From positions 62,001 to 126,000 of the forward strand of contig JACPSZ010000007.1 of the NCBI GenBank assembly GCA_024860875.1: a stretch of DNA of 64,000 bases. The letters run 5' to 3'. A program made the position numbers and the translations under genes. Below are positions 1-64,000 of this stretch, piece after piece. Within the stretch, counting starts at the first letter, position 1; each line of letters begins with the position of its first letter. The notes below the pieces were generated by a model that made no database searches, was not told the origin of the DNA, and worked only from the letters and a program-made list of their open reading frames with translations. Source of the stretch: Nitrososphaerota archaeon (lineage in GTDB: Archaea; Thermoproteota; Nitrososphaeria; Nitrososphaerales; UBA57).

Positions 1-2
1 CA

Positions 3-47
3 CTGTCATACCTTGCCGCACTTATCAATGAAGCTCTGAGATATTAG
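3..47 (+). CDS. 3' end of an unidentified upstream gene (partial)
   Basis: An open frame enters from the left edge and stops 16 bases before the next gene. The visible tail is a short amphipathic helix-like sequence ending LINEALRY. It may be the last gene of the operon that contains the phosphoribosyltransferase. Fourteen codons are too few to identify it, and it could be a chance open frame. Confidence 0.3.
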   Translation: MSYLAALINEALRY

Positions 48-63
48 GGTAGGGCAGCTCAGA

Positions 64-900
64 TTGAAAGACGAGAAATACAAATTTCTCATTGACAATC
101 AAGAGAAGATCGAGGAGCTAGCAACTAGATTTGGATCTTATGTCACGAGGGTAGACAAGAATAACATCAATCGTTTCCTAACACAGTTCGAGATCGAACA
201 TTTGCAGGTTGCATTGAAATTATTGGACAATGTTGATTATTATGATGGCACAAGGCGATTAAGTCTTCTAAAAGATTTGTGTGGCATGGTGCTTGCTGTG
301 TCAAACACTTCTTTAGAAAATGTTGTATTTTGTCCCTTAAACCCCTTCTCTGCTGACAGCTCCGATCAAATTCATAGAATATTCCGTAATGTCATGAAGG
401 GCAGGGCTAAGAACTGTAGAAATTATAATAAAAAATTTATTCATATGAATGACTTGGAAGATCTCAATGGCAAACCGTATACGGTATTCTTTGTAGATGA
501 CTTCATAGGCTCAGGGCAGAGCGTGATCGAACATTGGGGTACAATTCAACATTACGAAGACAGAGATAATCACACCTATTATTTTGCGGTCATGGTTGCT
601 TATAAGGAAGCGATAGATGAGATACGGAAACAGACATTCGAGCATTTTGAAATTATTACATCCAGAGAGCTAACCAACAGGAATAGAGCATTCCACAAAA
701 AGAGCAAGATATTTACAGATAAAGAAAAGGAAATTCTGAAAGAATACTGCAAAAGGATCTCAAGTAGCGATAAGCATAGGTACGGCCATAATAACACACA
801 ATCCCTAGTTGTTTTTCAGGATCGCGCTCCAAACAACGTCATACCTATTCTGAAACAAAACACGAATAATTGGTACCCATTATTTCCAAGATTTTACTAG
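64..900 (+). CDS. Phosphoribosyltransferase-like protein (PRTase-CE type)
   Basis: Predicted cytosolic protein of 278 residues with a TTG start. The central stretch VFFVDDFIGSGQSV has the form of the PRPP-binding loop of type I phosphoribosyltransferases (hydrophobic strand, two acidic residues, small-residue loop). The C-terminus carries the pattern APNN followed by W-PLFPR, which I associate with the PRTase-CE family described from nucleotide-centred conflict systems. The substrate is unknown. It lies tail to tail with a DNA methyltransferase, and an upstream open frame ends just before it, so it may belong to a defence or stress operon cut by the window edge. The family call is from motif memory; the conflict role is inferred. 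Confidence 0.6.
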   Translation: MKDEKYKFLIDNQEKIEELATRFGSYVTRVDKNNINRFLTQFEIEHLQVALKLLDNVDYYDGTRRLSLLKDLCGMVLAVSNTSLENVVFCPLNPFSADSSDQIHRIFRNVMKGRAKNCRNYNKKFIHMNDLEDLNGKPYTVFFVDDFIGSGQSVIEHWGTIQHYEDRDNHTYYFAVMVAYKEAIDEIRKQTFEHFEIITSRELTNRNRAFHKKSKIFTDKEKEILKEYCKRISSSDKHRYGHNNTQSLVVFQDRAPNNVIPILKQNTNNWYPLFPRFY

Positions 901-929
901 AGTATAGGTTCAACCATATAGCGAATTAA

Positions 930-2213
930 TTAGTCCTTCTCGAAGAAGAGTACTCTCTCGTCGTTGATCGTATTATAGAGTCCAAAAATCTTCTTTGGCA
1001 GATCTTCCTTTAATGTAAACCCTATTCGTTCACAATACTCAATCGCGTTGTGCACATTTCTAGTATGTTCTCCATCGACTGTGGCTTCTCCAATCACCGC
1101 GACGCAGTAAGATCCGTGTCTCAGGACACGATACAACTCGTCGTAACACCTTCTCATGTCCTCATCGTAAAGATCTACCTTTTGTCTGCCCTTCCCTTTA
1201 ACTCCGATGCACTGTTCACCGAGCTCCGCAAGGTCTATGCCTAATTCTTCGAGAGCGTACCTGTCGTTATACACGTAGTTTAGAGCGATAGAATATGGTG
1301 GAGATGTTATTACTGCGTCAACACTATCGTCTCTAATTAGGTCCTTCAAGTTGCGGGCATCTCCCTCATGGATGGAGACCTCTCCTAAGGGCCTATCTGT
1401 TTTCAACTCCTTCTGAGTCTTTGCAAGATCTAGGGCCGATGCAATCATCGTTTGAATATTTTTCTCAAAGGATGCGAAGTCTCGTCTTCTCCTACCTAAA
1501 TCACTGGCAAAAATCAGTTGTGCCAATACAAAAAAGTCTTTCACTTTATCGTCCTTCAATGAGTCAAGGAATTGCTGGTAGGACGACCCATCTTTTTCAG
1601 AGTTGAAGGCTTCGGCCTTTCTAGTTGGTTCTATTTTTGTATACTCTGAAAAATCCTTTTTCATCGCGTCAACTGCTTTCTCCCTTAGGAGTGGTAATTT
1701 TTGTGCTATTTGGCCGGCGGTGACTTTGACTCTAGCAATAATCTGACATACCGGCGAAATGTCCACACCGATGGCGTTAAGTCCAAATAGGTGAGCTTCA
1801 AGCGAAGTCGTACCACTACCTACAAATGGATCAAGAACTGTCTGACCGTATTCCAAGCCAAGTATGTTGAATATTGACCTGACCAGTCTGGGATGATATT
1901 TGCCTTTGTATGGGTAATACCAGTGTGTTAGGAATTGGTTGTCAGATCTCTTCTGGTTACGCGAGACAATTCTTGAGTATTCAGTGATACGGTCACCCAC
2001 CTTTCCGAAATGAGCCAGTCTTTTTGCAAGCAAGTCAATGTCATAGGGCGGTCTAATTTCAAACTCGATAGTATCGTTCAGTTTGGTGTCTGCGTTTACC
2101 TTCAACCCATCCAACTCACGACGAGCAAATGCTACCTCATAAACAAACTGGGTCTTATTATCTAGTTGAGCCAAAATGACATTCTGCGATTGCGCCTTGC
2201 TATTAGATAGCAC
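930..2213 (-). CDS. DNA methyltransferase (N4-cytosine/N6-adenine amino-MTase type)
   Basis: S-adenosylmethionine-dependent DNA methylase of 427 residues. The SAM-binding motif DPFVGSGTT lies near residues 128-136 and the catalytic motif TSPPY near 303-307. Motif I therefore precedes motif IV, with about 165 residues between them that could hold the target-recognition region. TSPPY is typical of enzymes methylating exocyclic amino groups, most often N4 of cytosine. The start is GTG. No restriction endonuclease is recognisable beside it; the neighbour across the convergent junction is the phosphoribosyltransferase-like protein. It could be an orphan methylase or the modification arm of a system that continues beyond the left edge. 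Its recognition sequence cannot be read from the protein. Confidence 0.8.
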   Translation of the reverse strand: MLSNSKAQSQNVILAQLDNKTQFVYEVAFARRELDGLKVNADTKLNDTIEFEIRPPYDIDLLAKRLAHFGKVGDRITEYSRIVSRNQKRSDNQFLTHWYYPYKGKYHPRLVRSIFNILGLEYGQTVLDPFVGSGTTSLEAHLFGLNAIGVDISPVCQIIARVKVTAGQIAQKLPLLREKAVDAMKKDFSEYTKIEPTRKAEAFNSEKDGSSYQQFLDSLKDDKVKDFFVLAQLIFASDLGRRRRDFASFEKNIQTMIASALDLAKTQKELKTDRPLGEVSIHEGDARNLKDLIRDDSVDAVITSPPYSIALNYVYNDRYALEELGIDLAELGEQCIGVKGKGRQKVDLYDEDMRRCYDELYRVLRHGSYCVAVIGEATVDGEHTRNVHNAIEYCERIGFTLKEDLPKKIFGLYNTINDERVLFFEKD

Positions 2214-2352
2214 TTAACATCACGATATATTGTCTGAATATAAGCAATATGTTTGTACTTTTCGGTTGAAAAACAGATAACATGACTGGTACGACTGATG
2301 GCGAAGATATTGATTAATCGAAAATAGGGTCTTTTCTGTTGAACTTCCAAGG

Positions 2353-4122
2353 CTAAACCCAGCGCCTTTCCTGAGGCACTTCTCTTTTCTCGAACTTCAT
2401 AGGGTCTTCCCATTTCTTGCCCAACCATTTCCCAAAGAACTCCTTCTGCTGTTTTGTAGGGTTCTTTATTTTCTCAAATGCAAACTGCAGACCTGACTGT
2501 TCCCCGACTTTAACATCCAAAGGGATTACCCTCTCGTCCCTGCTGACGATTATTGCGATTGTTGAATTGGGCTTTGTTTCAGCAAGCCTTTCCTGAAGGT
2601 TTTTTTCGTTGATACGGAAACTGTTAAAGGAGATTATTTCGTCGTTTGCATAAATTCCCGCTTTCTGCGCCGGGCCATTTTGCATTACACTTGCAATGTA
2701 TGCTTTGCTTTCTTGGCTCCTAAGCTTTACGCCAAGGAAACCGCCCTCACTTGTGGAAGGCCTTACCGAGAGGCCTGCATAATCGAACCATTTGTTATAG
2801 TCAATATCCTTCAAACCTCTGACATAATCTGCAAAGAAACCCTCCAGACTTCCGCATATCTTCTCGCATGCCTCCTGAAAATCTTCGAAACCAAAGCCTT
2901 TGTTTTGCTTGTAAGTTTCCCTGTAGAGCAGTCGCATAACATTGTCAAGAGATTTTCTATGGTTTGTCCTTCTTTTTATCTCCATGTCCAGCATCAAGCC
3001 AACTACGGCTCCTTTTGCATAGTACGAAACAGAAGAATTCGGAGTATTCTCGTCCTGCCTGTAGTGCTTAATCCAAGCGTCATAGCTCGCTTCTTCAAGG
3101 CTCTGCACACTTTTACCCGGCATCCCTTCGACGAACTCTATGTCATCAAGCAAAGCATCTAAGAATTCCTCTGCAGAGTATATTCCCGCTCTCTTAAGTA
3201 TCTCGTTTTCATAATAACTCGTTATGCCCTCTGAAACCCAGAGCAAGTTTGTGTAATTTTCTTTCTCATAATCATACCGCATCAGTTGTTTCGGCCTTAG
3301 CCTTTTCACATTCCAAAGATGGAATAATTCATGTGCAATCACTGAAAGCTGCCGCAAGTAATCAACCCTTGACTTGAAGCTCCACCTCTGCAACCTTATC
3401 ATGCTCGAATTGCGATGCTCTAATCCTCCACCCCTCTCCGACAGCAGATGCATTATGAAGACATACTTTTCATAAGGATGCTCTCCGAAAACTGTTCCAG
3501 CAGCTTCGACGATCTTCTTTATGTCTGCAATGAAACTCCTTGTGTCGAGGTTTCCCGAACCATAGATTGAAACTTCGTATAGCTTTCTATTTACTGTAAA
3601 ACTGTAAACCTGCTGGTTTCCAATTTCAATGGGGGAATCTACAAGATGGTCGTAGTTCTCTGCAAAGAACACATTGTTCCTTCTTTCAAGACCAGTTGAG
3701 ATTCTCTTGAACTTTCTATACGGCCTGATTTCCAGTTCCACATTTTCATCTTTCCTGCCTTGGACATAGCAGAATACGCCTGCTCCATTTACCGTTGCCC
3801 TTTCTTCGTCGAGATAGCTCGTCTGAACACCCATCTCAAAGGCATAGACTTCGTAGGTAATCCTGCAGCTCCTTTCCCCTTTGGTTTTAACTTCCCAGAC
3901 ATTTTTCGCAATTTTCGATACAAAAAGGGGTTTCCTATCTCTGCCAAATGCTCTGAAGTTCTGGACATTTCTTGAAAACTCTCTAACCAGATAAGAGCCC
4001 GGAGCCCAAACGGGCATGACAACCTTAATCGGACTGTTTTTCAGATTATCTGCAAAGATTTCGATGTCGAAATAATGTGCTGAAGGATTATTCATAGAAA
4101 GAGTATAGCGAATGTTTCCCAA
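2353..4122 (-). CDS. M61 family glycyl aminopeptidase-like metalloprotease with PDZ domain
   Basis: Zinc metallopeptidase of about 589 residues. The N-terminal beta-rich domain opens with IRYTLSM and is followed by the catalytic domain with HELFH at about residues 264-268 and a downstream acidic ligand in WVSEGITSYY. A C-terminal PDZ domain begins near GGFLGVKL. I chose the TTG start because GGAG sits five bases upstream and the family N-terminus begins there; the frame stays open 70 codons further but that part has no family character. Family members have glycyl/alanyl aminopeptidase activity. No signal peptide is visible with this start, so a cytosolic location is likely. It is transcribed in the same direction as the methyltransferase after a 139-base gap. 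Confidence 0.85.
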   Translation of the reverse strand: MGNIRYTLSMNNPSAHYFDIEIFADNLKNSPIKVVMPVWAPGSYLVREFSRNVQNFRAFGRDRKPLFVSKIAKNVWEVKTKGERSCRITYEVYAFEMGVQTSYLDEERATVNGAGVFCYVQGRKDENVELEIRPYRKFKRISTGLERRNNVFFAENYDHLVDSPIEIGNQQVYSFTVNRKLYEVSIYGSGNLDTRSFIADIKKIVEAAGTVFGEHPYEKYVFIMHLLSERGGGLEHRNSSMIRLQRWSFKSRVDYLRQLSVIAHELFHLWNVKRLRPKQLMRYDYEKENYTNLLWVSEGITSYYENEILKRAGIYSAEEFLDALLDDIEFVEGMPGKSVQSLEEASYDAWIKHYRQDENTPNSSVSYYAKGAVVGLMLDMEIKRRTNHRKSLDNVMRLLYRETYKQNKGFGFEDFQEACEKICGSLEGFFADYVRGLKDIDYNKWFDYAGLSVRPSTSEGGFLGVKLRSQESKAYIASVMQNGPAQKAGIYANDEIISFNSFRINEKNLQERLAETKPNSTIAIIVSRDERVIPLDVKVGEQSGLQFAFEKIKNPTKQQKEFFGKWLGKKWEDPMKFEKREVPQERRWV

Positions 4123-4360
4123 GAATGCTCCGCCATTGCAAAACCATGTAGCGTAAAAAGCCTTACCGATGTCATCATTAGGTTGTTCAAGACTATAAGA
4201 TAATTGTGGAGTATTGGACTCAGCAATGAGTGTATTAGACGTGTCCTTGCCATGCACCTTCCTGCAAGGAAGAGGATACTCGAAACAGTGTCCAAGTTTC
4301 CGGGCTTGCATTTTAGGGAAGTGCAGAGGCACTCTTTAGATGCGAACTAGATTCACGATT

Positions 4361-5296
4361 TCAGCCCTTCTGAGTGAGCTGCAGTAAAGGGCTTAGTAAC
4401 AGACTGCATACAGAGCATATATCGCCTGAACACGGGAAGCCGCAGTTCAAGCACGGCTTGGCATCGCGAGAAGTTTCAATCTTTAGATTCTTTGCGATAT
4501 TCATCATAGACCTGAACATATTGTACTTCATCCCTGGATGTGCATCTTCAAAGCGGTTCAGGATGACCCTTATGTCTGACCTTATGCTTTCGGACATGTG
4601 TGGACACGACACAGTTTGGAACGGAATATCATTGAGAAAAGCATAGTATGCTATTTCTTCTTCATAAACCTCCATCAGCGGCTTTATTCTCTTTAACCCA
4701 AAAATCCGCTTGGGCTCGCTGGCAGGGTCAAGCCACTTTATCCTTTCAACATCTCCGCTGAGCAGGTTTATCATGAAGGTTTGGAGTGCATCATCAAGGT
4801 TATGGGCAGTTGCAACAACGTTAGCGGCTACCTTCTTTGCTCCCATGTCCAGAGCCCTCCTCCGCAAAATCCCGCAAATAGTACACGCAGCAACCTTCTT
4901 CCCATTTCTCCTCTCCAAGCTTTCATCAAGTTTGAGGCCGTAAAGCTCTTTGTACGAAAGAACTAGTTGCTGAACGCCAAGTTTAGAAGCAAATTCTTTG
5001 GCATTGCCTACAGCCTCTTCCCTGTAACCATCTATTCCCTCATCGACGGTAATAGCATATACTTTAGTGCCATACGGCTCAGAGATTTTTGAGAGTATGT
5101 GCAAAAGCGAGAGGCTGTCCTTGCCTCCAGAAACGCCAAGAGCAATCTTGTCTCCATACTTCAACATCTTATATTGGGAGATTGTCTTTCTGGTCTTTTC
5201 TACAATGGAGTCTGAAAAGCAGGACTTGCAGAGCACTTCTCCAGAGTACTTGCGCTTGTATACCGCTTTCCTCCGGCACTTGCTGCACTGGTTCAC
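4361..5296 (-). CDS. ttuA: tRNA 2-thiolation enzyme, TtuA/Ncs6 family
   Basis: Predicted cytosolic PP-loop ATPase of 311 residues that thiolates a tRNA uridine. The N-terminus holds a CxxC zinc finger (CSKC and CKSC). Next is the ATP-pyrophosphatase loop SGGKDS, then the CTICG cysteine pair used with a C-terminal-region cysteine (VSCPH) for an Fe-S cluster or persulfide. A second zinc finger (CLNC, CSVC) closes the protein. Homologues either make 2-thiouridine at wobble position 34 (Ncs6/NcsA) or 5-methyl-2-thiouridine at position 54 (TtuA); sequence alone does not separate these. The GTG start leaves almost no leader, and the gene diverges from the MarC-type gene across 52 bases. Confidence 0.88.
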   Translation of the reverse strand: MNQCSKCRRKAVYKRKYSGEVLCKSCFSDSIVEKTRKTISQYKMLKYGDKIALGVSGGKDSLSLLHILSKISEPYGTKVYAITVDEGIDGYREEAVGNAKEFASKLGVQQLVLSYKELYGLKLDESLERRNGKKVAACTICGILRRRALDMGAKKVAANVVATAHNLDDALQTFMINLLSGDVERIKWLDPASEPKRIFGLKRIKPLMEVYEEEIAYYAFLNDIPFQTVSCPHMSESIRSDIRVILNRFEDAHPGMKYNMFRSMMNIAKNLKIETSRDAKPCLNCGFPCSGDICSVCSLLLSPLLQLTQKG

Positions 5297-5348
5297 GTAC
5301 CTTAAAAATGCAGGGTCTTGCTAAATATGTTGTGGAAGGGAGCGGGGA

Positions 5349-5951
5349 ATGATCGAAGGGTTTAGCATAGATGCACTTCTGCTTGGGCAGTCCATTATCA
5401 CGCTCTTTGCAATCTTTGATCCCATAGGCGCCATACCGATATTTTCTGCTCTGACTCAAAATATGTCAGTAGGGGAAAGAAGGGATATAATCAACAAGTC
5501 GTGTCTTGTATCAGCAGGGATACTTCTTACGTTTGCTTTAGCTGGAAACTTGCTCTTCAGTGCCTTGGCAATTGCATTAACGGACTTCAAGATAGTTGGA
5601 GGGATAATACTGCTGATATTTTCTATCGAATACGTATTGGGAAGGAGTGAAAAGCAATATCAAAAGATGGCACAGGAGGATATAGCTGTCTTCCCTCTAG
5701 CAACGCCACTTCTCGCTGGGCCAGGAAGCATCAGCGTAGTCTTGTTGATGGAGGATATGGTGCTAAAATTGGTCGTCATCGTTGTTGTAGTCGCAATAGC
5801 TTGGCTGGCTCTGTACGTGGGAACTGGCGTGCTTAAAGTGATGGGAAGGCACGGCTCATCCGTCGTGTCAAGAATAATGGGTCTGATAATTGGAGCCATT
5901 GCGGTTAGGTTTATCAGAGAGGGCCTAGAAGAAGTTCAGCGTCCCCGGTGA
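5349..5951 (+). CDS. MarC family integral membrane protein
   Basis: Membrane protein of 200 residues with about six hydrophobic helices. It shows the family pattern FAIFDPIGAIPIF near the N-terminus and the repeat-like LATPLLAGPGSIS in the second half. MarC-family proteins are widespread; despite the name, a role in antibiotic resistance is not established and the transported substrate is unknown. The ATG start is well placed and the gene shares four bases with the next one (GTGA overlap), so the two are almost certainly co-transcribed. That pairs a membrane protein of unknown function with a membrane-tethered transcription regulator. Confidence 0.88.
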   Translation: MIEGFSIDALLLGQSIITLFAIFDPIGAIPIFSALTQNMSVGERRDIINKSCLVSAGILLTFALAGNLLFSALAIALTDFKIVGGIILLIFSIEYVLGRSEKQYQKMAQEDIAVFPLATPLLAGPGSISVVLLMEDMVLKLVVIVVVVAIAWLALYVGTGVLKVMGRHGSSVVSRIMGLIIGAIAVRFIREGLEEVQRPR

Positions 5952-6823
5952 ACACTCTGCGCAAGTTTGTGTTTGTTCTATTATTGTTGCTGAGTCTGAG
6001 CCCTACATCCGCTCAGCTTGCAGACTACGAGTCTGCAAAACACGATATTATTGTCTACAGGGATGGTATAGTACTAGTTGTGCAGCAGTTCAAGATCAAC
6101 CAGTCCATTGCACAGATTAACGTGCCTCTGCTTTCTCCCTCTGCCAGCTCCACATTTGCAACAGATCAGTCAAAGGCTCCTATGGCTTTTGACCTTGCTG
6201 GCAGAAACATTACAGTTCACACACTTGGGGCGACTGTAGCCACAGTCGAATATCAGGTTGCGGACATAACCAGCAAGGAAGGTGCTGTATGGACGTTGAA
6301 GATAAACCTCCTGACTAAAGCAAACCTCACTCTGCCAGAGCAAGCTACGATAACGTTTCTTAACGCTATTCCCGAAACCATATCACTCGGTGGCGGCAAG
6401 CCAGTCCTCCTTCTAGGGCCAGGCTCTTGGGAAATCAGTTACACGTTGCCAGTAACAGTGCAGCTACAACCTGATCCACAAGCACAGCCTCAGCCCGCCC
6501 CAAGTCCTCAGACAGGCGTCAATCTTTCAACACTATGGATTCCTGCAGTGGGCGTCGCAGCTGCAGTAGGAGCATTTCTTTTTTACAGAATGAGGAGGTT
6601 TCCGCAAATAGACACAGATGTGAAATTAAGGCCAGAAGAGGAAGCGTTGCTTAACTTCTTGGCGGAGAGCGGAAAGAAAGCACTTGAATCGGACTTGAGG
6701 AAGAAGTTCGTCATACCAAAAACGAGCATGTGGCGCATGTCAAAAAGGCTCGAAAGGTTAGGCTACGTTAAAATCAACAGGTATGGCTCTCAAAATGAAT
6801 TGGAACTTCTGAAAAAGCCCTGA
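5948..6823 (+). CDS. Membrane-tethered winged-helix transcription regulator (COG2512-like)
   Basis: Protein of 291 residues. A signal peptide (hydrophobic stretch followed by SAQ) is followed by an extracytoplasmic beta-rich region to about residue 185 and a proline/glutamine linker. One transmembrane helix lies around 196-214, then a short basic RMRRF stop-transfer sequence. The cytoplasmic C-terminal winged helix has the recognition region KTSMWRMSKRLERLGYV. The expected topology is outside N-terminus and inside DNA-binding domain, suggesting a one-component sensor of envelope state. Its GTG start overlaps the MarC stop codon. It abuts the stop codon of a site-2-type protease gene on the other strand with no bases between, which makes proteolytic release an attractive but unproven idea. 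Confidence 0.82.
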   Translation: MNTLRKFVFVLLLLLSLSPTSAQLADYESAKHDIIVYRDGIVLVVQQFKINQSIAQINVPLLSPSASSTFATDQSKAPMAFDLAGRNITVHTLGATVATVEYQVADITSKEGAVWTLKINLLTKANLTLPEQATITFLNAIPETISLGGGKPVLLLGPGSWEISYTLPVTVQLQPDPQAQPQPAPSPQTGVNLSTLWIPAVGVAAAVGAFLFYRMRRFPQIDTDVKLRPEEEALLNFLAESGKKALESDLRKKFVIPKTSMWRMSKRLERLGYVKINRYGSQNELELLKKP

Positions 6824-8041
6824 TTATATAGTGATGAAGCCCGACCTGATGAACGTTCCAACAATATTTGCAATCAATAATCCGAGTGCAAGAGTACTGA
6901 TGAATGTTCTAACAAACTTTCTCCTGTTTTCAGGTACCTTTGCGCTGATTAGCGCATTCAGGAACCCATCTCCATCAAGAGGGTAGAATGGCAACATGTT
7001 GAATATCGCAATGTTAAACGATAGGAAGAAGAGCCAGAACAGGAACGCTGCAACTTCTCTAGGCATCTGAAAGCCTAGCGAGATTCTAGGAGGATAGTAC
7101 GGCTGGCTTAGATTTACCCCCAAGGCTCCTCTTGAAGCGTTTGTAGGGGAGGGCCCTGTCACAAGAGGGAACGCAAGCAGCTGCCCGTTCCTGAACACTT
7201 TAACTTCTATGCTTTCCCCTATTGCTAGTGAAAACTTGCGGAAATCTGCCAGAGTTTTTATTTCGACTCCGTTCACGCTAGTAATGATGTCATTCGGTTT
7301 GAGACCTGCTTTTTCTGCTCCCCCGTTAGGCAATAAATCGACGATGGGAACTCCCATAGAATCGCCATAGAATAACGGCTTTGTAGTGTTGAGAACCGGC
7401 AGGGCGTCTAGGACAAAGGCAAAGGTTGGCGTAGTTACAAGCAACGCTGCAACTAATATAGCACAGGCGATGTTTGCACCCGAACCTGCACCGACCACTC
7501 GAAGTCTCGAAATCGGCTTGGCCTTGGTAAATTCTTCTTCGTCAGGCTCAACGAAGCCTGCGAACAAAGCGGCTATAATTGCAAAGCCTCCAGACTTCAC
7601 CTTGATCTTTTCAAGCTTGGCTATTACGCCGTGCCCTCCCTCATGCACTACCAGTATTATAGGTAATGAGAGGAAAAAGTATAGCAGAACTTCTGTATTC
7701 CTTATTGTGATAAATGGGACAAGTACAGTAATTTCAGAGAAACTTTGCTGGGCGAAGAAGAAACTGTAAAGGTTAGAAGCGAGGAAGCCAAAAGCTGCAA
7801 CCATAAAGATCAATCCCAGAATTACGCTAATGTTTGCAAATAACTTCCAAAGCTTTTCTGCCTTGGCTATCCGTCCAAGTATTCCATCAATTCTCTGGCT
7901 TTTGTACACTAGGTAGAACGGCTTAATGCTGAAGCCTTTCTGGTCAAGCTTGGCAACTTTGCCTATCGCGTAAACAACAGCCCAAAAGGCAACAAATGCA
8001 AGCGCTATCGTCAGAGTGTCTAATGTAGCCGCCATCTGCAT
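6824..8041 (-). CDS. M50 (site-2-type) intramembrane metalloprotease with PDZ domain
   Basis: Polytopic membrane zinc protease of 405 residues. The active-site helix carries HEGGH. The second metal-ligand motif appears as MLPFYPLDGDGFLN near the C-terminus (consensus NxxPxxPLDGG, here with a D in place of a G). Between them sits a PDZ domain with GGAEKAGLKPNDIITSVNG. Family members cleave membrane-spanning segments of regulators or signal-peptide remnants. A TTATAA box lies about 24 bases before the ATG, consistent with a leaderless transcript. The adjoining tethered winged-helix protein is a candidate substrate by position only. Confidence 0.88.
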   Translation of the reverse strand: MQMAATLDTLTIALAFVAFWAVVYAIGKVAKLDQKGFSIKPFYLVYKSQRIDGILGRIAKAEKLWKLFANISVILGLIFMVAAFGFLASNLYSFFFAQQSFSEITVLVPFITIRNTEVLLYFFLSLPIILVVHEGGHGVIAKLEKIKVKSGGFAIIAALFAGFVEPDEEEFTKAKPISRLRVVGAGSGANIACAILVAALLVTTPTFAFVLDALPVLNTTKPLFYGDSMGVPIVDLLPNGGAEKAGLKPNDIITSVNGVEIKTLADFRKFSLAIGESIEVKVFRNGQLLAFPLVTGPSPTNASRGALGVNLSQPYYPPRISLGFQMPREVAAFLFWLFFLSFNIAIFNMLPFYPLDGDGFLNALISAKVPENRRKFVRTFISTLALGLLIANIVGTFIRSGFITI

Positions 8042-8079
8042 CGCTTTTAATATGGCATGATTATAACAGTTCTGTAGCC

Positions 8080-8391
8080 GTGGTAGCTAAAATAATCCTT
8101 TCAACATATCCCAGCATGGAAGAGGCCAAGGAGGCTGCAAAAGGTGCTGTCTCCGGGAGGCTTGCAGCGTGTGTAAACATCGTTCAAATTGCGTCGATAT
8201 ACACTTGGAAGGGCAAGATCGAAGAGGCTGAAGAGTTTCTTGCTATTTACAAGACTACTAATGCAAAGGCTGCAAACCTAAGAAAGTTTATCGAAAGCAG
8301 ACATTCCTATGAAGTTCCTGAAATTATCACTTTGGACGCTAACGGCGTATCCAAGAAGTACATGGATTGGCTGGTAGAAGGCACAAAATAG
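8080..8391 (+). CDS. cutA: CutA1 divalent-cation tolerance protein
   Basis: Small trimeric cytosolic protein of 103 residues, full length for the family. Recognisable elements are LSTYPSMEEAK near the start, GRLAACVNI, the YTWKGKIEEAEE region and the terminal EVPEIITL. CutA was named for copper tolerance in bacteria, but its biochemical role in archaea is unclear; it may bind metals or act as a structural PII-like trimer. The start is GTG and the gene diverges from the M50 protease across 38 bases. Confidence 0.9.
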   Translation: MVAKIILSTYPSMEEAKEAAKGAVSGRLAACVNIVQIASIYTWKGKIEEAEEFLAIYKTTNAKAANLRKFIESRHSYEVPEIITLDANGVSKKYMDWLVEGTK

Positions 8392-8517
8392 TGCAATCGC
8401 ATTGCACCTCACTGAACCATAAAGGGACAAACACCAGCATAGGAAGCTGTCATGGGCTAGAGAGAAGAAGCTGGATAGAGCCCATCAAGCAAACATCAAT
8501 TAGATCAGTATCAGAAG

Positions 8518-9177
8518 CTAATCAATAATCATGGGGTCAAAAATCTGATTTATGGCGACTACAAACTTATTACTAGTGGGCGAATTTTTTTCTAACTCTG
8601 CCAAATAGCCGTTTTTGTCCAGTTTGACTGAATCAATGATTTCATCCTTGAACTTCGATATAGAGACAACAAATTCTCCGTCAACTTTAATGATGACTCT
8701 ACCAAAGATATCAGCTGAGAGCTCCTCTTCTCCAACTTCTCTTATCTGCAGGTGATGCTTGCCATCAATATCTTCTTCGTCATGTCGCCAACCTATGATC
8801 TTGTTGTCATAAAGGAAGACCGCTTTCGGCTCCGATAGGTGAACTAATTTGTGTCTGAATATCTTTTGGAGCAGGGAAATTTGCCAGTCTTCATATTTCC
8901 TTCCGCTTGTCGACATAAATTTTTGCATATAAATCCGAGTATTTTCCACAGTACTACCACGTCTGGCATGCCCTCCATAGAGAGATCCAAGCAAGTCTAG
9001 AACCGAAAAGCAGTAAAGTATTGCTGGAAATGGAGCTAATTGTTCTTTTTTATGATTTTTAGTCAGGCAGCGTTTTACATCATTATCAAGCGAGTTAAGC
9101 CTGTTTTCGACTAGATACTCCTTCGCAAATCTGATTAGATCAGAAACGTCTTTGAATGTTATCGGTAGGCTTCCCAT
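8518..9177 (-). CDS. Hypothetical protein with a HEPN-like motif
   Basis: Protein of 219 residues that I do not recognise. The N-terminal half is helical and contains CFSVLDLLGSLYGGH followed later by IFRHKLVHLSEP. The latter has the R-x4-H spacing typical of HEPN ribonuclease and toxin domains. The C-terminal half is beta-rich with charged repeats. It lies between cutA and pelA without close spacing to either. A HEPN relationship is suggested only by the motif and its helical setting; no partner nucleotidyltransferase or antitoxin is adjacent. Confidence 0.6.
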   Translation of the reverse strand: MGSLPITFKDVSDLIRFAKEYLVENRLNSLDNDVKRCLTKNHKKEQLAPFPAILYCFSVLDLLGSLYGGHARRGSTVENTRIYMQKFMSTSGRKYEDWQISLLQKIFRHKLVHLSEPKAVFLYDNKIIGWRHDEEDIDGKHHLQIREVGEEELSADIFGRVIIKVDGEFVVSISKFKDEIIDSVKLDKNGYLAELEKNSPTSNKFVVAINQIFDPMIID

Positions 9178-9287
9178 AATGCTTGCTGTGGTCAGAGGCA
9201 GATATGAATCTTCATCCCTAATTTTTGCAACAGAGATGCCATTAGCAAGGCATCCAGAACTAATGCAACAGAACCCGTGACAATACG

Positions 9288-10352
9288 CTATCCTTTATAC
9301 ATAGAATATCTCAGCAATCCTAAAACGCCACCCATAACATCGACCTGATTTCCTGTATCGGTAGAAGAGTCTACAAGGTAAGTCTTGCCTCCGAACTTCT
9401 CCGTTGCATTTAGCAGCTCTACTATGCTGCTTTCGTCGCCCTTTTCGAATAACTTGCTCGAAACCAATACAGATTCAACTGCACCAGCTTTTGCAGCTTC
9501 AAGAGTTTCCCTCAATGAAACAACCACTCTGCCATCGTTCCTTGCAATTCTCTTTACAGCTTCTTCTGCAATAGCCTGAACTCTCACTATAGTGGCATCT
9601 GCAAAAACCCTTTTCAATGATGGAGATTTTAGAGCAACAAAAAGTCCGTCTTCTCCCGAAAGGTCTATCCCTTCAACTATTTGTACCAAAGAGGCAAGCT
9701 TGCTGTCTTTTGAAAGGAAGTTTGCAAACGCATTCTTTGTCTGGCCAGGGCCGAATACAATTATCTTGTTTCCTTCTTTGTGCACTGCTTGGAGAGCATC
9801 CTTGATCTTTGCCATGTATTGAGCCAGCGAGCCCTGCGAGCTTTCGTACATCTTTCCCGAAATTCCCGATTCTATCTGAGGCAGAATCTTCAGATGAGTT
9901 CCGGATAACGCCCCAACGGCTGCATCGCGGGTATCTATTGCAACAAGCAAGAACCTTTCGCTCGATTTTGATGACTCGTGTAGGAGTTTAGCTTCGAAAT
10001 CTTGCCACGTTCTTTTCTTGATGACCAGAGGGAAGCCTATGGAAACGTTCATCGAATGGTGCGAGCCCTTGCTGAGAAACTCTTCCGACACTTCAAGTAT
10101 AGTGCCAGAAATCCTGAGCCTTTCAAGCATGCCTTCAAGCTTTACTGAATCAACCTCCAAGCTAAGCCTTACGCTTATCCTCTGGCCCTTGTCTGGCCTG
10201 GTAAATTCTCCCTGCGCCTTTATCACTCTGGTAGTTTCCCCAGAAATCTCGTCCCCTGAAGCTATTATCCTCCTTAACGTCCATAGGTCTTGAAGGTCTT
10301 CGGGCTGCACTACTGCGAGCCCTATGTTCCTCTGAAACCTGCTGATAATCAT
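9288..10352 (-). CDS. pelA: Pelota (Dom34), ribosome rescue factor
   Basis: Cytosolic eRF1-related protein of 354 residues, normal length. The N-terminal Sm-like domain contains LWTLRRIIASGDEI, typical of pelota. The central domain lacks the GGQ peptide-release motif of eRF1. The C-terminal domain ends with a GGKTYLVDSST region of the eL30-like fold. Pelota works with the translational GTPase aEF1A or ABCE1 to dissociate stalled ribosomes. It lies six bases downstream of dnaG and is probably co-transcribed with it, linking an RNA-surveillance factor with the exosome-associated DnaG. Confidence 0.93.
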   Translation of the reverse strand: MIISRFQRNIGLAVVQPEDLQDLWTLRRIIASGDEISGETTRVIKAQGEFTRPDKGQRISVRLSLEVDSVKLEGMLERLRISGTILEVSEEFLSKGSHHSMNVSIGFPLVIKKRTWQDFEAKLLHESSKSSERFLLVAIDTRDAAVGALSGTHLKILPQIESGISGKMYESSQGSLAQYMAKIKDALQAVHKEGNKIIVFGPGQTKNAFANFLSKDSKLASLVQIVEGIDLSGEDGLFVALKSPSLKRVFADATIVRVQAIAEEAVKRIARNDGRVVVSLRETLEAAKAGAVESVLVSSKLFEKGDESSIVELLNATEKFGGKTYLVDSSTDTGNQVDVMGGVLGLLRYSMYKG

Positions 10353-10358
10353 CGAAAC

Positions 10359-11594
10359 TTATTCTAGACCCACGTCGCGAAATGTTCCAAGGGTTATCAT
10401 TTCAGACCTTCTGCCAATGTCTCCAGCCCTGTGACCTACAATGAACTTTACTCCAGCCTTCTCCGCAGTGTCCACAAGCCTCTGAGTGATGATGCCATCG
10501 AATATCACGTATTTTGCTCCCTCCAAAGACTGCAGGTTCTTGACGAGTTCGCTGACTGGAACCTTAGCCTTTTCATTCATTCCTTCATCGAGTATGACAC
10601 CTTCAAGAGTTCCATTAATTGCCGCAAATACTTCTTTGGTCTTGGCTGCTAAATCGTCTGGAAGCTGTACTGGCGGGGGCCTTTTCTCCTCATACTTGGG
10701 CTCCTCGTATCTGCGCTCATCACGTCTTCTATCTTCATAGCGCCTCTCCTCCCTCCTTTCCCTTTCATGGCGCTGCATTGGAGCAGGTTCTCTTTTCAGA
10801 ATATCAAGAATTTCTACTGGGGTTAGTTCTTCAACTTCTCTGCCTGGAGGTGCTCTGTAGACCTTCTCTATTCTGGCAACCTGCTGAAGCTCTTTCAGAA
10901 TCAAATCTCCGCCTCTATCCCCATCCAAGAAAGCCACTGCCTTCTTCTCTCGCGAAAGCCTTGCAATAGATTCTGGTACGTTAGTCCCTTCGACTGCAAC
11001 GGAATTTTCTATCCCTGCTCTGAGGAGGTTAAGTACGTCTGCCCTGCCTTCAACGATTATTATGTTGTCAGAGGTATAGATGCCTGGCCCCGCGGGGAGC
11101 TCTTCCCTGCCGTACGAAATTATCTTTGCTGCCCTTGCAGAATCTGCAACGTCTTTGAGCTCCTCCTCCGTGCTGCTCTCGGACTTCGTGGCCCAATCTT
11201 TCATTATCAACTTTGCCCTGTCAACTATTGTCTTTCTTCTCGACGATCTAACATCTTCAACTTCTACGAGCTGGAAATGTGCTGTGCATGGCCCAACTTT
11301 ATCCACGCTTTCAACTGCTGCAGCTATCAGCGATGCTGTCTGTATGTCTGTCGACATCGGAATGATAACTTCGCCGTGCGTTTTGCCGTTCTTGGAGTCT
11401 AGGTTGATCTCTATTCTGCCGACTTTCCAAGTCTTCTGGAGTTCGTTCAGGTTCATCTTTGGGCCGAACAGGCCTTCAGTTTGCCCGAATATCGCTCCGA
11501 CTAGGTCAGCCTTCTCTACGACACCATCTACTTCGAACTTTAGTTTCACATGATACTTTACTATAGCCGTATCTGGCAATTCTAAATTCACCAA
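10359..11594 (-). CDS. dnaG: Archaeal DnaG-type primase / exosome subunit
   Basis: Protein of 411 residues. A conserved N-terminal archaeal DnaG domain (residues 1-165) is followed by a TOPRIM domain with VEGRAD at 181-186 and the metal-binding LDGDRGGD at 223-230. An arginine/glutamate-rich linker of about 35 residues then leads to a C-terminal domain. In archaea DnaG is a stable subunit of the RNA exosome and promotes poly(A)-rich RNA degradation; primase activity has been reported in some species. The GTG start is preceded by GGTG-type pairing and, a few bases upstream, by a perfect palindrome. Pelota follows at once, which supports an RNA-quality-control transcript. Confidence 0.93.
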   Translation of the reverse strand: MVNLELPDTAIVKYHVKLKFEVDGVVEKADLVGAIFGQTEGLFGPKMNLNELQKTWKVGRIEINLDSKNGKTHGEVIIPMSTDIQTASLIAAAVESVDKVGPCTAHFQLVEVEDVRSSRRKTIVDRAKLIMKDWATKSESSTEEELKDVADSARAAKIISYGREELPAGPGIYTSDNIIIVEGRADVLNLLRAGIENSVAVEGTNVPESIARLSREKKAVAFLDGDRGGDLILKELQQVARIEKVYRAPPGREVEELTPVEILDILKREPAPMQRHERERREERRYEDRRRDERRYEEPKYEEKRPPPVQLPDDLAAKTKEVFAAINGTLEGVILDEGMNEKAKVPVSELVKNLQSLEGAKYVIFDGIITQRLVDTAEKAGVKFIVGHRAGDIGRRSEMITLGTFRDVGLE

Positions 11595-11598
11595 TTAT

Positions 11599-11619
11599 CG
11601 TTAAGCTCAAGTCTTAACG
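11599..11619. promoter_or_regulatory. Perfect palindrome just upstream of dnaG
   Basis: Seven-base arms CGTTAAG and CTTAACG flank a seven-base spacer. The element ends five bases before the dnaG start codon, where it could be a repressor operator or a 5'-leader hairpin near the ribosome-binding region. Confidence 0.4.
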
Positions 11620-11791
11620 TGGTTCGTGCCAATACTCATCCATATATACCTTACAGTTTGTGTCCAATTCTGTTAACTTTGGCGAAGGTTTTCTGAGCTC
11701 CGCTTTCGGACGGTTCTTGATAGAACGCTATGTATATCGAGGGCAGACGATACTTGCCAGAATAGCTAAGGACTAAATCCCACGGCTACGA

Positions 11792-13447
11792 ATGGTGGAG
11801 CAGTTGAAGAAAGGCGCAGAACTCTTTGTGGAATGTCTTGAGAATGAGAGGGTGGAGTATATCTTCGGCCTACCGGGGGAGGAGATACTTCCGCTGCTCA
11901 ATGCCCTCTCGTCAAGTGAAAAGATAAAGTTCATTCTGACAAGGCACGAGCAAGCCGCAGCATTCATGGCTGACATTTATGGAAGACTAACCGGCAAGGC
12001 AGGAGTCTGTCTCGCCACGCTGGGTCCCGGTGCTACGAACCTTATTACCGGGGTTGCAGATGCCAACCTCGATAGATCACCAGTAGTGGCTATTACGGGT
12101 CAGGGTAGTCTTGAGAAGACCCACAAAGAGTCCCACCAGTATATCGATATAGTAAGCACGTTCAAGTTCATTACAAAGTGGAACAGAACGGTTACGAGAG
12201 CCGACTTCATACCAGAGATTGTTTGGAAGGCATTCAGGCTGGCTAAAGAGGAGAAGAAGGGTGCTACGCATATCGAGCTCCCTGAGAATGTCTGCGAGGA
12301 AGGGACTTCAGCACGACCGTTATCTGGAGAACATATTCATAGTACAATTGTTGCTGACAAGGTTGCAGTTAGCTCTGCCGCCCAGATGATCAGCAGGGCG
12401 ATGAGCCCATTAATTCTAGCTGGAAATGGTGTGGTAAGAGCGAACGCGAGTGATGAGCTGGTAGAGTTTGCGAAGGCCACAAACATACCTATAGTAAACA
12501 CTTTCATGGGCAAAGGTGTCATATCAGCCAATGATGATCTATCACTCGGGACTATTGGACTGCAGTCCAAGGACTATCTAACATGTGGATTTGAAAGAGC
12601 CGACCTAGTGATCAGCATTGGTTATGATCTGGTGGAATATTCTCCCAGATTCTGGAATCCAAGGATGGACAAGAGGATAATCCATATCGACTCAACTCAT
12701 TCTGAAACTGACATGCATTTTCTAACTACGATAGATCTAATAGGCGACATTAAGGAGACCCTAAAATTGCTAGCTAGTTTTTCCAAATTCAGAAGTGATT
12801 CGGCATATTCGACCAAGCTGAAAAGGTACATAGCAAGCGATCTTGACGAGCATAAGGATGATAATTCCTATCCTCTCAAGCCTCAGAAGATAGTCTACGA
12901 CATTAGGGAAACGTTAGATGAAAATGATATACTCATCTCAGATGTAGGGATGCATAAAATATGGATATCTCGGCTCTACCCTGCTTATCGACCAAATACG
13001 GTTCTTATCTCGAATGGCTTGGCCTCTATGGGAATTGCCTTACCTGGAGCAGTAGCAGCCAAACTTGTCCATCCTGAGAGGAAGATAATCGCAGCTTGTG
13101 GCGATGGAGGATTCCTTATGAATCTGCATGAATTAGAGACGGCAAAGAGACTCGGCCTAGCGTTCATAGTTCTTGTCTTCGACGATGGCAGATATTCACA
13201 AGTTGAATGGAATCAGTTGAATAGATATGGAAAATCGTTCAATGTAGAGTTCACAAATCCAGACTTCGTAAAACTAGCTGACAGTTTCGGCGTAAATGGG
13301 ATAAGGATAGAGAAGGCTGACGATCTTCAAGGGGTACTCAAGGAGGCCAGCAAATCAAGCTCCATTTGGATCATCGATGTACCAGTTGATACAAATGAGA
13401 ATCGGTTCTTAAGTGAAAAATTGGGTAATACTATTTGTCCAGTGTAA
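11792..13447 (+). CDS. Thiamine-diphosphate enzyme, acetolactate synthase-like
   Basis: Protein of 551 residues with the three-domain architecture of the acetolactate synthase/pyruvate oxidase superfamily. The catalytic glutamate lies in LTRHEQAAAFMAD near residue 53, a central nucleotide-binding-type domain follows, and the C-terminal ThDP motif begins GDGGFLMNLHE. The closest shape is a stand-alone acetolactate synthase (AlsS or IlvB type), which condenses two pyruvates. No small regulatory IlvN subunit or other branched-chain gene is next to it. Other ThDP decarboxylases of the family cannot be excluded. It is preceded by about 200 bases without a gene and diverges from dnaG. Confidence 0.8.
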   Translation: MVEQLKKGAELFVECLENERVEYIFGLPGEEILPLLNALSSSEKIKFILTRHEQAAAFMADIYGRLTGKAGVCLATLGPGATNLITGVADANLDRSPVVAITGQGSLEKTHKESHQYIDIVSTFKFITKWNRTVTRADFIPEIVWKAFRLAKEEKKGATHIELPENVCEEGTSARPLSGEHIHSTIVADKVAVSSAAQMISRAMSPLILAGNGVVRANASDELVEFAKATNIPIVNTFMGKGVISANDDLSLGTIGLQSKDYLTCGFERADLVISIGYDLVEYSPRFWNPRMDKRIIHIDSTHSETDMHFLTTIDLIGDIKETLKLLASFSKFRSDSAYSTKLKRYIASDLDEHKDDNSYPLKPQKIVYDIRETLDENDILISDVGMHKIWISRLYPAYRPNTVLISNGLASMGIALPGAVAAKLVHPERKIIAACGDGGFLMNLHELETAKRLGLAFIVLVFDDGRYSQVEWNQLNRYGKSFNVEFTNPDFVKLADSFGVNGIRIEKADDLQGVLKEASKSSSIWIIDVPVDTNENRFLSEKLGNTICPV

Positions 13448-13654
13448 AACACTATCGAAGGAGCTACAGTGACTCTTTTAGTGCCATCTGGCTCCTCTCT
13501 ACTTAGTGCTCCATCGTCAAGAACTATTCAAAAGTGGAGTTCAGAGAACCTCCTGCAGAATTACCAAAAACCAATTTGTGCCCAATTACAATGAACAATT
13601 TCTTGCACAACGTTAAAAACCAAAAGAAATTCTAAATAGCAGAGCAGGCAAAGC

Positions 13655-14443
13655 ATGATAAAACTTGGCATAATAGGCTGCGGGGCCATTGGGACATCGA
13701 TAGCGACTGCAGTTGACAGAGGAGAAGTAAAGAACTGCCAGCTTGTTTCTGTCTTTGACATCGATAAAAAGCAGGCCGATAAGTTGCTGTCAAAACTCTC
13801 TGCAAGGCCCAAAGTTGCCAAGACCTTTGAAGAGTTCCTTAAGATCGATTCAGATTTGATCGCTGAATGCGCTTCTCAACAGGCGCTCAAGCAGTTTGCT
13901 GAAAGAGTGCTGAAATCTGGGAGGGACATGCAGGTCATGAGCGAAGGTGCATTCTTGGACAACGAGTTCAGCAAGAGGATAATGAAGGTGGTTTCTGAGA
14001 CAGGCAAGAAGATGCACCTACCTTCTGGGGCTATTGGAGGATTGGATGTCATGAAGGCTGCCGCTAGATCGGGATTGACCAACGTTAAACTTGTCACGAG
14101 AAAGCCTCCAGATTCGCTAGGCGGCAAAAGTAAGCGCGTTAAAACAGTGTTCGAAGGTTCTGCAGAAGAAGCCGTGAGGCTTCTACCAAGAAACATCAAC
14201 ATAGCTGCTACACTTTCATTGGCGGGAATAGGTGGCAAGAAGACGAAGGTCAAGGTCATCTCTGATCCAACGATAAAACATATCATCCATAGGCTAGAAG
14301 TCAGCGGCAAATTTGGCAGGATGACGTTAACACTTTACAATCTCCCCCATCCAGACAACCCGAAGACGAGCGCTCTGGCAGTGTATTCTGCAATTGTCAC
14401 GCTTCAGCAGCTCTGCTCCCCCGATGTCAGAATAGGCACATGA
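13655..14443 (+). CDS. nadX: L-aspartate dehydrogenase (NAD biosynthesis)
   Basis: NAD(P)-dependent enzyme of 262 residues that oxidises aspartate to iminoaspartate, the precursor that quinolinate synthase uses in de novo NAD synthesis. The Rossmann motif GIIGCGAIGTSIA is at the N-terminus and the substrate domain contains LPSGAIGGLDV, characteristic of the family. No nadA or nadC is adjacent. The ATG start follows an A/T-rich promoter-like stretch. The dinucleotide motif fits NADH or NADPH use. Confidence 0.9.
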   Translation: MIKLGIIGCGAIGTSIATAVDRGEVKNCQLVSVFDIDKKQADKLLSKLSARPKVAKTFEEFLKIDSDLIAECASQQALKQFAERVLKSGRDMQVMSEGAFLDNEFSKRIMKVVSETGKKMHLPSGAIGGLDVMKAAARSGLTNVKLVTRKPPDSLGGKSKRVKTVFEGSAEEAVRLLPRNINIAATLSLAGIGGKKTKVKVISDPTIKHIIHRLEVSGKFGRMTLTLYNLPHPDNPKTSALAVYSAIVTLQQLCSPDVRIGT

Positions 14444-14493
14444 GACATCAGTCACAAGACAAACATATATCCCAGAAAAAATAACGCTATTCC

Positions 14494-15015
14494 ATGTCGA
14501 TACTCTATTCTGTATTGAAGGTTGCCGACAAGATAGCTCCAGCAAGGAAAGTGTACGCGCATTGCGATATCCCGTGCGGAATATATGACCCCCATCTGGC
14601 TCAGCTCTCAGCACACACAGTAATCAGAATGGTTCATTTCATCAATGACCTTCCAAAACTTCCCCCTGATGCCACAACACCACAGATGCAGGAATACCAC
14701 AACAAGTATGCAAGATATACTCAGGTAAAGGAGCAGCATGCAGAGTTATGCAAGCATGAGATAAGGATTCTGTGGGGAGACTACTTCAAGCCAGAGCATA
14801 CTCAGAAGTTTCCTCAATTGCATGACCTCGTATGGAAAGCGATGAAAGCTGCATCGAAGGCGAAGCAGGAAGTCAACATGCAGGCATCGGAAGACCTTCT
14901 CAAGGCTGTAGAGGAGATTGCTGAGATATTCTGGAAGACCAAAAACGTTGAGACTGTGAGGACGAAATCGTTCTATCCTACGGAGAGGGAGATAGTCTAC
15001 CCAAAGGTCAAATAG
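14494..15015 (+). CDS. sodN: Nickel superoxide dismutase (precursor)
   Basis: Small helical protein of 173 residues. The nickel hook is unmistakable: HCDIPCGIYDP begins at His23, so Cys24 and Cys28 with the freed His23 amino group would bind nickel. Residues 1-22 form the propeptide that must be removed after Ala22. The enzyme dismutates superoxide, normally as a hexamer of four-helix bundles; where it acts here is not certain, and no secretion signal is evident. The next gene, 39 bases on, is the matching maturation protease. Ni-SOD is best known from actinobacteria and cyanobacteria, so horizontal origin is possible. Confidence 0.95.
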   Translation: MSILYSVLKVADKIAPARKVYAHCDIPCGIYDPHLAQLSAHTVIRMVHFINDLPKLPPDATTPQMQEYHNKYARYTQVKEQHAELCKHEIRILWGDYFKPEHTQKFPQLHDLVWKAMKAASKAKQEVNMQASEDLLKAVEEIAEIFWKTKNVETVRTKSFYPTEREIVYPKVK

Positions 15016-15054
15016 ACACCTCCTCAGAAAATTTTCGTGGTGTTCTTTCCCCTC

Positions 15055-15339
15055 ATGCGCTTCAGAGTCGAAGATGTCAGCATGGAGCCGACCCTGAACG
15101 CAGGGGATTACATTATAATTAACAAATTGTCTTATCTTTTCAGGAGACCCTCGAAGGGCGACATTGTAGTCTTCAAGCATAGCACTAAAAAATTTTTGAT
15201 AAAACGCATAGCAGAAGTCAAAGATTCAGAATATTTTGTATTAGGAGATAATAGGGAATTCAGCACTGACAGCAGGCACTTCGGAGTAATCAGCAAAAAT
15301 CACATAGTTGGAAAGGTCTGGTTTCACGCAAAGCAGTGA
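15055..15339 (+). CDS. sodX: Nickel-SOD maturation protease, S26 family
   Basis: Small signal-peptidase-like serine protease of 94 residues from the preferred ATG. The catalytic serine is in VEDVSMEPTL (Ser9), the catalytic lysine in FLIKRIAEV (Lys50), and the family motif GDNREFSTDSR follows. Unlike true signal peptidases it lacks an N-terminal membrane anchor, as SodX proteins do. It should remove the 22-residue SodN propeptide to expose His1. A GTG 18 bases upstream would add six residues, but the family begins at the chosen ATG. The tight sodN-sodX pairing supports the function of both. Confidence 0.88.
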   Translation: MRFRVEDVSMEPTLNAGDYIIINKLSYLFRRPSKGDIVVFKHSTKKFLIKRIAEVKDSEYFVLGDNREFSTDSRHFGVISKNHIVGKVWFHAKQ

Positions 15340-15452
15340 AGGTTCAAATATCGCCTATAACATTCAGATTTGGCTTTGTTAAAAGACATGTGCTTGGAAC
15401 GCCTGTTCCAAAGCGTCCCTTATCTCATATACCTTAGATATTGGTGTCAACA

Positions 15453-16343
15453 ATGATGCGCAACAAAATAATTGTGGCTGGTTTGGTAGCTCTTTTGCTA
15501 TGTTTAGGGTTTGTTCCGATTCTTCAGGCGAACGCTCAGCAGGATAAGACTAGGGCTGAGCAGTTTGTCCAGATAGCAGACCGGTCAAGAGAACATGTTA
15601 TTTCAATACGGGACATGGCTGCCTCAAAGGGAGTAAGCACTTCCAAGATGGACGCTTTGATTGTGGAAGCCGATTCCCTGCTAAAAGAGGCAAAGACATT
15701 TTTAGCAGATAACAAACTTTCCGACGCTCTTGCAAAGGCCACCGCTGCGATGCGGAAATATACAGACGCGATAAAGTCGCTCGGCGGAACTCTGAAGCCT
15801 CAAGCACAAGAAAGTGAACGGCAGAAGGCAGAGATTGAAAAAAGGGAAGCTGACAGGATTGAGAGGATACGCGTATCAGTAAAGGCTGTGCCTAATGCTC
15901 GGCCAGAACTTGTAAAAGAGATCAACGACCGCCTCGTTGAAGCCGAAGGTTTGATGAAGAATCAGCCTCCAAACAGGCCAGAAGCCAGACCAATGAATTC
16001 AAAGACTGCTGAAGCGTTAGATCTTGTAAGAAAACTTGAGCGTGAGGACATGCAGATGACACAGAGGATCAACGAATACCTAAGAGGAGTAGACGCTCAA
16101 ATCCAGAAGATTGCAGGTGACATTGAGACTGCTGCAAAGAGGGGAGCTAATGTTGAATCACTACAGAAGCATCTTGCAGAGCTGCAACAGCTTGTAGAGG
16201 GAGCAAAGAAGAAAGTTATTGACGGAGACAGAAACGGAGCGCTGAAGGACATCGGCAAGATTCAAGAGCTCCTGAATAATATAAAGAGAGAGATCATTCC
16301 TATCAGCAGACCCGTGCAGGAAAGGCCTAACAGAGGCCCTTAG
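15453..16343 (+). CDS. Secreted helical coiled-coil protein, unknown function
   Basis: About 296 residues from the ATG. An N-terminal signal peptide (MMRNKI then a hydrophobic core ending QANAQ) is followed by long charged helices such as SERQKAEIEKREADRIERI, suggesting coiled coils or a helical bundle. The C-terminus is proline- and arginine-rich. No catalytic motif is visible. The repeated helical style is reminiscent of extracytoplasmic adhesins or periplasmic scaffolds, but I do not recognise a family. A TTG four codons upstream is an alternative start. It is convergent with a small winged-helix regulator across one base. Confidence 0.7.
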   Translation: MMRNKIIVAGLVALLLCLGFVPILQANAQQDKTRAEQFVQIADRSREHVISIRDMAASKGVSTSKMDALIVEADSLLKEAKTFLADNKLSDALAKATAAMRKYTDAIKSLGGTLKPQAQESERQKAEIEKREADRIERIRVSVKAVPNARPELVKEINDRLVEAEGLMKNQPPNRPEARPMNSKTAEALDLVRKLEREDMQMTQRINEYLRGVDAQIQKIAGDIETAAKRGANVESLQKHLAELQQLVEGAKKKVIDGDRNGALKDIGKIQELLNNIKREIIPISRPVQERPNRGP

Positions 16344-16344
16344 T

Positions 16345-16665
16345 CTAACGGGGCTTGAAGACCTTCTCTCCAGCCTCCAACTTGGACCATATTTCTGCAA
16401 AGATTGTGAAATTCGCCATGAAATAGTCTGTGAGTCTGTACGCAGCACCGTAGCCATCAGAATCCGATTTGATAATATTGTTCTCCCTCAGAACTTTCAG
16501 ATGGTGCTGGACGGTCTTGTAGTCTAACGAAAGCATCTCCGCAATCTTATTGGCATTGTACATACCGTCTTTGAGCAGTTTCACCATCTTCGCTCTCGAT
16601 ATACCCCCTCTGCTACCTGCAAAGAGGTACCATATTAGCTGCCTATAGGCTCTATCTTGGGACAG
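16345..16665 (-). CDS. Small winged-helix regulator, probable CTG start
   Basis: The clearly conserved part is a winged-helix domain with YNANKIAEMLSLDYKTVQHHL, matching archaeal ArsR-like regulators. From the first ATG (at 16587) it would have 80 residues. The frame remains open 26 codons further upstream and reads RQLIWYLFAG then SRGGISRAK, which is the hydrophobic/GG segment that normally precedes this domain, so translation should begin earlier. No ATG, GTG or TTG exists there; a CTG directly after an in-frame stop has GGAG eight bases upstream. I therefore place the start at CTG. Alternatives are a truncated protein or a sequence error. The target genes are unknown. Confidence 0.65.
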   Translation of the reverse strand: MSQDRAYRQLIWYLFAGSRGGISRAKMVKLLKDGMYNANKIAEMLSLDYKTVQHHLKVLRENNIIKSDSDGYGAAYRLTDYFMANFTIFAEIWSKLEAGEKVFKPR

Positions 16666-16835
16666 TTAGCTCACTCCGCAGATTGACAGACCTTGGCAGT
16701 ATGAAACAATAAGATTAATGCAAATAGCGGCTTTTGTGTAAGAGGGGAGCAACCAAAAAGATCGTAGTGCAGGTGATAAAAAAGCTCTTTGCATAGTAAT
16801 TCCCTTAAATGCCCATTTTTACTGCAGGTGCAGAA

Positions 16836-18203
16836 ATGAAGGCTAAGCAACTCCTTCCCAACCTAAATGATGAAACCATTGCAAAGATGCTCTCCGTTAT
16901 AGGTGCAAAGAGTATTGACGATTTGTTTTCAGACATTCCGAAAGATTTGAAACTGACTAGGGAGCTTAACATCCCTTCGAATATGAGCGAGATGGAAATT
17001 GAAAGACATGTGCAGGAGCTTTTGGCAAAGAATTACGTTAAGCCAACTCTGAGCTTCCTCGGCGCTGGAGCATATTCGCATTATGTCCCTGCAGTAGTTG
17101 AGCAGATAATCTCAAGGTCAGAATTTTACACGTCTTACACTCCGTATCAGCCTGAAATAAGCCAAGGGATGCTGCAGTCGCTCTTCGAATACCAGAGCCT
17201 AATTTGTAATCTTACTCATATGGACGTTGCTAACAGCTCGATGTACGACTGGGGTACGGCGGTAGGGGAAGCCGCAAGGATGGCCTTCAGGCTCAAAGGA
17301 AGAAAGAGGATTCTGGTTTCTGGCAATGTCGGCCCTGAAAGGTTCGAAATTATGAAGACCTACCTTTGGCCTTTTGATGTGCAAATTGAAGTAATTCCTT
17401 ACGACAAGAAGACTGGCAGGGCTGATCTGAATGCCGTCAAGAGCAGAATGACAGACGATGTTTCCGCTATATACGTTGAAAATCCGAACTTCTTCGGCGT
17501 CTTCGAAGATGACATCGAAGACATTGCATCGATAGCACATGCGAAGGGAGCACTTCTAATTGCGGGTATTGACCCTATCTCTCTAGGTATAGCAAAGCCT
17601 CCGGGCGAATACGGAGCTGACATTGCAGTTGGTGAAGGGCAGTCGATGGGCATGCACGTCAACTTCGGAGGGCCTTACGTAGGAATTTTCGCAGTAAAAG
17701 GAGGGCAGGAAATCATCAGGCAGATGCCGGGAAGAATCATAGGCATGACAACTACCAAAGACGGAAACAGGAGAGGTTTCTCGCAAGTCCTCCAGACTAG
17801 GGAGCAGCACATCAGGAGGGAAAATGCGACTTCAAACATCTGCACAAACCAATCGCTCTGCGCCTTGGCAGTATGCGTCTATCTGGCACTTCTCGGCGAA
17901 GAGGGGATAAAGAACATCTCGAAAAGGATCATAGCAACATCACACTATGCAAGCAAAGTTCTTTCAGAAGTTTCAAGCGTGGAGGCTCCGTATTTCGAGG
18001 GCTCTTTCTTCAGAGAATTCACTGCCAAGATTAAGAGAAGCAATATTTCGAAAAAACTTTTGCAGAGCGAGATAGTCGGAGGTCTTGATCTTAGCAGGTT
18101 CTTCCCAGAATTGAAGGAAGTGTATCTCTACTCGTTCTCCGAAATACATTCCCCCGAAGACATACAGAAACTTGCAGATGCTCTGAAGAAGGTGAAATCC
18201 TAA
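16836..18203 (+). CDS. gcvPA: Glycine dehydrogenase (decarboxylating) subunit 1
   Basis: N-terminal half of the split P-protein, 455 residues from the chosen ATG. Together with GcvPB it decarboxylates glycine using pyridoxal phosphate and passes the aminomethyl group to lipoyl-GcvH. Family segments include SFLGAGAYSHYVP, YTPYQPEISQG and the terminal region with REFTAK. The ATG at 16836 is preferred over one nine codons upstream because AGGTG precedes it at seven bases and the family N-terminus starts there; a CTTAAAT box lies about 28 bases before it. It overlaps gcvPB by one base and opens the gcv operon. Confidence 0.94.
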   Translation: MKAKQLLPNLNDETIAKMLSVIGAKSIDDLFSDIPKDLKLTRELNIPSNMSEMEIERHVQELLAKNYVKPTLSFLGAGAYSHYVPAVVEQIISRSEFYTSYTPYQPEISQGMLQSLFEYQSLICNLTHMDVANSSMYDWGTAVGEAARMAFRLKGRKRILVSGNVGPERFEIMKTYLWPFDVQIEVIPYDKKTGRADLNAVKSRMTDDVSAIYVENPNFFGVFEDDIEDIASIAHAKGALLIAGIDPISLGIAKPPGEYGADIAVGEGQSMGMHVNFGGPYVGIFAVKGGQEIIRQMPGRIIGMTTTKDGNRRGFSQVLQTREQHIRRENATSNICTNQSLCALAVCVYLALLGEEGIKNISKRIIATSHYASKVLSEVSSVEAPYFEGSFFREFTAKIKRSNISKKLLQSEIVGGLDLSRFFPELKEVYLYSFSEIHSPEDIQKLADALKKVKS

Positions 18204-19699
18204 TGGTATACCATCAAGCCGTCTGGGACGAACCTCTGCTTGCTGAGCTGCATTCGAAGGGCAAGATAGGCATCACACTCCCATCGTACAAGCAGATCGA
18301 CGATTCTCGTGCTGAATCTCTAGTGCCCAAGAAGCTGTTGAGGAAGGATGTGAAACTTCCCTCGCTTTCGCAGCCAGAAGTTGTCAGACATTTCACAAAA
18401 CTTTCGCAGATGAACTTTGGAGTCGATCTCGGGCCTTACTTTCTTGGAAGCTGCACTATGAAGCATAACCCGAAGGTCTCTGAACGCATAGCTTCAAATC
18501 AAAACTTCTCCGAACTGCATCCGTATCAGGATGAAGACTCCATACAGGGGATTCTGCAGATTTTCTACGAATTGTCCGAGATGCTAGCCGAAATTACAGG
18601 GACCAGCAGAGTTTCACTAGCACCTGCAGCTGGCGCACATGGAGAATTTGTGGGAGCCTTGATTATCAGGAAAAGGCTGCAGGAATTGGGGCAGTTAAAA
18701 GAAAGGAACGAGATGCTGATACCAGACTCTGCACATGGGACAAACCCTGCAACAGCATCAATGGCAGGTTTTAGAGTTGTGAGAATACCATCTGACAAAG
18801 AAGGGCTCGTCGATGTTGAAGCCCTGAAAAAAGTAGTATCGAAAAAAACTGCAGGAATTATGCTGACTGTCCCAAACACTCACGGCTTTTTCGAGAAGAA
18901 CATCAGAGAAATCTGCTCTACAGTAAAGGAGGCTGGAGGGTTCACATATTATGATGGAGCTAACCTCAATGCGATACTCGGCAAAGCTAGGCCCGGTGAT
19001 ATGAGCTTCGACATAGTACACTTGAATTTGCACAAAACTTTTGCGACTCCGCACGGAGGAGGAGGACCGGGAGCAGGGCCTGTGGGTGTGAAGGAGCATC
19101 TTGCAGACTACCTTCCAATCCCCTTGATAAAGAAGGGCAAGAAGTATTCCTTTGACTATAATAGACCGAAGAGCATAGGCAGGATCAAGAACTTTTACGG
19201 CAATTCAGGTCTTCTGCTAAGAGCCTATGTTTACATCAGAATGTTTGGGAAAGAAGGCCTCCCTAAAATTGCGGAGCAGTCTGTTTTAGCTGCTAACTAT
19301 CTACTAGCCAAGATCAAAGGAGAGGATTATATTCCTTCGCACAAAACAAAAGCACCAGTAAAGCACGAATTCGTAGTAAGCGTGAAGAACCTTACGGCAT
19401 CAACAGGCGTAAGGGCCGGGGATGTTGCCAAAGCACTCCTTGACGAAGGGCTGCACGCACCGACAACGTATTTCCCTCTGACAGTCGAGGAAGACCTGAT
19501 GATAGAGCCTACGGATTCCGAGCCGTTATCATCCTTGGATCGCTATGCTGAAGTTCTGAAAAAAATTGCGGAGACAGCAAGAAAAGACGCCTCGCAGATA
19601 TTCGCCTCTCCGAAAAATACTGCTGTTGGAAGGCTCGATGAAGTCAAGGCAAACCATCCTCTAACATTGACATTGAACTGGAACAAGCTCGTGAAGTAG
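18203..19699 (+). CDS. gcvPB: Glycine dehydrogenase (decarboxylating) subunit 2
   Basis: C-terminal half of the split P-protein, 498 residues, full length. It carries the pyridoxal-phosphate lysine in HLNLHKTFATPHGGGG (about Lys278) followed by the glycine-rich loop. The substrate region LGSCTMKHNPK near the N-terminus is typical. Its start codon overlaps the gcvPA stop, giving translational coupling and equal amounts of both subunits. gcvT begins two bases after its stop. Confidence 0.95.
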   Translation: MVYHQAVWDEPLLAELHSKGKIGITLPSYKQIDDSRAESLVPKKLLRKDVKLPSLSQPEVVRHFTKLSQMNFGVDLGPYFLGSCTMKHNPKVSERIASNQNFSELHPYQDEDSIQGILQIFYELSEMLAEITGTSRVSLAPAAGAHGEFVGALIIRKRLQELGQLKERNEMLIPDSAHGTNPATASMAGFRVVRIPSDKEGLVDVEALKKVVSKKTAGIMLTVPNTHGFFEKNIREICSTVKEAGGFTYYDGANLNAILGKARPGDMSFDIVHLNLHKTFATPHGGGGPGAGPVGVKEHLADYLPIPLIKKGKKYSFDYNRPKSIGRIKNFYGNSGLLLRAYVYIRMFGKEGLPKIAEQSVLAANYLLAKIKGEDYIPSHKTKAPVKHEFVVSVKNLTASTGVRAGDVAKALLDEGLHAPTTYFPLTVEEDLMIEPTDSEPLSSLDRYAEVLKKIAETARKDASQIFASPKNTAVGRLDEVKANHPLTLTLNWNKLVK

Positions 19700-19700
19700 T

Positions 19701-20801
19701 TTGAAGCGTACGCAGCTTTACAACTACCACAAAGAGCACGCCAATGTAGTCGAGTTTGCAGGCTACGAAATGCCCCTATGGTATTCCGGGATATCTGCAG
19801 AGCATCTGGCGGTCAGGAATTCGTGTGGTATATTCGATATTTCGCACATGGGGAGGCTGATAGTTGAGGGAGATGGTTCTGCAGAATTTCTTGATTATTT
19901 GGTTCCTTCAAGCGTGCCGAATCTTTCTGCTGGGAAGGGGCTATATACAGTTCTCTGCAACGAATCTGCAGGAATAATCGACGACATCATCATTTATAGA
20001 CTTGCGGATAAGTTTCTCGTAGTAGTCAACGCTGCAAATTTGGAGAAAGACCTGCAATGGATGAACTCCAAGAACAATTTTGGTGCAATAATATCCGATA
20101 TTACCATGAAAAGTTCCATGTTAGCAGTACAGGGCCCTCAAGCCGTAGAAGTTTTGCGCAAGGCTTTGGGAATAGACCTTTCAGGGATGACAAGGTTCGG
20201 CATCGCAGAGCATATTCTGCCAATCGGAAATTTATTCATAGCAAGAACAGGGTATACTGGAGAGGACGGTTTCGAAATCATCATAAATTCTGACAAACCA
20301 GAAAGAGCTCTAGCAGTATGGAACAAAATAATCTCTGCAGGTTCGCTTCCCTGCGGCCTTGGCGCCAGAGACACTCTTCGCCTTGAGGCTGGTCTGTGTC
20401 TGTACGGTCAAGATTTGAATGATAAGACAACTCCTGTTGAAGCAAGTCTCTCTTGGGTAGTTTCCAAGGCCAAAGGCAAATACGTTGGAAAGCAGATCAT
20501 TGAAAATCAAATGCAAGGCAAGGCAAGAATTTCCAGAGTCGGAATAGAAATGATCGGGCAAGGGATACCTCGGAAGGACCATCAAATTTTCAAAGGGAGC
20601 AGGATAGGCGAGATAACGTCAGGAACTTTTTCACCTTTATTGAAAAAGGGCATTGCAATGGGTTATGTTTCAAGTGAATATTCAAGTATAGGCACAGAGG
20701 TCGAGATCGACATAAGAGGACAGAGAGTCTCTGCAAAGATAGTGAAAACACCGTTCTACGATCAAACTCTGTACGGATGGAAACGAACCAAGAAGAATTA
20801 A
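19701..20801 (+). CDS. gcvT: Glycine cleavage system aminomethyltransferase (T-protein)
   Basis: Tetrahydrofolate (or tetrahydromethanopterin)-dependent T-protein of 366 residues that releases ammonia and transfers the methylene group from aminomethyl-lipoyl-GcvH to the pterin. Diagnostic motifs are the N-terminal EFAGYEMPLWYSG, GIFDISHMGR, and the catalytic-region ARTGYTGEDGFEI. The TTG start two bases after gcvPB fits the tightly packed operon. The resulting C1 units can feed the purine pathway encoded about 6 kb away. Confidence 0.95.
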   Translation: MKRTQLYNYHKEHANVVEFAGYEMPLWYSGISAEHLAVRNSCGIFDISHMGRLIVEGDGSAEFLDYLVPSSVPNLSAGKGLYTVLCNESAGIIDDIIIYRLADKFLVVVNAANLEKDLQWMNSKNNFGAIISDITMKSSMLAVQGPQAVEVLRKALGIDLSGMTRFGIAEHILPIGNLFIARTGYTGEDGFEIIINSDKPERALAVWNKIISAGSLPCGLGARDTLRLEAGLCLYGQDLNDKTTPVEASLSWVVSKAKGKYVGKQIIENQMQGKARISRVGIEMIGQGIPRKDHQIFKGSRIGEITSGTFSPLLKKGIAMGYVSSEYSSIGTEVEIDIRGQRVSAKIVKTPFYDQTLYGWKRTKKN

Positions 20802-20832
20802 TAACTCTCCAGAAAAAGGGCGTGGCTAAACC

Positions 20833-20924
20833 TTGAAGTACGAAGTTCGCGACAATTTACTATAAACGGGAACAGAGTATTAGTTGGAGTTACGGATTAT
20901 GCTGCTAAGCTGCTCCACGAAGTA
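20833..20924 (+). other. gcvH: 5' remnant of gcvH in two frames
   Basis: From a TTG, the sequence reads MKYEVRDNLL, which matches the usual first residues of archaeal H-proteins, then hits a TAA. In the next frame INGNRVLVGVTDYA follows and continues without a stop into the gcvH frame. The normally intervening residues (around the HEW motif) are missing. The pattern looks like a small deletion of roughly eight codons that also shifted the frame. Confidence 0.6.
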
Positions 20925-21197
20925 GTGTACGTTAGCCTTGCTCAAGTCAATTCAGAAGTTAAGCATATGCAAAGTTTAGGCACGGTTGAATCTGTAAAAG
21001 CAGTTTCTGACATCTTCTCTCCAATATCTGGTACCATTTCAAAAATTAACGAAAAGTTAGCAATGCACCCAGAACTTGTGAACAATTCCCCTTACGATAA
21101 AGGGTGGCTGGTTGAAATTGACGCCAAGAATTTGGATGTTGAAAAGGCAAAACTCATGAGCGCAAAAGAATATTCATCTTTCATAGAGAAGCTATAG
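20925..21197 (+). CDS. gcvH: Glycine cleavage H-protein, 5' end disrupted
   Basis: Lipoyl-carrier protein. The lipoylation site is intact in GTVESVKAVSD and the C-terminal domain ELVNNSPYDKGWLVEI is well conserved. From the GTG only 90 residues can be made, about 35 fewer than the family, so the first beta strands of the lipoyl domain are missing. Upstream codons in the same frame encode GVTDYAAKLLHEV, clear H-protein sequence lacking a start codon, and the true N-terminus is in another frame. Either the gene is decaying, expression needs a frameshift, or the assembly has an indel. Without a functional H-protein the glycine cleavage system would depend on another copy. Confidence 0.75.
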   Translation: MYVSLAQVNSEVKHMQSLGTVESVKAVSDIFSPISGTISKINEKLAMHPELVNNSPYDKGWLVEIDAKNLDVEKAKLMSAKEYSSFIEKL

Positions 21198-21199
21198 TT

Positions 21200-21421
21200 T
21201 CATTCTTTCTTGTATTTGCTCAGAAATGTTGCTCCAAATGCACCCATAATTAACAGGCCAAACGCATAAAATAGCATAGGCAAAGCGTAAGAGAAACCTT
21301 CAGCACCGACCAAACGATCAATAGAATTCTGAGCCGTCAAATACCTTATTGCACTGAATATCAAGGCCAGCCCGCTTACAATAACTATCAATATGCCTGC
21401 AATGGTGAAACGCGAAACCAT
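21200..21421 (-). CDS. Small two-helix membrane protein, unknown function
   Basis: Protein of 73 residues with two hydrophobic helices (about residues 5-25 and 46-66) joined by a short polar loop and a lysine-rich C-terminus (SKYKKE). A TAATATAA box lies about 24 bases before the ATG, which fits a leaderless transcript and supports a real gene. It is convergent with gcvH across two bases. No function can be assigned. Confidence 0.6.
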   Translation of the reverse strand: MVSRFTIAGILIVIVSGLALIFSAIRYLTAQNSIDRLVGAEGFSYALPMLFYAFGLLIMGAFGATFLSKYKKE

Positions 21422-21526
21422 TTACATTAAGAACAGCCTTGAGCCTTATATTACCTCCTCTATGATCATCCTGTGTTTCAAATACGGGGGAGGGGAAATT
21501 TTTTTTGCACAGGGGGGGCGCATTGT

Positions 21527-21552
21527 TTTATATCCACAAAACAGCATGCTGT
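21527..21552 (+). promoter_or_regulatory. TATA box and palindrome upstream of the M29-like gene
   Basis: A TTTTATAT box is followed after a few bases by the perfect 12-base palindrome ACAGCATGCTGT. The palindrome falls between the TATA box and the ATG, where a bound dimer would block initiation. Confidence 0.45.
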
Positions 21553-21557
21553 AGCTA

Positions 21558-22601
21558 ATGAGCGTCTTTGATCTCTTGGCAAAGAAGATCCTTCACGAAT
21601 CCCTCCATGTGCAGAAGGGAGAGACTGTAACCGTAGAGACTTGGAACGCGGGCTTAGAGCTTGCCAAAAGGGTCATTATCGAAGCCAGAAAGATCGGCGC
21701 ATCAACGCTGCTCTTGTTTGAAGATGAAGATACTTTCGTAGAATCGGCTAAGACAGTTCCAAAAGAACATCTGGGTACAATGGGCAGGCACGAATTTAGC
21801 TTGCTCGCCCAAACTAATGCATACATTTTCATCCCTGGCCCTCCGATTGCAGGTTATACGAAGGTCATAACGCAGGACGAAAGGTCTGCTACCACAGCTT
21901 ACAACCAGTCCTGGTACGAGGCTGCAGAAAAGGCTGGATTAAGAGGTGCCAGACTTTCCTTCGGATACATAGGCAATGACATTGCAAAGCTTTATGGCAA
22001 AAGCCGGAAAGAAATGGTGAATCATCAGCTAAAGGCGAGTTTAGTAGATCACAGCAAAATCAAAGAGCAGTGCAACAGAATAGCAGCAAACCTTGCCGAT
22101 GGAAAAAATGTTTCGATAACGAGCAAAGCGGGAGCATTAGATTTCACTCTCAAAGGAGATCTTGTAATAGAAGATGGGATAGTTGATGAAACTGACATAT
22201 CAGAAGGTAAAAACATCGTCTACATACCGCCTGGCAGAGTTAGAAAGCGCATCGATCCAAAATCGGTGAACGGAAAGGTGGAAGTTTCATCTGCTGAAAT
22301 CTACAGTGGAATCGTTGAAGGTATCATGCTTGAGTTCAAGGAGGGAGTTCTGCAGTCTTATAGCGCCAAGCGAAATGCCAAGTTATTAGATGAGCTAATG
22401 GAAAAAATTCCTGCTGACAAAAGGCAGGTGAGTTTCATAGAAGTTGGAATCAATCCTCTCATGCGATATGGATATGCTCAGGACAGATTTGTTTCTGGCG
22501 CTGTAACTTTAGGATTGCCAAGGCTAGCCGGAGTACTCCGGACATCCATACTCAGTGTAAATAGGGAAATAATCGAAAAAGGCAAGAAGTCAGAGTTCTA
22601 A
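21558..22601 (+). CDS. M29 aminopeptidase-like protein, metal ligands incomplete
   Basis: Protein of 347 residues related to the thermophilic M29 aminopeptidases (AmpS/AmpT). The N-terminal alpha/beta region with VQKGETVTVETWNAGLEL and the C-terminal domain with FKEGVLQSYSAKRNAKLL fit the family. Two acidic positions that serve as metal ligands appear present (AEIYSG, IEVGINP). The histidine expected in a GTIHIALG-type motif is replaced (SGAVTLGLP) and the terminal HxD ligand pair is absent. The protein is also some 20-60 residues short. It may bind peptides without hydrolysing them or use another metal site. It stands alone between convergent and dehydrogenase genes. Confidence 0.7.
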   Translation: MSVFDLLAKKILHESLHVQKGETVTVETWNAGLELAKRVIIEARKIGASTLLLFEDEDTFVESAKTVPKEHLGTMGRHEFSLLAQTNAYIFIPGPPIAGYTKVITQDERSATTAYNQSWYEAAEKAGLRGARLSFGYIGNDIAKLYGKSRKEMVNHQLKASLVDHSKIKEQCNRIAANLADGKNVSITSKAGALDFTLKGDLVIEDGIVDETDISEGKNIVYIPPGRVRKRIDPKSVNGKVEVSSAEIYSGIVEGIMLEFKEGVLQSYSAKRNAKLLDELMEKIPADKRQVSFIEVGINPLMRYGYAQDRFVSGAVTLGLPRLAGVLRTSILSVNREIIEKGKKSEF

Positions 22602-22624
22602 ACAAGATGCACTATTAAAATAAC

Positions 22625-22670
22625 TTCGACAGTTGTCGAATATTTTCAGAATCTAAAAGGGTTTTTATAC
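22625..22670 (+). promoter_or_regulatory. Palindromic operator and TATA box of the PQQ-type dehydrogenase
   Basis: A perfect inverted repeat, TTCGACA-GT-TGTCGAA, lies about 20 bases upstream of a BRE-like AAAAGG and a TTTTTATAC TATA box. The ATG is 23 bases beyond the box, so the transcript has little or no leader. The palindrome position upstream of the BRE suits an activator. Confidence 0.5.
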
Positions 22671-22692
22671 TGACCCAGAAGAGAGATGGCTT

Positions 22693-25035
22693 ATGACCAG
22701 ACATATAGTCTTGAGTCTGATTGTGGCGGCAGTACTATTAGCTTCAGCGCTAGTAGTGGCACTAACACCTCGGGTAAGCGCATTCGATCCTGGAGGTCCT
22801 CCGGTTGGAGGAGCAGCTCCAAGTGTAGTAACAGGAAACTGGGAATGGATCAATTACCAGCCAACAGGAGGCAGCTACAGTCCCCAAAACCAAATCAATA
22901 AGGGTAATGTTCAATTCCTTGAAACAAAATGGGTCTTCCCATTTCCCCACGCACCAGCCATTACAGGAAGAATAAACGAAGCGTATGGAGCGAAGGCACC
23001 AACACTCATAGTGGACGGTATAGCATATGTAGCGGCGCAGGATAGAAGGATATTTGCAATAGACGCCGGAAATGGTAGGCTGTTATGGTCGAATGACTAC
23101 CCTCGCACTTCTTGGAATCTGACCCAGGCTAGGATCCTTGCTGGGCCGGCAATAGTAGGAGCGACCGCCCTTATATCAGGTGATATACATGCAATGAACT
23201 ACTACCGAGATAAAGGATGGCTGATCCCTCAGGTTAGGAATTGTATGGTATATGCCGTTGATGCTAAGACTGGAAAGACAGTTTGGAATATTGAGCCATG
23301 GGTATTGTGCGGAACTGCAGCGGAGTTCGGCGGTGGAAACGTCGTGGGGGCTGCACAAGGGACAATAGCTGGAGGGTTCCAGGGAACAACAACAGGCCAT
23401 GCGCATCCTCCGCAATTCCTAGGTAACATAATGTTCGTCCCGATAGGAGGAGGAAGTGGTAATGGTGGCAGGCCTTTCGTAACAGCCTTCGACATGAGTA
23501 ATCCCCAGAACCCCCAGAGGCTCTATAGAGAATTCCTGCAGCCTCCGCCGAGCGGAGATCCAGAATGGGCCATAAAGGAGTGCGCCAAAGTCAATGGTAA
23601 TGGCTGGTACTTTGAGTATCCAAGATATTTAGAGAGCGTTAACTACCCAGCTAGAGACAGAGCACCAACATATCAGGCAACGAAGTGCACAGATGTGCCT
23701 GCTGATGTTGTAAGAAACGACGGGATTGATCTAGTACCAGGATCGCCAACGTTTGGAAAGATGCACACAGCTACCAACTTTGGTTCAGCCGTATGGGGTA
23801 ACTACCCAATGGATCCTGAAACAGGTCTTGTATACATAGGATGGGGAGATCAGGGACCATACACGAACCTCACGCACAGATACGGACCTAACATACATGG
23901 TAGCGGACTTACGGTACACGATGTCAGGACAGGAAAGATGGTATGGTGGTTCCAGTCTGTCATTCATGACTTATGGGACTATGACTGTGCATGGTCAGGA
24001 ATACTGGGACAGGTGCAAGGAAAGAAAGCCTACATCAAGGGCTGCAAAGATGGAATAGTGCGTGCAATGGATGCAGCAACAGGTCAACCACTATGGACAT
24101 TTGATCCTCCAACGATTCTAAGAAATGCAAAAGGACAGAACTATGGTGTCGGATCTAACAACAGGCCAACAGATGCTGACGCATGCTGCAGATTGATAAA
24201 GGAACACATGAGCAAGCCGTGGATGCACTATCCTAGCAAGGAGCAGATACTACTTACATGCTACACAACATGCCTAGAGTCTGACATAGCATATGATGGA
24301 AAGAATGTCTACATAGGTTCGTTCAATGCTGGTGTAATGCACACAGTAACAAACGTTAGACCTTTCGGCAACCAAGGTGTAGGTGCATTGGGTGGTGAGG
24401 CGAATGCACAGCTGAATCCAGCGTTCACCAACAATACTAACATCAGGAGCGTGACCAATACCAACATCTACGCTGTAGATGTCAATACAGGACGCCAGGT
24501 ATGGACATTCAGACAGGAAGATACTTCGTTCAGGGGAGGCCTTTCGATATCAGGTGGCATGGTCATATACTATGATGGCGATGGTAATCTCAAATTCCTC
24601 GACACAGATAATGGCAAAGTTCTCGCGGAGAAGTTCTATGGATTCCCAGTAAGAATGATGCCTACAGTCGGTGCTTCAAAGGATGGCAAGATGAAGATCT
24701 TCCTATATGTTGGCAGTACAGCATCTAGGGCTGCTTGGTTACCGGCTAGCGACGGGACTCTAGTCGCACTGGGACTACCTGACCAACTACCACAAGCACA
24801 AGTAATAACGAAAGAAGTCATTAAAGAAGTACCTAAGGAAGTGATCAAAGAAGTCATCAAGGAAGTACCAGGTAAGGAAGTGATCAAAGAAGTCATCAAG
24901 GAAGTACCAGGTAAGGAAGTGACCAGTACCGTCACCGTTGAAACTATCAGCCCGATATCCTATGCTGCTATCGGCATAGGAGTAGTGCTCGTAGTCATAT
25001 CAGGAGTACTATTCAGCAGAAAGAAGAAGGCATAG
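22693..25035 (+). CDS. Secreted, membrane-anchored PQQ-dependent dehydrogenase-like protein
   Basis: Beta-propeller protein of 780 residues. A signal peptide (residues 1-30) is followed by tryptophan-docking repeats such as TGKTVWNIEPW, TGKMVWWFQSV and TGQPLWTFDPP. The quinoprotein motif HDLWDYD (about residues 425-431) contains the aspartate expected at the active site. After the propeller comes a repeated KEVIKEVP stalk, then a C-terminal transmembrane helix with a lysine tail, so the enzyme would sit outside the cell on the membrane. The family oxidises alcohols, aldoses or related substrates with pyrroloquinoline quinone and calcium or a lanthanide; the substrate is unknown. No PQQ biosynthesis genes are nearby. 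Similar proteins are reported from heterotrophic Thaumarchaeota. Confidence 0.85.
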   Translation: MTRHIVLSLIVAAVLLASALVVALTPRVSAFDPGGPPVGGAAPSVVTGNWEWINYQPTGGSYSPQNQINKGNVQFLETKWVFPFPHAPAITGRINEAYGAKAPTLIVDGIAYVAAQDRRIFAIDAGNGRLLWSNDYPRTSWNLTQARILAGPAIVGATALISGDIHAMNYYRDKGWLIPQVRNCMVYAVDAKTGKTVWNIEPWVLCGTAAEFGGGNVVGAAQGTIAGGFQGTTTGHAHPPQFLGNIMFVPIGGGSGNGGRPFVTAFDMSNPQNPQRLYREFLQPPPSGDPEWAIKECAKVNGNGWYFEYPRYLESVNYPARDRAPTYQATKCTDVPADVVRNDGIDLVPGSPTFGKMHTATNFGSAVWGNYPMDPETGLVYIGWGDQGPYTNLTHRYGPNIHGSGLTVHDVRTGKMVWWFQSVIHDLWDYDCAWSGILGQVQGKKAYIKGCKDGIVRAMDAATGQPLWTFDPPTILRNAKGQNYGVGSNNRPTDADACCRLIKEHMSKPWMHYPSKEQILLTCYTTCLESDIAYDGKNVYIGSFNAGVMHTVTNVRPFGNQGVGALGGEANAQLNPAFTNNTNIRSVTNTNIYAVDVNTGRQVWTFRQEDTSFRGGLSISGGMVIYYDGDGNLKFLDTDNGKVLAEKFYGFPVRMMPTVGASKDGKMKIFLYVGSTASRAAWLPASDGTLVALGLPDQLPQAQVITKEVIKEVPKEVIKEVIKEVPGKEVIKEVIKEVPGKEVTSTVTVETISPISYAAIGIGVVLVVISGVLFSRKKKA
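24835..24912 (+). repeat. Two exact 39-bp tandem repeats encoding the dehydrogenase stalk
   Basis: Two identical 39-base units encode KEVIKEVIKEVPG twice, preceded by a partial imperfect unit and followed by a fragment. In-frame exact copies suggest recent slippage, and the stalk length could vary between strains. Confidence 0.85.
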
Positions 25036-25087
25036 CATAAAGATGCCTTACCATAGGGGTAAGGCAACCTACATTTTCTTTTTAAGA

Positions 25088-25462
25088 TTAATTATTGCCC
25101 AAAGGGGCAGGACACACCCCTGCTATCATATCAACATCTTCTACTGCAGGTGAATAACACTTACCAATTTCTGGGTTGCACAGCAAGGCTCCTCCACACC
25201 CACAGTCAATAACACACGTATTGCACTGTTCATGAGGGTCGCAGACGCCGTTCCCACACGACTTCTTCATTAGTGCGCAAGTCTTTTCGTCCATCCATGG
25301 CGGACACTGGTAGACTGCCGCGTTGGGTAGCAGAGGGGCGATCGGAGTACTTGACTGCTCAGATATGGTATTAAGTTTCGCCATTTGTCCAGAAAGTATA
25401 AAGAAGGCTCCAACCGCGACTGTTACAATTATCAGAAGAACGGCTATCAAATTCTTCTTAAT
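25088..25462 (-). CDS. Membrane-anchored cysteine-rich protein
   Basis: About 124 residues: an N-terminal hydrophobic helix (MKKNLIAVLLIIVTVAVGAF form from the chosen start), a short linker, then a cysteine-rich ectodomain with CGNGVCDPHEQCNTC and CGC, a pattern seen in small disulfide-bonded extracellular domains. The usual start choice would be a TTG that cuts off the KK positive residues. An ATT four codons upstream has AGGTGA six bases before it and gives a normal signal-anchor sequence. The gene is convergent with the PQQ-type dehydrogenase. A structural or redox partner role is possible but not shown. Confidence 0.65.
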   Translation of the reverse strand: MKKNLIAVLLIIVTVAVGAFFILSGQMAKLNTISEQSSTPIAPLLPNAAVYQCPPWMDEKTCALMKKSCGNGVCDPHEQCNTCVIDCGCGGALLCNPEIGKCYSPAVEDVDMIAGVCPAPLGNN

Positions 25463-25675
25463 CTTCGCTCACCTTTCTGCGTGTTGTACCATGGCGTTTG
25501 AGATGGTGATAAAGGTTATCCTGATTCGTTGCACAGATTATTAATGACGTAAGGAGGTTAACTGGGAAATTAACACCGCTTTATCATTAACAACATTAAC
25601 AGCTTGCTTCATGCTGTGATCCCCCCGTCATAGTTTTGCACACAGGGCCTGTTTTCTTAGTAACTTTTTGAGTTT

Positions 25676-25722
25676 ATGCTGCAAGGGGGTAGGGGGATAT
25701 ACACACAGACAAGGGGCAGCAT
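25676..25722 (+). other. G-rich stem-loop
   Basis: Perfect seven-base arms ATGCTGC and GCAGCAT enclose a loop with three runs of four or five guanines. The loop could pair with the six-cytosine run about 50 bases upstream, or stack as a two-layer quadruplex. Confidence 0.35.
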
Positions 25723-25765
25723 CTTCTATTAATCTACTCTATCACCATTGTTTCTTCATATTGTA

Positions 25766-25842
25766 ACCCCCTCTTTTGTGTAGGGGCACATGCCAAGCAG
25801 CTTTACTGATAGAGTATAATACTCTACAAATGATACAGAATT
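25766..25842 (+). repeat. Intergenic repeat element, copy A
   Basis: A 77-base segment beginning ACCCCC and ending CAGAATT that aligns without gaps to copy B at 47188-47264 (about 56 of 77 positions by hand count). It includes the perfect hairpin TAGAGTAT-A-ATACTCTA and a C-run followed by a G-run. It lies 46 bases upstream of the endonuclease IV start. Confidence 0.6.
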
Positions 25843-25888
25843 AGTAGGATTCAACGCTTATCTATGTCATTACGTTGCTGAAAGCATC

Positions 25889-26728
25889 TTGCCAATAGGC
25901 ATACACGTTTCGATTTCTGGCTCAATAGACAAAGCAGTTGACAGGGCTAAAGAGCTCGGATGCACAACATTCCAGATATTCACCAGAAACCCACGCGGCT
26001 GGAAGTTTTCGGATTTGAAGGAGGAAGATACCAAGAATTTCAGAAAGAAACTTGCATCGTCAGACCTTGTTTCTCCTTTAGATCATATGCCCTATCTCCC
26101 AAACCTTGCAACGCCAGAAGGGCAGATTTACAAGCAATCAGTCCATATACTGACTGCGGAGCTAAAGCGTTCTGCAGCTCTGGGCATACCTTACGTTGTC
26201 GCACATGTTGGGAGCCACAAAGGCAAAGGCATAGCCTACGGAATAAAGAGGGTTACAGATGCCTGCAACATGGCTCTGAAGGAAGCGGACAACAATTCTA
26301 TGATATTATTGGAGATAACTGCAGGAACTAAGAATAGCGTCGGCTCAACTTTCGAACACCTTCGTCAAATTATTGATGGGATAAGGGCAAATAGCAGAGT
26401 CGGGGTATGCTTTGACACGTGCCACGCATTTGCAGCTGGCTACGACATCAGCAGGAAGGAAGGCGTACAGAGGACGATAAAGCTGTTGGATGAAATTATT
26501 GGACTTGAGAGGGTGAATGCGGTGCATGCAAACGATTCTAAAGGGCCGCTAGGCTCTGGCCTTGACAGGCACGAGCATATCGGATTAGGGTATATTGGGG
26601 AGAAAGGCTTCAGAGAACTGTTTTCTCACAAGCATTTCAAAGATTTGCCGATGGTGCTGGAAACCCCCATCGACGGAAGAAGGGACGATGTTGGAAACAT
26701 AAAGAAACTAAAGCAAATCTGCTCCTAA
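25889..26728 (+). CDS. nfo: Endonuclease IV (AP endonuclease)
   Basis: TIM-barrel zinc enzyme of 279 residues that cleaves the backbone 5' to abasic sites in base-excision repair. It has the N-terminal IGIHVSISGSID, the metal-site regions VAHVGSHKG, LLEITAG, VCFDTCHAFAAGYD, AVHANDSKG and the terminal MVLETP. All expected histidine and acidic ligands are visible. It starts with TTG. It precedes the purine operon by about 80 bases and is probably transcribed separately. Confidence 0.94.
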   Translation: MPIGIHVSISGSIDKAVDRAKELGCTTFQIFTRNPRGWKFSDLKEEDTKNFRKKLASSDLVSPLDHMPYLPNLATPEGQIYKQSVHILTAELKRSAALGIPYVVAHVGSHKGKGIAYGIKRVTDACNMALKEADNNSMILLEITAGTKNSVGSTFEHLRQIIDGIRANSRVGVCFDTCHAFAAGYDISRKEGVQRTIKLLDEIIGLERVNAVHANDSKGPLGSGLDRHEHIGLGYIGEKGFRELFSHKHFKDLPMVLETPIDGRRDDVGNIKKLKQICS

Positions 26729-26809
26729 TAGAGTATAGAAATGATGAAACTTCCGGTCATCGCAGAAGTTAAATATAATCAAAAACCGTTTTTGACATAG
26801 GGGCTTGCC

Positions 26810-27076
26810 TTGGGAACATCAAATTACAAGGTTGAGTGTATAATCTCGAACAAGTCATCCATTCGAGACCCAGAGGGTGAGACCATACTCCGCGACCTTG
26901 TTATGAGAAGAGGGTATGAAAACGTGAAGGGTATAAGGACTGCCAAGCTTTTGCAGTTGGAGGTTTCCGCTCCGAACAAAGAGAGCGCGGAGAAGCTAGT
27001 TATGAAGATGTGTGACGATTTACGAATATATAACCCCGTAGTGAGCATTTGCCAAATAAGAATTTCAGGTAATTAG
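26810..27076 (+). CDS. purS: Phosphoribosylformylglycinamidine synthase subunit PurS
   Basis: Small subunit of 88 residues, typical length. It bridges PurQ and PurL in the three-part FGAM synthase complex that converts FGAR to FGAM with glutamine and ATP. The family features are EGETILRDLVMRRGY and the following GIRTAKLLQLEV. The TTG start opens the purine operon; an A/T-rich TATA-like TAAATATAAT lies about 35 bases upstream. purQ begins one base after its stop. Confidence 0.92.
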   Translation: MGTSNYKVECIISNKSSIRDPEGETILRDLVMRRGYENVKGIRTAKLLQLEVSAPNKESAEKLVMKMCDDLRIYNPVVSICQIRISGN

Positions 27077-27077
27077 T

Positions 27078-27791
27078 ATGAAGGTCGCAATAATCCGGTT
27101 CCCGGGCACCAATTGCGACTTCGATGCGTACCATGTCTTGAAGAATGTTCTACATCTTCCTTCTGATTTGATATGGCATGAAGAAGTTGATCTGCGAAAG
27201 TACGACGGAGTTATACTTCCTGGCGGGTTTTCATACGGAGATCACTTACGTGCAGGTATCATAGCTGCGCATAGCCCAGCGATGACACAAGTTAAGAAGG
27301 CTGCAGAAGAGGGAAAACCAATACTGGGAATCTGCAACGGCTTTCAGATACTTGCTGAATCAGAGCTGTTGCCTGGAGCTCTATTGAGGAATGCTGGGCT
27401 AAGGTTCGTCTGCAAGTGGGTTAATTTGAGGGTCGACAGCACAAGCACGTTTTTCACTTCTGGGCTGAAAAAAGGAACATTGCTCAGAATGCCGATAGCG
27501 CACGGTGAAGGACGTTATTTCCTTGGCGAGAGCGAGATAAAGAACCTTGAAAGAAAAGGCCAGATTGTATTCAGGTATGTTGATGAGAAGGGCAACACGA
27601 CTGAAAATTCTAACCCGAATGGCTCTCTCTTCAATATTGCTGGAGTTTCCAATGAAAAGGGGAATGTTGTCGGTTTGATGCCTCATCCCGAAAGAGCATC
27701 TGAAAAGATTCTCAGCCCGTTCGGGAGTTCTGATGGTTTAGCAGTTCTGGGAGCATTTGCAAAAACTGTGGAGGTAATGGCAAGGAAATGA
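27078..27791 (+). CDS. purQ: FGAM synthase glutaminase subunit PurQ
   Basis: Class I glutamine amidotransferase of 237 residues that provides ammonia to PurL. The oxyanion/nucleophile elbow GICNGFQIL holds the catalytic cysteine, and the histidine-glutamate pair appears in LMPHPERASE. The start follows PurS at once and its end overlaps purL by four bases, consistent with a complex of fixed stoichiometry. Confidence 0.94.
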   Translation: MKVAIIRFPGTNCDFDAYHVLKNVLHLPSDLIWHEEVDLRKYDGVILPGGFSYGDHLRAGIIAAHSPAMTQVKKAAEEGKPILGICNGFQILAESELLPGALLRNAGLRFVCKWVNLRVDSTSTFFTSGLKKGTLLRMPIAHGEGRYFLGESEIKNLERKGQIVFRYVDEKGNTTENSNPNGSLFNIAGVSNEKGNVVGLMPHPERASEKILSPFGSSDGLAVLGAFAKTVEVMARK

Positions 27792-30004
27792 GCCAGCTCG
27801 AAATGCTCGGACTGTCGTTAACAGAAAGCGAAAGAGCAGCGATAAGGAGAAGGCTTGGAAGGGAAGCTAACGCTCTTGAATTATCGATGATAGATGTTGA
27901 ATGGTCTGAGCACTGCAGCTACAAATCCTCAAAACATCTGCTCAAATTGCTGCCGACTAAGGGCGAGAGAGTTCTCCTTGGACCAGGATACGATGCTGGG
28001 GTTCTCGACATCGGCGATGGCGATATTGTAACACTTCATATCGAGAGCCACAACCATCCTTCAGCTATAGACCCATATGGAGGAGCGGCTACAGGAGTAG
28101 GAGGGATACTCAGGGACATTCTTAGTCTCGGCACAAGGCCTATTGCGCTGCTTGATTCATTGCGGTTTGGAAGAATGGACAGGAGCCCGAATTCAAAGTG
28201 GCTCTTCCAGCACGTAATCAGAGGGATAGCAGATTATGGGAACTGTACAGGTGTGCCTACTGTTGGAGGGGAGGTAGATTTCGATTCTTCGTTCGAGCGA
28301 AACTGCCTTGTCGATGTTGTATGCTTGGGAATAGGGAAGAAAGAGGATATTGTGCTTGCAGTGGCAAAGAATCCGGGCGATTCCGTAGTTCTCGTCGGAG
28401 GAAGCACTGGCAGGGACGGTATCCATGGGACAACATTCGCATCAAGAGATCTTTCGGGAAAGGATTCGGAAGACCGTTCAGCAGTCCAGATACCCGATCC
28501 GTTCACTAAGAAGCAGATTATCGAGGCTACTATTGAAGCCGTAAAGACTGGTTATGTGGCTGGTTTGAAAGACCTCGGAGCTGGAGGTATAGCATGCGGT
28601 GTGTCAGAAATGGCTTACGCTGGAAATACCGGCGTCGATATAGAACTCTCCAACGTGCACCTCAGAGAAACAAACATGCAGTCACATGAGATAATGATTT
28701 CAGAGTCTCAGGAAAGGATGGTCTTTGTCATAAAGAAAGGACGCGAAGAAGCAATAGGCAAGATTTTCAAGAAATATGGATTGCTCTATTCGATAATCGG
28801 GAAGGTTACGGACACAAAGAGAATGATAGTTAGGCAGAACGGCAAGGTCGTCGCAGACCTCCCAGTTGAAGTTCTTGTCAGGGCGGAACCAGCACCCAGA
28901 GATGTGAAGAAGCCGAAATACATCGATGAACTTGGCAAAGTAGAAACTCCAGAGCCGAAGGAGAGCCTCGATCTGATAATGATGAAGATGCTATCATCTC
29001 CGAATCTAGCATCAAAAAGGTGGGTCTATCAGCAGTATGATCATGAGGTGGGTGCACGCACGGCAGTAAAGCCCGGCCATGCAGGGGCGTCAGTGCTAAG
29101 AATTACTGACGAAAAGTTCCTTGCGACAAAAGTCGATGGAAATCCAAAGCACTGTTATCTTGACCCTTACAACGGCACTGCAGGAATTTTGGCTGAAGCC
29201 TGCAGGAATATCATAGCAGTTGGAGCAGAGCCGATAGCCATGGTTGATCATTTACAATTTGGCAACCCGGGCAATCCAGAAGTGTACTGGACTTTCAGCG
29301 AGAGCGTTAGAGGTTTTGCTGATTATTGTAATAAATTCAAGCTACCGTGCGTCGGAGGCAAGGTAAGTTTCTATAACGAAGATGTGCAGACCCATGCAGC
29401 CATAAAACCTACTCCGCTAGCAGCTGTTCTTGGCTTGATTGAAAAAGCGGATTACGTCAGAAATGCAATTCCTTCAGAAGATAACGTAATACTGCAGATA
29501 GGCGAAACCAAGAGCGAGTTAGGATGCTCCGAATATCAGAATCAAATCTTTGGGACGGTAGGAGGAAGAGTTCCGAAACTTGACTTTGCAGCAGAAAAGG
29601 CTAGCCAGAGGACGGTTTCCGAAGGCATAAGAATTGGCTTAATCAGCTCTGTCAACGATTGTTCTTCTGGAGGATTGCTGATAGCGGTTGCAGAGATGTG
29701 CATGCTTTCAGGGTTAGGCTCCACAATAGACATCGCAAAGTGCCCCTCGTCTGCCAAGAGGTGGGATGAAATCGCATTTTCAGAAAGCCACTCAAGGTTT
29801 GTCATAACAACATCAAAAGCTAATTCTCCAAGGATTGCTGAACTTGCAAGTAAGAATGGTGCTAAATGTACAGAAATTGGAACTTTCAAGGGCAAAATTT
29901 TCGATGTTGTTTATGCAAACAAGAAGCTCGCCTCACTATCCGTCGAAAAGATGAAGCACGAATGGGAGACTGCAATACCGAGGCTTATGGGAGATGCAAA
30001 ATGA
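27788..30004 (+). CDS. purL: FGAM synthase catalytic subunit PurL
   Basis: Small-type PurL of 738 residues, using ATP to aminate FGAR. The N-terminal region DVEWSEHCSYKSSK, the phosphate-binding IESHNHPSAIDPYGGAATG and the second-half repeat SFYNED / VGGKVSF show the two AIR-synthase-like halves. It overlaps purQ and purF by ATGA junctions. Full length with no disruption. Confidence 0.95.
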   Translation: MSQLEMLGLSLTESERAAIRRRLGREANALELSMIDVEWSEHCSYKSSKHLLKLLPTKGERVLLGPGYDAGVLDIGDGDIVTLHIESHNHPSAIDPYGGAATGVGGILRDILSLGTRPIALLDSLRFGRMDRSPNSKWLFQHVIRGIADYGNCTGVPTVGGEVDFDSSFERNCLVDVVCLGIGKKEDIVLAVAKNPGDSVVLVGGSTGRDGIHGTTFASRDLSGKDSEDRSAVQIPDPFTKKQIIEATIEAVKTGYVAGLKDLGAGGIACGVSEMAYAGNTGVDIELSNVHLRETNMQSHEIMISESQERMVFVIKKGREEAIGKIFKKYGLLYSIIGKVTDTKRMIVRQNGKVVADLPVEVLVRAEPAPRDVKKPKYIDELGKVETPEPKESLDLIMMKMLSSPNLASKRWVYQQYDHEVGARTAVKPGHAGASVLRITDEKFLATKVDGNPKHCYLDPYNGTAGILAEACRNIIAVGAEPIAMVDHLQFGNPGNPEVYWTFSESVRGFADYCNKFKLPCVGGKVSFYNEDVQTHAAIKPTPLAAVLGLIEKADYVRNAIPSEDNVILQIGETKSELGCSEYQNQIFGTVGGRVPKLDFAAEKASQRTVSEGIRIGLISSVNDCSSGGLLIAVAEMCMLSGLGSTIDIAKCPSSAKRWDEIAFSESHSRFVITTSKANSPRIAELASKNGAKCTEIGTFKGKIFDVVYANKKLASLSVEKMKHEWETAIPRLMGDAK

Positions 30005-31416
30005 CAGAGATAAAGGAAAAGTGCGGCATATTCGGAGCTTATTCTTACAGCGGTTCAGACGTAATCCCGCTCATGATTACAGGTTTGAGGGCTCTGCAGC
30101 ACAGGGGGCAGGAGGCATGGGGGATATCCACATCAACAATAAACCCGTACAAGCAGAAAGGTCTACTTACGGAAAACCTTGACAAGTCGGTGCCCATTCT
30201 CGAAAAAATGACTTCTAACGCTGCCATAGGACATCTGCGCTATTCCACTGTCGGAGGATCATCTTTGAGACACGCACAGCCGATGGCCGTAGGTAACAAA
30301 TTCGCAATTGCCCATAACGGAACTATTTCGGATACGAAAACATTAGAAAAGAACCTTAAAGAGCGCGGCATTTCTCCAAACGGATGCAACGACACTACTC
30401 TAGCAGGTTATAGGCTGCAGACTCTGCTAAAGGAGAACAACTGGGATTGGTACAGTGCAATCGAAAAACTTGCAGAGGAGCTTGTTGGCGCTTACTGCTT
30501 CCTGATAATTACTAACGATGGCAAGGTCTTTGCAATAAGGGACACAAGAGGGTTCAGGCCTCTCTGCATAGGCTATCACAAACAAACAGAATCTTACATA
30601 TTCGCCTCAGAAAGCTGCGGCCTATACGTCATGGGTGCGAGCCTCGTCAGGGATGTCAAGCAGGGAGAAGTTGTAAGGCTTGACAAAAATGGCATGGACA
30701 GTTTTAGTTTCTACAAGGGAGAGAGGGCTGCACACTGCGCCTTCGAGTATTCGTATTTCGCCCATCCAAGCTCGATAATTGATGGTCGTAGCGTGTATCA
30801 CGCGAGGAAGGAGCTTGGAAAACAATTGGCTATGCTTTACAATGGAGAGGCAGATGTTGTAGTGCCCGTTCCAGACTCAGCAAGGCCTGCAGCGCTTGGA
30901 TATGCGATGGAGAGCGGTATCGCGTTTGAAGAGGGCCTGATGAAAGATAGATACGCGAAGAGAGGAGGAATTAGAAGTTTTATCGAGCCAAAGATGGTCG
31001 ACAGAGAACGAATCAACAGGTGGATGGTCGCTGTAAAAGAGATCGTCAATAACAAAGATGTCATCGTTGTAGATGATAGCATCGTAAGAGGTACCAGTTC
31101 TCCGAACATAATAAAAACTCTGAGAAATGCGGGCGCAAAGAGCGTCAAAATGGCTGTTACATTCCCTCCCATTACAAATCCATGCTATGCTGGAATAGAC
31201 TTCCCTACGCATCAGGAACTTGTGGCTTACAGAACATGCGGTGCTAATGCGACTGTAGAGAAGGCCAACAAGGAAGTTGCTAAAGCAATAGGCGCAGATG
31301 CAGTGGGCTACAATGGGATAAAGCAGCTCTGCAAGGGCATAGGTTTGAAAGAGACAGAACTGTGTCTGTCATGCAATACTGGCGACTACAGATGTCTTAA
31401 GAGGACATCAGACTAG
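30001..31416 (+). CDS. purF: Amidophosphoribosyltransferase (active copy)
   Basis: First committed enzyme of purine synthesis: transfers ammonia from glutamine to PRPP. 471 residues from the ATG that overlaps the purL stop; a short propeptide MTEIKEK precedes the nucleophile Cys8 in CGIFG. The glutaminase half has LQHRGQEAWG and the PRTase half has the PRPP loop VVVDDSIVRGTSS. The C-terminal cysteines (LCKGIG, CLSC) resemble those binding an Fe-S cluster in some PurF proteins. A longer frame upstream is not coding because the Ntn-type enzyme must start close to the cysteine. A paralogue follows directly. Confidence 0.94.
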   Translation: MTEIKEKCGIFGAYSYSGSDVIPLMITGLRALQHRGQEAWGISTSTINPYKQKGLLTENLDKSVPILEKMTSNAAIGHLRYSTVGGSSLRHAQPMAVGNKFAIAHNGTISDTKTLEKNLKERGISPNGCNDTTLAGYRLQTLLKENNWDWYSAIEKLAEELVGAYCFLIITNDGKVFAIRDTRGFRPLCIGYHKQTESYIFASESCGLYVMGASLVRDVKQGEVVRLDKNGMDSFSFYKGERAAHCAFEYSYFAHPSSIIDGRSVYHARKELGKQLAMLYNGEADVVVPVPDSARPAALGYAMESGIAFEEGLMKDRYAKRGGIRSFIEPKMVDRERINRWMVAVKEIVNNKDVIVVDDSIVRGTSSPNIIKTLRNAGAKSVKMAVTFPPITNPCYAGIDFPTHQELVAYRTCGANATVEKANKEVAKAIGADAVGYNGIKQLCKGIGLKETELCLSCNTGDYRCLKRTSD

Positions 31417-31431
31417 TTTGAGGGTGTTGCA

Positions 31432-32739
31432 GTGCCGGGAATATTTGGAGTGTATCCATTCGGTGAAGGCAGAGAGAACTGGAGCGCTTCACGGTTCCTG
31501 TATTTCGGTCTCTCGGCACTTCAGGGAAGAGGGCAGGAGATCGCTTCAGTTGCTTTATTCGATGCAGAAAAGAAAGTTTTCAATATCATAACTGAAAAAG
31601 GGTTGGTTGACGACCTTTTTAGAGATGGTAGAAAGTTCCCTACAAGTTTTCTTGGACTGGGTCTGGTTTCCGCTTTTGAAGACGATGGAATAATAGAAAT
31701 AAAATCGCCCAAGAAACTTGTTCTTGCAGGCGATGGTAAGCCTCTGCTGCACAAAGAGAAGGCCAAAGCTTTCAGAATTCTTGCCGAGATGGTTTCCAAA
31801 AAGTTAGTTGCGGCTAAAGATTCGATCGAGGCCGTTGCAGAACTACTGTCTGAAGTCAGGGGAGGGTTTTCTTTCATCGCTATTACAGAAAACCAAGAAA
31901 TGATATGCGCCCGCGACAAGATGGGTTTGAAGCCTCTCGAAGTCGGTGCTGTAGGTTTCGACCTTGGGGCAGTAGCGTCAGAAACATGCGCCTTGGATGT
32001 TATAGGTGCAAGTCACACTGGTTCGATAAAACCTGCTGAAGTTGTGATCTTTGACCCTCTCAGCATTAGGAGGAAGGCAATTCCAAGCAGCAAGAAGGCT
32101 CACTGCTCATTCGAATATGTGTACCTTGCAAGGCCAGACTCTTACATAGGGAATACATCTGTGTATGAGGCAAGAGAGAGGATAGGAGAAATACTTGCGG
32201 AGGAATCTCCAACAAATGGCGATGTCGTCATAGGTGTTCCAGAAACTGCACTTCCGTTTGCAGTAGCATATTCGAGAGCGGCAAAGATTCCCAACAAGCT
32301 CGGCTTCACAAGAACCGGCAGGCATATGAGAACCGCTCTAAAGCCTACACAGTTCGAAAGGATTTCTGGAGTTCAGCTAAAATTGAATCCGATAAGGTCG
32401 GCAATTGACAGAAAAGAAATCATCCTCATTGACGACAGCATAGTACGAGGGAACACTCTCAAAAACACAGTATTAAATATGAAAAGGAAGGGTGCAAAAA
32501 AAGTTCACGTCAGGGTTGGAAGTCCAGCTCTAATTGCAGAATGTCCGTATGGAGTAGATGTCCCTCCGAAAGACGAATTGATCGGGAGAAGCGTTTCTGA
32601 CAAAGAAGTTGCCCAAATAATTGGGGCTGACAGTTTCGCTTACCTGTCAACTGAAGGGCTCGCAAAGGCGATCGGATTGCCTAGGAAAGAGCTGTGCATG
32701 GGCTGCTTCACAGGACAGTACCCGGAGAAGATAGAATGA
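31432..32739 (+). CDS. PurF paralogue lacking the catalytic cysteine
   Basis: 435 residues with the complete two-domain PurF layout but starting MPGIFG: the nucleophile position of the glutaminase is proline, and the usual LQHRGQE becomes LQGRGQE. The glutaminase half is therefore expected to be inactive. The phosphoribosyltransferase half keeps a good PRPP loop (ILIDDSIVRGNTLKN) and the terminal ELCMGCFTGQYP cysteines. It lies 15 bases after purF and overlaps purD, so it is co-expressed. It may form a hetero-oligomer with PurF, use free ammonia or regulate flux. Divergence is substantial, arguing against a recent duplication or dead gene. Confidence 0.9.
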   Translation: MPGIFGVYPFGEGRENWSASRFLYFGLSALQGRGQEIASVALFDAEKKVFNIITEKGLVDDLFRDGRKFPTSFLGLGLVSAFEDDGIIEIKSPKKLVLAGDGKPLLHKEKAKAFRILAEMVSKKLVAAKDSIEAVAELLSEVRGGFSFIAITENQEMICARDKMGLKPLEVGAVGFDLGAVASETCALDVIGASHTGSIKPAEVVIFDPLSIRRKAIPSSKKAHCSFEYVYLARPDSYIGNTSVYEARERIGEILAEESPTNGDVVIGVPETALPFAVAYSRAAKIPNKLGFTRTGRHMRTALKPTQFERISGVQLKLNPIRSAIDRKEIILIDDSIVRGNTLKNTVLNMKRKGAKKVHVRVGSPALIAECPYGVDVPPKDELIGRSVSDKEVAQIIGADSFAYLSTEGLAKAIGLPRKELCMGCFTGQYPEKIE

Positions 32740-34253
32740 AGATACTCGGGGTCGGCGGAGGCGGAAGAGAGCATGCGATAGCTGAGAAGCTATGCATGAG
32801 CGAATATTCTCCAAAGATTTACTGGATAAGCGAATATACGAATCCCGGTGTAAACGCGATCTGCCGAAGCACGAAGGGCGAACATATTCGCGGAAGCACG
32901 ATTGATCCAGAAAAAGTTGTAGAATTTGCAAAGAAGGTCAAGCCCGATTTTACTTTTGTTGGACCCGAAGAACCGAACTTCCACGGTGTAGCTGACGCAC
33001 TTGAGAAAGAAGGAATTCAGTGTATTGGAGCCAAGAAAGCTGTTGCAGTGATAGAAATGTCGAAGGCGGAGATGCGTAGATTGCAATGGAAGTATGACAT
33101 AAAAGGCAAGCTGTTGTTCAAGACTTTCCGCTCTTCTGAAGAAGCGTATTCAACACTAGACAAGTATTCAAAGACTCTTACATGGTTGCAGAATGTCGCA
33201 TTAAAACCAGCAAGGCAGGCTGGAGGCAAAGGAGTCAAGGTGATTGAAGATAGGCAAATCTACCTCCACGATGAAAAGCAGAAGTTCAAGTCGAGGCACT
33301 TCGACTGGCTTGAAGGATACATGAAGCCTTATGCGGATGTTGAGGACAAGATACTCGTTGAGGAGAACGTATGGGGGCCCGAATACACTCTGCACTGCTT
33401 TACCGACGGTAAGAACGTTGTAGGCATGCCTATGGTGCAGGATAATAAAAACGCTCACGAATTCGATATTGGAACTGAAACTGGGGGCATGGGCTCTATT
33501 TCTGGACCAGGAAATGTTCTACCATTTCTTACAGAGGATGAATACAAAGAGTCTTTAGAGATAGTCAAGAGCATGGTCATGGCCATTCAGGACATGACAG
33601 GCGAAACCTACCATGGAATAGTCGCTGGGCAGATGATGCTGACTGAGATTGAAGGGCCGACTGTAATTGAGATGTATTCGAGACTTGGGGATCCTGAGGC
33701 GTTGAATGTTATGGGCATGTTAGAGTCGGATTTAGTCGATATAGCACTTGCAATACTCGATGGTAAGTTAAAGAATTCAGACGTAAAGTTCAACAACAAA
33801 GCAGTAGTCGTAAAAGCACTTTCTCCAAAGGGCTACCCCGATTATCGTGAATTGGCTAAGAACCATCCTATCGAAGCGGATGAAAAGGCAATCCAGAAGA
33901 AAGGTGCAAAACTCTACTGGGCATCTGTTGATAATGACGGTAAGAAGACAATTACGATGGGCTCACGGGCGGTTGAGATTGCAGCAGTTGCTGACGATTT
34001 GCCAACAGCGAGCAGGATAGTTGAAAGCTGCATCGATTATGTAAAATTGACAGATGGTTGGCAGATGTACCATAGAAGCGACATTGGCACTAAAGAGCTT
34101 ATTGCGAAAAGGCAGGACCTTGCTGAGCGAGCAAGATCTTTATACCTGCAGAGAAAACAGAATGGTACACTTGGCAAAAGGACTGATTGGCTTCCCGGGG
34201 TTGGAAGAGTAGATCCAGTGCAGAATTTAAAAAAGGAACTTTTGTCAGGGTGA
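32736..34253 (+). CDS. purD: Phosphoribosylamine-glycine ligase (GAR synthetase)
   Basis: ATP-grasp enzyme of 505 residues joining phosphoribosylamine and glycine. The ATG overlaps the previous stop and gives [16 protein letters not shown], the classic N-terminus. ATP-grasp parts include [16 protein letters not shown] and the metal-site region [14 protein letters not shown]. It is some 70 residues longer than bacterial PurD because of insertions and a charged C-terminal extension ending in LKKELLSG. An open extension upstream of the ATG is out of family and is rejected. Confidence 0.92.
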
Positions 34254-34257
34254 GCAC

Positions 34258-34695
34258 ATGGCCAAAGTTGCTATATTAGCGGGGAGCAAGTCGGATCAAA
34301 AGACGATCGACGATGTAACCTCTTTCCTGAAGGAAAACGGAGTCAATTTCGATGCGCAAGTAATTTCGGCGCACAGAAACAGGAAGAAGCTTGAAGATTA
34401 CGTGATGAACTCTGATGCAGATGTCTTCATAGGGATCGCTGGGCTCTCTGCAGCTTTACCGGGAGCAATAGCATCATTGACGACAAAGCCAGTCATCGGA
34501 GTTCCGTTGAACGTGCAGCTTGGAGGATTGGATTCGCTTCTCTCGACTGCGCAGATGCCCCCCGGTGTACCAGTGGCTTGTGTCGGAATAGACAACGGGA
34601 AAAATGCTGCGATATTGGCAATGGAGATACTCGCATTGAAAGAGCCATCGATAAACCAGAAGCTTGAAAATTACAGAAAATCGTGGTCTAAATGA
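34258..34695 (+). CDS. purE: PurE, 5-(carboxyamino)imidazole/AIR carboxylase
   Basis: Protein of 145 residues. The motif [12 protein letters not shown] and the conserved SAHRN and [12 protein letters not shown] segments are standard. No purK is present in this cluster, so it may act directly on AIR and CO2 (class II) or rely on a purK elsewhere; the sequence alone does not settle this for me. It begins four bases after purD and overlaps purC. Confidence 0.93.
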
Positions 34696-35534
34696 GTGTA
34701 GTTAAACAAGCTAGACTGCTGAGGAAAGGCAAGGTTAAGGACATCTATACCCTTCCTGATGATAAACTGCTCTTCGAATTCTCGGACAGGGTTTCAGCCT
34801 TCGATGTAGTTCTGCCTACACCAATTCCCAAAAAGGGCGAGGTCCTCTGCAAGTTCGCAAAGTTCTGGTTCGATGTCCTTGACTGCCCAAACCACATGGT
34901 CGATGTTGTCGATGCAAACAAGATGGTCGTAAAGAAGCTAAAGATGATTCCTGTTGAATGTATTGTCAGAGGGTATTTGTACGGTAGCCTATTCGAAAGG
35001 GTGAAGAAGGGAATTGTAAAGTATGAGGGCGAAAAAATTCTCGCTGCAAAGCTACCGAAGCCGATTTTCGATCCAACAACGAAATCAGAAACCCATGACT
35101 TGCCTATAACAAAACAGGAAGCAGTTTCCGCAGGTCTTGTAAACAATCAAACCTACGATTTCCTTTCCAAGAAATCCATCGACCTATATCTGCAGATGGT
35201 TAACATTGCATCAAAAGCTGGCTTCATAATTGCAGACATAAAGTTCGAATTCGGAATGGACGGAAATAAAATCATACTTGCTGATTCTATTGGTCCAGAT
35301 GAGTTCAGGCTCTGGCCAAAGGAGAAGTATTCACCGGGGAAGACGCAGGAAGCCTTTGACAAGCAATTGGTAAGAGACTGGCTGATCGGCGTTGGCTACA
35401 AAGACAAGGTGGACGAGGCTGCCAAGAATGACAGACCAGCTCCAAAGCCTCCAGAGCTTCCAAATGATCTTGTTGCTCAGGTTTCAAAGCGCTATGTTGA
35501 GTCTTACGAGAGGATAACAGGGAGAAAGCTCTGA
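34692..35534 (+). CDS. purC: SAICAR synthetase
   Basis: ATP-dependent ligase of 280 residues joining CAIR and aspartate. Typical elements are the N-terminal [37 protein letters not shown] and DEFRLW. It overlaps purE with an ATGA junction. The adenylosuccinate lyase (purB) needed for the next step is not in this window. Confidence 0.95.
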
Positions 35535-35541
35535 AGCCGCC

Positions 35542-36585
35542 TTGAAGAAGTGGACTTACAGTGAAGCAGGCGTAGACATCTCAAAAGTCAAGCAGGCTCA
35601 TAGAACTGCCGCAGATTTTTTCGCATCAACATTAGCTTTTAGGAAGGGCTTCGGCTCTGTATTCAAGGGCACTGGGCATTACGCAGGGCTGCTCAGAATT
35701 GATGCAAAGAAACTCCTTGCTATCCATACAGATGGAGTAGGCACGAAAGTTCTTGTTGCACAGAAGATGAAGAAATTTGATACTGTAGGAATCGACTGCG
35801 TTGCAATGAATGTAAACGATATCGTTTGCGTCGGAGCAGAGCCGTTTGCACTGGTTGACTACATAGCACTGAAGAGTGCTAATGAAAACCTTGTCGCAGA
35901 AATTTCGAGAGGATTGGCTGAAGGGGCAAAGATATCAAAGGTTGCGATAGTCGGAGGGGAAACTGCAATCCTTCCCGACCTCTTAATTGGAGATAAAAAT
36001 GCCTTTGACCTAGCAGCAACGTGCGTAGGCTTTGTCGAAGAGGAGAAACTGATTCTAGGCGAGAAGATCAGAGAGGGGGATTCGATAATAGGAGTAGAGA
36101 GCTCTGGCATACATTCCAACGGGGTCACCCTTGCAAGGAAGGTATTGAAGAAGCATTCGCTAAACGAAAAGATACCGGACACAAAGTTGAGGATTGGGGA
36201 TGAGCTGCTTAAACCGACTAGAATCTACTGCAGGGATATAGTCTCGCTTATTGAAGAGGGGTTCAAGATTACAGGCCTTGCCCATATAACTGGAGGGGCA
36301 TTTACCAAACTGCAGAGGATATCGCCCAATAATTCTATTGGTTTCAGCCTCGAAAAGATGCCCGAACCTCAGGAGATATTCTCCTTCATACAAAAAGAAG
36401 GGAAGATAGCAAAAGAGGAAATGTACAAGACATTCAACATGGGCATCGGCTTCTGCATCATCGCTCCCAAAACAGAGGCTAGCAAAATTGCGAAAGCATT
36501 ACACGACAAAAAATTGCATTCCTCAATCATAGGCAGGGTAGTGGGCAAGCCCGGAGTCTTCCTTGACAAGAAGCAGCTCAGCTAA
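35542..36585 (+). CDS. purM: AIR synthetase (phosphoribosylformylglycinamidine cyclo-ligase)
   Basis: 347 residues, full length, closing the imidazole ring of FGAM to AIR. The N-terminal TYSEAGVDISKVKQ, GVGTKVLVAQ, MNVNDIVCVGAEP and IHSNGVTLAR motifs are all present. TTG start seven bases after purC. The 3' end overlaps the following dehydrogenase by 23 bases. Genes for GAR transformylase and the final IMP steps are not in this cluster. Confidence 0.95.
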   Translation: MKKWTYSEAGVDISKVKQAHRTAADFFASTLAFRKGFGSVFKGTGHYAGLLRIDAKKLLAIHTDGVGTKVLVAQKMKKFDTVGIDCVAMNVNDIVCVGAEPFALVDYIALKSANENLVAEISRGLAEGAKISKVAIVGGETAILPDLLIGDKNAFDLAATCVGFVEEEKLILGEKIREGDSIIGVESSGIHSNGVTLARKVLKKHSLNEKIPDTKLRIGDELLKPTRIYCRDIVSLIEEGFKITGLAHITGGAFTKLQRISPNNSIGFSLEKMPEPQEIFSFIQKEGKIAKEEMYKTFNMGIGFCIIAPKTEASKIAKALHDKKLHSSIIGRVVGKPGVFLDKKQLS

Positions 36586-37579
36586 GAAGGTTCTGGTTAC
36601 AAGAACCTTTCCCGGGCCGATAAAGGAAACTCTGAGCCAATTCGATCTTAACTACAGGGAAAATGACGAGAACCTTTCTTACAGTGAATTAAAAGCTCTT
36701 GTCAAGGACAAACACGGAATACTATGCTCAATTCCAGACAGAATAGACACAGGAATTCTTGCTGCAGCTAAAAACCTACAGGTTGTGAGCACGTACAGTG
36801 TAGGCTACGATCATATTAATGTTGAGGAAGCAACTAAAAGAGGCATAGCAGTAACTAATACGCCTGATGTACTTACTGATGCAACTGCTGATCTTACATT
36901 TGCCTTGTTGTTGGGGATTGCAAGGAGAGTTGCTGAAGGGCATAATCTGGTGATACAAAAAAGATGGAAGGATGCTTGGTCTCCAAAATTTATGCTTGGA
37001 AGTGATCTTGCAGGTAAGAAGCTAGGAATTCTCGGAATGGGAAGGATAGGCAAAGCCGTTGCGAAAAGGGCTCTGGGCTTCGGCATGAAAATTCTGTATC
37101 ATAATAGGACTAGACTCTCCAAGAAAGAAGAGAGGTCATTCAGTGCTAATTATAGGTCATTTGATCAACTGCTGAAAGAATCTGATTTTGTTTCTATTCA
37201 CATACCACTTACCGAAGAAACCTACCACCTGATAAATGCAAATACAATCGCTAAAATGAAGAAGAGCTCTTTTTTGATAAGCACGGCAAGAGGGCCAATT
37301 ATCGATGAAGGTGCACTTTTTGAAGCGTTGAAGAAGAAAAGGATTGCAGGTGCAGCGCTTGACGTATTTGAAAAGGAACCCTTACCTGCAGACAGCCCGT
37401 TGCTGAGCCTTAACAACATACTGCTTACTCCCCATATAGGGAGCGCAGCAGAAGGGACAAGGTACAAAATGGGAGAAGTTGCTGCAAAGAACTTAGCAAA
37501 TATTTTGCTGGGCAAGAAGCCTCTGCATCTAGTGAACCGAGACTATCTCAAGCACGGGAAAAGCGCAAAGTTTTCTTAG
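36563..37579 (+). CDS. Glyoxylate/hydroxypyruvate reductase-type D-2-hydroxyacid dehydrogenase
   Basis: NAD(P)H-dependent dehydrogenase of 338 residues. The dinucleotide motif GILGMGRIGKAVA, the substrate arginine in STARGPIIDEGAL, the acidic residue in DVFEKEPLP and the catalytic histidine in LLTPHIGSA are all in place. The likely reaction is reduction of glyoxylate or hydroxypyruvate; phosphoglycerate or lactate specificity is possible. It overlaps purM and may be co-transcribed, perhaps tying glycine/glyoxylate metabolism to purine synthesis. Confidence 0.88.
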   Translation: MTRSSSAKKVLVTRTFPGPIKETLSQFDLNYRENDENLSYSELKALVKDKHGILCSIPDRIDTGILAAAKNLQVVSTYSVGYDHINVEEATKRGIAVTNTPDVLTDATADLTFALLLGIARRVAEGHNLVIQKRWKDAWSPKFMLGSDLAGKKLGILGMGRIGKAVAKRALGFGMKILYHNRTRLSKKEERSFSANYRSFDQLLKESDFVSIHIPLTEETYHLINANTIAKMKKSSFLISTARGPIIDEGALFEALKKKRIAGAALDVFEKEPLPADSPLLSLNNILLTPHIGSAAEGTRYKMGEVAAKNLANILLGKKPLHLVNRDYLKHGKSAKFS

Positions 37580-37666
37580 CTTGGCAAAACTCTTTTGCAT
37601 CACATAAACATTTATTTGAACGTTCGTATCAATAAAGCATAATGACAGGCCCAATATGGTGAAGGT

Positions 37667-37783
37667 GTGGTGCGACGGCAAATAGTTGTAACCGAGGAGA
37701 TTCGCCTGTTGGGAGCACCATATGTGACACGTGACCGACATATAGAATGCCCTACCTGCCACGGAACGGGCATCTTGGGATGA
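37667..37783 (+). CDS. Very small protein with a CPTCHGTG zinc-type motif
   Basis: Thirty-eight codons in a gap between two larger genes. Translation gives MVRRQIVVTEEIRLLGAP, then a basic stretch and a C-terminal ECPTCHGTGILG. The CxxCxGxG motif is the DnaJ-type zinc-binding half site; a single copy suggests dimerisation or metal sharing. GGTGA lies just before two adjacent GTG codons, and an A/T-rich TATA-like stretch is found about 50-60 bases upstream. The good ribosome site and motif support a real gene. Function unknown. Confidence 0.6.
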   Translation: MVRRQIVVTEEIRLLGAPYVTRDRHIECPTCHGTGILG

Positions 37784-37850
37784 AGTAAACCGCTAATTCT
37801 TCCTGAGTCCTGATCACATACACGAACGAGACAATACCTGATGTATTTCG

Positions 37851-38621
37851 TCAAACTAGCGTTTCTTTATCCATTAGGAACTCGAACGTCAATCTAAGAA
37901 TTGAGCCTGCAATATTTCTGCTCACCTCGAGGCCTTTTGGGTGAACGGCATAGATTCTATATCTATTGCATAGATTAAGCAATGCGTGATGCCTTTCGGG
38001 CACGATTTTCAGATATTTTTCTTGATCCTTCAGATATTCCTGAACAAGCTGACCCAGAGTTTGGCGTCCGAGGTTTCTTGACTCGTTAGGGCGTGCTTTT
38101 GCCATCAATCTGAAGAGCCGATTTTCTATCGCAGAGACTGACATTGCAGCTGAACTTAGATTGCAGCTTTCCAGATAACAATGAATACCCTCATTAAGGC
38201 GCTTTCTCTCTTGTGCATCAAGCAATGAAATGCTCGTTCTAAGCCGATCCAGAAAGGGGGCGAAGCTGTTTTTGATTAGTTGAAGTCTATAACTGAACTC
38301 TGAGAAAATACTTACTACTTGGACTGTTTGTAACTCTTGGACTATCTTGTTGAGTCGTGTTTTCTGGATCTCAAGTTCTCTTATTCCGAACATTTCTGTG
38401 ATCTCTATTATTCTTGTCAAAGGTACATAGTAAGACAGAAACTTTGGTGTAAGAGAGAACCAATATTCTCTTTGGTTATCATATATTCGATCCACGTAAT
38501 AGGGATTCAGGAATGGAGGCACCACCTTAAAGAAACTTTCTTTTACGTCCTTTTCGAAATTCTCGCAGATGTTGATTATGTTGGGTAACGTCTCTAAATA
38601 ACTGGTAAAAGTAGCGGACAT
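37851..38621 (-). CDS. Hypothetical all-helical protein with C-terminal HEPN-like region
   Basis: Protein of 256 residues with no family that I can name. It is predicted to be largely helical. The C-terminal segment LCNRYRIYAVHPKG followed by a hydrophobic helix has the R-x4-H arrangement and the HPK continuation often seen in HEPN-like domains. It faces the tiny zinc-motif gene and diverges from L38e. No nucleotidyltransferase partner is adjacent. A role in RNA cleavage or conflict is only a suggestion. Confidence 0.55.
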   Translation of the reverse strand: MSATFTSYLETLPNIINICENFEKDVKESFFKVVPPFLNPYYVDRIYDNQREYWFSLTPKFLSYYVPLTRIIEITEMFGIRELEIQKTRLNKIVQELQTVQVVSIFSEFSYRLQLIKNSFAPFLDRLRTSISLLDAQERKRLNEGIHCYLESCNLSSAAMSVSAIENRLFRLMAKARPNESRNLGRQTLGQLVQEYLKDQEKYLKIVPERHHALLNLCNRYRIYAVHPKGLEVSRNIAGSILRLTFEFLMDKETLV

Positions 38622-38680
38622 TAGCTTCCCATAGTTAATCGAAATTAAGAGTTTATTGGTCAGGGGAGGAGAGATGAGAC

Positions 38681-38719
38681 GGAGGCATCATAACACGCCT
38701 CCTATAGGCGGGATGTTAT
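38681..38719. promoter_or_regulatory. Two mutually exclusive hairpins in a divergent promoter region
   Basis: GGAGGC (38681) can pair with GCCTCC (38697). Alternatively ATAACA (38690) pairs with TGTTAT (38714) around an inner CGCCT/AGGCG stem. Both use the same GCCT bases, so only one can form at a time. Confidence 0.35.
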
Positions 38720-38775
38720 TATTAGTCCACTTTCCAAGCGCAAAGTAGATTTATCGGCTTTTTGGATGGTAAAAC

Positions 38776-38970
38776 GTGCCAAGACAGATAAGTTCAGCAG
38801 ACGAATTCAAGAAGCTAATTCCGAGTGCAAGTTTCCTCAAGGTCGTCAGGATGGACGATAAGGTAAAACTGAAATTGAGAACAAGAAAGATTCTATATAC
38901 GTACATTGCGAGCAAGGACGAAGCCGAGGCTCTGATAAAAGACTCGAAACTAGAAGTCGACGAATACTAA
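38776..38970 (+). CDS. rpl38e: Ribosomal protein L38e
   Basis: Protein of 64 residues of the large ribosomal subunit. The opening MPRQISSADEFKKL and the later KLKLRTRKILYTYIA match eukaryotic and TACK-archaeal L38e. The start is GTG. A TTTATCGG-type promoter lies about 26 bases upstream. Its presence is one of the better lineage markers here because most euryarchaea lack this protein. Its last codons overlap the convergent beta-CASP nuclease gene by four bases. Confidence 0.88.
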   Translation: MPRQISSADEFKKLIPSASFLKVVRMDDKVKLKLRTRKILYTYIASKDEAEALIKDSKLEVDEY

Positions 38971-40223
38971 ATTTTAATCACGTCGCCTGCGACAGGGGCA
39001 ACCGCATCGAAGCCAAACTGCTCCTTTATGTCTGCGGCAAATTTTGTACAATACTCCTCTTCCCCATGCACCGTCATTACCTTCGGGCTTCCCCTGACCG
39101 CTTTCAGCATTTCAAAGAGCTCCTTCCTTCCGCTATGAGATGAAAAGTCAAACCTCTTAACCTGAGCTTTAACCTTCTTCGGCTTTCCTCTGATGAGAGC
39201 TATCCCCTTTTCGAGCAGCGTTCTCCCGGGAGTACCTGGAATTTGAAATGCGACTATTGCGATGCCATTTCTGTCTTTAGTTGCTATCTCCTCGTTGTAG
39301 AATACGGCTAACCCTCCAACTAGCATACCTGCAGGGGCTATTATTACAGAAGGAGTCTTTGCCATCCTCTTCCTTTGGGGCCAGTTCTCCATGATATCGA
39401 TATTCTCCAATGTCCTCCTGAATTCTTTTGGATCCTTAAGATATTCCTGATATCGCATGAGGATTTCATTGGCCTTTAGCGCCATGCCGTCCATTGCTAC
39501 GGGATAGGGAAATTTCGCAGCCCTCAATACACAAGCAATCTCCTGAGCCCTGCCGACGGAAAATGCTGGAACCAATAACGTTCCTCCTCCTTCAACAATC
39601 TCCCTTGCATAATCGACGAACTCCTTCTCTACTTCATGCCTCGGCTTATGATCCGACAATGCATATGTGCTTTCGGTAATTATCGCATCCAATTCCCCAA
39701 AATTATAGTCAGCACCATTAAGAAGCATAGTTCCTGCTCCGTTTATGTCCCCAGTATAGAGCAACCTCTTTCCATCTGCTTCTACAATCATTGATGCGCT
39801 TCCCGGTATGTGCCCAGCATCGAGGAATTGTACAGTAAATTCTCCAATTTTGAAGACTTCATAGAGATCGGCATAATGAGTCCTCTTGAACATACTTAAC
39901 AGATCAATGTATTCGAAAGGAAGGTAGAAGCCAGAAACCTTGATGAAATCTTCGATCAATAACCTCGTGAATTCTGCAGTTGGAGGAGTTGTATATAGAT
40001 CGACTCCTTCTGAAAGGTAGAATACTGGTGCGGCTCCTGAATGATCTAAATGTGCATGGCTGAGCAGAATTCCATCTATGTCTTTGGGCTGGACGTGAAT
40101 GGGAAATACTGGCTCCCTTTCCATTTGGACACCAAAATCCAGCAGAACCTTTGTGCTTTGACCGTGGAGCAAGAATGCAGACCGTCCGACTTGCCTTGCA
40201 GCTCCGAGAGCTGTGACTTCCAT
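38967..40223 (-). CDS. Beta-CASP metallo-beta-lactamase ribonuclease (aCPSF2/aRNase J-like)
   Basis: Zinc-dependent RNA-processing nuclease of 418 residues. Metal-binding motif SHAHLDHSG, then DAGHIPGSAS and YTGDINGAG, followed by the beta-CASP cap and the C-terminal SSHSG and VHGEEEYC. There is no N-terminal KH region, so it corresponds to the shorter archaeal forms rather than aCPSF1. Expected roles are 3' end formation or RNA turnover. It is the convergent neighbour of L38e. Confidence 0.88.
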   Translation of the reverse strand: MEVTALGAARQVGRSAFLLHGQSTKVLLDFGVQMEREPVFPIHVQPKDIDGILLSHAHLDHSGAAPVFYLSEGVDLYTTPPTAEFTRLLIEDFIKVSGFYLPFEYIDLLSMFKRTHYADLYEVFKIGEFTVQFLDAGHIPGSASMIVEADGKRLLYTGDINGAGTMLLNGADYNFGELDAIITESTYALSDHKPRHEVEKEFVDYAREIVEGGGTLLVPAFSVGRAQEIACVLRAAKFPYPVAMDGMALKANEILMRYQEYLKDPKEFRRTLENIDIMENWPQRKRMAKTPSVIIAPAGMLVGGLAVFYNEEIATKDRNGIAIVAFQIPGTPGRTLLEKGIALIRGKPKKVKAQVKRFDFSSHSGRKELFEMLKAVRGSPKVMTVHGEEEYCTKFAADIKEQFGFDAVAPVAGDVIKI

Positions 40224-40370
40224 TTAGTGTTATAAGGTGAAAATTTCAAGCGGATAAGTGTTGCTAAAGTAGACACTGACACATTAGGATAATGCTAATA
40301 GCTTGTACCTTTGTGCAAGAAACTCTTAATAGATTATTGATGTCGCAATTTGTAATCAACGGTAAGGGCC

Positions 40371-41612
40371 TTGACACACAATGAAACGCAGAGAGAGGTA
40401 GAGGTTAGAGGGCACCTCATTGACTCCATGATCCTGACTAGAATATTCGACAGGATTATGGATTTGAACGGAGAGTTTGAGGTCTTAGAGTTCAAGATAG
40501 GGAAGCAAAAAACCGACTACAGTTATGCCAAACTTTTAGTCAAGGGTAAAAACTCCAAGCATTTGCAAACAATACTGGAAGAGGTTTACAGAGAGGGAGC
40601 CATACCTGTTAAACTGCAGTCTGCAAACTTCAAGGCAGCACCTAAGGACATGGTCATGCCTGACGATTTCTACTCAACTACGAACCATCAAACGTCCGTC
40701 CTCGTAGATAGCGATTGGATAGAAGTTGAAAACCAGATGATGGACAAGGCCATTGCAGTTGATCTTACAAAGAAAAGGGCGTGGTGCAGACCAATCAGAG
40801 AGATCAGAAAGGGTGACATGATAGTTGTCGGAGATGCAGGAGTGAGGATAGTCCCTCCAGAAAGGCCGAGAGAGGGTATGGATGTCTTCCAATTTATGAG
40901 CAGCCATACATCGACGGAGAAGCCCATACAGGCACTAGCGAAGAGGATCGCAGACGACGTGTTTGAAACCAAGAAGAAAAGAGGTAAGATCATCGTTGTA
41001 GGAGGGCCTGCAGTAGTGCATACTGGTGCATCCAAATCCCTTGCAGACTTGATTAGAATGGGCTATGTTGATGCTCTGTTAGCTGGAAACGCTCTTGCAG
41101 CGCACGATATTGAATACGCCATATTGGGAACTTCTCTAGGTATAGACGTCGATAACGGAACTTCAAGGCACAAAGGTCATAGAAACCACATGGTTGCTAT
41201 CAACGAAGTCTTCAAGGCAGGCTCCATTGCTCAATTGGTAAAAAACGGAAAACTGAAAAAGGGAATAATGTACGAATGCATTAAGAACAAGATTCCCTTC
41301 GTTTTAGCCGCATCGATAAGAGATGATGGCCCAATACCAGATGTTGTTACAGAGATGGCTGAGGCACAGAGGCTTTACAAGGAGCAGCTCGAGGATGCGA
41401 AGATGGTTTTAATGCTTTCAACGATGCTTCATTCCGTAGCAGTCGGGAATATGCTTCCTTCATCAGTAAAAGTGGTCGCTATAGACATCAACCCTGCAAC
41501 AGTAACAAAATTACTCGACAGGGGAACAGGCCAGGCTGTTGGAGTAGTTTCAGACATCGGAGTCTTTCTGCCGATGGTAGTTTCGTACGTGAAGGAATTA
41601 GAAAACAGCTGA
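40371..41612 (+). CDS. Archaeal ornithine cyclodeaminase / LOR-SDH-type protein
   Basis: Protein of 413 residues of the TIGR00300/COG1915 type. The N-terminal LOR/SDH-like domain has EVRGHLIDSMILTRI and the C-terminal NAD-binding domain contains VVGGPAVVHTGA and ALLAGNALAAHDIE. Experimentally studied homologues in methanogens and the C-terminal part of cyanobacterial ArgZ/AgrE convert ornithine to proline and ammonia. The TTG start follows a short leader. It is probably single-gene, with an MFS transporter 31 bases downstream. Confidence 0.82.
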   Translation: MTHNETQREVEVRGHLIDSMILTRIFDRIMDLNGEFEVLEFKIGKQKTDYSYAKLLVKGKNSKHLQTILEEVYREGAIPVKLQSANFKAAPKDMVMPDDFYSTTNHQTSVLVDSDWIEVENQMMDKAIAVDLTKKRAWCRPIREIRKGDMIVVGDAGVRIVPPERPREGMDVFQFMSSHTSTEKPIQALAKRIADDVFETKKKRGKIIVVGGPAVVHTGASKSLADLIRMGYVDALLAGNALAAHDIEYAILGTSLGIDVDNGTSRHKGHRNHMVAINEVFKAGSIAQLVKNGKLKKGIMYECIKNKIPFVLAASIRDDGPIPDVVTEMAEAQRLYKEQLEDAKMVLMLSTMLHSVAVGNMLPSSVKVVAIDINPATVTKLLDRGTGQAVGVVSDIGVFLPMVVSYVKELENS

Positions 41613-41643
41613 TTTTCGCTTAAGGTTAGCAGAGGCAAGTCGC

Positions 41644-42870
41644 TTGAGCATATTCCCAACCAGAATGGTCTTCTCTCTTTCAGTTGCAGTCGCTAGCGTC
41701 ATGCTTGGCTTTGGATTATTTGGCCCGTTCTTGCCTCTTTATGCGGAATTACTTGGTGCAACCTTAGGGCTGCAAGTAGGTTTCATGACATCCGCATTTA
41801 CTATGAGCAGAGCAGCATTATCGATACCCCTTGGAGGTTTATCAGACAGAATGGGCAGGAAGAAGATGATCGTAGTTGGTCTATTTACCTATGGTATAGC
41901 AACTTTTGCTTACGCTTTAGCATCTGACTGGGTGCATCTTGTTGGATTGAGGGCCGTTCAGGGTATCAGCGCGGGCATGCTCTGGCCTTCTGCGACTGCT
42001 CTAATTGCGGACGAAGTTCCTCCTGGGTCAAGGGGAAAGGCTTTGGGTACTTTTAATGCGGCTGCTACTGCTGGCCTTTTAGGAGGCCCTGCCCTCGGTG
42101 GAGCTCTGCAACTCTTTGCTAGGAACACTCTCCAATTTGATATTGTAGACAGTTTCAGGGTGCCTTTCTACGCTGGAGGCTTGCTGGGAATATTGTCTGC
42201 AGTATTGGCGTTAAAATTAATTGCAGAGCATCCAATGAAATTACCTATACAACCAAATGGCATCTCTATTTCAAATGTAGCCCCAAAGTTCAAAGCAACA
42301 TTCTACTCGCTTCTTGGATTGTCATTTGCCCATGGCTTCTCGTTGAGCTTCATAGGCCCTATTGTTGTATTCTATGTTCAACATCAGTTCAATCTTTCAG
42401 TTGATATAACAACATCCACCATGGCCATCGCATTCTTTTTTTCTGGCCTTGCCAATACAATATCCCAATTTTTCATGGGAAGAGTTGCCGACAAATGGGG
42501 GAGGAAGAGACTCTTACTCTTCGGAGCACTTTCCTCACAATTAGCCACAATTGCAATAGCCTTCTCGCCTACCGTGCTCATCGTTATAGTCATGATGACT
42601 GCCCGTGCTGCACTTTCAGCTTCTTATGTGCCTGCACTTTCTTCGCTGCAGGAGGATATTATGCCAAGGTCTGCTAGAGGAAAACTCACGGGAGTCATGG
42701 ATACTGCTGGAAACATAGGTTCCGTCCTCGGCCCGATCGTTGGCTTTGCCTTGTATGATTATATTGGTACTAATACTCCCTTTTTTGCTACTGCTGTAAT
42801 ATTCTTCGTTGCTATAATTGTGTTTCAAATCATGGGTAGAGAGCCTAGAATAGAAGAGTCTGAAGTGTAG
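41644..42870 (+). CDS. Major facilitator superfamily transporter
   Basis: Membrane transporter of 408 residues with twelve predicted helices. The first-half loop motif GGLSDRMGRKKMIVVG and its second-half counterpart GRVADKWGRKRLLLFG are both clear, together with GISAGMLWPSATALIAD. Drug/sugar/organic-acid efflux specificity cannot be determined. The TTG start is used here; an in-frame ATG six codons on is an alternative. It may be co-transcribed with the ornithine cyclodeaminase. Confidence 0.88.
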   Translation: MSIFPTRMVFSLSVAVASVMLGFGLFGPFLPLYAELLGATLGLQVGFMTSAFTMSRAALSIPLGGLSDRMGRKKMIVVGLFTYGIATFAYALASDWVHLVGLRAVQGISAGMLWPSATALIADEVPPGSRGKALGTFNAAATAGLLGGPALGGALQLFARNTLQFDIVDSFRVPFYAGGLLGILSAVLALKLIAEHPMKLPIQPNGISISNVAPKFKATFYSLLGLSFAHGFSLSFIGPIVVFYVQHQFNLSVDITTSTMAIAFFFSGLANTISQFFMGRVADKWGRKRLLLFGALSSQLATIAIAFSPTVLIVIVMMTARAALSASYVPALSSLQEDIMPRSARGKLTGVMDTAGNIGSVLGPIVGFALYDYIGTNTPFFATAVIFFVAIIVFQIMGREPRIEESEV

Positions 42871-42932
42871 GTATCATACGTTAGCTAGCAAAGTTTAATT
42901 CACAACTCTTTCAGATAAACAAAGTAGGTTTC

Positions 42933-43784
42933 ATGAAGGTAGAGTACGAAGACTCCTTTGTCAAAATTGCTGGATTGCTAGGCGGGGAAGAATATGTACG
43001 AGTAGCCAGAGCGTTATTGAACAATGAAAACGCTACTGACGAAGAAATTGCAAGCGCAACTGGTTTGAAGATTAATGCTGTAAGGAAAGCCCTCTATGAT
43101 TTGTTTGGCAAGTCTTTGATTTCAGGCATCAGGGTCAGGGACATGAAGATGGGCTGGTTCGTATATAGGTGGAAGGCTCAGAGGGATCAAGTTGATGGCT
43201 TCATCGAGAACCAGAAGAGGAAGGCTTTGGAGAGATTAAAGAACAGATTGGAATACGAAGAGTCGCACGAATTTTATCACTGCGGGACTCCGAACTGCAG
43301 GAAGTACATTTTCGAGCAAGCCGTCGAGGTATTTTTCAAGTGCCAAGTCTGTGGCAAGCCTTTGAACCTTATCGACAATTCTCAGCTAGTCCAAGCTTTT
43401 AGGTGGAAGATAGAGCAGATAGAGAAGGAAGATACGAACAAGAGGCAGCCTATTGATATTGCGGAGCTAGAAGTGCAGGAAGAGCTCGCCGAACCTGCAG
43501 TGAAAGAGACTCCGAAAGTGGAGAAAGCTGAAACTAAGCCTCCAGCCAAGAAAGCCGCAGTGAAGGCTCCAGCAAGGAAAGCCCTTAGCAAAAAGCCCAA
43601 AGCGAAAAAGAAACCTGTAAAGGCAGTAAGGAAACTCAAGTCTAAACCTGCTAAAGTAAAAGTTTCAGCAAGCAGAAAGGCGAAGAAACCTAGTAAAAAG
43701 AGCAAGAAAGCAAAGGCCAGAAAGAAACCCTTGAAGGCTAAACGTATAGTCAAGAAAGCCAAAGCAAAGCGGAAGAAGAGGTAG
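42933..43784 (+). CDS. tfe: Transcription factor E (alpha subunit) with lysine-rich tail
   Basis: Protein of 283 residues. Residues 1-90 form the extended winged helix (ATDEEIASATGLKINAVRKAL), 90-112 a helical linker, and 113-142 a zinc ribbon with Cys117, Cys122, Cys137 and Cys140. TFE stabilises the open RNA-polymerase promoter complex. After residue ~188 comes a tail of some 95 residues made mainly of lysine, alanine and proline (PPAKKAAVKAPARKA and similar), resembling histone H1 tails. Ordinary archaeal TFE is about 170-190 residues, so this tail is an extra domain likely to bind DNA or RNA nonspecifically. Confidence 0.92.
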   Translation: MKVEYEDSFVKIAGLLGGEEYVRVARALLNNENATDEEIASATGLKINAVRKALYDLFGKSLISGIRVRDMKMGWFVYRWKAQRDQVDGFIENQKRKALERLKNRLEYEESHEFYHCGTPNCRKYIFEQAVEVFFKCQVCGKPLNLIDNSQLVQAFRWKIEQIEKEDTNKRQPIDIAELEVQEELAEPAVKETPKVEKAETKPPAKKAAVKAPARKALSKKPKAKKKPVKAVRKLKSKPAKVKVSASRKAKKPSKKSKKAKARKKPLKAKRIVKKAKAKRKKR

Positions 43785-43869
43785 TTTACTCCTCACAGAA
43801 GCAAACGTTAGCAGGTTCTAATAACTCTTCGATATTGGCTTCTCCACTTTTTATACCCCCTCCCCCCTA

Positions 43870-43894
43870 GGCCCTAGATAGAACGATAGGGGCC
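43870..43894. promoter_or_regulatory. GC-rich hairpin between tfe and sufB
   Basis: GGCCCTA pairs with TAGGGGCC around a ten-base loop (one bulged G). It lies downstream of tfe after a T-rich tract and 130 bases before sufB. It may end tfe transcription; the function is not established. Confidence 0.3.
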
Positions 43895-43983
43895 CCCAGA
43901 CATGCTATACTTGGCGACTCTTTTGGTCTATTAAGGTCAACCATAAGACCTCCCGAAGTGTTATCAGAACCCGTTAGCAAATC

Positions 43984-43994
43984 ATTTAAATAGG
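43984..43994 (+). promoter_or_regulatory. TATA box of sufB
   Basis: ATTTAAATAGG lies about 28 bases before the SufB ATG, the correct distance for a leaderless or nearly leaderless transcript. Confidence 0.6.
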
Positions 43995-44021
43995 TAATTA
44001 TAACTATTGTTATATTGTAAA

Positions 44022-45428
44022 ATGGCCACCAAGACAGAAGTAGCACCAATAGACTACAGCAGGTACAACTTTCACGACTCTACTGAATCATATGCAACGA
44101 AGTTCCCAAAGGGCCTATCGGAAGATATCGTAAGAAGAATTTCCAAACAGAAGGGCGAGCCTGAATGGATGACGGAGTTTAGAGTTAGATCATATAGGCA
44201 TTTTGTAAGCAGACCGATGCCTACTTGGGGTGCCGACCTTTCCCAGATAAAATTTGACGATATTTACTATTACCTTAAACCCACTGACAACGAGAGCCAG
44301 AGCTGGGACGACGTTCCTGAAAATATCAAGAAGACCTTTGACAGGCTTGGCATACCTGAGGCGGAGAGAAAGTTCCTTGCAGGCGTTGGAGCTCAATACG
44401 ATTCAGAAGTTGTCTATCATAAAATACAGAAGGAGCTCGAGCAGCAGGGCGTTGTATTCCTCGGCATGGATCAGGGCCTAAAGGAATACCCTGAGATCGT
44501 AAAGAAGCACTTTGGTACTGTAATACCTCCAGAGGACAACAAGTTTGCAGCTCTAAATAGTGCTGTTTGGAGCGGAGGCAGTTTTGTCTACGTGCCCAGA
44601 GGTGTGAGAGTGAACCTTCCATTGCAGGCGTATTTCAGGATCAATGCGGAGAACATGGGACAGTTCGAGAGAACTCTCATCATTGCAGAGCCAGACTCAT
44701 ACGTTCATTATATTGAAGGCTGCACTGCACCAGTATATACGAAAGATTCGTTACACTCTGCTGTCGTTGAACTGATTGCAGATAAAGGAGCCCACATCAG
44801 ATACACTACAATACAGAACTGGTCAACTGATGTCTACAACCTTGTCACGAAGAGGGCTCATGCGTACGAAAATGCAACTGTAGAGTGGATTGACGGCAAT
44901 ATAGGAAGCAAGATTACTCAAAAGTATCCTTCGGTATACCTTTTAGGCCAAGGTGCGAAGGCGGAGATTCTTTCCGTTGCGTATGCTGGAAGGGGGATGC
45001 ATCAGGACGCTGGAGGGAAGATTATACATCTAGCCCCGAATACTTCATCGAGGATAACTTCAAAGTCTATCTCAAGGGATGGAGGGAGAACGACTTACAG
45101 AGGGCTGATTTATGTTGCAAAGGGCGCTACTGGCGTAAAGTCGAAGGTTGTCTGCGATGCTCTTCTGCTTGACGACAAGTCTAGGACCGACACTTATCCA
45201 TACAACGAGATTCTCGAGGAGGATGCGACGACAAGCCACGAAGCTAGCGTTGGGAAGATCAGCGATGATCAGGTCTTCTACCTTATGTCAAGGGGTTTGA
45301 GCGAGGCTGAAGCTATACGCACAGTTGTAATGGGCTTCATGGAGCCCTTCACGAAGGAGCTCCCAATGGAATATGCCGTGGAGCTGAATAGATTAATGCA
45401 GCTCGAGATGACTGGTGCGGTAGGCTAG
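44022..45428 (+). CDS. sufB: Fe-S cluster assembly protein SufB
   Basis: Scaffold component of the SUF system, 468 residues from the ATG (MATKTEVAP). Conserved segments include RNFHDS-type N-terminus, [31 protein letters not shown] and the C-terminal [17 protein letters not shown]. SufB binds SufC and SufD and carries the nascent cluster. The upstream TTG would add five residues but sits inside the predicted initiator region. No sufC is beside it: the upstream neighbour is tfe. The ATPase must be encoded elsewhere. Confidence 0.94.
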
Positions 45429-45471
45429 CAAAGGTCCCTAAATAACGCCATTAACTCCAAAATGATACCGG

Positions 45472-47127
45472 ATGAAACTTGCAGAAATTACTGAAGAGCT
45501 GGCAATCAGCTCTGGCTTCAAGTCCGAGCCAGAGTGGCTCAGAGAGTTTAGGGCTCAGGCCTTTAAAGAGTTCAGCAGCCTCCCTGTAGAGCGATCTGGT
45601 CTCTATGCAAAATATGCAGACCTGCTAACCGCTGTCGACTTTTCTGGCTTAAAGTCAAAAACTGAGCGTGAGGCTCCGGCAGAAGCAGTTTTAGATGCAA
45701 GCGTCTCAGCCAAAATAGTTCAGAACGATTCTGGCGCCATCCGAATCGCACCGTCAAAAGAATTAGTTGAGAGAAATGTCATACTATTACCAATAGAAGA
45801 AGCGTTTGCAAAACACGATTCTTTGCTAAAAGATTATGCCGCGGGAATAATCCCTCCTCTAGGCAAGGACAAACTTGCATACCTGAATAGAGCAATATTC
45901 AACGGCGGCTTCTTCCTTCATGTTCCAAAGAACGTCTCAATAGAGAAGCCTATCAGGCAAGTATTCACATCAGATTCAGACAGGTTCTCGCTCTTTTCCC
46001 GCTCCATAGTAGTTCTCGAAGAAAGTGCAAGTATTTCGATACTTGCAGAAGACTATACGCATTCTGATGCTGACGAACCATCAATTTACAGCAGCCTTGT
46101 AGAAGTCTACCTCAAGGACAATGCAAATCTTGCCTTTTCTAACATTCAGGCGCATGCGAGCAACGTAGTCAGCCTTGCCAATCGTCAGGTTAGATGTGGA
46201 AGGGATAGCAGGGTAAAGTGGGCAGGAGGCTACACGGGAGGGAGCATAACGAGGAGCAGAACAGAAACTCTGCTGGAAGGGAGAGGCTCATTCGCACGGG
46301 ATTACGAATTTGTGTATGGAGATGGCAACAGCAGGTCTGACATAACTACGGACATGATTCATATTGGAGAAAGCACTGACGGTGAAACAGAGTCAAGAGG
46401 AGTCCTGAGGGATAAAGCCCGCTCTACTCTCAAAGGCGTTATAAAGATAGAAAATGTTGCCCGCAATGCACACTCATTCGTCGGAAACCATGCAATTCTG
46501 CTGAGCAAGGAAGCGAGAGCCGATACGGTACCCGCATTGGAAATAGTTACCAATGAGGTCACAGCAAAACATTCTGCTTCTGTTGCACAGTTGGACGAAA
46601 ACCAGATTTTCTATTTAATGACAAGGGGCCTGACACTAAAAGAAGCTGTCTGGGTGATAATCACTGGCTTCCTCGACCCTGTGACATCGCAGATACCACT
46701 AGAAGACACAAAAGAGGCTTTCATGAAGCTTATTGCAGAACGCTACCAAAAGGCTAGAGAGGTTTCTGCTCCCTTAGTAACTATAATTCCACAAGAAAGT
46801 AGAGGGAGACTGTTCCAGCTCGGCCGAATTGCGGACTTTGCAGATGATGCAACGAAGGGTATTGAGGTTGAAGGCAAGAAGATTCTGATTTCAAAAATCG
46901 GAGGTAAGTTCCACGCTGTTGGGGGAATATGCTCGCATGAATATGCAGAACTCGATAGGGGTTTTTTCAAAGACGATGTAGTGACTTGCCCGCTACACCT
47001 TTCGCAGTTCGATCTGAAGAGCGGAGTTGCACTAAACCCTCCTGCTGTGGATGCTCTGCCAGTGTACAAGGTTCATACGCTTGATCAAAAGATATACGTA
47101 GAATTGGAGTCCAGCGGCTATACTTAA
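45472..47127 (+). CDS. sufD: SufD fused to a Rieske [2Fe-2S] domain
   Basis: 551 residues. The first ~430 match SufD (SEPEWLREFRAQAF, FNGGFFLHVPKNVSIEKPI, ENQIFYLMTRGLTLKEA). A short linker follows, then from about residue 445 a complete Rieske domain with C487-x-H489 and C506-x2-H509 (SHEYAELDRG, CPLHLSQFD). The frame is continuous and the linker is natural, so this is a true fusion. SufD supports iron entry or cluster formation in the SufBC2D complex; a bound Rieske centre could supply electrons or sense redox state. It lies 43 bases after sufB. Confidence 0.92.
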   Translation: MKLAEITEELAISSGFKSEPEWLREFRAQAFKEFSSLPVERSGLYAKYADLLTAVDFSGLKSKTEREAPAEAVLDASVSAKIVQNDSGAIRIAPSKELVERNVILLPIEEAFAKHDSLLKDYAAGIIPPLGKDKLAYLNRAIFNGGFFLHVPKNVSIEKPIRQVFTSDSDRFSLFSRSIVVLEESASISILAEDYTHSDADEPSIYSSLVEVYLKDNANLAFSNIQAHASNVVSLANRQVRCGRDSRVKWAGGYTGGSITRSRTETLLEGRGSFARDYEFVYGDGNSRSDITTDMIHIGESTDGETESRGVLRDKARSTLKGVIKIENVARNAHSFVGNHAILLSKEARADTVPALEIVTNEVTAKHSASVAQLDENQIFYLMTRGLTLKEAVWVIITGFLDPVTSQIPLEDTKEAFMKLIAERYQKAREVSAPLVTIIPQESRGRLFQLGRIADFADDATKGIEVEGKKILISKIGGKFHAVGGICSHEYAELDRGFFKDDVVTCPLHLSQFDLKSGVALNPPAVDALPVYKVHTLDQKIYVELESSGYT

Positions 47128-47187
47128 TCGATCAAAGACAATCTGCTGGAAAAAAACCCATTAGTTTCTATTCCATACTCCACCTAT

Positions 47188-47264
47188 ACCCCCGTTGTTG
47201 TGCAGGGCGCGTGCAAAAGCATCTTTACTAATAGAGTGCAATACTCGATAAATAATCCAGAATT
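47188..47264 (+). repeat. Intergenic repeat element, copy B
   Basis: Homologue of copy A with the same 77-base length. It contains a C-run/G-run core (CCCCCGTTGTTGTGCAGGG) and GAGT...ACTC arms. Differences from copy A do not concentrate at any codon position, so it is unlikely to be protein-coding. It ends just before the FrhB-like pseudogene. Confidence 0.6.
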
Positions 47265-47289
47265 GCAGTCTTCAAATGAGACCAAAATA

Positions 47290-47828
47290 ATTCAAATTTC
47301 AAAAAAAGTGGCAATTGTCCTCTAAAAAAGTTCTCTGGCAAGTTGACGGTTTACGATCTATTCAGCACGGCGGAGTCTATGGCCCGATTGCAAAATGGTA
47401 CAGAAACAATGTCGCTCTAACCATCAGATTATTCTGCTCAGAAGCCTTCGTTTACGAAGGGATAGTTGATCTCACCAAACAGCTCGGAATAGGGATAGAC
47501 GCCATAAAGTACTTTAACATAAAGGGTAGGGTCATCATAAGAACAGAGGACAAGGAGTACGAGTTCCCGCTAAAAGATTTCAGGAAGTATGCAAGGCCAG
47601 CATGCGAATTCTGCAAGGACTATTCTGCAGAGCTTGCTGATGTTGGACTCGGAGGGATAGGGCTGGAGAATGACCGTAACACGAACTGCCGCCGATCAGA
47701 AATTCGTTGACGATGCAATCAAAGACGGATACCTTGAAACTCGCACCCTAGTAGATGCCCAAGATTCGCTAGAATTATTGAAAAAACTCTGCAGAAAGAA
47801 GAAGCAGAAACTTCCGCTTCTCAAATAA
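47290..47828 (+). pseudogene. Decayed F420 hydrogenase/dehydrogenase beta-subunit (FrhB-like)
   Basis: Three pieces in different frames together resemble the C-terminal part of FrhB/FdhB proteins. A first piece ends KKVAIVL before a stop. The main piece (from a TTG at 47315) carries QVDGLRSIQHGGVYG, LFCSEAFVYEG and the cysteine pair ACEFCKDYSAELADVGLGG. It then goes out of frame near residue 115. The continuation TVTRTAADQKFVDDAIKDG sits in another frame from an ATG at 47670. The N-terminal domain is missing. A working member would need about 280-400 residues. Two small genes with recoding cannot be excluded. Confidence 0.6.
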
Positions 47829-47900
47829 AGTTTGTTTAGCTAATCTCTCCAAAGCAGCTAAGATGTTAGACCTTGTGCATTAAGCACAATTTAACAATTG

Positions 47901-48869
47901 ATGAAATTGGGTGCATGGCAGACGCTTCGCTCACCACTGCAGCAGGAATTCCAAACCTTCAATACAAACATAAACTACAGTTTCAGTAACCCAAGAGTAA
48001 TTTCGAAGACTAACAATGCTATCGTTACGGAGCAGGGACTCTTCCACAATTTCAATTCGCTTAACGATCTTCCAAACAAAGAATGGCTAAAGTTTCAGAA
48101 GAGCTGGTTCGTGCTTAACCCAAAGGCAAGGACAAAAGAAGTTCTGCTGCACCCAGCAAAGTTCCCAGAAGAGCTCGTAGAGAACTTTGTCAAATTTTTC
48201 ACCAAAAAAGGTCAAACGGTTCTTGATCCCATGACTGGCACTGGTAGCACGGTAATAGCATCACTTCAAAATGGGAGAAATGCAGTAGGAATAGAACTAC
48301 TAGACAAGTACTTCCAGATAACAAGGCAGAGAGTGATAATGGCCAAAGATGCAATCGAACAAGAAGAGGGAGAACATTCAATCAATGTTGCAGCAAAGCT
48401 GGTGCAAGGGGATGCAAGGCAGATGAAGAAAATGGATATCTCCCAAGTAGATTACTGCATAACCTCTCCTCCATACTGGGACATGCTGCACGCGAAGGGA
48501 TTTGAAACACAGAAGGGTAGGAAGGAGAAAGGTTTCGACGTGCATTATTCTGACGATTCAAGAGATGTCGGTAACATATCAAATTACGAAGGATTCCTTG
48601 ATGCGCTGACGGGGATTTATGCCAAGGTGCATGACGTTTTAAAGCCAGGCGGCTATCTTACAGTAATTGTGAAAAACGTCAAAAAGGGTGGCAGAATATA
48701 CCCTCTTGCTTGGGATCTTTCCAGAAGGCTCAGCAATTTTTTCATCCTCAAAGACGAAAAGATATGGTGCCAAGACAACGTGAAACTCGCTCCTTACGGT
48801 TACGGGAGATGCTGGGTGAGTAACACTGTTCATCATTACTGCCTGAATTTTAGGAAGGACTGCGGCTAG
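47901..48869 (+). CDS. Solitary DNA methyltransferase
   Basis: Amino-methyltransferase of about 322 residues. SAM motif DPMTGTGST near residue 110 and catalytic TSPPY near 188-192, with a conserved-looking YWDMLHAKGFETQ following. The C-terminal part probably reads the target. No restriction endonuclease is adjacent; the upstream neighbour is a pseudogene. Such orphans can regulate or protect genomes. Start: ATG preferred over the TTG just before it. Confidence 0.82.
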   Translation: MKLGAWQTLRSPLQQEFQTFNTNINYSFSNPRVISKTNNAIVTEQGLFHNFNSLNDLPNKEWLKFQKSWFVLNPKARTKEVLLHPAKFPEELVENFVKFFTKKGQTVLDPMTGTGSTVIASLQNGRNAVGIELLDKYFQITRQRVIMAKDAIEQEEGEHSINVAAKLVQGDARQMKKMDISQVDYCITSPPYWDMLHAKGFETQKGRKEKGFDVHYSDDSRDVGNISNYEGFLDALTGIYAKVHDVLKPGGYLTVIVKNVKKGGRIYPLAWDLSRRLSNFFILKDEKIWCQDNVKLAPYGYGRCWVSNTVHHYCLNFRKDCG

Positions 48870-48889
48870 GCAAGTTTTCTATTCAGACT

Positions 48890-49246
48890 TTGAATAGAGA
48901 CGAAAAGGCATATCTAGGTAATGTTAAACCTCTATCACGATATATAATGCGTAGGCGTCCGGTTTTGCTAGGCGTTTTGTTAATCATAGCTGTACTAGCA
49001 ATTCAGATCAACTCTGACAACCAGTTCAAGACACTAATGCTCGGAGCTTCTGCAGGAAATGTTCAGCAGATTCCTGCTAACGCCGCTAACGCTGCAGCTA
49101 TTCAACAAAGAATAGCACTAACTGGAGGCTTTGGACTCTCAACTGATTCATACATTCGCTTTTCCAGCTATTTGATAAGTACGGCTGCAATAATGAGCAT
49201 CCTTATTGGTGCTTTGCTTCCTGCAAAAAAGGCCGAAGTTTCCTAA
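48890..49246 (+). CDS. Small membrane protein preceding the S-layer-like gene
   Basis: 118 residues with an N-terminal hydrophobic segment (about 25-42), an alanine/asparagine-rich ectodomain (IPANAANAAAIQQ) and a second helix near 92-112. No motif is recognisable. TTG start. It is followed after 15 bases by the large surface protein and then by a permease, so the three look like one operon. Confidence 0.55.
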   Translation: MNRDEKAYLGNVKPLSRYIMRRRPVLLGVLLIIAVLAIQINSDNQFKTLMLGASAGNVQQIPANAANAAAIQQRIALTGGFGLSTDSYIRFSSYLISTAAIMSILIGALLPAKKAEVS

Positions 49247-49261
49247 TTCTGTTGTGGTAAG

Positions 49262-52200
49262 ATGGCAAACAAAATAAGAAAGAGCGCAACGGCGTTCTTG
49301 ATCCTGCTGTTATTGGCACAAGTTCTTCAATACGTCCCTCGCTCCGAGGCCGTTACTCCGGGCATTTCCATTGCAAACGCTCTTGCTGTTTCTTCAGGAA
49401 GGGTGAATGCAACTTTTGCGGACGCACCGCAATATTACAAGGTAAACGTGCAAACGGGCGCGCTTTTGAGCATCCAGATGGATGTCCCACCAGGATCAGA
49501 TCTTGACCTTACATTGTATGATCCTGATAGCACGAACGATGACCCAAAGCAGATATCTGAATCCAAGAGTTTAGGTGACGGAGCTAGGGAATTCATAGAA
49601 TTCCAAACTACCAAGACAGGCTTCCATTATGTCAAAGTTTCAGGAGTGAAACATGTTGGAACTGGCACATACACCGTTGCATTTTTCGTCACTAATTTCA
49701 GGGTGCTTTTTGCAGGGTTCGGTACTCAAGATTCACTAACTGAAGTTGCTCCTGGCGACTTGGGGACAACTCTTTCCCTTGTCGTGAGAAACGGAGCAGA
49801 CTTTGCAATCACGGACTTTATAGCAACAATAGACCTTCCTCCACAGTTTAGCAACAGCACCTCTGGAAGGGTACTAAGGCAGACTCTTACAAGCACGATT
49901 GCCGTTGGACAATCAGCTACGTTTTCATTCCTTGTCAATATTGCGCCCACCGCATCAATAGGATCGTATAATCTGATTCTCAGAATTGATTATTTGATGT
50001 CAAGTGGTCTTGTAAAAGGCAGCTCCGTAAACGTTCCAGTTCAGATAAGCGTAACAGGAAAGAGTTTGATTCGACTTGTAACCGAGAATCAGTTCCTTTT
50101 GCCCGAAACTACGAATGATGTTACCCTTAAACTGAAGAACGAGGGGACATCTGCTACAGGGATAATCGACTTTTCACTGTCTGTTCCTTCTCCTCTAACG
50201 CTCGTCGGCTCTGACAACAAATGGACTCTGCCATCTTTACAGCCAAGTCAGGAAGTTGCAATATCCTCCAAAATATTTGCACCATCAGCGAGCAAGGGTC
50301 AGGCGTTCCAGCTCACTGGGACTGCGACTTACAAAACTGCTGTCGGCAGCTCAAGGACAGAGATAAGAGTCGTCAGCCTTGTCGTGCAAGCAGTTGGTAG
50401 AGGAGTAATTTCCGTTGCAAGTACATATTGGGGTAGCAACAATGTAGAGATTCTTGTTGCACCTGGAGACAAAAGAGCGACGCTGACCGTAACAATTCAG
50501 AACTTAGACAATGGGCAGATAACTGGCATAACGCAAACACTGCGCTTAGCTCCTCCATTTGCGAATTCTACTGGAGGAAATACGATAAAGACATTCTATC
50601 CTAACGCAGTTTCAAGTGGTGGCCCTGCAAGCACGAGCTTTCTGCTGAATATTGCAAACGACGCTCAGATCCGGACATACTCTCTAAGTATGACAGTCGC
50701 ATATTTGGATCAAAGGTCGCTTTCGCAAACCGTTGAGGTTTCTGTACCTGTAACACTAGTAGGAAGGAGCAACATACGAGTAAGTGTTCCTGCAAATGTT
50801 CTGCTGGGTGGCACCGCTAATGACGTATCGGTTGAGATCGTCAATTCTGGCACAGCTCCAGTGTATCTGGCAAACATTGCATTGACATTTGGAGCATCGT
50901 CCCCGCTAAGCGTTGTTGGAGGAGAGGTACAGAGGCTGGTTGATGTAATCGATGCGGGAGGGCGTGTCGCGGTGCCTTACAGGGTATACACGTCACCTTC
51001 TGCTGTTGAAGGATTGTACTCTGCATCGCTTTCAATAGCGTATAGAGACACCAACGGTCAGTCTGGAAGCGAAACGAAGAGTCTGGGCTTTGTCGTAAAG
51101 TCTTGGACATCGCAAATAACGGCAGAATCTGCCAACACGATTCTTGCAGCAGGCTCTATAAACAAAGTTGCGATAAAAGTTAGGAATACTGGAAACCAAG
51201 CAATTTCTTCTATAACTGCAACACTATCGGTTTCGGGTAGCGGTGCAGCCCCGCTTTCCCTTACATCCGGAAGCAGCCAATGGAACTTTGATCAAATCGC
51301 GGCCAAAGGTGAATCGACTATTGATACACAGCTTTTCGCTACTGTAGCTTCTGCTGATGCATCTTACCCAGTACAGGTGCAGATATCTTACCTTGACGCC
51401 AACGGGTATCCTCACTCGGAAACAAAGACAGTAAGTTTCGCCGTTAAAGGATGGGTTTCTCCAATAGTCGTTGAAACTCAGCAACTGATACTATTGTCGG
51501 GTTCGGTCAATGCAATGTCCATCAAGATCAAGAATACGGGAAGCCAACCCATGAGTGCCGTTCAAGCGACTCTAATATTTCCATCATCCGCTGGAAGCAC
51601 TCCACTCACACTTGCATCTGGCTCTCCGACCTATTCGTTTAACCAGATAGCGGCGGGGGGTGAAACAGAAATTAAGCCGAGCATATTCGCAACATTAGCC
51701 GCGGCAGACACGTCCTATCTGCTCCAAGTTCAGGTAATATACACTGATGCTGGAGGATACCAGCACACAGATACAAAGAGCTTCGGCCTTTCGGTCAGAG
51801 GCAAGATAGTCCTTGAAACGCAGTCGCTTTCAGTAGTACCCGAAATTGTGACCGCAGGTGGAAACGTCACGATCGTGGGTAACGTACTGAACAAGGGGAA
51901 TGTAGCGTCACGCTATACCGAAGCAAGGGTAAGAGCCGATGGCCCAATTAGGCCGAACCAAGGTAGTAATCAATACCTTGGAGATATAGATCCAAACACA
52001 CCGGTACCATTCAGCATAACCTTCCAGCTCAATAGAACGGCACAGCAGGGCAGGTATCCAGTCACGGTGCAGTTCGTCTATGAGGATGAATATGGAAGCA
52101 AGTTTACGAACGAAGCAAGACTTCAGATTACTATTGCGCAACAGAGACAGCAGATTCAACAGGTCAGGGAGGTGCAGGAAGGCTTCCCTGCTCAAAATGC

Positions 52201-52303
52201 GCGAATATTATTTATAGCAGGATTTGCAGTAATAATAGTGCTTGGGTTGGCAGTGATAATGAGGGCTCGGGGAAAGTTAAAGTCAAAACAGGAGGTACTG
52301 TAG
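49262..52303 (+). CDS. Large secreted S-layer-like protein with COG1361-type repeats
   Basis: 1013 residues. A signal peptide (residues 1-30) precedes a PPC-like domain (about 35-150). About six Ig-like NEW3/CARDB repeats follow, each with a phrase such as NDVSVEIVNSGTAPVY or NKVAIKVRNTGNQAIS. A glutamine-rich stretch and one C-terminal transmembrane helix end the protein in the cytoplasm (RARGKLKSK). It is anchored outside the cell. Its last codon lies one base before an FtsX/MacB-type permease, a common partnership in archaea; a ligand-binding or mechanical-signal role is likely but unproven. Confidence 0.75.
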   Translation: MANKIRKSATAFLILLLLAQVLQYVPRSEAVTPGISIANALAVSSGRVNATFADAPQYYKVNVQTGALLSIQMDVPPGSDLDLTLYDPDSTNDDPKQISESKSLGDGAREFIEFQTTKTGFHYVKVSGVKHVGTGTYTVAFFVTNFRVLFAGFGTQDSLTEVAPGDLGTTLSLVVRNGADFAITDFIATIDLPPQFSNSTSGRVLRQTLTSTIAVGQSATFSFLVNIAPTASIGSYNLILRIDYLMSSGLVKGSSVNVPVQISVTGKSLIRLVTENQFLLPETTNDVTLKLKNEGTSATGIIDFSLSVPSPLTLVGSDNKWTLPSLQPSQEVAISSKIFAPSASKGQAFQLTGTATYKTAVGSSRTEIRVVSLVVQAVGRGVISVASTYWGSNNVEILVAPGDKRATLTVTIQNLDNGQITGITQTLRLAPPFANSTGGNTIKTFYPNAVSSGGPASTSFLLNIANDAQIRTYSLSMTVAYLDQRSLSQTVEVSVPVTLVGRSNIRVSVPANVLLGGTANDVSVEIVNSGTAPVYLANIALTFGASSPLSVVGGEVQRLVDVIDAGGRVAVPYRVYTSPSAVEGLYSASLSIAYRDTNGQSGSETKSLGFVVKSWTSQITAESANTILAAGSINKVAIKVRNTGNQAISSITATLSVSGSGAAPLSLTSGSSQWNFDQIAAKGESTIDTQLFATVASADASYPVQVQISYLDANGYPHSETKTVSFAVKGWVSPIVVETQQLILLSGSVNAMSIKIKNTGSQPMSAVQATLIFPSSAGSTPLTLASGSPTYSFNQIAAGGETEIKPSIFATLAAADTSYLLQVQVIYTDAGGYQHTDTKSFGLSVRGKIVLETQSLSVVPEIVTAGGNVTIVGNVLNKGNVASRYTEARVRADGPIRPNQGSNQYLGDIDPNTPVPFSITFQLNRTAQQGRYPVTVQFVYEDEYGSKFTNEARLQITIAQQRQQIQQVREVQEGFPAQNARILFIAGFAVIIVLGLAVIMRARGKLKSKQEVL

Positions 52304-52304
52304 C

Positions 52305-53621
52305 ATGAAACCGCAAGACATAATCAAATTCAGTTATAATGCGTTAAGGAACAGAAAGCTTAGGGCAGCGCTGACAATTATTGGAATAGCTATAGGGCCT
52401 GCTACCATCGTCGCTCTTATTGCGGCTACAGGCGGTTTCGCCAATCAAGCGACTGCACAGTTCCAAAAACTCGGTGCTGAAACTATTCTGGTATCACCCG
52501 TTGGGAGGATTGCCGTGGCAGGTGCAGGACAGTCGCCTTTTGGAGGGAACAATGGAGGAGGGGCTTCTCTTGATGCGGATAATCAGAAAGCACTGGCAGG
52601 TTTAGACGGGGTTAAGACGGTTCTTCCGTACTATCGCGTCAGCGCAACTATGAGGACCGGGACACAAAATTCCCAAGTTTCCATAATAGCTTTGGATACA
52701 GTACAGCTTCGTTCTCTATTCCCGGGAATCCAGATAAGCGAGGGTTCAGAGCCCGGGAGCAGCGAATTTACATCCGCACTAGTAGGGTATAACGTTGCCC
52801 ACCCGGGTGGAGCATCTTCAGATTTAACACTCAACCAAGTGGTTTCAGTTTCATACTCTGTAAGGAATCAGAGGCAGAGCACCACTGAAAGTAGGTCGTT
52901 TGTCGTAAAAGGTGTCCTTAATCAGTTCGGCCAAGGACTCTTCCTTAACCCTGACGATACGATATTCGTCAATATGGGCACTGGAAGACTCTTGACTAAA
53001 TCAAACACTTATTCAGGGTTCTATGTCGTTGCAAAATCTGCAGACGATGTGACTGACATAGTTGGGCAGATAAACGACAGATACAGCAGCGAAATGCGAG
53101 CAACAACAGTTTCCTCCATACTTTCAACCGTTCAGACTATAACATCTAACATAAGTAACCTCCTCGGGTCGATAGCTGCGGTTTCCGTAGTTGTGGCTTT
53201 CACTGGTATAATGACGACCATGCTCACATCTGTAAATGAAAGGGTGAGGGAGATAGGGATGCTAAAGGCTCTTGGAACCACTAGACGCGGAATCATGCTC
53301 ATATTTCTCTCCGAGGCTGTCCTTGCAGGTTTCATAGGAGGCTTGATCGGAGCTGCAATGGGCTCATCGCTATCGTTCTGGGTAGCATCTTCGCTCTTCA
53401 GCGGGGGTCTTGGAATTGGAGGTCCGGTTCGTCTTGGTGCACGTCCACCTGGACAAGGTGGAGGAGCCGCTGCTCCTGCAGTTGCTATTACTCCTGCCAT
53501 AACGCCAGAGCTCTTTGCTGGGGCTGTTGTGCTTGCTGTTGTCGTAGCAATCCTTGCAGGCATGATACCCGCATGGAAGGCATCTAAGCTTACGCCCGTT
53601 CAGGCTCTAAGTAGAGAATAG
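52305..53621 (+). CDS. MacB/FtsX-type ABC transporter permease
   Basis: Membrane protein of 438 residues. The N-terminal anchor contains LRNRKLRAALTIIGIAIG, typical for MacB/FtsX permeases, followed by a large extracytoplasmic domain. Three further helices are near the C-terminus, with VNERVREIGMLKALGTTRRGI joining them. A glycine/proline/alanine-rich loop lies between the last two helices. The MacB-like system would extrude a substrate or transmit force to the outside; its ATPase is not present in this window. It directly follows the large surface protein. Confidence 0.8.
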   Translation: MKPQDIIKFSYNALRNRKLRAALTIIGIAIGPATIVALIAATGGFANQATAQFQKLGAETILVSPVGRIAVAGAGQSPFGGNNGGGASLDADNQKALAGLDGVKTVLPYYRVSATMRTGTQNSQVSIIALDTVQLRSLFPGIQISEGSEPGSSEFTSALVGYNVAHPGGASSDLTLNQVVSVSYSVRNQRQSTTESRSFVVKGVLNQFGQGLFLNPDDTIFVNMGTGRLLTKSNTYSGFYVVAKSADDVTDIVGQINDRYSSEMRATTVSSILSTVQTITSNISNLLGSIAAVSVVVAFTGIMTTMLTSVNERVREIGMLKALGTTRRGIMLIFLSEAVLAGFIGGLIGAAMGSSLSFWVASSLFSGGLGIGGPVRLGARPPGQGGGAAAPAVAITPAITPELFAGAVVLAVVVAILAGMIPAWKASKLTPVQALSRE

Positions 53622-53660
53622 AACATCTTGCACGCGCCCCTGCGCAACGACGGGGGGTTA
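53622..53660 (-). repeat. Intergenic repeat element, copy C (core, inverted)
   Basis: On the minus strand the core CCCCCCGTCGTTGCGCAGGG and the following GCGCGTGCAA match copy B closely, with a T-to-C change that would strengthen a proposed stem (TTGYGC with GTGCAA). The right half of the element is not conserved here; it ends at the permease stop codon. Confidence 0.5.
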
Positions 53661-53842
53661 TGGGATCAATTTTCTCTGTTTTAATTATCTCATGTTGCGT
53701 AGTAAGCTTCTGTGATTAGTGCTCGTCATTCCTCTACGAGCCACTCTTTAGCATTTTTTCTAATTGTTCGAAATTCTCTGCAAGTATTTTCACAACTTGG
53801 TAGCAATAATGCTAACAGCATCGAATACCGATGTCCCAGAAT

Positions 53843-54025
53843 TTACTCTATCAAGTTAGCTATGCCAACAGATAGAACTGATAGCGAGGCTGCTGCCGAA
53901 AAGAAACCAACTACCAGATTAACTATCGTAGCATCGACAACTTGCACGATAAGAAAGTTAGAAGCCACCAGTCCAAGAACACCTGCTACAGCAAACAAAA
54001 TTACGCTCTTTAATTTCTTGTTCAT
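53843..54025 (-). CDS. Small two-helix membrane protein
   Basis: About 60 residues (from the ATG; a GTG three codons earlier is possible). Two hydrophobic helices (LKSVILFAVAGVLGLVAS and a second of similar length) cover most of the protein. A TTAAATAATAAA box on the minus strand sits at promoter distance, supporting transcription. It diverges from asd. Function unknown. Confidence 0.5.
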   Translation of the reverse strand: MNKKLKSVILFAVAGVLGLVASNFLIVQVVDATIVNLVVGFFSAAASLSVLSVGIANLIE

Positions 54026-54102
54026 ATCACTCACACATTAAAGCTCAACATTTATTATTTAACCACTACCAGAGCAGTACTTGAAATTTCAGAGGAGATA
54101 GT

Positions 54103-55179
54103 ATGCTAAAAGCAGCCATAGTAGGAGCAACTGGAGTAGTCGGGCAACAGTTCATAGTTGCCCTTCAGAACCATCCATGGTTTGAGATAGTTGGGCTTGC
54201 AGCCTCGGAGCGCTCGGCAGGCAAGAGGTACGGCAATGCTATAAAAGATGAGAAGAGTGGCGCTATGTACTGGTTCTGCAATGAGGCTCCAGAACCAGGT
54301 GTATTGGAGCAGGAAGTTTTGCTGGGAGACACGCTTGATGCTTCAAAATACGACGTAATCTTCTCCTCATTGGAGAGCGACTCTTCAAGACAATTAGACG
54401 CAAAGTATGCAAAGACAACTCCCGTAGTTAGTACTGCTGCAGCTTTCAGATATGACGATGACGTCCCGATAATAATTCCGGGAGTCAATGAGGAACATTT
54501 AGGACTGCTAGAATACCAGAAGAAGAAAAGAGGATGGGAGGGTTTCATCTCGCCACAGCCAAACTGTACGACTACAGGAATGGCGATAACTCTGAAGCCC
54601 ATATTCGATGATTATGGAATAAAGACTGTCATAATGACATCAATGCAGGCAGTTTCGGGAGCTGGAAGGAGCCCGGGAGTTCTTGCTCTAGACATTACGG
54701 ATAACGTGATTCCATACATCCCGAAGGAAGAGGAGAAAGTCCAGATCGAAACAAAGAAGATTCTTGGCAAGCTCAACTCAAATTCAATAATTCCTGCCAA
54801 CTTCAGGGTGAGCTGCACATGTACAAGAGTAAACGTCAGAGAGGGTCATACTGAAACTGTCTTTGCAGAGACTGCAAGAAAGGCAGAGCCAGAGGACATC
54901 GTAAAATCGATGAAGAAATACTCGAAGAAGTTTGCCAGCAGAGGCCTCCCCTCCGCACCAAAGGAGATGATAACAATTTCCGACGATCAATTTAGGCCTC
55001 AACCAAGGCTGGACAGGGACAACGAAGGCGGCATGACTACTACGGTGGGGAGGATAAGGAAAGATGTAGCATTTGAGAATGGAATAAAGTATGTCCTTGT
55101 ATCTCACAATACCAAGATGGGGGCCGCAAAGGGTGCAGTATTAACAGCAGAGATATTAGCGAAGTCGGAACTGCTCTAA
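54103..55179 (+). CDS. asd: Aspartate-semialdehyde dehydrogenase
   Basis: NADPH-dependent enzyme of 358 residues making aspartate semialdehyde from aspartyl phosphate for lysine, threonine and methionine synthesis. N-terminal IVGATGVVGQQ, catalytic cysteine in SPQPNCTTTG and a histidine in VREGHTETV. It belongs to the archaeal/fungal-type ASADH group, whose relatives include malonyl-CoA/succinyl-CoA reductases in some Crenarchaeota; a reductase role in carbon metabolism cannot be excluded. ATG start after GGAG-like pairing. Confidence 0.85.
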   Translation: MLKAAIVGATGVVGQQFIVALQNHPWFEIVGLAASERSAGKRYGNAIKDEKSGAMYWFCNEAPEPGVLEQEVLLGDTLDASKYDVIFSSLESDSSRQLDAKYAKTTPVVSTAAAFRYDDDVPIIIPGVNEEHLGLLEYQKKKRGWEGFISPQPNCTTTGMAITLKPIFDDYGIKTVIMTSMQAVSGAGRSPGVLALDITDNVIPYIPKEEEKVQIETKKILGKLNSNSIIPANFRVSCTCTRVNVREGHTETVFAETARKAEPEDIVKSMKKYSKKFASRGLPSAPKEMITISDDQFRPQPRLDRDNEGGMTTTVGRIRKDVAFENGIKYVLVSHNTKMGAAKGAVLTAEILAKSELL

Positions 55180-55234
55180 AACAACACTTAAATTCCCTGT
55201 AGATTTCTTACGCAAATACGAGACGACATCAAAA

Positions 55235-55699
55235 ATGGCAAAGATTGATGAACTAGACCTAAAGATTCTGACCGAATTAGTAAAAGACGCAGGCATCTCC
55301 GTTCCCAAGCTCAGCAAGAAGATAAACGTCAATTCGTCCGTAGCGTACAGCAGAATAAAGAGACTATCAAAAAAGAACCTCGTTGAGAAGTTCACAGTTT
55401 TAGTTAATGAAAGGCTCCTTGGCTATACAGTCGATGCAGTTATAGGCTGCAACATCGACTCAAGGTTAAGGGAGAACATCGTTAGAGAGATACTTGACCT
55501 CGATCAGGTTAGGGACATTTCCGAAGTTACAGGCAGGTTCGACCTTCTGGTCAACGTGAAGGCGAGATCGCTGGACGACCTACACAACATGATCTCAGCG
55601 AAGATAGGAAAGATAAACGGAGTGCAGCATACTGAAACCTTCATAGAAATGAAAAGGACAAGGAAGGACCCCGAATATAAGGAACTTCCAAAAGAGTAA
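55235..55699 (+). CDS. Lrp/AsnC family transcription regulator
   Basis: 154 residues. An N-terminal winged helix-turn-helix (LDLKILTELVKDAGISVPKL, with VNSSVAYSRIKRLSKKNLV) is followed by a RAM ligand-binding domain (GRFDLLVNVKARSLDDLHNM). These proteins form dimers or octamers and often sense amino acids. The position next to asd suggests amino-acid-related control, but the target genes are not known. ATG start. Confidence 0.9.
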   Translation: MAKIDELDLKILTELVKDAGISVPKLSKKINVNSSVAYSRIKRLSKKNLVEKFTVLVNERLLGYTVDAVIGCNIDSRLRENIVREILDLDQVRDISEVTGRFDLLVNVKARSLDDLHNMISAKIGKINGVQHTETFIEMKRTRKDPEYKELPKE

Positions 55700-55752
55700 T
55701 GAAGGTTAACTAGCGAATAGCTTTTTAGCATTCCATCACTACAGGGTAACGT

Positions 55753-56454
55753 TTGGATCCTCTGGTAAGGTTCAGCCAGCCTGAAAGCGAGAATATCTTA
55801 CCTGCTAGACTGAAGTCTTCAGTACTCAAGAGGATGAAGTATGTTGAAAAAGGTATCAAGAGGGTTCAGATAGCCGCTAACCTCCTTTATCCAAAATATT
55901 ATGTCGAACCCGTATTGCCAGTAACCGAAACTATCCATGAGATGGGCCAGCTTGGTGTTTTATACGCAAGGACGATACCTGTGGTCGGCCCTGCTGGAGT
56001 AGAGATCGTTGTCCAATTGTCTGCGGCGCTTGTTGCCTATGCGGCCACGTCAACGATCAATGCGGTTTTGGCCCACGAATTCTTGCACTATGTAGAGTTC
56101 GTAAGGAAGTTCACCAATATGGATTCTTTGGCTGAAGAAATTTCAACGACAATTTACGAGTCAGTCTATGCTGACGCTGAAAGATTGTACGATCCAAAAT
56201 TGCTCTACAAGGACAAGCGTCTGATAAATTTGCTCGAAAAGAAGTTTGCAGGTGGTTTGAACGATCCTAAACTGCATGAAAAGACGACGAAGAACTGGGT
56301 AGGAAAAGGATTACCAATTTTGCGCATCACTCCAGAGAGCAACACGATGAGAATCCCAGTTTCAGCAGCGCTGAAATCCAATTTTGACATCATGGTCAAA
56401 ATGCGTATCGAGGAGCTGGACAGGATGGTAATTGAACGCGCCCAGAGAGTTTAG
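55753..56454 (+). CDS. Predicted metalloprotease-like protein (HExxH)
   Basis: 233 residues, unknown family. A hydrophobic helix (about residues 82-106) leads directly into LAHEFLHYVEF, a perfect HExxH zinc motif at 108-112. Downstream acidic residues in SLAEEISTTIYESVY could supply the third ligand. The N-terminus is basic without a signal peptide. It overlaps the next gene by 23 bases and so is translationally coupled to a nucleotidyltransferase-kinase fusion. A peptidase is the natural guess, but substrate and activity are unknown. Confidence 0.65.
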   Translation: MDPLVRFSQPESENILPARLKSSVLKRMKYVEKGIKRVQIAANLLYPKYYVEPVLPVTETIHEMGQLGVLYARTIPVVGPAGVEIVVQLSAALVAYAATSTINAVLAHEFLHYVEFVRKFTNMDSLAEEISTTIYESVYADAERLYDPKLLYKDKRLINLLEKKFAGGLNDPKLHEKTTKNWVGKGLPILRITPESNTMRIPVSAALKSNFDIMVKMRIEELDRMVIERAQRV

Positions 56455-58096
56455 AGGAGCACGCAAGCTTACTGCAGGCGAGAAGGACGCCCTGCACCGT
56501 ACGATAACCAAGATAATAGAATGTCAGCAAATTGCAGGCATATGTGTCTATGGCTCTCAAATTGCTGGGTATGCAAGACCAGACAGCGACTACGATTTGA
56601 TAATAGCGATAAAAGGCTACAAGCAAAGAGTACGCTACAACTACCTTAAGGGCCATGCAGAAGTCTCGGTATTGGTCATAGATAGCGACCTTTTGCTCAA
56701 GGATGCCCAAAAGGCATTTCTCGGGGAATTTGCAGTTGGAAGGTTCCTCAACGTTTACGAATCAATTTCAGGTGCAGAGTATTTCGATAAGGTAGAAACT
56801 GCGTACAAGAGAAGGGTCGCATTAGAGGCGATTGCAGAGTTAGCAGCAGATTACGGCGACCTTTCAAGGAACTTGGTCGTTCCCGTAGAATACATACTCT
56901 TTCAGAAGTTGAAGAAGAGGGCTGCAATCTACCCTCCAGCATTGTACAGCTACGTCAAAACTTATTCTGGAGATGGGGGGAAGAAGAATCTAACATTGTC
57001 GTGTATGGGGTTCATGAAACCTCTGCAGGAATTCAGCGAAGATTCCCTGATAACCCTCGATGGCAACAATTTCAGGATAACTGGCGCAGCGACAAAGAAG
57101 CAGCTGGCAAAACTTCAGTCGTTGCTTGCGGTCGCAGAGAGGGGCTTGAGGCAGTATGCCGTGCATGGCTATGCGGGGAGAGTGAAAGTGGGCGTAATAA
57201 GGAAGGAATTACTATCAAAAATCTCACGCTCGAGGAGTATAGAAAGAATTCCACAATTTCTGAAGAACCCCAAGAGCCTGCTCCTGCTTGATGAAGGGCA
57301 TCTGATAATGGATGGAACGCAATGGCTAAAGCACTTACTAGCAAAGCTTTCTTTCAGCGAAAAAACATCTGTATCAATAAGAAAGGTCGGAGGCCCCTAT
57401 ACACTCCTCAGAGAATACACAATCAAGGAAGGGAGTAGAGTGGAAAAATTTGCGGTCAAAGCATATCGTGATCTGAGGTCGGTAAAGTGGTTCCTGCTCA
57501 ATTTCTGGACTGCAAACAGTAGGAAGTTTGAGATTACGCCTCTAGCGAGGCTTACACGTGAATATGTAGCGTTGAAGGGCTTTCGCGATGCAGGGATTAA
57601 CGTTCCAAACATTATTGGAGTTGTAGCCCCCTCAAGAATCCTCATAACAGAATTCATAGAGGGCACAGACCTCGGCATAATCGCAAAAGAAGTTCTTGCA
57701 GGTAAAACAGATGATTATTCGCCGATCAAAACATACGGGGAGATTCTGGCAAAGATACATTCTCTGGGTTATGCTCTTGGCGACGCAAAGCCTAACAATG
57801 CACTAAAGACCGATTCCAAGATTTTCATTACCGACCTCGAGCAGGTAAAGAAGGATGGTGATAGAGCCTGGGACATCTCTGTCTTCATCTACTATTCGCT
57901 TAGGTTAAACACAAATGGAAAACACGTGAGAGACTTTGTCAAAGCATTCCTCAAGGGTTACCTAGCTGAGGGCAACAGAGAAATAATTCAAGAGTCGCTG
58001 AAGGTGAAATACTACGAGCCCTTCTTCCCTATATTAGCACCTAACGTAGTTCTTGCTGCAAGAGATGAAATAGCAAAAATTGTTAGGGCTTCTTGA
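56432..58096 (+). CDS. Nucleotidyltransferase-atypical kinase fusion
   Basis: 554 residues. Residues about 25-110 form a minimal nucleotidyltransferase: [16 protein letters not shown] has the GS and D-x-D catalytic pattern (Gly41-Ser42, Asp53, Asp55). A central region of about 190 residues has no clear family. The C-terminal part is a Bud32/RIO-like kinase: ATP-binding lysine in FAVKAYRDL (Lys343), catalytic loop [10 protein letters not shown] (Asp451) and metal aspartate in ITDLEQV (Asp468). I am not aware of a described activity for this combination. Possible roles include nucleotidylation of a target controlled by phosphorylation. It is coupled to the HExxH protein and convergent with S27ae. 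Confidence 0.8.
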
Positions 58097-58349
58097 ACGA
58101 CGTATAGCCACAGTTTCCGCAAGATAACCTGTTCTTGTGCTCTGCAAGAAACCTTCCCTTGCCACACCTCGGGCACTCCTGCTTCAGCCTCTTCAGCGAG
58201 TCTCCCTGAACCTCGTAGAACTTATACACCTGAGGGCTGACCTTCGGCTTTCTCTTCTTCTTCCCTCTCGGAGCAGGTGCTGGAGCTGCAGCTTCTGTCG
58301 CTGGTGCAGCTGGAGGCGGTGCGGGTGCTGGAGCTGGAGTCTTTGACAT
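58083..58349 (-). CDS. rps27ae: Ribosomal protein S27ae with proline/alanine-rich N-terminus
   Basis: Small-subunit protein of 88 residues. The C-terminal zinc ribbon ([13 protein letters not shown] and LSCGNCGY) is complete. The first 30 residues are proline and alanine repeats ([17 protein letters not shown]), then a basic GKKKRKPK. Usual archaeal S27ae is about 50-65 residues. The last bases overlap the convergent kinase-fusion gene. It is downstream of S24e and probably in its operon. Confidence 0.9.
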
Positions 58350-58357
58350 CTAAAAAC

Positions 58358-58735
58358 CTACTTCTTCTCTGCTGGTGCAGCTGTAGCTGAGGCTGGGGCG
58401 GATGCTGGCGCAGCCTGTTTGGGCTTCTTCATCTCTTCCCTCACCTTCTTCCTTTCTTCTTTTGGAAGAGACCTAATCATTAGATATCTTGGAAGGTGCT
58501 TCTTTGCTAGCTCGGCATTACTGTAAACGTAGAAGACACCCTTCGCAGAATCTCTTCCTGCGTCAAACTTTATCTTTATGGGGAATACACTGGCCTTGTC
58601 GACGTTGAGCTGCTGTGCAACCATGTTGGAAGCGTCATCTCTTTTCAAATTTCCTTTGATGGCAGTGAACTTCGCAGTAACCTCTCTCCTTGACAGGAAT
58701 TTGTTCTCCTGTTGTTCTAGCAGCTCTGCAGGCAT
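58358..58735 (-). CDS. rps24e: Ribosomal protein S24e with alanine/proline-rich C-terminus
   Basis: Protein of 125 residues. The core with NKFLSRREVTAKF and AKGVFYVYSNAELAKKHLP is the S24e fold. The C-terminal ~20 residues are PKQAAPASAPASATAAPAEKK-like low complexity. S24e and S27ae are neighbours in many archaea. Eight bases separate it from S27ae. Confidence 0.92.
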   Translation of the reverse strand: MPAELLEQQENKFLSRREVTAKFTAIKGNLKRDDASNMVAQQLNVDKASVFPIKIKFDAGRDSAKGVFYVYSNAELAKKHLPRYLMIRSLPKEERKKVREEMKKPKQAAPASAPASATAAPAEKK

Positions 58736-58778
58736 AAGGATGCACCGAAGACATGCATCTGTATTAATACTTTAGGCT

Positions 58779-58964
58779 CTACCTGTATCTTGCTCTCGGT
58801 ATGAATGGGGCTATCTTCTTGCCGCAGTTCTGGCACAGCATCGTGAAACTTCGAGCGGATTCGTTAAAGTACAAATCCCTATGAGACTTGCAGACTAGCT
58901 GTTGGCAGTTCTTGCATACTTGAGCTTTGCCAGCCTTGCAGACATAGCATGTTGTTTTGCCCAT
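58779..58964 (-). CDS. Small treble-clef/B-box-like zinc-finger protein
   Basis: 61 residues with four cysteine pairs or Cys-His pairs: CYVC, CKNC, CKSH and CQNC. Two zinc ions could be bound. The arrangement resembles B-box or AN1-like fingers in spacing but is too short to assign. The basic C-terminus (IPRARYR) could bind RNA. It begins at the base before the helicase stop codon and may be co-transcribed with it and the ribosomal genes. Confidence 0.65.
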   Translation of the reverse strand: MGKTTCYVCKAGKAQVCKNCQQLVCKSHRDLYFNESARSFTMLCQNCGKKIAPFIPRARYR

Positions 58965-60161
58965 TTACCAACGCCTTCTGAAGTTAGAGGGCCTGTCCCT
59001 AATACGCCTTCTGAAGTTTCTCTGCAGAATCTTTGGTTGCATTTCGTACGATACGAAGCCCTGCATCTTCCTCATGGGTATTTTGGTCATGCCTCTAATC
59101 CTTGCAAAGTCGTCGTACTCTTTTTGCGAGATGAGAGTTATTGCTATGCCGTCCTTTCCCGCCCTTGCAGTCCTTCCGATTCTGTGGAAGTATGAAAGAG
59201 GCTCTCTTGGGACATCGAAGTTTATGACATGGCTAACTCCCCTAATGTCTAATCCTCTAGAAGCTACATCCGTGGCTACGAGTATGTCGATCTTGCCGTT
59301 CCTAAATAGCATCATAGCATTATCTCTTTGTCTCTGCGTAAGGTCTCCATGTATGGGCAGAGCCTGATAACCTACTTTCTGGAGCTCCTCTGCAAGTGTC
59401 CCGGTCTTCCACTTTGTGTCGCAGAATATTAGAGCTTGGTTGACTGCTTGCTTGGTTAGGATCTTGCACAGAGCGTCGAACTTGTACTGTTCATCTACCA
59501 TTAGATACAGTTGATCTATGGCTTCAAGCCCGACCTCATCCTTGCTGAGAAGAATCTGCACCGGGTTCCTCATGTACCTGTCTGACAGAGAAAGTATCTC
59601 TCGGGGCATCGTAGCAGAGAACAATGCTGTCTGAATATCAACTGGAGCATTCTCCATGATATACTCAACATCCTCGATGAAGCCCATGTCTAGCATCCTA
59701 TCCGCTTCGTCAAGCACTACGAACTTCAGAGCGCTTAATTTTATAGAACCCCTCCTTAAATGGTCGATCAACCTTCCCGGAGTGGCTACTATTACACGCG
59801 GGAAATTCCTCAGCCTCGAAAACTGATTTTCGATGGATTCTCCTCCGTATACGGCAAGAGCCCTTATCTCTGTGTACTTTGCATATGCGTTGATGTCTTT
59901 CGCTACCTGAACTGCAAGCTCTCTTGTAGGCGTCAGAACTAAAGCCTGAACGTGCCTGTCATTCTCCTCCATCTTCGAAATCAGAGGTATTCCAAATGCT
60001 GCAGTCTTGCCTGAACCCGTATGTGATTGTCCTATTACGTCCTTTCCTTCCATCAGGGGAGGGATTGCCTGCTCCTGAATTGGGAAAAGAGTGCTGAACC
60101 CTAGATCTTCAGTTCCATGAAGAATTCTAGGATTGATTCCTATTTCCTTAAATTGACTCAA
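58965..60161 (-). CDS. DEAD-box RNA helicase
   Basis: ATP-dependent RNA helicase of 398 residues with all canonical motifs: FPIQEQAIPPLM (Q), SHTGSGKT (I), TPTRELA (Ia), ATPGR (Ib), VLDEADRMLDMGF (II), SATMP (III), VATDVASRGLDI (V) and HRIGRTARAGKDG (VI). An arginine-rich C-terminus (RNFRRRIRDRP) may bind RNA. The TTG start is preceded on the minus strand by a long leader from a TATA box near 60265, which could allow cold- or stress-dependent control as in other DEAD-box genes. Likely roles are ribosome assembly or mRNA turnover. Confidence 0.93.
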   Translation of the reverse strand: MSQFKEIGINPRILHGTEDLGFSTLFPIQEQAIPPLMEGKDVIGQSHTGSGKTAAFGIPLISKMEENDRHVQALVLTPTRELAVQVAKDINAYAKYTEIRALAVYGGESIENQFSRLRNFPRVIVATPGRLIDHLRRGSIKLSALKFVVLDEADRMLDMGFIEDVEYIMENAPVDIQTALFSATMPREILSLSDRYMRNPVQILLSKDEVGLEAIDQLYLMVDEQYKFDALCKILTKQAVNQALIFCDTKWKTGTLAEELQKVGYQALPIHGDLTQRQRDNAMMLFRNGKIDILVATDVASRGLDIRGVSHVINFDVPREPLSYFHRIGRTARAGKDGIAITLISQKEYDDFARIRGMTKIPMRKMQGFVSYEMQPKILQRNFRRRIRDRPSNFRRRW

Positions 60162-60508
60162 TGTCTTTACACTTTTTTCTGTTACAAAAGGCAGCAGATA
60201 ATTCGGATTTCGTCCTCTTCTTCTGTTGCTTCCTTTGTTGTTAGTGCTGGGGAGCCCCGGTATATAAGGATGCTATACTTTTTCTACATACAATCTTCTT
60301 TTACATTTCGTATGCTTCGCTGGAATATTTCATCGTTGTGATTTATCAAATAAAACCCGTCGAATAATTCAGGCGTTTAGAGGTTCTTGTGCATCTCTCA
60401 AAATACAGATAAGGTTTTAAGTGCATTATTCAAAGAGTGCAGGCTACCGCAGTGTTTAGCATGTACGGATTAAAAGCTGTAGTGTTTGTTTTAGAAAGGT
60501 GATTAGTT
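60162..60508. other. Divergent promoter region between helicase and rpoD
   Basis: No gene is evident. The minus strand has a CTTATATAC box next to a GGGGCTCCCC palindrome, giving a helicase leader of about 75 bases. The plus strand has AAGGTTTTAAGTG, a candidate BRE/TATA for the rpoD operon, with a leader of similar length. I see no known RNA signature. Confidence 0.45.
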
Positions 60509-61141
60509 ACGGTAAGTGTTGAAGTTGTAGAATCGTCTGACGAAGGTGTAAAGGTAAGGATTAAGGGCATCGACAGGACTTATGCCAACGCTATACGAAG
60601 GTTCGCAATAAGCGAGGTTCCCTCCATGGCTATAGATGAGGTTGTAATCTTGGAGAACTCCTCCGTAATGTATGATGAATTGCTGGCCCATCGACTAGGA
60701 TTATTGCCTCTTAAAACTGACCTCGAAAGATACATACTTCCCGAGCAATGCGACTGCAGGAATCCTCTTGGATGCTCAAAGTGCAGAGTATTGTTGGTGC
60801 TCGATGCACAGGCTCGGGACAAAGTGCTAACGGTCTATTCGGGCAACTTGGTTTCCGAGGACAAAGAAATCGTTCCGATTGCGGACAAGATACCGATAGT
60901 AAAATTGGCTCCGGGGCAGAAGGTTAAGCTTGAGGCTTATGCAAAGCTAGGAAGAGGCAAAGACCATGCAAAGTGGCAGCCAGTTTCCGCTTCAGTATTG
61001 ACAGAAACTAACAAGGAGAACGAATTCGATCTGTACATAGAGTCAGTGGGCTCTCTGTCAGCCTCGACTATCTTAGCAAAGGCGGCAGAAATACTGCACA
61101 GCAAACTCGAGGACTTCGCGACTGCAAGGGGGTTGGCATAA
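60509..61141 (+). CDS. rpoD: RNA polymerase subunit D, probable non-canonical start
   Basis: Alpha-like subunit D, about 211 residues. The assembly domain KGIDRTYANAIRRFAISEVP and the following MAIDEVVILENSS are highly conserved, and CDCRNPLGCSKC suggests the Fe-S/zinc site of some archaeal RpoD. The first ATG (60626) would remove this essential N-terminal part. Between the preceding stop and that ATG there is no ATG, GTG or TTG; AGGTGA lies six bases before an ACG and nine before a GTA. I place the start at ACG. A sequence error is the main alternative. It opens the operon with L18e. Confidence 0.88.
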   Translation, partial: TVSVEVVESSDEGVKVRIKGIDRTYANAIRRFAISEVPSMAIDEVVILENSSVMYDELLAHRLGLLPLKTDLERYILPEQCDCRNPLGCSKCRVLLVLDAQARDKVLTVYSGNLVSEDKEIVPIADKIPIVKLAPGQKVKLEAYAKLGRGKDHAKWQPVSASVLTETNKENEFDLYIESVGSLSASTILAKAAEILHSKLEDFATARGLA

Positions 61142-61474
61142 ATGAAACCAAAGAACATCGTGTATCATGCACTCGTTGCTGACATGAAAAAGTCCAAGGC
61201 GGCCATCTGGGAAGACATAGCAGAAAGGCTGGCAAGAAACATAGAAGTCAATGTCGGAAAGTTGGCTAGAGTAACAAAGAAGAACGATGTCGTTGCAGTA
61301 CCAGGGAAGGTTCTTGGAGGAGGAGAGATTTCGCATGCTCTTGTTATAGGAGCAGAGAAGTTTTCAGGCTCTGCAAGGGCCAAGATCGAGGCTGTAGGCG
61401 GTCAAGCAGTTTCGCTCAAAGAACTTGCCCAGAAGCATGCTGATGGTAAGGGTGTGAGGATAATTGCAGGCTAG
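61142..61474 (+). CDS. rpl18e: Ribosomal protein L18e
   Basis: 110 residues of the large subunit. WEDIAERLARNIEVNVGKLARV and VVAVPGKVLGGGEISHALV are typical. The ATG lies directly after the rpoD stop. It overlaps the next gene by eleven bases. Confidence 0.94.
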   Translation: MKPKNIVYHALVADMKKSKAAIWEDIAERLARNIEVNVGKLARVTKKNDVVAVPGKVLGGGEISHALVIGAEKFSGSARAKIEAVGGQAVSLKELAQKHADGKGVRIIAG

Positions 61475-61919
61475 CGCAACTACAGCAACTGTAACTGTAA
61501 TTGATGCAGCAGGGATGATTTCGGGAAGGCTATGCTCTAAAGTTGCCAAGCTCGTCATAAGCGGCAACAAGGTTATTGTTGTCAATGCAGAGAAAGCTGT
61601 CATAACGGGATCCAAGAGTTCAATAAAGAAGAGCTGGGAGGAATGGCTGGATATTGCGAGCATAACAAACCCGTTGCAAGGGCCTTACCATCCAAGAAAT
61701 CCAGACAGGATACTCCAGAGGATGGTCAGAGGGATGCTGCCAATGAGGAAGAGCAAGGGCCCAAATTCCTTGAAGAGGTTGCGCATTTACAACGGAGTCC
61801 CGGCAGAGTTCAGCAAAGCTAAGATGACCACTTTTGATGATGTAAAGGCTACAAAACCTCTGGCGTTTTATACTACGGTTGGGGAACTGGCCAAACTCAT
61901 AGGCTGGAAGGGAGCGTAA
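61464..61919 (+). CDS. rpl13: Ribosomal protein L13
   Basis: 151 residues. Conserved parts include VIDAAGMISGRLCSKVAKL, KVIVVNAEKAVITG and the RMVRGMLPMRKSKG basic segment. TTG start within the end of rpl18e. In the conserved archaeal order L18e-L13-S9. Confidence 0.93.
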   Translation: MQASATTATVTVIDAAGMISGRLCSKVAKLVISGNKVIVVNAEKAVITGSKSSIKKSWEEWLDIASITNPLQGPYHPRNPDRILQRMVRGMLPMRKSKGPNSLKRLRIYNGVPAEFSKAKMTTFDDVKATKPLAFYTTVGELAKLIGWKGA

Positions 61920-61920
61920 A

Positions 61921-62331
61921 ATGGTGACTCAGAAGAAGACCAAGCTGTATTCAGGCTCAAGAAAGACTGCAAGGGCAACTGCAGCTTTCATGCAAGGCTC
62001 TGGAAAGGTAAGGGTAAACAATGTCCCTGCTGAACTACTCGCGCCTTGGATTGCAAGGGAGAGGGTCATGACACCTCTTGAACTTGCAGGTGATTACAGG
62101 GAGAAAGTCGACATCGATGTCAGGGTTTCTGGAGGGGGCTTCATGGGACAGGCAGAGGCTACAGCAATAGCAATCTCAAAAGGTTTCATAGACTTTTTCA
62201 GGAGCAAGGAATTACGGCAGCGGATTTCTGATTATGATAAACATCTCATATCTGGCGATGCTAGGCAGGCGGAGCCCAAGAAATTCGGAGGGCCGGGTGC
62301 TAGGAGAAAGCGCCAGAAGTCGTACCGCTAG
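61921..62331 (+). CDS. rps9: Ribosomal protein S9
   Basis: 136 residues. It opens with TKLYSGSRKTARATA and ends with the characteristic basic tail GPGARRKRQKSYR, which reaches the decoding site. It begins one base after rpl13. Confidence 0.95.
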   Translation: MVTQKKTKLYSGSRKTARATAAFMQGSGKVRVNNVPAELLAPWIARERVMTPLELAGDYREKVDIDVRVSGGGFMGQAEATAIAISKGFIDFFRSKELRQRISDYDKHLISGDARQAEPKKFGGPGARRKRQKSYR

Positions 62332-62353
62332 TGCAATGGGGTAGAATGAAGAG

Positions 62354-62590
62354 ATGCTAGTTCCCGTTAGATGTTTCACCTGCGGCTCATTGGTAGGAAA
62401 CAAGTACGAAGAGTTCCAGAAGAGGGTCAAGGAAGGAGAAGAGCCCGGCAAGGCACTGACAAAGATGGGCGTAAAGCGCTACTGCTGCAGGAGGATGCTT
62501 TTGGCTGCTACGACAACCATAGACCAGGTGATACCTTATTACGAGTCCCTCGCTACGAGAAGGGCTGAATTCGAGACCGAACAAACATAG
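62354..62590 (+). CDS. rpoN: RNA polymerase subunit N
   Basis: Zinc-binding assembly subunit of 78 residues. The N-terminal VPVRCFTCGSLVGNKYEE and the CCRRMLLA motif form the zinc-bundle. No rpoK follows, although many archaea have it here. It shares one base with the enolase start. Confidence 0.95.
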   Translation: MLVPVRCFTCGSLVGNKYEEFQKRVKEGEEPGKALTKMGVKRYCCRRMLLAATTTIDQVIPYYESLATRRAEFETEQT

Positions 62591-63861
62591 TGAAGTTCTT
62601 GCCTGAATGCAGAATAGAAGACGTATTGGCTAGGGTATGTTATGACAGCAGGGGCGTCCAGACAATAGAGGTTGAAGTTCATCTTAATGGAGCTGTTGGA
62701 AGGACCGCTGCGCCTGCAGGCGCAAGTGTTGGAAAGCACGAAGCCATCGGGCTCGTAAATAACGATGCAAAGAAGACATGCAAGGTTTTGGAAACTTACC
62801 GCAAGAAACTTATTGGTACAGACGCTGCAGACCCGTACGCACTTGCAGAATTACTCCATGAGATCGACGGAACTTCGAACTTCAGCAGGATTGGAGGTTC
62901 TGCAACATATGCAATATCAGTAGCAGCGGCAGAAGCAGCTTCAAAGAAGAAGAACATACCGCTATATGCACTCTTGGCTGGAAACAAGAAGATAGCACTT
63001 CCATTTCCGCTCGGTAACGTTCTCGGAGGAGGAAAACATGCCGGGGAAGGCTCGCCAGACATTCAGGAGTTTCTAGCATGTCCCAAAGGAGCCACGAATA
63101 TTGCTGATGCTTTGATGGCTAACATTGAAGTTCACAAGGAGATAAGAAAAATTATAGACAAAAAAGACCCAAAGTTCAGCGGAGGAAAAGGAGACGAGGG
63201 TGCATGGGCTTATTCTGCAAATAACAAGCAGGCTCTTGAGATTACGTACGAAGCAGTTAACAGAGTTTCTGACAAGTTAGGTTTCGAAGTACTGATGGCA
63301 TTGGACATAGCATCATCTTCAATGTGGGATCCAAAGCGCAAAGTATACAATTATTCTCGCGCTGGCGAAAAAAGAACTCCAGAAGAGCAGGAGAACTATG
63401 CTCTTGAGCTTATTGACAGATATGATTTGGTTTACATCGAAGACCCCGTACGCGAAGAGGACTTCGAGGGTTTCAAGCGGATAACATCGTCAGCAAAGCA
63501 CTGCATAGTGGTTGGCGACGACCTGTTCGTTACAGACCCAGATAGGATAAAGAAGGGTGCAAATATCGGGGCTGGAAATGGAGCAATCTTGAAGGTGAAT
63601 CAGGTAGGAACTCTCGGCGACGCCTTGGAGTTCGCGAAGGTTGCCATAGCGCACAAGTACGCAGTCACAACGTCTCATAGATCTGGAGACACTCCAGATT
63701 ACCACTTGGCTCACATCGCAGTAGGAGCGCATTCGCTTATGATAAAGTCTGGCGTTGTTGGAGGGGAAAGGGTAGCAAAGCTTAATGAGTTGCTGAGGAT
63801 AAACGATTCTATACTTATAAACGAGGGGAAGCAGGTTCCAATGGCGAAGTTTGTGGTGTGA
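62590..63861 (+). CDS. eno: Enolase
   Basis: Glycolytic/gluconeogenic enzyme of 423 residues converting 2-phosphoglycerate to phosphoenolpyruvate. Motifs are ARVCYDSRGVQTIEVEV, AAPAGASVGKHEA, ALDIASSSMW, VYIEDPVREED, VVGDDLFVTD, LKVNQVGTLGD and TSHRSGDTPD. All metal ligands and the catalytic lysine/glutamate regions are visible. GTG start. Location in this ribosomal/polymerase operon is a common archaeal arrangement. Confidence 0.95.
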   Translation: MKFLPECRIEDVLARVCYDSRGVQTIEVEVHLNGAVGRTAAPAGASVGKHEAIGLVNNDAKKTCKVLETYRKKLIGTDAADPYALAELLHEIDGTSNFSRIGGSATYAISVAAAEAASKKKNIPLYALLAGNKKIALPFPLGNVLGGGKHAGEGSPDIQEFLACPKGATNIADALMANIEVHKEIRKIIDKKDPKFSGGKGDEGAWAYSANNKQALEITYEAVNRVSDKLGFEVLMALDIASSSMWDPKRKVYNYSRAGEKRTPEEQENYALELIDRYDLVYIEDPVREEDFEGFKRITSSAKHCIVVGDDLFVTDPDRIKKGANIGAGNGAILKVNQVGTLGDALEFAKVAIAHKYAVTTSHRSGDTPDYHLAHIAVGAHSLMIKSGVVGGERVAKLNELLRINDSILINEGKQVPMAKFVV

Positions 63862-63863
63862 GT

Positions 63864-64000
63864 ATGGAGAGAAGGTCGATAGAAGATGAGATAGAGGAGA
63901 CAGGGTCTGCAGAACGCCAAATTACCTCGCAGGTCTCTGAAAAGCTCCTTCTTTCAACGGGCATAAGGGTTGGGACGCTGATCAGGACAAAGTCCATGGC
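63864..64000 (+). CDS. rps2: Ribosomal protein S2 (5' part)
   Basis: The first 45 codons before the window ends. After an acidic N-terminal extension of about 25 residues, the sequence LLLSTGIRVGTLIRTKSMA matches the start of the archaeal S2 core. The gene begins two bases after enolase, the standard neighbour. The rest lies outside the window. Confidence 0.85.
   Translation, partial: MERRSIEDEIEETGSAERQITSQVSEKLLLSTGIRVGTLIRTKSM

Follow-up and report, generated by a model that had tools for sequence, protein, structure and literature searches.

In simulations of the Escherichia coli H-protein (GcvH), Glu-12, His-13 and Glu-14 surround the aminomethyl-lipoate arm (available text of PMC7733448). 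For archaea, a related group of deep-branching Thaumarchaeota is described as having a glycine cleavage system (PMC10640624). PMC3904984 reports lipoylation genes as absent from the five Thaumarchaeota covered; LipL was also sought there in archaea and none was found. The GcvH-like protein LbpA cannot replace GcvH in Bacillus subtilis, according to the available text of PMC6067878. A search of the literature found nothing on gcvH of the organism studied here. P- and T-proteins without H cannot cleave glycine.

We analysed a window of 64,000 nucleotides, corresponding to bases 62001-126000 of contig C15 (276,440 bases) in G000, a draft genome of 25 contigs and 1.67 Mb that is 91.56% complete and 0.22% contaminated. 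On the forward strand, the window carries intact open reading frames for gcvPA (glycine dehydrogenase subunit 1, 16809..18203), gcvPB (glycine dehydrogenase subunit 2, 18203..19699) and gcvT (aminomethyltransferase, 19701..20801). As the earlier note had stated, the P- and T-proteins are intact: all three pass their NCBIfam cut-offs, with 602.7 bits for gcvPA (NF001696, cut-off 364), 678.6 bits for gcvPB (NF003346, cut-off 441) and 400.3 bits for gcvT (TIGR00528, cut-off 235.85). Their identities to the homologues in G001, which alone of the 60 relatives searched belongs to the same genus, are 85, 89 and 83%, respectively, and gcvPA and gcvPB have no stops. The gcvH gene follows these three, keeping its association with gcvP and gcvT; as no further gene of the run comes after it, losing it has no polar effect. 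On its 3′ side the ORF list has a convergent 73-aa ORF (21200..21421, reverse strand); judged by eye, a similar ORF adjoins gcvH in G001. Further along the window, a 780-aa ORF (22693-25035) resembles by eye a secreted propeller of the PQQ-dehydrogenase type that carries a KEVIKEV repeat as well as a C-terminal anchor.

The gcvH span, 20833-21197, has no single open frame running from start to stop. The 5′ remnant (20833..20865, forward strand) begins with a TTG, encodes MKYEVRDNLL and stops after these ten residues at a TAA (20863-20865). The remainder of the gene (20865..21197, forward strand) lies in another frame, which keeps the lipoyl lysine site VESVKAVS; it is in this frame, not that of the TTG at 20833, that INGNRVLVGVTDYA... 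sits. Measured to the stop, the gene has 365 bases in the window versus 396 in the intact, 131-codon, TTG-initiated gcvH of G001 (locus L019), a difference of exactly 31. The frame is lost because the number of missing bases is not a multiple of three. Global alignment gives five equal placements of the deletion, the leftmost at 20864..20865 (forward strand) and the others a few bases rightward. In the relative, the missing codons spell the YTKEHEWAKI-L stretch, i.e. the EHEW strand and its flanks. Thus the frame-breaking deletion, the missing HEW-region codons and the perfect lipoyl site downstream, all described in the earlier note, were borne out, and only its size for the deletion, about 25 bases, needs correction. 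The EHE of the lost EHEW is the counterpart of E. coli Glu-12, His-13 and Glu-14, and since it is gone an in-frame tail product would still lack the shielding residues.

The first 32 bases of the gene differ at one position between the window and L019, and the TTG start is the same. The tail scores 117 bits against Pfam GCV_H (PF01597) and 112.2 against TIGR00527, slightly below the cut-off of 115.85. Because the two parts match one gene at one and the same place, and given the tail score, chance is excluded as their source. We saw no second lesion in the tail, whose frame stays open between 20808 and its stop codon at 21195-21197 (130 codons, stop counted). The first usual start codon in this frame is a GTG at 20925; no ATG, GTG or TTG was found before it, and the non-usual codons are an ATA at 20862, exactly at the junction, and a CTG at 20910. 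A search of 20833-20865 for a slippery heptamer found none, and programmed frameshifting was rejected on this ground.

A comparison with close relatives, as the earlier note had proposed, showed an intact orthologue at the same locus in both G001 (L019) and G003 (L014). In a contig scan, the nearest named records to the window gcvH were Thaumarchaeota/Nitrososphaerales MAGs, with three loci at 50-59% identity, which are too distant to settle strain variation. We read 28 GcvH-type frames, part of the matches listed; two of them, L016 and L032, are identical in gcvH motif and probably represent one record. The lipoyl lysine, in an ESVKAVS-type motif, was kept in all 28, the window tail included, and the HEW of the EHEW strand in 26, the exceptions being the window gene and L025. 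The L025 match (contig C54 of G004) begins 129 bases from the contig end and has its N-terminus replaced by unrelated sequence, whereas G006, from the same genus as G004, has a gcvH with a full N-terminus. L025 is probably an assembly chimera, and N-terminal truncation as a trend in the family was rejected.

Comparison of the gcvH tail with that of G001 gave 45 synonymous differences (pS 0.66) and 15 nonsynonymous ones (pN 0.062). With G003 as outgroup, two amino-acid changes are window-only versus three G001-only (104 codons, stop included); a second comparison over 108 sites gave two versus four. The corresponding counts for GcvT are 9 versus 17 with G003 as outgroup and 11 versus 11 with G006, and those for GcvPB 6 versus 8 and 9 versus 13. 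There was thus no excess of amino-acid change on the window lineage relative to G001 in the gcvH tail, GcvT or GcvPB, and the earlier note's alternative of a changed complex is not supported. The pattern of substitution indicates that selection on gcvH either continues or lapsed only very recently. Given normal constraint on the tail, the lesion would be very recent, segregating or not real; the lack of excess change is expected from a very recent lesion and equally from an artefact.

The quality of contig C15 was assessed by a stop/frame sweep of ortholog-like pairs against contig C1 of G001. The sweep flagged 7 of 109 pairs, and 3 of 108 in the reverse direction; it could not flag gcvH itself, the 5′ piece being too short. 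All ten flagged pairs were read and judged to reflect ORFs called too far upstream of the real start codon, antisense ORFs or end differences, so errors are not widespread in the contig. A control on the lengths of mechanically called ORFs picked out 10 of 117 pairs both ways, and in the window direction gcvH tops the list with 59 residues. Eighteen of these stem from a mechanical upstream start in G001; the loss counted from the TTG is 41 residues, which is not above several other flagged pairs, most of which look like start-codon differences. In this control, therefore, gcvH does not stand out by size, and there is no sign of a broadly broken contig.

The earlier note had offered a second gcvH elsewhere in the genome as one way out. 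A PF01597 profile search of the whole assembled G000 (91.6% complete) gave two places, the window gcvH and C23:6257-6604, and no functional spare. The second match is part of a 219-aa GcvH-TusA fusion (L002:1228-1887, reverse strand), in which a GCV_H domain is followed by a TusA domain. The position of the lipoyl lysine is Thr in this protein and also in its counterpart in G001, where gcvH is intact. A carrier lacking the lipoyl lysine cannot hold lipoate, so the fusion is not a replacement for GcvH and was rejected as a spare. Among 11 proteins that match the fusion better than GcvH, L026 included, the lipoyl position is Lys in three, Arg in five, Thr in two and Asn in one; this type may be a sulfur carrier in which the H fold is put to use without lipoate. 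The GcvH-like loci L027-L031 and L101-L104, together with L002, have open frames of ~220-265 aa, and by eye a rhodanese-looking ORF adjoins the fusion gene in L002. The ∼8% of G000 that is unassembled could hide another gcvH, although the gene is expected in the operon.

G000 has further lipoate genes: lipA (C8:156419-157300), a 2-oxoacid dehydrogenase E2 (C8:154225-154899), Lpd (C15:31362-32732) and an LplA/LipB-type transferase (C8:153610-154170). The transferase is the single PF21948 match in G000, as there is a single one in G001, and the PF03099 lipoate transferase profile matched neither genome. The transferase, E2 and lipA cluster at C8:153610-157300. With these genes and Lpd present, gcvH is not the sole lipoate client, and since LipL was not found in archaea, E2 is not expected to receive lipoate by relay from GcvH. 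The cell could thus probably bear the loss of gcvH. Serine hydroxymethyltransferase (SHMT, PF00464) has one match in G001 and none in assembled G000. The 640-660 kb stretch of G001, before SHMT, can be followed on contig C8 of G000 as far as position 233,234, at the end of this 233,908-base contig, and the stretches around and after SHMT have only weak or no DNA matches in G000. SHMT loss as a sign of pathway decay was dropped because the syntenic stretch runs off the end of C8; its absence may be an assembly gap.

The deletion stands in the assembly between intact neighbours, relatives keep the gene intact, and the assembled genome has no lipoyl-competent spare. Our preferred reading, at a probability of roughly 0.6, is a very recent loss-of-function allele present as ordinary gene loss; a very recent or segregating null allele is the most likely explanation, and an artefact comes next. 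A single deletion of ∼31 bases near the 5′ end would have removed the EHEW strand and broken the frame. Ribosomes starting at TTG 20833 would halt after ten residues, and no usual start would restore the lipoyl domain with its N-terminal strands. The P- and T-proteins would then be encoded but lack an aminomethyl carrier, glycine cleavage would be off in the cells carrying the allele, and lipoate assembly would remain useful for the 2-oxoacid dehydrogenase E2. That living cells carry the deletion, and that it has this metabolic effect, is inferred. An artefact, less probable than such an allele and still a serious contender, would mean that the population gcvH is intact and that the consensus either reflects a minor strain path or is wrong here through misassembly, low coverage or a polishing error. 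Assembly errors account for many of the apparent pseudogenes in assemblies, according to a published survey (PMC11017572), and G000 is a 25-contig draft at 91.6% completeness with normal signs of selection on gcvH, gcvT and gcvPB. The only other truncated H, L025, is probably an artefact of the same general kind, with G006 intact. However, the contig extends over 276 kb with sound orthologues wherever compared, and a clean loss of 31 bases with no long repeats or homopolymer is unusual for a sequencing error.

Two further explanations keep an H-protein at work, and both are improbable. The tail could still function without its N-terminal strands, by frameshifting or from the non-standard ATA at 20862, which overlaps the stop; 110 codons of its frame are open and under constraint and the ATA falls exactly at the junction, yet the 5′ piece has no slippery heptamer, no ATG, GTG or TTG is suitably placed, and the product would be without the EHE, whose counterpart holds the arm in E. 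coli H and which is kept in all other GcvH-type frames read except the contig-end L025. Slightly more doubtful again is the specific proposal that the lineage runs glycine cleavage with a truncated H started at the ATA overlapping the new stop, without the EHEW arm shield. We give least credence to a takeover by the GcvH-TusA fusion as aminomethyl carrier: assembled G000 has no GCV_H protein besides it and the window gene's, but its lipoyl position is Thr, likewise in G001 with its intact gcvH, and the related LbpA is no substitute for GcvH in B. subtilis.

If the null allele is real, a Nitrososphaeria-type archaeon is losing glycine cleavage and keeping lipoate assembly for its 2-oxoacid dehydrogenase, and the orphaned P and T genes would show pathway loss caught at its first step. 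If it is an artefact, the locus is a warning against scoring glycine cleavage as absent from the G000 draft. Either way, this is a small point on one genome.

In terms of known systems, the window gene is like GcvH (PF01597, TIGR00527) in its place in the operon, its lipoyl lysine motif and its 117-bit tail match, and differs in the frame broken after codon 10 and the missing EHEW strand. The GcvH-TusA fusion of related archaea shares the GCV_H domain and is unlike GcvH in its extra TusA domain, its mostly replaced lipoyl lysine and its different locus; in the LbpA of sulfur oxidisers, by contrast, the lysine is strictly conserved (PMC6067878, available text). Unlike the five Thaumarchaeota covered in the accessible part of PMC3904984, G000 has lipoylation genes. 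We saw no difference between the window gcvH and recent prokaryotic pseudogenes, with which it shares one indel that breaks the frame of a gene still constrained elsewhere. Most likely it is a well-known gene showing ordinary loss, or a strain or assembly artefact, rather than part of a changed complex.

Follow-up and report, generated by a model that had tools for sequence, protein, structure and literature searches.

A sufD-Rieske gene fusion in Nitrososphaerales and a candidate electron donor to the SufBC2D scaffold

Two genes that are neighbours in many lineages, sufD of the SUF iron-sulfur cluster assembly system and a small gene for a Rieske ferredoxin, have merged into one reading frame in a Nitrososphaerota archaeon. 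The merger of genes that already stood side by side argues strongly that their products work together, and the conserved sufD-Rieske gene pair is a larger and more valuable lead than the fusion itself. With somewhat better than even confidence, we read the Rieske half as a [2Fe-2S] domain that is tethered to the SufBC2D scaffold and supplies it with electrons.

The fused protein

The window, by which we mean the whole 64,000-nucleotide stretch of contig JACPSZ010000007.1 that was analysed, carries the fusion gene at positions 45472-47127 (+ strand), as an uninterrupted 551-aa open reading frame with an ATG start. The initial annotation had described a complete Rieske domain joined in frame to SufD, and this holds down to the individual ligands, which are exactly C487/H489 and C506/H509. 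An AlphaFold2 model of the single chain, built on a 37-row alignment, is confident in both domains (mean pLDDT 90.4) and falls below 50 only in residues 430-443 and the last three.

The SufD half takes up residues 1-427. Its SUFBD core domain (aa 166-400; 45967..46671, + strand) matches Pfam PF01458 at 2.9e-62 and forms a beta-helix in the model, for which Foldseek returns 5awf and 1vh4; SufBD_N is found as well (Pfam, 3.9e-08), and the N-terminal part of the model matches the SufB/SufD structures 5awf, 2zu0 and 1vh4. The protein passes the NCBIfam sufD model TIGR01981 (224.3 bits, cut-off 222). Its raw sufB score exceeds its sufD score, yet lies below the sufB model's own cut-off. Alignment to E. 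coli SufD places His367 (46570..46572, + strand) at H360 of the cluster assembly site, a position occupied by histidine in 40/40 rows compared, and places alanine at the position of C358, as in nearly all archaeal SufDs compared. Fold, His360 equivalent and a sufB neighbour are common to the fusion and E. coli SufD (1vh4, 5awf), whereas the alanine, the extra C-terminal Rieske domain and a locus without sufC set the fusion apart.

The neighbouring sufB (44007..45428, + strand; 473 aa when read from TTG) scores 705.7 bits against the NCBIfam sufB model. Its true start is probably the ATG at 44022, as in a genome of the same genus (G406), whose copy begins at residue 6 of the window's SufB. Only 43 bp separate sufB from the fusion gene, and the two are probably co-transcribed. 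In a residue alignment with E. coli SufB, the counterparts of C254, C405 and E434 are all retained; together with the conserved SufD histidine, this makes both scaffold halves look functional. The SufD-less SMS system, made of SmsB and SmsC only, does not describe this locus: sufB and sufD are separate genes, and the SmsB model scores far below its cut-off.

A linker of 14 residues (aa 430-443; 46759..46800, + strand), modelled at pLDDT below 50, leads to the Rieske half and, by comparison of tails, occupies the place of the C-terminal FExHYKYR tail of unfused archaeal SufD. The Rieske [2Fe-2S] domain proper (aa 450-532; 46819..47067, + strand; Pfam PF00355, 6.3e-15) is of the dioxygenase-ferredoxin type, and Pfam, the model and Foldseek all place its CxH...CxxH ligands in a Rieske fold. 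The first ligand box, C487-S-H489 (46930..46938, + strand), is invariant in two alignments, and the second, C506-P-L-H509 (46987..46998, + strand), belongs to a motif, C[PA]LHLSxF, that is common to suf-linked Rieske ferredoxins. The closest structure is the naphthalene dioxygenase Rieske ferredoxin 2qpz (TM 0.94 of target, rmsd 0.9; Foldseek). Fold (TM up to 0.94) and ligand geometry are as in the dioxygenase ferredoxins NdoA (2qpz) and BphF (1fqt), from which the domain differs in being only about 25% identical, joined to SufD and without an oxygenase partner nearby. Its best family-library matches are likewise named dioxygenase ferredoxins, all of them below the NCBIfam equivalog cut-offs.

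The sequence of residues 446-551 has neither a membrane anchor nor the bc1-type disulfide cysteines beside the ligands, so the domain does not classify with the bc1/b6f Rieske proteins. The second ligand box reads CPLHLSQF, with the serine present and phenylalanine at the position where high-potential Rieske proteins have tyrosine. As with Rieske proteins in general, phenylalanine for tyrosine and the missing disulfide cysteines suggest a potential lower than that of the bc1 Rieske. Two bc-type Rieske proteins that closely resemble each other, both with a proline-rich N-terminus, are encoded on different contigs of the source genome (L003 on G000 C8, L004 on G000 C7); each has a CPCHGS second box and an N-terminal hydrophobic segment.

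The gene pair in other lineages and the history of the fusion

Where other families of the Nitrososphaerales were inspected, and likewise in Bathyarchaeota-type genomes, sufD is directly followed by a separate gene of about 100 codons for a Rieske protein of this kind. The extent of this arrangement was assessed by scanning named genome contigs with the Rieske alignment alone, without SufD information; the pattern included part of the ligand motif and did not include sufD adjacency. The best 80 of 321 matches gave 79 loci, and in 68 of these a standalone Rieske gene lies directly after sufD, within about 150 nt, often with sufS and sufU next in line. Among the same 79 loci, four are fused, all of the fused protein family and one probably mis-binned, and seven are neither fused nor adjacent within the available sequence or by the criterion used. 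The loci from these best 80 matches span Nitrososphaerota, Bathyarchaeota, Marsarchaeota, Thermoplasmatota, Aenigmatarchaeota and Euryarchaeota, as well as Chloroflexota. Outside these groups, actinobacterial suf operons probably have a Rieske gene too. Within Nitrososphaerales, 79/91 genomes match the Rieske model at E <= 1e-12, and among the matches listed the Rieske gene adjoins sufD in 21 of the 22 genomes with coordinates for both, the exception being G326.

The fusion belongs to the same set. It shares with the standalone genes of the sufB-sufD-Rieske-sufS-sufU arrangement the domain, the motif C[TS]H..C[PA]LHLSxF and the place directly after sufD, and so arose as a merger of two genes that were already neighbours. 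The differences are that the standalone Rieske is a separate gene and that the archaeal SufD next to it usually carries the HYKYR tail, which the fused proteins lack. A literature search, with most subscription journals outside its scope, returned no report of the suf-Rieske pair or of a SufD fusion and only one of a related kind: in some genomes SufT is fused to an N-terminal Rieske ferredoxin domain (S7 architecture, PMC4982691). There, too, a Rieske ferredoxin is joined to an Fe-S assembly factor, but the partner is the DUF59 protein SufT rather than a scaffold, and the Rieske domain is N-terminal (PMC4982691). The SufT fusion thus provides an independent link between Rieske proteins and Fe-S assembly (PMC4982691).

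The initial annotation had been wary of an assembly error and of ligand loss in the relatives. Both were checked, and relatives speak to each. The same 551-aa fusion is present in G406 at 79% identity, and further copies in G398, G399, G401 and G403, of the same family, extend it to several genera; the four Rieske ligands are kept in all fused copies and intact in all relatives seen. The family is a non-ammonia-oxidising one of the Nitrososphaerales that includes heterotrophic marine Thaumarchaea, and a MAG published from that marine group as 'ATL' (PMC7300363) is one of its fused members (G401, locus L136). That an assembly or binning artefact joined two genes can be dismissed for practical purposes: most of the genomes involved are draft MAGs and one fused contig is probably mis-binned, but the congeneric copy in G406 refutes it and the join is common to independent genomes of several genera, MAG ATL included (PMC7300363). 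In the comparison of the window with G406, the Rieske part has a dN of 0.125 and a dS of 1.37, with the SufD part much alike, and the low dN relative to dS shows that the Rieske part is under purifying selection.

The suspect contig had pointed to a second fused family (G409, f70; KW1-S08_208), which we reject. The contig (C62; L092/L178) is 3456 bp long and probably mis-binned, since its protein has 465 residues (of about 550) identical to the fusion of the first family, f1, in G399, and since an unfused sufB-sufD-Rieske that belongs to G409 itself lies on C131 (L184). Long open frames in G003, G338, G315 and G221 were also considered as hidden fusions and discarded; in these the Rieske gene is separate or the frame extends only upstream. 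A search of the plasmid collection gave no sufD-Rieske fusion.

How did the fusion come about? In the scan (best 80 of 321 matches), the tail (D/E)(I/L)FExHYKYR ends 47 of 52 unfused archaeal SufDs and none of the 16 from Chloroflexota; examples among L087-L164 are the sufD genes at L087:5546-6970, L100:5562-6983 and L124:5559-6980, and L079 and L083 have it also. All members of the fused family with a visible C-terminus lack the tail, including two unfused marine members, G405 (L070 5282-6910) and G402 (L071 2448-4070), in which the one-time linker now contains stop codons and a fresh start has appeared, so that sufD and Rieske are separate genes. These two lie inside the fused clade in the SufD tree and are apparent cases of gene fission after fusion. 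The SufD tree recovers the fused family as one clade with weak support (71/94); the Rieske tree splits it, though a single clade is not rejected by an AU test (p 0.234). In the simplest history, one fusion would have removed the SufD tail and the stop codon, and one fission would have followed in a marine lineage. Two independent fusions of sufD and Rieske are possible, but a single origin is favoured, if not proven, at the root of one Nitrososphaerales family or close to it.

The tail itself is possibly a docking peptide. A role in docking the Rieske protein is not established, as the tail occurs whether or not a Rieske gene is adjacent: in L079 and L083 sufD has the tail and no Rieske neighbour, and in Chloroflexota the Rieske gene is present and the tail absent.

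A proposed role in electron donation

Electrons are required to make a cluster out of Fe(II) and persulfide sulfur. They come from Fdx in the ISC system, and NifU's own permanent [2Fe-2S] domain has been proposed as their source in NIF, but for SufBC2D, which copurifies with FADH2 in E. coli, a 2021 review gives the donor as unknown (PMC8593673). To this acknowledged open question (PMC8593673), the suf-linked Rieske protein is a specific and testable candidate answer.

Could the Rieske domain be that donor? Its closest solved structures are soluble dioxygenase ferredoxins, which are dedicated electron donors, and many lineages encode a ferredoxin next to the scaffold, while one has it tethered there, in a system whose donor is the missing piece; both points favour the role. 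The initial annotation had suggested that a Rieske centre docks on the scaffold as electron donor, sensor or built-in acceptor. Sequence alone cannot separate the three, but donation is the most economical reading, and from it we infer a mechanism. What has to be given up is the notion of a newly recruited domain, which elsewhere is a standalone suf-operon gene.

In the proposed mechanism, the SufD half, SufB and the SufC encoded elsewhere would presumably form the usual SufBC2D scaffold, with the Rieske half, most likely a low-to-medium-potential [2Fe-2S] centre, held on the flexible linker. It would give single electrons to the scaffold, where they would reduce SufU/SufS-derived persulfide sulfur from S0 to S2-, or might instead assist in coupling or reducing the cluster as it forms at the interface of SufB and SufD. 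By analogy, the Rieske domain would be the counterpart of Fdx in ISC, or of NifU's permanent [2Fe-2S] domain. The likeness is one of function only, a redox [2Fe-2S] unit fused to or encoded with a scaffold (PMC8593673), and not of homology, with plant/adrenodoxin-type set against Rieske [2Fe-2S] centres and IscU-type against SufBD scaffolds; Pfam finds neither the IscU-like scaffold domain nor the central [2Fe-2S] domain of NifU in the fusion protein. The E. coli suf operon, like many SUF systems, has no Rieske gene, so the Rieske protein cannot be universally required. The SUF system must also make the Rieske centre, so that a donor role calls for some bootstrapping, just as Fdx does. A further point against the role is that no ferredoxin reductase partner was recognised beside the fusion gene.

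More tentatively, and at a little under even confidence, the suf-linked Rieske proteins of Archaea and Chloroflexota may be dedicated SufBC2D donors, one of which is here wired covalently into SufD to give a self-contained redox-active scaffold with the HYKYR tail dispensed with. The fused protein is an unusually convenient construct, since donor and scaffold are locked one to one.

A different assignment, which we hold to be unlikely, is that of a cluster carrier or first acceptor: SufBC2D would load the [2Fe-2S] cluster onto the Rieske domain, to be passed on as by SufA/ErpA or by mitoNEET-type His-ligated proteins. The genetic and physical linkage of the Rieske protein to the scaffold fits this assignment, as does the fact that histidine ligation can make clusters labile, as in CDGSH proteins. 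However, 2Cys-2His Rieske centres generally grip their cluster tightly, the nearest structural relatives of this one are stable electron-transfer ferredoxins, and a tether to the scaffold would hinder delivery to clients.

We give little credence to a sensor of redox state, oxygen or iron that gates the activity or stability of the scaffold. The cluster is the machine's own product, and a fusion could couple the cluster state of such a test domain to assembly. Against this, Pfam recognises no sensor architecture or DNA-binding domain, and the separate ferredoxin gene of most lineages is easier to square with a diffusible carrier than with a sensor subunit. Still less credible is a ferredoxin of general or oxygenase use that shares only a transcript with suf and whose fusion is neutral. 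The dioxygenase ferredoxin names on the best family-library matches, and the several non-suf Rieske genes in the same genomes, would agree with it, but both Archaea and Chloroflexota retain the adjacency to suf, the fusion has persisted with low dN/dS and throughout the family's depth, and no oxygenase gene is recognised beside it.

The surroundings of the fusion and the location of sufC

Downstream of the fusion, a 131-aa reading frame (47315-47710, + strand) matches the C-terminus of the F420 hydrogenase/dehydrogenase beta subunit. No counterpart is recognised downstream of the G406 fusion, and the frame is possibly a remnant.

The absence of sufC from the sufB/sufD-Rieske locus, to which the initial annotation drew attention, is real, but it is not unusual. 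In G338 sufC-B-D-Rieske-S-U stand all together, and in G406 sufC lies on the same contig as sufBD, about 237 kb away. In ammonia oxidisers the distance between sufC and sufBD is 18 kb (G003), 21 kb (G013) or 1.4 Mb (G390), and in G283 sufC is on another contig; since sufC is detached in these relatives too, its absence here is ordinary. The only strong sufC of the source genome is on contig C3, in the order sufC-sufS-sufU, and a sufC-sufS(-sufU) arrangement recurs in members of the fused family where visible. On C3 these genes (10368-12801 of L065, G000:C3:15000-33768) are followed directly, and in line, by a nuo-type complex I operon (274-10345 of the same locus), whose product is a large consumer of Fe-S clusters.
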